From NCBI GenBank assembly GCA_026713205.1, contig JAPOOY010000285.1, positions 1-16,085 on the forward strand: a DNA stretch of 16,085 nt. The letters are read 5' to 3'. The stretch comes from Bdellovibrionales bacterium (lineage in GTDB: Bacteria > Bdellovibrionota > Bdellovibrionia > Bdellovibrionales > UBA1609). This document shows, in pieces, positions 1 through 16,085 of the stretch. Numbering within the stretch: the stretch's first letter is position 1; every line of letters begins with the position of its first letter. Made by a program: the position numbers and the translations under genes. The notes under the pieces were generated by a model. That model had not been told where the DNA came from. It saw nothing but the letters and a program-made list of their open reading frames with translations, and ran no database searches.

Positions 1-99
1 AAACGCATGTTTGAATTTTTGACCCCTATAGTCTGTTATAAAGGGTGTAAGCATTTTTTCTTATGAAGAACCGGAAAATTTCAAACCGGAGGATAGATA
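1..99 (+). repeat. Right half of a palindromic intergenic element (arm type A), cut by the window edge
   Basis: The first ~99 bases match the right half of the complete elements at 8831-9053 (inverted) and 13494-13765 (same strand). In order they hold the end of the conserved core (AAACGCATG), the type A arm (GACCCCTATAGTCTGTTATA and AAGGGTGTAAG), the TTCTTATGAAGAACCGG segment, and the terminal repeat GGAAAATTTCAAACCGGAGG. The left half lies outside the window. The call rests on near-identity to two other copies seen here. Confidence 0.88.
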
Positions 100-120
100 T
101 TTTAAAAAAAAGTATTACCA

Positions 121-143
121 TTTTTAGAGAGCATCTCTAAAAA
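121..143. repeat. Perfect 10-bp inverted repeat
   Basis: TTTTTAGAGA and TCTCTAAAAA are separated by the three bases GCA, which gives a perfect short hairpin. The T-run is on the 5' side of the stem and no T-tract follows it on either strand, so it lacks the usual form of an intrinsic terminator. It lies between a truncated element and a degenerate one, and may be a remnant of repeat activity. Confidence 0.6.
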
Positions 144-166
144 CGGCCTATAACTTTGTTTTCAAT

Positions 167-305
167 TTATGCCGATTCGGTTTGAGTTTTGTGGTTTTCC
201 GCTGACATAAAGTGAGCCAAGGGTATAATCCTTCTTTCCTCTGAAAAATCTCAAATTTCAAACCAGACCGGAATAATTCGTGAAATTTCAAACACGATCA
301 GTATA
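167..305. repeat. Degenerate, internally deleted copy of the palindromic element
   Basis: The left end (167-200, TTATGCCGATTCGGTTTGAG) resembles the element's terminal repeat. At the right are two terminal-repeat copies in inverted orientation, about 249-274 and 280-305. The last matches the right end of the complete element at 9028-9053 at 22 of 26 positions by eye. The conserved core and arms are missing, so this looks like a deletion derivative or a pile-up of solo ends. Confidence 0.65.
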
Positions 306-747
306 AAACAGGCTTTTAATGCCTTCCTGCTGTATCCGCATTAAACCAAACTCCCTTTTAAACTGCTTTGAAATCTCTCAGGCTGAAAGATTCTCCATGA
401 AAAACGCTCCCTTTTCTCTCTTAAAACTTAACCCTGATCATCCGTGTGAAATTGTAAAATTTTCAGAAGAAAAATCATGATTTCCCTATGTTTCACTGTG
501 AAAAAAACGCTCCGTAAGAGACATTTATACTTGAATTTTTCGGAAATTTTTTTTGATAAAGAAATTTATTGTTATCTTCCTTTGAAAAAGAGATTTAAAA
601 ATTCAAACCGGCGTTTTTCAGAAGAACAGCTTGCAACCATTTTGTAAAGAATAAACACGCTTTAAAAAGTCGCTCTTATAAATTTTCATTTTACATAAAG
701 GTTTTTTCAGGATATATATCAGAGGCTCAGGCGGGTCGGATGAGAGG
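306..747. other. Non-coding AT-rich stretch
   Basis: I see no convincing gene, RNA gene or terminator here. A weak match to a terminal repeat (TTCAAACCGGCG, about 602-613) may be another repeat relic. The promoter for the downstream glyS-ppdK-smc operon is probably here or in the element at 748-958, but I found no convincing -35/-10 pair. Confidence 0.4.
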
Positions 748-958
748 TTATGCCGATCCCGTTTGAATTTTGAGGTTTTCAAAAATGAATAAATACAGGG
801 TTTCCTTCATGAATGTACAGGGTTCAAAAGTGAGTTCGGTTTTGACACGGATGCGGCTGCAAGTCGCTCTATGGCAAAACGCCTGCTTGAGCTTTTGCCC
901 CTTATACACTCATGGAGGGTTCATCTTAATTGCAACAGAAGACTTCAAAACTCAAACC
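748..958. repeat. Palindromic intergenic element, arm type B
   Basis: About 211 bp. The left terminal repeat is at 748-780 (GCCGATCCCGTTTGAATTTT) and a shorter right one at 943-958 (CTTCAAAACTCAAACC). The core at 831-882 carries GAGTTCGG, TTTTGACACGG, then a hairpin TGCGGCT-GCA-AGTCGCT, then GGCAAAACGC. The inverted arms (about 804-830 and 892-923) share the CCTTCATGA...GGG...CAAAAG pattern with the element at 15347-15551, not the GACCCCTATAG arms of the other copies. It ends about 60 bases before the glyS start. Confidence 0.82.
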
Positions 959-1006
959 AAATGAAAAAGCGGGAGCGGAAACTTTTACAGGGGACCGTTT
1001 TAAACA

Positions 1007-1011
1007 AGAGG
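1007..1011 (+). promoter_or_regulatory. Ribosome binding site that fixes the glyS start
   Basis: AGAGG ends six bases before the GTG at 1018. An in-frame TAG at 1012-1014 excludes the upstream in-frame ATG at 961, so translation must start after it. The GTG is the first plausible start and has correct Shine-Dalgarno spacing. Confidence 0.65.
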
Positions 1012-1017
1012 TAGGGT

Positions 1018-2499
1018 GTGACCCCCCATTTAAAACAGGAAAATCAAAAGGATACGGGAGAGCTGGCCTCTCTTCTTTCTCTTTGCAAAAGAAGAGGGTT
1101 TTTATTTCCCAGCAGTGAAATTTACGGGGGGCTTGGCTCCTGTTGGGATTACGGTCCCTTAGGTGTTCAATTCAAGCAGAATATTAAACAGCAGTGGTGG
1201 AATCAGATGACCCGCCGGTCGGATATGACGGGTTTGGATTCCAGGATTTTCATGCATCCCAAGGTATGGGAGGCTTCCGGTCACCTGGAGGGGTTTACCG
1301 ATCCCCTGTCTGATTGCCGAGATTGCAAGCACCGTTTTTTGAGAGAAACAAAATCAATCCCCGATAAAGATCACAACCCCGGCTATCAGGCTGAGAATAA
1401 AAAGATCGCTAAAGCTGATGAAGCCGCTAAATCCAAATCTGATGAAAATGCTAAAGATAAAGAGTCCGTATTCCTTCAGAAGAAGAAAAAAAAGGAAGCA
1501 CAGCCTCTTCAGAAAGATCGTTGCCCTCAATGTGGGTCGGTAAACATCACGGAACCGAGAAACTTCAATCTCATGTTTAAGAGTTTTATGGGGCCCGTGG
1601 AGGATGAGAGCGCGCAAGTCTATCTTCGTCCCGAAACGGCCCAGGGGATTTATGTGAATTTTCAAAACATTCAAAAAGCCACAAGAAAACCCCTTCCTTT
1701 CGGGGTGGCGCAAGTTGGAAAATCCTTCCGAAATGAAATCACTCCCTCCCATTTGATTTTCCGTATGAGAGAGTTTGAACAAATGGAAATGCAGTTTTTT
1801 ATCTCTCCAACGGAGGGAAAAAAGTGGTTTGATATTTGGAAGGAAGAACGCCATAAACATCTTTTAAGTTTGGGGCTTCGTTCAGAGAAGCTGCGTTTTC
1901 ACCCCCACGGACCGAAAGAATTGGCTCATTATGCCAGGGCCGCCGTGGATATTGAATATGAATTTCCCATGGGATGGCGCGAACTGGAGGGGATTCATGA
2001 TCGGGGGGATTTTGATCTGTCTCAGCATGAAAAGTTTTCTGGAAAGAATCTGGCTTATTTTGATCCGGTTCAGAATAAATCCTTCCTGCCTCATATTATT
2101 GAAACCTCCATTGGCTGCGATCGCCTTTTTCTGGCGCTGATGTGCGATGCCCTCACGGAAGAGGAGGTGCAGGGAGAAAAGCGCGTGGTTTTAAAGCTGC
2201 ATAAAAATCTGGCTCCTGTTCAGGTTGCCATTTTACCTCTTTCCAAAAAAAACCCTTTAATGGAAATGGGGCGTAAAATTCAACAGACACTGGAAAAAAA
2301 CTGGTTTACTGATTACGATGTGTCTGGAGGAATTGGCAGACGCTATCGTCGGCAGGATGAAGTGGGAACCCCCTGGTGTGTCACTGTGGATTTTGAAAGT
2401 GTGGAAGATGAAAAGGTCACTGTTCGTCAAAGGGATACCATGACTCAGGAGAGAATCCCTATCACCTCTCTTACAGGTTATTTAAATGATAATTTCTAA
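1018..2499 (+). CDS. glyS: Glycyl-tRNA synthetase, single-chain alpha2 type
   Basis: Cytosolic class II aminoacyl-tRNA synthetase that charges tRNA-Gly with glycine using ATP. The N-terminus has the family signature SSEIYGGLGSCWDYGPLG (about residues 32-49). Two CxxC pairs (C100/C103 and C169/C172) would form a zinc knuckle. Motif 2 (FRNEITP, then FRMREFEQME) starts near residue 238, and motif 3 (ETSIGCDRLFLAL) lies near 360-372. The C-terminal anticodon-binding domain runs from about LAPVQVAILP to the end. Its 493 residues suit the homodimeric form and no beta-subunit gene is present. A Lys/Asp/Glu-rich insert of roughly 65 residues separates the two CxxC pairs. It starts with GTG and overlaps the next gene by 14 bases. 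The assignment is firm from motifs seen directly. Confidence 0.97.
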   Translation: MTPHLKQENQKDTGELASLLSLCKRRGFLFPSSEIYGGLGSCWDYGPLGVQFKQNIKQQWWNQMTRRSDMTGLDSRIFMHPKVWEASGHLEGFTDPLSDCRDCKHRFLRETKSIPDKDHNPGYQAENKKIAKADEAAKSKSDENAKDKESVFLQKKKKKEAQPLQKDRCPQCGSVNITEPRNFNLMFKSFMGPVEDESAQVYLRPETAQGIYVNFQNIQKATRKPLPFGVAQVGKSFRNEITPSHLIFRMREFEQMEMQFFISPTEGKKWFDIWKEERHKHLLSLGLRSEKLRFHPHGPKELAHYARAAVDIEYEFPMGWRELEGIHDRGDFDLSQHEKFSGKNLAYFDPVQNKSFLPHIIETSIGCDRLFLALMCDALTEEEVQGEKRVVLKLHKNLAPVQVAILPLSKKNPLMEMGRKIQQTLEKNWFTDYDVSGGIGRRYRRQDEVGTPWCVTVDFESVEDEKVTVRQRDTMTQERIPITSLTGYLNDNF

Positions 2500-5179
2500 A
2501 GAACAAAAAAAACCCGCTTTAACAGGGGATTTTAAACAGTTTATTTATCACTTTGGCCCCAAGGGATCAAAGGGTTCTGCAAAGATGAAAGATCTCCTTG
2601 GAGGCAAGGGAGCCAATCTGGCGGAAATGTCCCGCATGGGTTTGCCCGTTCCTCCCGGGTTCACTCTCACCACAGCCCTCTGTGATTTGTTTTATCAAAA
2701 TGGGGAAACTCTCCCTAAAGAGCTTTTTCCGGAAATTGAAAAATCCCTCTCCCAATTGGAAAATCTGATGGAAAAAAGGTTTGGTGATCCGAAAAATCCT
2801 TTACTCTTAAGTGTTCGTTCCGGCGCTCCATTAAGTATGCCGGGGATGATGGATACGGTCTTAAATTTGGGTTTGAATGAAACCACCCTTGAGGGACTGA
2901 TCAAACATTCGGGAAATCCCGGTTTTGCCTGGGACACTTATCGTCGTTTTATTCAAATGTATTCCGATGTGGTGATGGGGATGAATGCCTCTCTCTTGGA
3001 AGTTTACCTGGAGGACTATAAAAATCAAAAGGGTTATCAGTCGGATACGGATATGAAAGTGGAGGATTGGCAAAAAACGGTTCGGCAATTTAAGGAAACC
3101 ATTTTACAGGATACGGGAAAATTATTTCCTGAAGATCCCAAGGAACAACTTTGGTCCGCTATTTCCGCAGTTTTTAAAAGCTGGAATAATCCCCGCGCTA
3201 TTGTGTATCGGCAAATGGGAGGAAACAATCATAAAGCTCAGGGGACGGCCGTGAATGTTCAGGCCATGGTGTTTGGAAACAGGGGAGAGGATTGCGCCAC
3301 AGGCGTGGTATTTACCCGAAACCCCTCCACAGGGGAAAAGAGTCTTTTTGGAGAATTTCTTGTGAATGCGCAGGGGGAAGATGTGGTGGCGGGAGTTCGT
3401 ACTCCTCAACCCATTTTGAATGGCTCGGGAACGGGGGGAGCAAAGGATTTAAGAGCCTTAATGCCGGAGACTTTTGATGAACTGTCTGAACTCTGCCGCT
3501 ATTTGGAAACACATTATAAGTACATTCAGGATATTGAATTTACCGTTGAAAAGAAAAAACTTTGGCTTTTGCAAACCCGGAACGGGAAGTGTTCCGCAAA
3601 AGCTCAATTAAAGATTGCCTGTGATTTAATGGACGAAGGGCTTTTGGATGAAAAACAAACACTGGCCCGTTTGAATCCGACACTCCTGGAAAAACTCCTC
3701 CATCCCTCCATTGATACCAAAGGGGAAAAAACGGTATTGGCTCGGGGGCTTCCCGCCAGTCCCGGAGGGGCTGTGGGCCAGATTGTTTTTTCCAGCGCGG
3801 AGGCCTTGGAACTGAGTCGTCAGGGCCGAAAAGTCATTCTCGTGCGAAGAGAAACCACACCGGAGGATATTAACGGCATGATCAGCTCTCAGGGGATTTT
3901 CACCACTCGTGGTGGAATGACCTCCCATGCCGCCGTGGTGGCAAGAAGTATGGGCAAACCCTGTATTGTGGGCTGTGAAGAGGCGCAAATCAATGAAGAC
4001 ACCAAGGAATTAAAATTTAAAACCGCTGTTTTAAGAGCGGGGGATGTGTTCACCCTGGATGGAACCACAGGAGAGGTTTTAAAGGGAGCCGTGAGCACAA
4101 AGCCCGCGGAATTAAACAAGGATTTTTTCCGGCTTATGGCTCTGGCGGATAAATACAGCCGAATGGAAGTACGGGCTAATGCGGACACTCCCGCTGATGT
4201 GAAAAAATCCAGGGAATTTGGCGCCAAAGGGGTGGGACTTTGCCGGACAGAGCATATGTTCTTTGCGCCGGATCGCTTGAACATTATGAGGCAGATGATT
4301 TTATCTGAGGATAAAGAGGAACGGCAGCCCTTTCTGGATTCACTTTTTTCCATGCAGAAAAAGGATTTTCAGGAACTTTTGGATGTGATGAATGGTTATC
4401 CGGTGACTATTCGTTTGCTGGATCCTCCCCTTCATGAATTTCTTCCCCACACGGATGAGGATATAGAAAACCTCGTAAAAGAGTGTGGCTGGAGTTCAGA
4501 TCGTCTGACGGCAAAGGTGAATCAGTTAAGGGAGACCAATCCCATGTTGGGTCACAGAGGATGCCGTTTGGCTATTACCTGCCCTGAAATTTATCTGATG
4601 CAGACCCGAGCCGTGGCGGCCGCGGCGGCCCAGCTTAAAAAAGAAAAGAAAAACCCCTGTCCGGAAATTATGATTCCTCTGGTGGCTCTGCCTTCCGAAC
4701 TTAAAATTTTAAAATCTCTTATTCAGGTGGAGCTAAAAAAAGCGGAAGAAGAGTTTCAGGTTTCTTTACCCATTCCCGTGGGAGCCATGATAGAGCTTCC
4801 TTCAGCCTGCTTGCAGGCGGGGAAAATAGCGGACGAGGCTCGTTTTTTGAGTTTTGGAACAAATGACCTGACACAAACCACATTGGGTCTTTCCAGAGAC
4901 GATTCCGGAAAATTTCTCGCTTCTTATATTAATCAGGAGTTGATGGAACGGGATCCCTTTCATCAGGTGGATCAAAACAGTGTGGGGGAATTGATGAAAA
5001 TCGCCTTAAAGTCCTGTCACGAAAAACCGGTAAAAATGGGAATTTGCGGTGAACACGGGGGCAATCCGGAAAGTATTCGGTTTTTTCATAAAATAGGACT
5101 TCACTATGTGAGCTGCTCCCCTTACCGTATTCCTGTGGCCCGTTTATCCGCAGCACAAGCCACCTTGGAGGAAAAGTAG
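2486..5179 (+). CDS. ppdK: Pyruvate, phosphate dikinase
   Basis: Interconverts pyruvate, ATP and phosphate with phosphoenolpyruvate, AMP and pyrophosphate in the cytosol. The 897 residues cover three parts. First is an N-terminal ATP-grasp domain (MKDLLGGKGANLAEMSRMG near residue 34, then SVRSGAPLSMPGMMDTVLNL). Next is the swivelling phosphohistidine domain, with TRGGMTSHAAVVARSMGKPC carrying the catalytic His481. Last is the C-terminal PEP/pyruvate TIM barrel (GLCRTEHMFF, HRGCRLAITCPEIY, FGTNDLTQTTLGLSRDD, GICGEHGG). It is slightly longer than the usual ~875-residue enzymes through small insertions. The start lies inside glyS (14-base overlap) with a modest AGG (2475-2477), suggesting coupled translation. 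A glycyl-tRNA synthetase next to ppdK is also, as I recall, known in alphaproteobacteria, but there with the two-subunit synthetase. Confidence 0.97.
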   Translation: MIISKEQKKPALTGDFKQFIYHFGPKGSKGSAKMKDLLGGKGANLAEMSRMGLPVPPGFTLTTALCDLFYQNGETLPKELFPEIEKSLSQLENLMEKRFGDPKNPLLLSVRSGAPLSMPGMMDTVLNLGLNETTLEGLIKHSGNPGFAWDTYRRFIQMYSDVVMGMNASLLEVYLEDYKNQKGYQSDTDMKVEDWQKTVRQFKETILQDTGKLFPEDPKEQLWSAISAVFKSWNNPRAIVYRQMGGNNHKAQGTAVNVQAMVFGNRGEDCATGVVFTRNPSTGEKSLFGEFLVNAQGEDVVAGVRTPQPILNGSGTGGAKDLRALMPETFDELSELCRYLETHYKYIQDIEFTVEKKKLWLLQTRNGKCSAKAQLKIACDLMDEGLLDEKQTLARLNPTLLEKLLHPSIDTKGEKTVLARGLPASPGGAVGQIVFSSAEALELSRQGRKVILVRRETTPEDINGMISSQGIFTTRGGMTSHAAVVARSMGKPCIVGCEEAQINEDTKELKFKTAVLRAGDVFTLDGTTGEVLKGAVSTKPAELNKDFFRLMALADKYSRMEVRANADTPADVKKSREFGAKGVGLCRTEHMFFAPDRLNIMRQMILSEDKEERQPFLDSLFSMQKKDFQELLDVMNGYPVTIRLLDPPLHEFLPHTDEDIENLVKECGWSSDRLTAKVNQLRETNPMLGHRGCRLAITCPEIYLMQTRAVAAAAAQLKKEKKNPCPEIMIPLVALPSELKILKSLIQVELKKAEEEFQVSLPIPVGAMIELPSACLQAGKIADEARFLSFGTNDLTQTTLGLSRDDSGKFLASYINQELMERDPFHQVDQNSVGELMKIALKSCHEKPVKMGICGEHGGNPESIRFFHKIGLHYVSCSPYRIPVARLSAAQATLEEK
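5167..5171 (+). promoter_or_regulatory. Ribosome binding site for smc inside the ppdK end
   Basis: GGAGG lies eight bases before the smc ATG and within the last codons of ppdK. With the stop codon and the next ATG abutting, this implies that ribosomes pass directly from ppdK to smc. Confidence 0.75.
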
Positions 5180-8100
5180 ATGTATATTCGCAAATTGGAA
5201 ATTTTTGGTTTTAAGTCCTTTAAGAATAAAACAGTTCTGGAATTTAATGAGGGTATTACAGGTGTTGTGGGGCCGAATGGTTGTGGAAAATCCAATATTG
5301 TGGATGCTCTGCTTTGGGTCATGGGTGAAACGGCTCCCAAGCATTTGAGAAGCTCCTCTTTTTCCGATGTGATCTTTGGCGGTACGAATGTGCATCCGGA
5401 AGGGGATTTGGCGGAAGTGTCCCTTGTTTTGGCTAAGGGTAATGGGGTTTTTCCCGGGTCGTACAATCATTTTTCTGAACTGATGATCACCCGTCGTGCT
5501 TTTCGTGGCGGGGAAACAGAATACCAGATTAACAAACAAACCTGCCGGTTGAAGGATATTCACGAGATATTTATGAATACAGGGGCGGGGTGCCGTGGCT
5601 TTAGCATTATTGAACAGGAAGCCGTTGAAAAACTTATTACGGCCAATCCTGTGGAACGGCGGTTTATTATTGAGGAAGTGGCGGGCATTACAAAATTTAA
5701 AACCCGTCGTGGGGAATCCATTCGTAAATTAGACAAAGTGAATCAAAACCTGCAAAGGATTGAAGATATTTTAAAGACTCAGGATCAGCAGTTTCAATCT
5801 CTTAACCGTCAAGCCAAGAAAGCGACAAAGTACCGTATGTTTAAGGAGGGTATCCGTAAGAGGGATATTGAACTTGGACATCGGCTTTGGAATGACATGT
5901 CCGAAAGGCAGGGGGAACTCAGGGAACAGGAACAAAGCCATATTGTCAAAAAACAGGAATTAAAAGATAGAATAAAAGTCATTCAGGGCCGGATGAAAAA
6001 ACAGGAAGAGGAGATTAAACAAACGGAAGCGATTTTGGAAAAGGAAAAACTCTATCTATCTGATGTGAGTTGTAAAATTGTGGAGAGGGAAAAGGAAATT
6101 GAAAAGAGGGGAGAGGCGGTTTCCATATACAAAAACAGTTTAGAGAAACAAAAAAACTCACGGGAAAATTTTCAGAAGGAGTTGGAAGACCGAAGACAAA
6201 GAATAGAGGAATTGGACGAGCAAAGGCAAGCCTTAAAGGCTTCTGAAAATCGTATTAGAAAAGAAGTTCAGGAACAGGAGACTTTTCTGTCCACAAAAAA
6301 AGATTCCCATAGGGAGCAGTCCATTGAAAAACAAATACAAACAGACCGTGAGACTTTGCACCGTGTGGCTATTCGTTCCAGCGTGATAAAAAGCCGAAAG
6401 GAAATTCTGGATCAAACACGGGATAAACTTTCCAGGGAAAAAATGCTTCTTGAAGAAAAACTGCGGAAAATTTTTAAAGAAAAAAGCAAACGGACGGCCA
6501 CTTTGGAAAAATCCCAGCAGATGAATTTTGATTTTACAAAAAACACGGAAGAGCTGGATAAGAATATTCAGGTTCTGGAAGCTGAGAAGAAACAGTCGGA
6601 AATAAAAGTCAATCGTCTCAAACAGGATATTTCCGCTTTAAAGCATAAAATAGATAATATGGATCAGTTAATATACAAGTGTGAAAATTTGCAGAAAGGA
6701 TCGGAAGAGCTGAAATCCTGGAAGCCCGATCAATTTAAACCCCTGATAGAAAGTTTAAAAGTGGAGCCGGGTTTTGAAAATGCCGCTGAAGCGGCTTTGG
6801 GCCTTTTTCTGAAATCTTTTATCACTCCGGACAATTACTTTATTGAGCATGGTATCAGCTGGCTTAAGGAAAACAAGAAAGGCAAGTGTGTTTTTATAAG
6901 TGGACTTCCTTTGAATGACACACCTCTATTTGAGAGGGAGGAATTAAATAAGTTCCCGTCTTTTATTTGCTCTCTGGATGAAAAAATAACATTCACTTTG
7001 GAAATGGAGCCTCTTCGTATTCTGGCCCGTCAAACCGCTGTTGTGTCTGACCTCCGATCCGCTTTTGAATTGAAAACCCGTTATCCTGATTTGCAATTTG
7101 TCACAAAAGAAGGGGATTTTATCACGAAGGAGTCTTTTGTTTACGGAGGGTCCCACGATAAGGAAACCAATACATTAAAAATGCGAAATGAACGATCCCG
7201 TTGGATGGGGGAGGCAAAAGCGAATGAGACTGTTCTTAAGAGGGCGGAAAGTGAATTGGATCAACAAACCCGCCGGTTGGATCATTTTCTGAAGGAATAT
7301 AAACAAATAACAACTAACCAGAGCCAAACAGAGGTGTTTATTGCTGAACATAAAAAAGATTTGGAGCTTTTTAAAAGAGAGATTTTCCGTTTGACGGAAG
7401 AAAGGGAGGCTCTTCTTCAGCAGGAGCAAAAAACAGGAGAGGAGGATCGGACTCTCAAACGGGAATTGCAGGATATTGAAAAAGAGGAACAGCGCTTGAA
7501 TCGGATGATTCAAACAAAAGAAACCACCTTGAGCCAAATTCAAAAATCAAATGTGGAATATGAAACGGCGGAAAAAAGGGTATCGGCTTTAAAAATTTCA
7601 TTGGTGGAAAATTTAAATCAACAAAATATGAATGAAAAGGAAAAATCCATCCTGATGAATTTAATGAGTCAATCCCAGGACAGGGAAAAAGAATTTGTCG
7701 GAAATTTTGTGAGCGTTCAAAAAACCATACGAGAGGAAGAGGAACGAATCCGGGAAGTGTCCAAGGAGTTAAAATTATTTGTTGAGGAAAAGGGGCAAGT
7801 GACAGCTCAAGTTCGGGAGATGGACTCCCAGAGGGGCACTTTGCAGGAAGCTGTGGCACAGGCCAAAGAGAGTGTGGAGAATTTAAACAATGATCAAAAT
7901 CAAATGGAAAGAGAGGAAGGGTATTTTCAGTCAGAACGGGAAAAGATTGATATTCAAAAACAGAATTTAAAAGAAAAACTTTTTGAAAACCATCAATTTA
8001 GATTGGAAGAGGATAGTTTTATTCCGGAATGGGACGATATTTCCGTGGAGGAATTAAAAGAGTCCATTGGAAATCTGGAACGGGAAATTGAAAAAACAGG

Positions 8101-8725
8101 ACCTGTTAATTTAGTGGCTTTGAAAGAGCGGGATGAGTTGATGGAGAAAAATGACTTTCTCAGAACACAAAAAGAGGATCTCACAAAATCCCGAACCGAT
8201 CTTTTAAAAGTCATTTCACACATTGATGGAATTTGCGGAAAACGATTTAATGTCATGTTGGAAGAGATCAATCTTCGGTTTTCACGGATTTTCCCTTTGA
8301 TTTTTAATGGAGAAAATGCAGAGGCTCGTTTGATTTTGCATGAAGATCCGGAAAAAGGCGAAACGGGCGTGGATATTCGCATCCGGCCTCCAGGAAAAAA
8401 ACTGCAGAATGTGGCTCTTCTTTCCCGAGGGGAAAAGGCTCTCACTTCCCTCTGTTTAATTTACTCTCTTTTCCTTGTGAAACCATCTCCCTTTTGCGTA
8501 TTGGATGAGATTGACGCTCCTTTAGATGATGCCAATGTGATGCGGTTTCTTTCCGTTATGAGGGAAATGGCAAGCCGAAGCCAAATCATTACCATTACAC
8601 ACAATAAGCACACCATGCGGGCCTGCTCCCAACTCTATGGGGTGACTATGAAAGAGAAAGGCGTTTCTCAAATTGTATCCGTTAATTTGGAAGGCCCTGA
8701 AGTTCCATCACCTCCCGCTCCGTAA
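5180..8725 (+). CDS. smc: Chromosome partition/condensin ATPase SMC
   Basis: Structural maintenance of chromosomes protein. Dimers with kleisin partners compact and segregate the nucleoid. At 1181 residues it has the full family length. The N-terminal head has Walker A GPNGCGKS (residues 31-38, Lys37) and an IFGGT loop. Long Lys/Glu/Gln-rich coiled coils occupy roughly residues 170-500 and 665-1000. The hinge is about residues 510-660. The C-terminal head has the ABC signature and Walker B (VLDEIDAPLDD, D1109/E1110). Oddities: the signature reads LSRGE (residues 1081-1085) where the family norm is LSGGE, and the hinge shows SFVYGGS instead of the common glycine-rich GGSxTGG pattern. The gene starts on the base after the ppdK stop, so it is the third gene of the operon; scpA and scpB are not in the window. 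Confidence 0.96.
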   Translation: MYIRKLEIFGFKSFKNKTVLEFNEGITGVVGPNGCGKSNIVDALLWVMGETAPKHLRSSSFSDVIFGGTNVHPEGDLAEVSLVLAKGNGVFPGSYNHFSELMITRRAFRGGETEYQINKQTCRLKDIHEIFMNTGAGCRGFSIIEQEAVEKLITANPVERRFIIEEVAGITKFKTRRGESIRKLDKVNQNLQRIEDILKTQDQQFQSLNRQAKKATKYRMFKEGIRKRDIELGHRLWNDMSERQGELREQEQSHIVKKQELKDRIKVIQGRMKKQEEEIKQTEAILEKEKLYLSDVSCKIVEREKEIEKRGEAVSIYKNSLEKQKNSRENFQKELEDRRQRIEELDEQRQALKASENRIRKEVQEQETFLSTKKDSHREQSIEKQIQTDRETLHRVAIRSSVIKSRKEILDQTRDKLSREKMLLEEKLRKIFKEKSKRTATLEKSQQMNFDFTKNTEELDKNIQVLEAEKKQSEIKVNRLKQDISALKHKIDNMDQLIYKCENLQKGSEELKSWKPDQFKPLIESLKVEPGFENAAEAALGLFLKSFITPDNYFIEHGISWLKENKKGKCVFISGLPLNDTPLFEREELNKFPSFICSLDEKITFTLEMEPLRILARQTAVVSDLRSAFELKTRYPDLQFVTKEGDFITKESFVYGGSHDKETNTLKMRNERSRWMGEAKANETVLKRAESELDQQTRRLDHFLKEYKQITTNQSQTEVFIAEHKKDLELFKREIFRLTEEREALLQQEQKTGEEDRTLKRELQDIEKEEQRLNRMIQTKETTLSQIQKSNVEYETAEKRVSALKISLVENLNQQNMNEKEKSILMNLMSQSQDREKEFVGNFVSVQKTIREEEERIREVSKELKLFVEEKGQVTAQVREMDSQRGTLQEAVAQAKESVENLNNDQNQMEREEGYFQSEREKIDIQKQNLKEKLFENHQFRLEEDSFIPEWDDISVEELKESIGNLEREIEKTGPVNLVALKERDELMEKNDFLRTQKEDLTKSRTDLLKVISHIDGICGKRFNVMLEEINLRFSRIFPLIFNGENAEARLILHEDPEKGETGVDIRIRPPGKKLQNVALLSRGEKALTSLCLIYSLFLVKPSPFCVLDEIDAPLDDANVMRFLSVMREMASRSQIITITHNKHTMRACSQLYGVTMKEKGVSQIVSVNLEGPEVPSPPAP

Positions 8726-8750
8726 TTATTTTTTAGAGCGATTGTTTTAA

Positions 8751-8825
8751 AAAAGTAAGCTTTCCTCTCTATTTTTAAGTGGGACAAAGAAGTTATGAGC
8801 TTTAATAATGGCTCAGCTTACTTTT
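8751..8825. repeat. Inverted repeat downstream of smc
   Basis: AAAAGTAAGCT (8751-8761) and AGCTTACTTTT (8815-8825) are perfect 11-bp complements. Nested inside is a second short pair, TGAGC (8796-8800) and GCTCA (8811-8815). The fold could slow or end transcription leaving smc, but no T-tract follows directly. It lies just outside the palindromic element, whose left end starts at 8831. Confidence 0.55.
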
Positions 8826-8830
8826 GGACT

Positions 8831-9053
8831 TATACTCCTCCGGTTTGAAATTTTCCGGTTCTTCATAAGAAAAAGTACCTACACCCTTTATAACAGCCTA
8901 TAGGGGTCAAAAATTCAAACATGCGTTTTACCACAGAGCGACTTACAGTCGCAACCGTGTCAAAGCCGAACTCATTTTTGACCCCTATAGTCTGTTATAA
9001 AGGGCTTATGTCTCTTGAATAAAAACAGGAAAATTTCAAACCCGATCGGTATA
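8831..9053 (-). repeat. Complete palindromic MITE-like element, arm type A
   Basis: This is a 223-bp element. Its 26-bp ends, 8831-8856 and 9028-9053, are inverted copies sharing TATAC and GGTTTGAAATTTTCC, with mismatches between them. Inside are inverted type A arms: CCCTTTATAACAG plus CTATAGGGGTCAAAAAT at 8884-8914, and their complement at 8974-9003. The centre (about 8920-8973), read on the minus strand, gives GAGTTCGGCTTTGACACGG followed by hairpin TGCGACT-GTA-AGTCGCT and CTGTGG. It has no ORF of its own, so it would be non-autonomous if mobile. It lies between the convergent smc and HEAT-nuclease genes. The strand is assigned by core orientation. Confidence 0.88.
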
Positions 9054-9062
9054 AAGAGTATA

Positions 9063-10955
9063 TTATTCAACAGGTTCAATTTCTTTTCTCTCCAATTCTT
9101 CCCACAGCTTCTTCAAAGCTTCAGGGTTTATTTTTCTGTCTTTCCAGTTTGGGTATAGAGAGTAAAAGGGAAGATAAGGCAATGAGGGGTTTTTTTCTTC
9201 AGAATGTTTTACTCTCCAAACAGTCCATTTTTCATTTTCAAGATCTCGCTGTCTCTCTCTATCTTTTTTTTGTCTTTCTGTTTTATCATGATAAGGTCCG
9301 TCACATTCAATAAATAGCATGCTCTCCTTTCTCTCCTTTGACATAATGGTTTTATCACTGCTGACTATAGCAAGATCAATTCGGTAATCTTTTCCTTTCT
9401 CTGAATTTGTATGAACATATTGGGGCAGAACAATATAACCTTCTTCATGTATTTTTAGAAAAACCTCCACTTCAAACCAACTTTCAAATGGGGGCGGCAC
9501 TTTATTAGCCGGTTGGCTGTTTGGGTTGTCATATGTTAATCCTTTACCTGTTATTTGATATTCTCTAATTCTTTTTCTCAGTTCTCCGGCTTTTGATTCT
9601 TGAATTTCATAGTAACTTTTCAAAGCGATTTTTCCTTTTCCATATAAAGCTTTAAAAGCTTGTCGGGCCGCCTTGCGAACATTTTGATCTTTATCATACA
9701 AAGCTCTTGTCAATCGTTTAATGATAGTGGTTTTTCTTTCTTTTACGATATGAGTTGATAAGTGAAAAACATTTCTGCTAAAAGAATTTGTGAGTGTTTC
9801 CTTTAAAGCGGAAATAGCTTCTTTTTCTACTTCAGAATCGCTATTGGAGGAAATAATTTCAATTAAGGTATCAATAACCATAGCATATACGATATTGATT
9901 TTAACCATAGCCTTAATAGCCGCTTTTTGGACAAGAGGTTCAGGATCATGCTGTGCTTTTCTAATTAAAGTTTGAAGGATATGAAGCCTTATATCATTAG
10001 GAGTATTAGAATCGTCAAATATAATATTTTTTATGGGATATATAAATAAACTATAAAAAGTGCTTCCGTATCCTTTGTAAATTTTTTTTAAAGAATTTGG
10101 ATTTAATATTTCCAGTATGTTTCCCAGCGTTTTTACTGTGGCTGACCTTATTTCAGGATTCGGATCATTTAATCCTTCTCCCAAAAGCTGAATAGTTAGT
10201 GCATCTTTTGGATTTCTTTTTCTCAAAATTTTGATAATGTGTTTCTTTTCTTCGGAAGAAATTCCTTTTCCAATTTTTGCCGCTAACTTTCTGGCTGTTT
10301 TAATGGTAATATTTTTGGCTATATCTTCAAAAAAAGAGTATATTTCATTTCTTATATCAGCTTGTTTTTCACTATTAAAAAGCTCTAAACTATCAACTAA
10401 AATTCTTTGAGTTTTACGGTCTTTTGGTTTTGTCTCTCTGATTGATTTGACCAGATTTTGTTTTATTAAATTAAATTCTTCCGTTTCAAACTCTTCTGTT
10501 TCAGATAAAGTTTCACCCAATAGTCTATGCAATCTATACATTTTTGGTTTGCTTTGTCCAAGAGCGATAAAAAGGGCTTGAACCAAAGCCATCTGTATAT
10601 GGGAACTGTTTGTTCCGGCTTCTCCAATAACAAGAGCTAAATTTTTCTTTATCTCAACATTTGCCTCTTCAGCAAAGATTTGTTTAGCTACATTGGATTG
10701 TATTTTGGAAGGAGTTTTTTTCCAGACTTCACTCATTATCTCTTTAGAGGAAGACTCTCTCATCTGTTCTACATAGGAGGCTGCTGAGTCTGCTTCTGTG
10801 CTTTGCCCTGAAAAAGCCTGCCAACAATTTTTTATCCAATTTCCTATCTCAGATTGTGAACTGGCAGTGATTGGATATAAGAGAAAACAGCATAGGAGTA
10901 AATAAAATTTACCAATTATTATTTTTTTTATTGTTCTGCTCAGTAAATACATCAT
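9063..10955 (-). CDS. Exported or membrane-anchored HEAT-like protein with C-terminal PD-(D/E)XK nuclease domain
   Basis: 630 residues. Residues 1-31 hold a basic start, a hydrophobic core (IIIGKFYLLLCCFLLYPI) and a signal-peptidase-like TASSQS site, so the protein is predicted to be exported or N-terminally anchored. Residues ~40-440 are helical with HEAT-like repeats, clearest near 255-285, 322-355 and 405-437 (for example DPNPEIRSATVKTLGNI and DKDQNVRKAARQAFKAL). Residues ~488-590 resemble the Vsr-like REase_MTES_1575/DUF559 nucleases: E495, D527 in YRIDLAIV, E550 and D552 in FIECDGPYH, then DRERQRDLENEKWTVWRVKHS. The catalytic-type residues look intact. It starts 3 bases after the ParD-like gene with no strong ribosome site, so it is probably translationally coupled. 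By eye the gene is more AT-rich than the core genes. The nuclease fold is well supported; the biological role is unknown. Confidence 0.85.
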   Translation of the reverse strand: MMYLLSRTIKKIIIGKFYLLLCCFLLYPITASSQSEIGNWIKNCWQAFSGQSTEADSAASYVEQMRESSSKEIMSEVWKKTPSKIQSNVAKQIFAEEANVEIKKNLALVIGEAGTNSSHIQMALVQALFIALGQSKPKMYRLHRLLGETLSETEEFETEEFNLIKQNLVKSIRETKPKDRKTQRILVDSLELFNSEKQADIRNEIYSFFEDIAKNITIKTARKLAAKIGKGISSEEKKHIIKILRKRNPKDALTIQLLGEGLNDPNPEIRSATVKTLGNILEILNPNSLKKIYKGYGSTFYSLFIYPIKNIIFDDSNTPNDIRLHILQTLIRKAQHDPEPLVQKAAIKAMVKINIVYAMVIDTLIEIISSNSDSEVEKEAISALKETLTNSFSRNVFHLSTHIVKERKTTIIKRLTRALYDKDQNVRKAARQAFKALYGKGKIALKSYYEIQESKAGELRKRIREYQITGKGLTYDNPNSQPANKVPPPFESWFEVEVFLKIHEEGYIVLPQYVHTNSEKGKDYRIDLAIVSSDKTIMSKERKESMLFIECDGPYHDKTERQKKDRERQRDLENEKWTVWRVKHSEEKNPSLPYLPFYSLYPNWKDRKINPEALKKLWEELERKEIEPVE

Positions 10956-10958
10956 CTG

Positions 10959-11183
10959 CTATCTCATGTTGTCAAACTCATAGGGGATGAGTTGTTTATC
11001 ACAAACTTCTTTTTGGGCCAACAGGATATCTTTAATGAAGTTATACGGCAAATCAGAATTTTCCTCCGAGATTTTCCCAATTCGTGACCAGCGCTCAATT
11101 TGTGTGGGAAGAGATCGATTAAACACATCCGCATAATGGCGTGCCTCCGATATTAATTTGTCAGAAAGTTTAATAGTTGCCAT
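10959..11183 (-). CDS. ParD-like antitoxin-family protein
   Basis: 74 residues from the preferred start MATIKLSD. It resembles the ParD_like antitoxin family: an IKLSDKLISEARHYA strand-helix start, a SLPTQIERWSRIGKISE helix, and the DLPYNFIKDILLAQ tail typical of that family. Such proteins are usually DNA-binding antitoxins that repress their own operon. An ATG four codons upstream (11195) is possible, but GGAGGG (complement of 11188-11193) sits inside that extension with good spacing to the ATG at 11183, which favours the shorter form. No RelE/ParE-type toxin is adjacent; the next gene, 3 bases on, is the HEAT-nuclease. Family membership is likely; an antitoxin role here is inference. Confidence 0.78.
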   Translation of the reverse strand: MATIKLSDKLISEARHYADVFNRSLPTQIERWSRIGKISEENSDLPYNFIKDILLAQKEVCDKQLIPYEFDNMR

Positions 11184-11187
11184 ATTG

Positions 11188-11193
11188 CCCTCC
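11188..11193 (-). promoter_or_regulatory. Ribosome binding site deciding the ParD-like start
   Basis: Minus-strand GGAGGG lies four bases before the ATG at 11183 and overlaps the alternative upstream ATG at 11195. It supports initiation at MATIKLSD. Confidence 0.65.
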
Positions 11194-11298
11194 ATTATGT
11201 GGAGTTTTTATCATAAATCAAAATAGGTAAAAAAGAAACCACAGAGATTTCAGATCAGAAGTGAGCCCTCTATTCTCTTAATGGAGAGCATTTATAAA

Positions 11299-11304
11299 TA
11301 TAAT
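11299..11304 (+). promoter_or_regulatory. Possible -10 box for the XRE-family gene
   Basis: A perfect TATAAT lies 47 bases before the XRE-family start, in the 150-167 base divergent intergenic region. No good TTGACA-like -35 sits at the expected distance, so the promoter is weak, activator-dependent or a chance match in AT-rich DNA. Confidence 0.35.
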
Positions 11305-11350
11305 AAAAATAATGGAAAAAACATTGTTAAATTAAGGGAGGTAACAGCAC

Positions 11351-11647
11351 ATGAGCATTAAATATGGCTTAAAAAATTTAGAAAAAGATTATGGACCTTT
11401 CACTTTTAGTGATTTGCTTCTTATACAAAGGGAGGATAAGGGATGGACTCAAACAAAAATGGCTGGTGTATTGGGTCTGTCAAAACAAAAGTTATGTGAT
11501 TTTGAAAAAGGACGCCGACTTCCCTCTGTTAAAACTGTTGCGAGATGGGCCAAAAAAATGAAACAACCTCAAAAAGTATGGGTTCAAGTTGTTTTACAGG
11601 ACCAACTCAGACGGGATAAATTAACACTAAAAGTGTCTGTCGCCTGA
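11351..11647 (+). CDS. XRE-family helix-turn-helix regulator, HigA/antitoxin-like
   Basis: 98 residues with one helix-turn-helix at about residues 22-70: LLLIQREDKGWTQTKMAGVL, then LSKQKLCDFEKGRRLPSVKT, the usual XRE pattern of helices 2-4. The N-terminal YGLKNLEKDYGPFTFSDLL segment resembles small antitoxin-like regulators often encoded beside RelE/HigB toxins. A strong GGGAGGT (11336-11342) precedes the ATG by eight bases. It is divergent from the ParD-like/nuclease pair and shares their upstream region, so it may control both transcripts. No cognate toxin is next to it. DNA binding is well supported; the target is inferred. Confidence 0.85.
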   Translation: MSIKYGLKNLEKDYGPFTFSDLLLIQREDKGWTQTKMAGVLGLSKQKLCDFEKGRRLPSVKTVARWAKKMKQPQKVWVQVVLQDQLRRDKLTLKVSVA

Positions 11648-11711
11648 TAAAAGGCACATAAATTTTTTTCAGTTATATGGCATTCTTTTAACTTCAATCA
11701 AAACAATCCGC

Positions 11712-12446
11712 TTAATTAAAAATCCCGTGGAAAAACTTTTGCATTTCCTCCCAGGAGGATTGATCCGCTTTTTCATCATAGGCTGTGGGAATATCAAACT
11801 TCTTGCCATTCTCTGTGGCTTTAGGATTGGTAAATCCATGATGGGCGTTCGGGTAACCGATAAATTGATAATCCACACCCGCATCTTCCATTTCTTTCTT
11901 AAAACTTTTCACTTTTTCCTCAAGGATGAAAGCATCCGCTTCCCCATGACAAACCAAAATTTTAGCTTTGACCTGACCGGCCTGAATGGCTGTTTGCGGA
12001 TCTAAGTCTCCGTGAAAACTGACGACCCCTGTAACATCCGCGCCCAGACGGGCCAAATGGAGGGATAAAGCGCCCCCCAGGCAATAACCAATGGAGGCCG
12101 TTTTTGTTTCATCTGTTTGCTTGAGGTTTTTCAGCGTGTTTAAGTAGGAGCGCATCCTTTCAGAAGTCTTTTCCATATCGGCAAATAACCTATTCATGGC
12201 ATTTGTCGCCTCCTCCGCAGTGTTGGCAGTCCACCCTTCTCCATAAATATCCACGGCCAAAGCTGAGTAGCCCAATTCCGCCAGAGCGTTAGCGCGGCTC
12301 TTAATATAATCCGTTAATCCCCAAAACTCGGGAATGACCAAAACTCCAGGCCGGGGAGTTTCCTGATCAGCCGGACAAGCCAGATGGGATTTGGATGTAT
12401 GCTCGTCAAAATTTATGTGGATTGTTTCTGTATGAACAGCGCTCAT
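11712..12446 (-). CDS. Dienelactone hydrolase-family protein
   Basis: 244-residue alpha/beta hydrolase of the dienelactone hydrolase family, a usual length. The catalytic triad is visible: Cys122 in GYCLGG, Asp171 in CHGEADAFI, and His203 in NAHHGF. Glu40 (PEFWGL) matches the conserved Glu that activates the nucleophile. No signal peptide, so cytosolic. The substrate cannot be read from sequence; family members hydrolyse dienelactones and other small esters or lactones, and no aromatic-degradation genes are nearby. A strong AAGGAGGG (complement of 12454-12461) precedes the start. It is convergent with the XRE-family gene and appears to be a single-gene transcript. Confidence 0.92.
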   Translation of the reverse strand: MSAVHTETIHINFDEHTSKSHLACPADQETPRPGVLVIPEFWGLTDYIKSRANALAELGYSALAVDIYGEGWTANTAEEATNAMNRLFADMEKTSERMRSYLNTLKNLKQTDETKTASIGYCLGGALSLHLARLGADVTGVVSFHGDLDPQTAIQAGQVKAKILVCHGEADAFILEEKVKSFKKEMEDAGVDYQFIGYPNAHHGFTNPKATENGKKFDIPTAYDEKADQSSWEEMQKFFHGIFN

Positions 12447-13062
12447 GATTTTACCCTCCTTAAAGTGTATCCTTTAGTGACATTGATTCAATTTGAGATT
12501 CCTGTTTGTAAAAAAAATTTTATTAAAGATCATAAGGAATTTATAACTTGAATTTAAAGAAAAAAGCAATTGGGAAAAAAACTGTTTTATACACACCCTG
12601 GTTGAGTTTTAAATTTTTCAGATGAAAGGCTGATTTTTGTTTTATGCCGATCCGGTTTGAATTTTGAGGGATTATATACTTAACGCCGCATTTAAGAAAA
12701 TGGGGGCTTATACCAATCGTGTTTGAGTTTTGAAATTTAAAAAAGAGTGTATTCCTCAAGAGAAAATTTCCATGTTAAGATCGGATTGAAATATATTAAT
12801 TGTGTTTGAGTCTTGAGGTTTTCCAGTGGAAAAATGTTATTCACAGAGGATTCTCGGTGATTCCCAAAATGAGACACTTTCAGGACCTTTTATCTGTAAA
12901 AAAATCTCTTTTATCTATTAGAAAAGGATTTTTCGTTATTTGAGAAATACTTTTGTCCAGTTATTTATTAAAAAATTCCTTTTAAAATCCATTCCTGGAA
13001 AATTCTTTTTGGTTTTAAAGAAATTTTCCGTTATTGCAAAGAGAAGATGATATACTTCCAGT
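12447..13062. repeat. Gene-free stretch with four degenerate, same-direction element ends
   Basis: Four copies of the element's left-terminal motif point the same way: about 12596-12620 (GGTTGAGTTTTAAATTTTTC), 12643-12670 (TATGCCGATCCGGTTTGAAT), 12709-12740 (TATACCAATCGTGTTTGAGT) and 12793-12824 (TGTGTTTGAGTCTTGAGGTT). They are about 55-80 bases apart and have no cores or matching right ends. The rest of the interval (12825-13062) is AT-rich with no gene visible. It ends with TATACT (13051-13056) close to the next start. Confidence 0.55.
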
Positions 13063-13458
13063 ATGTATTGGCGGTTTTTTATCATGTTGGTTTTTTTATT
13101 CTCCAGTTTACAAATTGTGGGGGATGAGTTAGTTGAACCGGATTTGTTGGAAGCGGCCCTTCAGGAAATAGAGGAAGATGAATCCGAAAAAAGACATAAA
13201 AGAAAATTAGCGGAAAAAGATCGTCGTCAAATACAAGAAATAGAACCTTCAGACACTTCATCCTCTGCCGAACAAAATTTTGATTTTGGTGATGTGGTTG
13301 TTACCATTTCTGAACGCGAGTTGGAGGATGTTCCTCATGTTTATTTGCAAAAACCGGACAATCAGTCCCCATCTTTAACCGTAAAAAAGCCACCTAAAAG
13401 GCAAACAAGCTCTATAAAGCCTCAGGAACAAACACAAAGAGAGCCCTCTTCTAAATAG
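13063..13458 (+). CDS. Small predicted exported protein of unknown function
   Basis: 131 residues. An N-terminal hydrophobic segment (FFIMLVFLFSSLQIV) followed by GDELVEP fits a signal peptide. The mature part is low-complexity and highly charged: an acidic then Lys/Arg/Glu-rich helical stretch (residues ~30-60), a middle section FDFGDVVVTISERELEDVPH, and a Lys/Pro/Gln-rich tail (KKPPKRQTSS). I recognise no domain. There is no clear ribosome binding site at the first ATG; the Met at residue 8 (13084) is an alternative start. The gene stands alone between repeat clusters. The export signal and lack of stops support a real gene, but only moderately. Confidence 0.5.
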   Translation: MYWRFFIMLVFLFSSLQIVGDELVEPDLLEAALQEIEEDESEKRHKRKLAEKDRRQIQEIEPSDTSSSAEQNFDFGDVVVTISERELEDVPHVYLQKPDNQSPSLTVKKPPKRQTSSIKPQEQTQREPSSK

Positions 13459-13493
13459 CGCGTCTATTAATTTATACTCCTCTTAAGGAAAGA

Positions 13494-13765
13494 TATACCG
13501 ATCGTCTTTGAAAATTTCCGGTTTTTATTTAAGAGACATAAGCCCTTTATAACAGATTCCAGGGGTCAAAAATGAGCACGAATTTGACACAGATGTGACA
13601 GGTGCAGACCCCAAGAGTGATGAAATGTCAAAAATGAGTTCGGCTTTGACACAGATGCGACTGTAAGTCGCACTAAAGCAAAACGCAGGGCTGAATTGGC
13701 TGTTATAAAGGGTGTAAGTATTTTTTCTTATGAAGAGCCGGAAAATTTCAAATCGGAGGAGTATA
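13494..13765 (+). repeat. Complete palindromic MITE-like element, arm type A, with internal duplication
   Basis: 272 bp, in the opposite orientation to the copy at 8831-9053. The left end is TATACCGATCGTCTTTGAAA and the right end TTTCAAATCGGAGGAGTATA. Arms are AAGCCCTTTATAACAG (left) and GTTATAAAGGGTGTAAG (right). The core at 13627-13690 keeps GAGTTCGGCTTTGACACAGA and hairpin TGCGACT-GTA-AGTCGCA. It is longer than the other full copy because part of the core occurs twice (13565-13599 and 13627-13661, 30 of 35 positions equal). Just upstream, TATACTCCTC at 13473-13482 looks like another solo element end. Confidence 0.87.
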
Positions 13766-13834
13766 ACTTCCTGTCAGAAAGTCCTCCTAGACCTTCCGAC
13801 TTAAAAAACATAAAACGCAATCCCGATCGGTTTA
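13766..13834. other. Short spacer between element and rnc, with a solo element end
   Basis: TCCCGATCGG (13821-13830) matches the inner part of the element's right end and lies almost directly against the rnc stop codon. Nothing else is recognised. Confidence 0.45.
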
Positions 13835-14542
13835 TTAAGAACCTTGATGAAAGGGAATATTCATTTTTATAAGGGCATCTTTAGCGGCCAATTGTTCCGC
13901 TTCTTTTTTACGATGGTTGAAGCCTGAACCAAGAAGCTTATCTTTTAAAACCACCTCCATATAAAAGACTTTTTCATGTTCCGGTCCCTGTGCTTTTTTC
14001 ATTCTGTAGATAGGAGGTATTTTATAATTTTTTTGGCACCATTCCTGAAGAAGGGATTTGTAGTCCACAGCAAAATCTTTTTTATGGATTTTTTCCGTAA
14101 AAAGCTGCTGGATAACTTTTTTTGCCGCTGAAAATCCTCCATCCAGATAGACAGCTCCTAAAAAAGCTTCCAAAGCTTCGGCAATAAGACGGGGATTTTC
14201 TGTATCTGATTTATGCCCTGTATTCAGACATTTTTGGATGCCTATTTTGCGTCCAATTTCTGTAAGTGTGGGGCCGCTCACCAGGCCGCTTCGTGTTTTT
14301 GTTAAAAATCCCTCATCCTTTTTCGGATCAGCGGACATAAGGAGATCGGAAATCGCCAAACCCAGTACGGCATCACCCAGAAACTCCAGTCTTTCATTAT
14401 GATCACAGGTTTTATCGGAAGAGCTTTTATGATTAAGGGCTGTTTGAAGGAGGAGGGGGTTTTTAAAAGAATGCCATTTTTCCAGAGGACTTTTCTTTCC
14501 TTTTTTCCTGAAGTATTTAAGAAAGGTAAAATTTATAGACAT
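13835..14542 (-). CDS. rnc: Ribonuclease III
   Basis: 235-residue cytosolic double-strand-specific endoribonuclease that processes rRNA precursors and structured RNAs. The catalytic domain carries the signature NERLEFLGDAVL (residues 49-60; E53 and D57 match metal-binding residues). The second metal-site helix reads LIAEALEAFLGAVYLDGG, where E125 is conserved but residue 122 is Glu in place of the usual Asp (E. coli D114). The double-stranded-RNA-binding domain spans about residues 160-232 (DYKSLLQEWCQKN to AEQLAAKDALIKM). No strong ribosome site precedes the start. The gene begins 14 bases after the outer-membrane protein gene ends, so it is probably its downstream operon partner. Confidence 0.95.
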   Translation of the reverse strand: MSINFTFLKYFRKKGKKSPLEKWHSFKNPLLLQTALNHKSSSDKTCDHNERLEFLGDAVLGLAISDLLMSADPKKDEGFLTKTRSGLVSGPTLTEIGRKIGIQKCLNTGHKSDTENPRLIAEALEAFLGAVYLDGGFSAAKKVIQQLFTEKIHKKDFAVDYKSLLQEWCQKNYKIPPIYRMKKAQGPEHEKVFYMEVVLKDKLLGSGFNHRKKEAEQLAAKDALIKMNIPFHQGS

Positions 14543-14556
14543 TTACAGAACTCAAT

Positions 14557-15096
14557 TTAAAAATATATTGAAGTGATAATCCCCGCGTTAATATGGAGAT
14601 TATATTTAATATAATCTTTACGGGGTTTTCCTCTCCGCCACCCGTAAATTCCGCAGAAGGGACGGATACTGAGATAGGGATTAAGAAACCAACTGAGTCC
14701 AAACCTTGCATACCCTCCCAATAAAGGGGAGGGGATGAAACCCAAAGTGAGAGAGGGGACAATTCTGGCTCTCCTGTGATTCCTGAAAAAATTAAATTTA
14801 AAAAAGGGGGAGATAAAGGAGTGGTCAAAAAGTTGTATTTTTCCTCCCACTTCGTAATAGCCGAAGTTACGGCTGATTTCCAAAGCGGAAAAATAAGTAT
14901 TCATTTGTCCGTCATATCCTGAAACCTCTGTAGAGGCGGCAGGACTGTTTTTCTCTTTAAGATTATAAAATGTGTAGCCGCTGGTAACAGACAGGCTCCA
15001 TGTGCGGTTTTTTGGCCTTTTTCCCGCATCAGCGGAAAATCCTGAACTGCATAAGATGATGAATACAGCAAAAAAGCCGGGTAATGGATTTCTCAT
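14557..15096 (-). CDS. Predicted outer-membrane beta-barrel protein
   Basis: 179 residues with a signal peptide (PGFFAVFIILCSSGFSA, likely cleaved near residue 22). The mature part has alternating hydrophobic/polar strands rich in Tyr, Phe and Gly (WSLSVTSGYTFY, YYEVGGKIQLF, RIVPSLTLGFI, YARFGLSWFL, NLHINAGIITSIYF). It ends in Phe, the usual C-terminal signal for Bam-dependent outer-membrane barrels. Size suggests about 8 strands. Similarity to small lipid A-modifying barrels such as PagL was considered, but I cannot identify the catalytic His/Ser pair, so no function is assigned. A strong AGGAGGG (complement of 15107-15113) precedes the ATG. It lies 14 bases upstream of rnc. Confidence 0.72.
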   Translation of the reverse strand: MRNPLPGFFAVFIILCSSGFSADAGKRPKNRTWSLSVTSGYTFYNLKEKNSPAASTEVSGYDGQMNTYFSALEISRNFGYYEVGGKIQLFDHSFISPFFKFNFFRNHRRARIVPSLTLGFIPSPLLGGYARFGLSWFLNPYLSIRPFCGIYGWRRGKPRKDYIKYNLHINAGIITSIYF

Positions 15097-15346
15097 GGGT
15101 TTGCTTCCCTCCTGATGTTGTTCGTTTGCTGTGGGGAAGAGTTTTGTATGAAATAGCCCTTTTGTTAATTAGTCCCCTTATTGTATGGAGTCGTTGTTTC
15201 TGTGTCACCTGGCTCTGGCCTATTGGACAGTAGGAGGGGAATTGATAAAAATAGAAAGGATTCAAAAACCGGAAGATTAGATCTATCCCCTTTAAGAGTG
15301 TTTGGTTGAAAAGGGAGATGCAATCAGTTATAAGAGTTCTTGTTTG
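15097..15346. other. Intergenic region between divergent genes; nothing recognised
   Basis: This should hold the promoter of the outer-membrane protein/rnc pair on the minus strand and perhaps that of serA on the plus strand. I found no convincing promoter pair, RNA gene or protein-coding signal. Confidence 0.35.
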
Positions 15347-15551
15347 ATACGGATCGGGTTTGAATTTTGAGGTTTTTTAGAGGTAAGATGTTCCTTCATG
15401 AGCTTAAAGGGTTTAAAAGTGAGTTCGGCTTTGACACAAATGCAACTGTAAGTCGTTCTGTGGCAAAACGCATGTGTGAACTTTTGAACCCTTTAAGCTC
15501 ATGAAGGAAGAAGTTATACATTCAATTTTGAAAATTTCAAAATTCAAACCA
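15347..15551 (+). repeat. Palindromic intergenic element, arm type B, next to the serA start
   Basis: About 205 bp. The left end is ATACGGATCGGGTTTGAATT and the right end is TTTCAAAATTCAAACC. The type B arms 15391-15419 and 15481-15509 are inverted copies matching at 28 of 29 positions (TTCCTTCATGAGCTTAAAGG). The 61-base loop holds the conserved core: GAGTTCGGCTTTGACACAAA, a hairpin TGCAACT-GTA-AGTCGTT with mismatches, and GGCAAAACGCATG. The element ends about 20 bases before the serA ATG, so a transcript starting upstream would carry the hairpin in its leader. Confidence 0.85.
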
Positions 15552-15572
15552 GAAAAATGTGAGGATGTGGCA

Positions 15573-16085
15573 ATGACAGAAAAAATGAAAGTTCTTTTAG
15601 TGGAGGGGATTCACTCCCAGGCTGATCAGCGTCTCAGTCAGGCGGGGCTGGAAATTAAACGGTTAGCGCAGTCTCCGGCCTCCAAAGGCCTTATCAGTGA
15701 GTTGCAGAAAGGAGTTTCCGTTTTAGGTTCCCGCTCCCGGACACAGATTACAAAAGAGATATTGGATGCCTCCAATCTCCTGGTCGTGGGAGCTTTTTGT
15801 ATTGGTGTCAATCAGATTGATTTAAAGGCCGCCACTCAGCGGGGAGTGGCTGTTTTTAATGCGCCTTATAGCAATACCCGCAGTGTGGCGGAACTGGTTA
15901 TGGGCCTTATTATTTCTCTTTCCCGAAAGGTGTGTTATTTGTCTCGTTCTTTGCATCAGGGAGAGTGGAGGAAGTCAGCTAAGGGAGCCTTTGAAATTCG
16001 GGGAAAAACCCTTGGCATTATAGGTTATGGTCACATTGGCAGTCAGGCGAGTGTTTTAGCCGAAGCCCTGGGGATGAAGGTGGTT
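15573..16085 (+). CDS. serA: D-3-phosphoglycerate dehydrogenase, N-terminal part
   Basis: NAD-dependent oxidation of 3-phosphoglycerate, the first step of phosphorylated serine synthesis, in the cytosol. The 171 residues in the window read MTEKMKVLLVEGIHSQADQR onward and continue past the edge. Family landmarks are LGSRSRTQIT (~51-60), GAFCIGVNQIDL (~73-84), FNAPYSNTRSVAEL (~95-108) and the nucleotide-binding GIIGYGHIGSQ with GxGxxG at residues 151-156. The order and wording closely follow the E. coli-type SerA. The catalytic Arg, Glu and His, and any ACT domain for serine feedback, would lie beyond the edge. A GAGG (15561-15564) precedes the ATG by eight bases, just downstream of the palindromic element. 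Confidence 0.93.
   Translation, partial: MTEKMKVLLVEGIHSQADQRLSQAGLEIKRLAQSPASKGLISELQKGVSVLGSRSRTQITKEILDASNLLVVGAFCIGVNQIDLKAATQRGVAVFNAPYSNTRSVAELVMGLIISLSRKVCYLSRSLHQGEWRKSAKGAFEIRGKTLGIIGYGHIGSQASVLAEALGMKVV

Follow-up and report, generated by a model that had tools for sequence, protein, structure and literature searches.

A dispersed palindromic repeat family of Bdellovibrionales with a conserved core and copy-specific matched arms

The Rickettsia palindromic elements (RPEs) are described, in passages of PMC10969869, as units of about 150 bp that occur in many copies and sit in frame within unrelated genes. The repeat that we report here resembles RPEs, as far as those passages describe them, in its size, its high copy number and its in-frame insertion (in our case into a fadJ-like gene and into hypF), but it belongs to another host group, and here it is the apex that is conserved while the arms are copy-specific. 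Like bacterial MITEs, the element is short and non-autonomous and has TA-ended terminal inverted repeats in the genome in which we found it; unlike them, its terminal repeats are not common to the family, and searches for Y1 and DDE_3 genes found no parent transposase. With the REP, BIME and REPIN sequences that are linked to RAYT (Y1) transposases it shares the habit of a high-copy extragenic palindrome, although it is larger and Y1 is absent in three heavy carriers. REPs, according to passages of PMC3733652, have conserved tagged ends, whereas our element has a conserved apex and a variable stem.

Two further systems bear on the arms. Template switching can, according to passages of PMC8794818 and PMC8604942, give rise to hairpins and mirrored changes, and the quasipalindromes that are corrected in this manner share mirrored substitutions and spacer inversion with our element; the difference is that here we are dealing with a dispersed family that has a conserved spacer. 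Long perfect inverted repeats inside reading frames are reported from the mitochondria of Nematomorpha (passages of PMC6649704) and are alike in being coding palindromes, but both arms there encode conserved protein and the same passages make no mention of a common core. In-frame palindromic insertion in protein genes, known from Rickettsia, is now seen in another bacterial group.

Copies in the window and the fold of the core

The window, by which we mean the whole 16,085-nucleotide stretch of DNA that was analyzed, is contig C28 of a 302-contig genome of 1,506,820 bases that is 85% complete (G000 below). A first-pass annotation had placed repeats at 748-958, 8831-9053, 13494-13765 and 15347-15551, a copy cut by the window edge at 1-99, and a core hairpin with the flanking pairs CACAG/CTGTG and TTTG/CAAA. 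All of these are present, the edge copy extending to position 134 (Table 1), and the observation of repeats in the window is confirmed; the interpretation that was placed on them is partly supported. The copies at 748-958 and 15347-15551 have the core and the ends of 8830-9054 but different arms. Throughout, the sense strand was taken as the one reading TGAGTTCGG...ACGCATGT.

Table 1. Copies of the repeat in the window and parts of the copy at 8829-9055
Feature	Position	Strand	Basis and remarks
Complete copy	8829..9055	-	TA-ended terminal repeats, inner arms and core; sense strand is -; covariance-model match 8890-8998, E 2.3e-19
Left imperfect terminal inverted repeat, with TATAC	8830..8863		Inverted-repeat search and alignment of copies; 82% complementary to 9021-9054 (inverted-repeat search)
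Right imperfect terminal inverted repeat, with GGTATA	9021..9054		Inverted-repeat search and alignment of copies
Inner arm, one side	8877..8914		Mirrored changes between copies; 89% complementary to 8974-9011 (inverted-repeat search)
Inner arm, other side	8974..9011		Pairs with 8877..8914
Conserved core, common to other genera (P2, P3, P4 and bulges)	8909..8979	-	Comparison of copies
Core 5' conserved motif, sense TGAGTTCGG	8966..8974	-	
Strongly conserved 3' bulge, sense ACGCATGT	8919..8926	-	
Apical hairpin, sense GCGACT-GTA-AGTCGC, differs among copies	8938..8952	-	
Copy with decayed inner arms	748..958	+	Covariance-model match 806-916, E 1.3e-15; 21 of 27 inner-arm pairs remain
Complete copy with other inner arms	15347..15551	+	Covariance-model match 15395-15505, E 1.9e-19
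Rearranged copy, inner arms lost, core partly duplicated	13494..13765	+	Core 13631-13700, the fourth in the window, recovered by profile search, E 3e-14
Copy truncated by contig edge	1..134		83% match to 8795-8928, inverted
Coreless relic of terminal repeat	12634..12683		Repeat comparison

The defining unit of the family is a core of about 60 nt on one strand and not the terminal repeat. Read inward, an element consists of TA-ended terminal repeats (in some genomes only), the arms, a bulge, the core helices and the apical hairpin. On the sense strand the core folds with two conserved bulges: the outermost is the 3-nt YGA, inside which lies the helix GUUCGG/YYGARY, and the 3' side of the inner core helix UUUG/CAAA carries the strongly conserved bulge ACGCAUGU. 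The apical hairpin varies among copies. Covariation was measured in 44 copies from seven genomes, a script having picked 49 diverse copies (E<=1e-13, core 69-71 nt) from which five with arms that pair poorly or not at all were excluded, an exclusion that flatters the pairing percentage. These copies contain 403 two-sided cells, where shuffles gave 145 (sd 11) and slid controls 95-193. Counted by pairs the result is less striking, 29 having a two-sided change versus 26.0 expected (equalled in 14 of 500 shuffles). In helix P2, variation nearly always preserves a standard pair. A k-turn reading of the core was dropped after inspection by eye.

Two minor observations may be recorded here. Positions 9063-10955 of the window encode a HEAT-repeat protein with an MTES_1575-type nuclease-like domain (Pfam) and, judged by eye, a signal peptide. 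At four loci of G001 (L095, L114, L116 and L052) cores stand in direct tandem, approximately 102-132 bp apart.

Family distribution and insertion sites

The earlier claim of a dispersed, high-copy family of nested palindromes with a conserved core is upheld within the genome and beyond it. Of 297 first-look candidates for 8822-9060 in a blastn search of G000, 40 were scored, and these yielded 85 matches; the best match after the query itself had an E of 6e-97, and identity is about 85-95% at the 39 best other places. With the covariance model R1 all 150 scored candidates in G000 matched at E<=1e-4 (from 1,192 first-look candidates), some of them partial or cut by contig ends, and further copies may exist; the density is approximately one copy per 10 kb. 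Within the order R1 (E<=1e-3) detects the element in 29 of 140 genomes. In a phylum search with strict filters and at most 10 candidates scored per genome, 28 of 368 genomes were positive at E<=1e-5, all 28 being G000 itself or of the same genus, family or order. G003, a species of the window's own genus, has no R1 match. The core family spans several families of one order. In distant kin the motif is kept and the apical hairpin is different, with the core down to 28 nt in G031. The core pattern was also found in at least 73 stretches of named genomes, which among the matches listed all come from six bins titled Bdellovibrionales, Bdellovibrionaceae or Oligoflexia; sequence-identical loci equate G001 with CAR1_bin_21, G002 with RHO2_bin_34 and G016 with RHO3_bin_33. 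Most of the assemblies are drafts, and at contig ends inside palindromes, of which G020 has several, assembly can mimic an arm. In G020, contigs C140, C80, C147, C6 and C320 end within or beside palindromes, so that draft genomes probably contain more copies than are counted.

The annotation had known of no named family with this core, and at the settings used we likewise found no catalogued match in Rfam, NCBIfam, plasmids, phages or viral contigs. Rfam gave no match over threshold in the window (for 8700-9100, five microRNA-precursor models and PYLIS_3 appeared, all under the gathering threshold), and identity with an Rfam family was rejected on this ground. Plasmids, phages and viral contigs gave no match to the element at the sensitivity used, and a phage, plasmid or viral origin was set aside. 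NCBIfam holds RPE models; two peptides that the element inserts into proteins had no match in NCBIfam. In open-licence PMC literature the repeat is not described among the matches listed.

According to the first-pass annotation the elements lie only between genes. This is so within the window but not for the family: 134 of 143 copies tested are outside predicted ORFs and 9 are inside an ORF of >=90 aa, at least one of the latter in a real gene (fadJ-like), and hypF of another genome is a further case. The fadJ-like case is a 771-aa ORF of G016 whose two enzyme domains are separated by a copy that keeps the reading frame; at this site G001 and G003 have a short linker instead of the element. 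In G120 a 162-bp copy is in frame within hypF. The HypF of G007 matches the G120 protein in two parts, residues 1-371 and 428-745 (identities 38% and 31%), and these parts adjoin in G007 without an intervening base. Given the short linkers at the fadJ-like site and the gapless HypF relative, the whole unit, core and both arms included, appears to be additional to these genes. We found no clean strain-level empty site, the syntenic regions of G016 and G132 being too rearranged. In a separate observation, the fadJ-like linker at L171 of G133 holds a different palindromic repeat; this linker could be either a common hot spot or simply a tolerant linker in G016 and G133.

Matched arms and their possible origin

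Arms were compared in 75 elements of G120, G017, G020 and G126 picked by core motif plus a minimum arm, a selection from which decayed kin copies are consequently absent. In the 67 elements left after removal of 8 at contig ends the arms measure 18-93 bp (the 133-bp arm of L263, at the edge of a contig, could be an artefact of assembly and was discarded in favor of the 93-bp maximum). The arm percentages are conditional because arm ends were defined by complementarity itself; the identical extension rule applied at 5,000 random places of these loci gave arms of <=6 bp in 99%. On the sense strand, the inner 15 pairs beside the core comprise 873 Watson-Crick, 90 G.T, 1 A.C and 41 other pairs. 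More than 15 bp from the core there are 2,472 Watson-Crick pairs and only 28 mismatches in 2,500 pairs (30 in 2,915 with all 75 elements), and arms of 85-93 bp carry 0-1 mismatch. Between copies, ungapped identity beyond 15 bp is 0.26-0.37, and gapped comparison reveals a recognizable relationship of arms in G020, a slight one in G017 and G120 and none in G126. A copy's own second arm is its closest relative in 50 of 52 copies with arms >=45 bp. Outer arms were used as 30 queries, 26 being distinct, against a 400-kb sample (10.5%) of G120; none had a third copy there, the best match outside elements being 17 nt at E 0.002, where 2-3 matches would be predicted were all arms derived from the genome. 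Capture of arms from elsewhere in the genome was rejected on this comparison, which has low power. Apparent third arm copies in G020 were read as one locus split by a contig break plus a weak 28-nt match.

Complementary arms also show mirrored changes. In the young G000 subfamily (30 copies) the inner arm has 18 mirrored and 16 one-sided changes over 926 cells, the one-sided ones comprising 2 A.C, 5 G.T and 9 other, as compared with 0 mirrored and 26 one-sided changes over 342 cells in an outer control region of the same copies. As several mirrored changes are common to more than one copy, the mirrored events are fewer than the cells, and the counts are not independent given that the copies are related. 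One-sided mismatches and decayed copies do exist, including in the window. The mirrored changes could equally stem from selection on structure. A conserved inner part combined with copy-specific matched arms points to an unusual mode of copying or maintenance of a mobile element.

On balance, we lean towards the possibility that the repeat is a non-autonomous mobile palindrome of Bdellovibrionales with snap-back arms and a strand-specific core, a subfamily of which uses a TA-ended cassette in G000. A putative enzyme would recognize the core in its folded single-strand form; our reasoning for strand-specific recognition is the G.T bias, which comes from related copies. The second arm would be a product of self-templated (snap-back, template-switch) DNA synthesis, with the result that arms would match at birth and later differences would tend to be overwritten. 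The G000 subfamily may then have been captured by the TA-ended terminal-repeat cassette and multiplied with it. We entertain more tentatively the idea of a new class of element, in which inheritance is confined to the folded core, long arms are formed afresh by each insertion and copies can land in one another's apical loops; arms made anew by snap-back at insertion would give sister copies a common core and unrelated palindromic arms. If arms are indeed remade at insertion, this would be a mobile element that inherits its fold and not its ends. The family offers a natural experiment on the origin and maintenance of matched bacterial palindromes, in which mismatches between paired arms could act as clocks.

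An unlikely but still serious alternative is that the repeat is a functional structured RNA (a riboregulator, RNase III substrate or ribozyme-like RNA) that has spread by copying to many loci and that selection on RNA pairing keeps the arms complementary. Consistent with this idea are the sense-strand bias of 84 G.T versus 36 A.C in the arms of 120 copies, the excess of G.T over A.C (90 to 1) among kin inner pairs and the almost always pair-preserving variation of P2. However: (i) the orientation of copies relative to adjoining genes is mixed; (ii) RNA pairing should not demand complementarity as strict as 0-1 mismatch over arms of 85-93 bp; (iii) the bias is weaker in the outer arms (15 G.T, 5 A.C and 8 other) and (iv) there is no Rfam match over threshold.

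Terminal cassette and nested copies

The G000 subfamily travels in a TA-ended terminal-repeat cassette, which is best seen as a second, conventional layer. Most of the ends are common to 30 aligned G000 copies; the 71 ends that were counted begin with TA because the search pattern required it. In one case, L020, a copy is nested within an older core with TA at the junction, which fits TA duplication. Judged by eye, six loci each of G001 and G004 have no TA-ended terminal repeats, so that terminal inverted repeats are common to the G000 subfamily but not to all copies. The label 'MITE-like' given in the first-pass annotation thus suits the outer cassette of G000 and some kin but not the family as a whole. 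It is rather improbable that the element is an ordinary IS-derived MITE whose outer terminal repeats are moved by a transposase at TA with the core and arms as passengers: the common ends and L020 agree with it, but the ends are absent from the G001 and G004 loci, the core family occurs across the order in forms without TA ends and no DDE_3 gene was found in 7 genomes. For the family as a whole this explanation is already insufficient.

Candidate enzymes were also considered. Mobilization by an IS630-type (DDE_3) transposase was set aside, as its gene was not found in those 7 genomes. A search for Y1, which left out G016, G120 and G017, gave no match in the heavy carriers G001, G002 and G004, one match at a contig edge in G000 and matches in the light carriers G007, G008, G010, G015, G027, G031 and G032; Y1/RAYT mobilization was rejected given its absence from the three heavy carriers. 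SbcD cuts long palindromes. It scored over the cut-off in 11 of 138 genomes of the order, all in family f10 and none an element genome (f10 is without an element match at R1 E<=1e-3), with weak matches under the cut-off in G005, G032 and G101. As 127 of the 138 genomes have no SbcD over the cut-off, its absence from element genomes says little and is weak support, the coverage of all 29 element genomes not being evident from the list.

Three copies of G120 (L287, L288 and L289, of which the first two coincide with L223 and L226) have another element inside their apical loop, with an identical junction in all three, and four relatives (L290-L293) have a plain hairpin at that position. The inner core runs in the same direction as the outer core in L287 and in the opposite direction in L288 and L289. 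Nine substitutions and one indel separate the inner arms of L287 from those of L288, each of them mirrored, and a single one-sided change lies beside the core. Across L287-L289 the inner arms are 68-75% identical, while the outer arms score no better than shuffled sequence. If the three go back to one nesting event, the outer arms would have been replaced on moving while the inner arms changed where they stood. The alternative, that one site received three insertions independently, is less likely given the shared junction.

These composites also bear on the possibility, which we consider more improbable again, that old palindromes are kept perfect in place by template switching with no movement now, their outer arms drifting into the flank. 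Both the mirrored changes and the change of inner core direction between L287 and L288/L289, as spacer inversion would give, are in keeping with this idea, but the unit is absent from the HypF relative of G007, copies about 85-95% identical occur at 39 further places in G000 and the three composites are at different sites. A role as bidirectional transcription terminators with a common loop is very improbable and was rejected: some copies in G017 and G120 do lie within 30 bp of a gene end, but none of 67 copies has >=5 T in the 8 bases past the 3' arm, as 31 of 200 background windows do, an antisense T-run occurs in 5 of 67 and copies lie inside open genes.

At L063, L086, L100 and L106 of G016, a CCCGCGAAAGCGGG-type palindromic repeat breaks into or takes the place of either the apical hairpin or the core's 3' side, and different palindromes thus stack concentrically at these loci.
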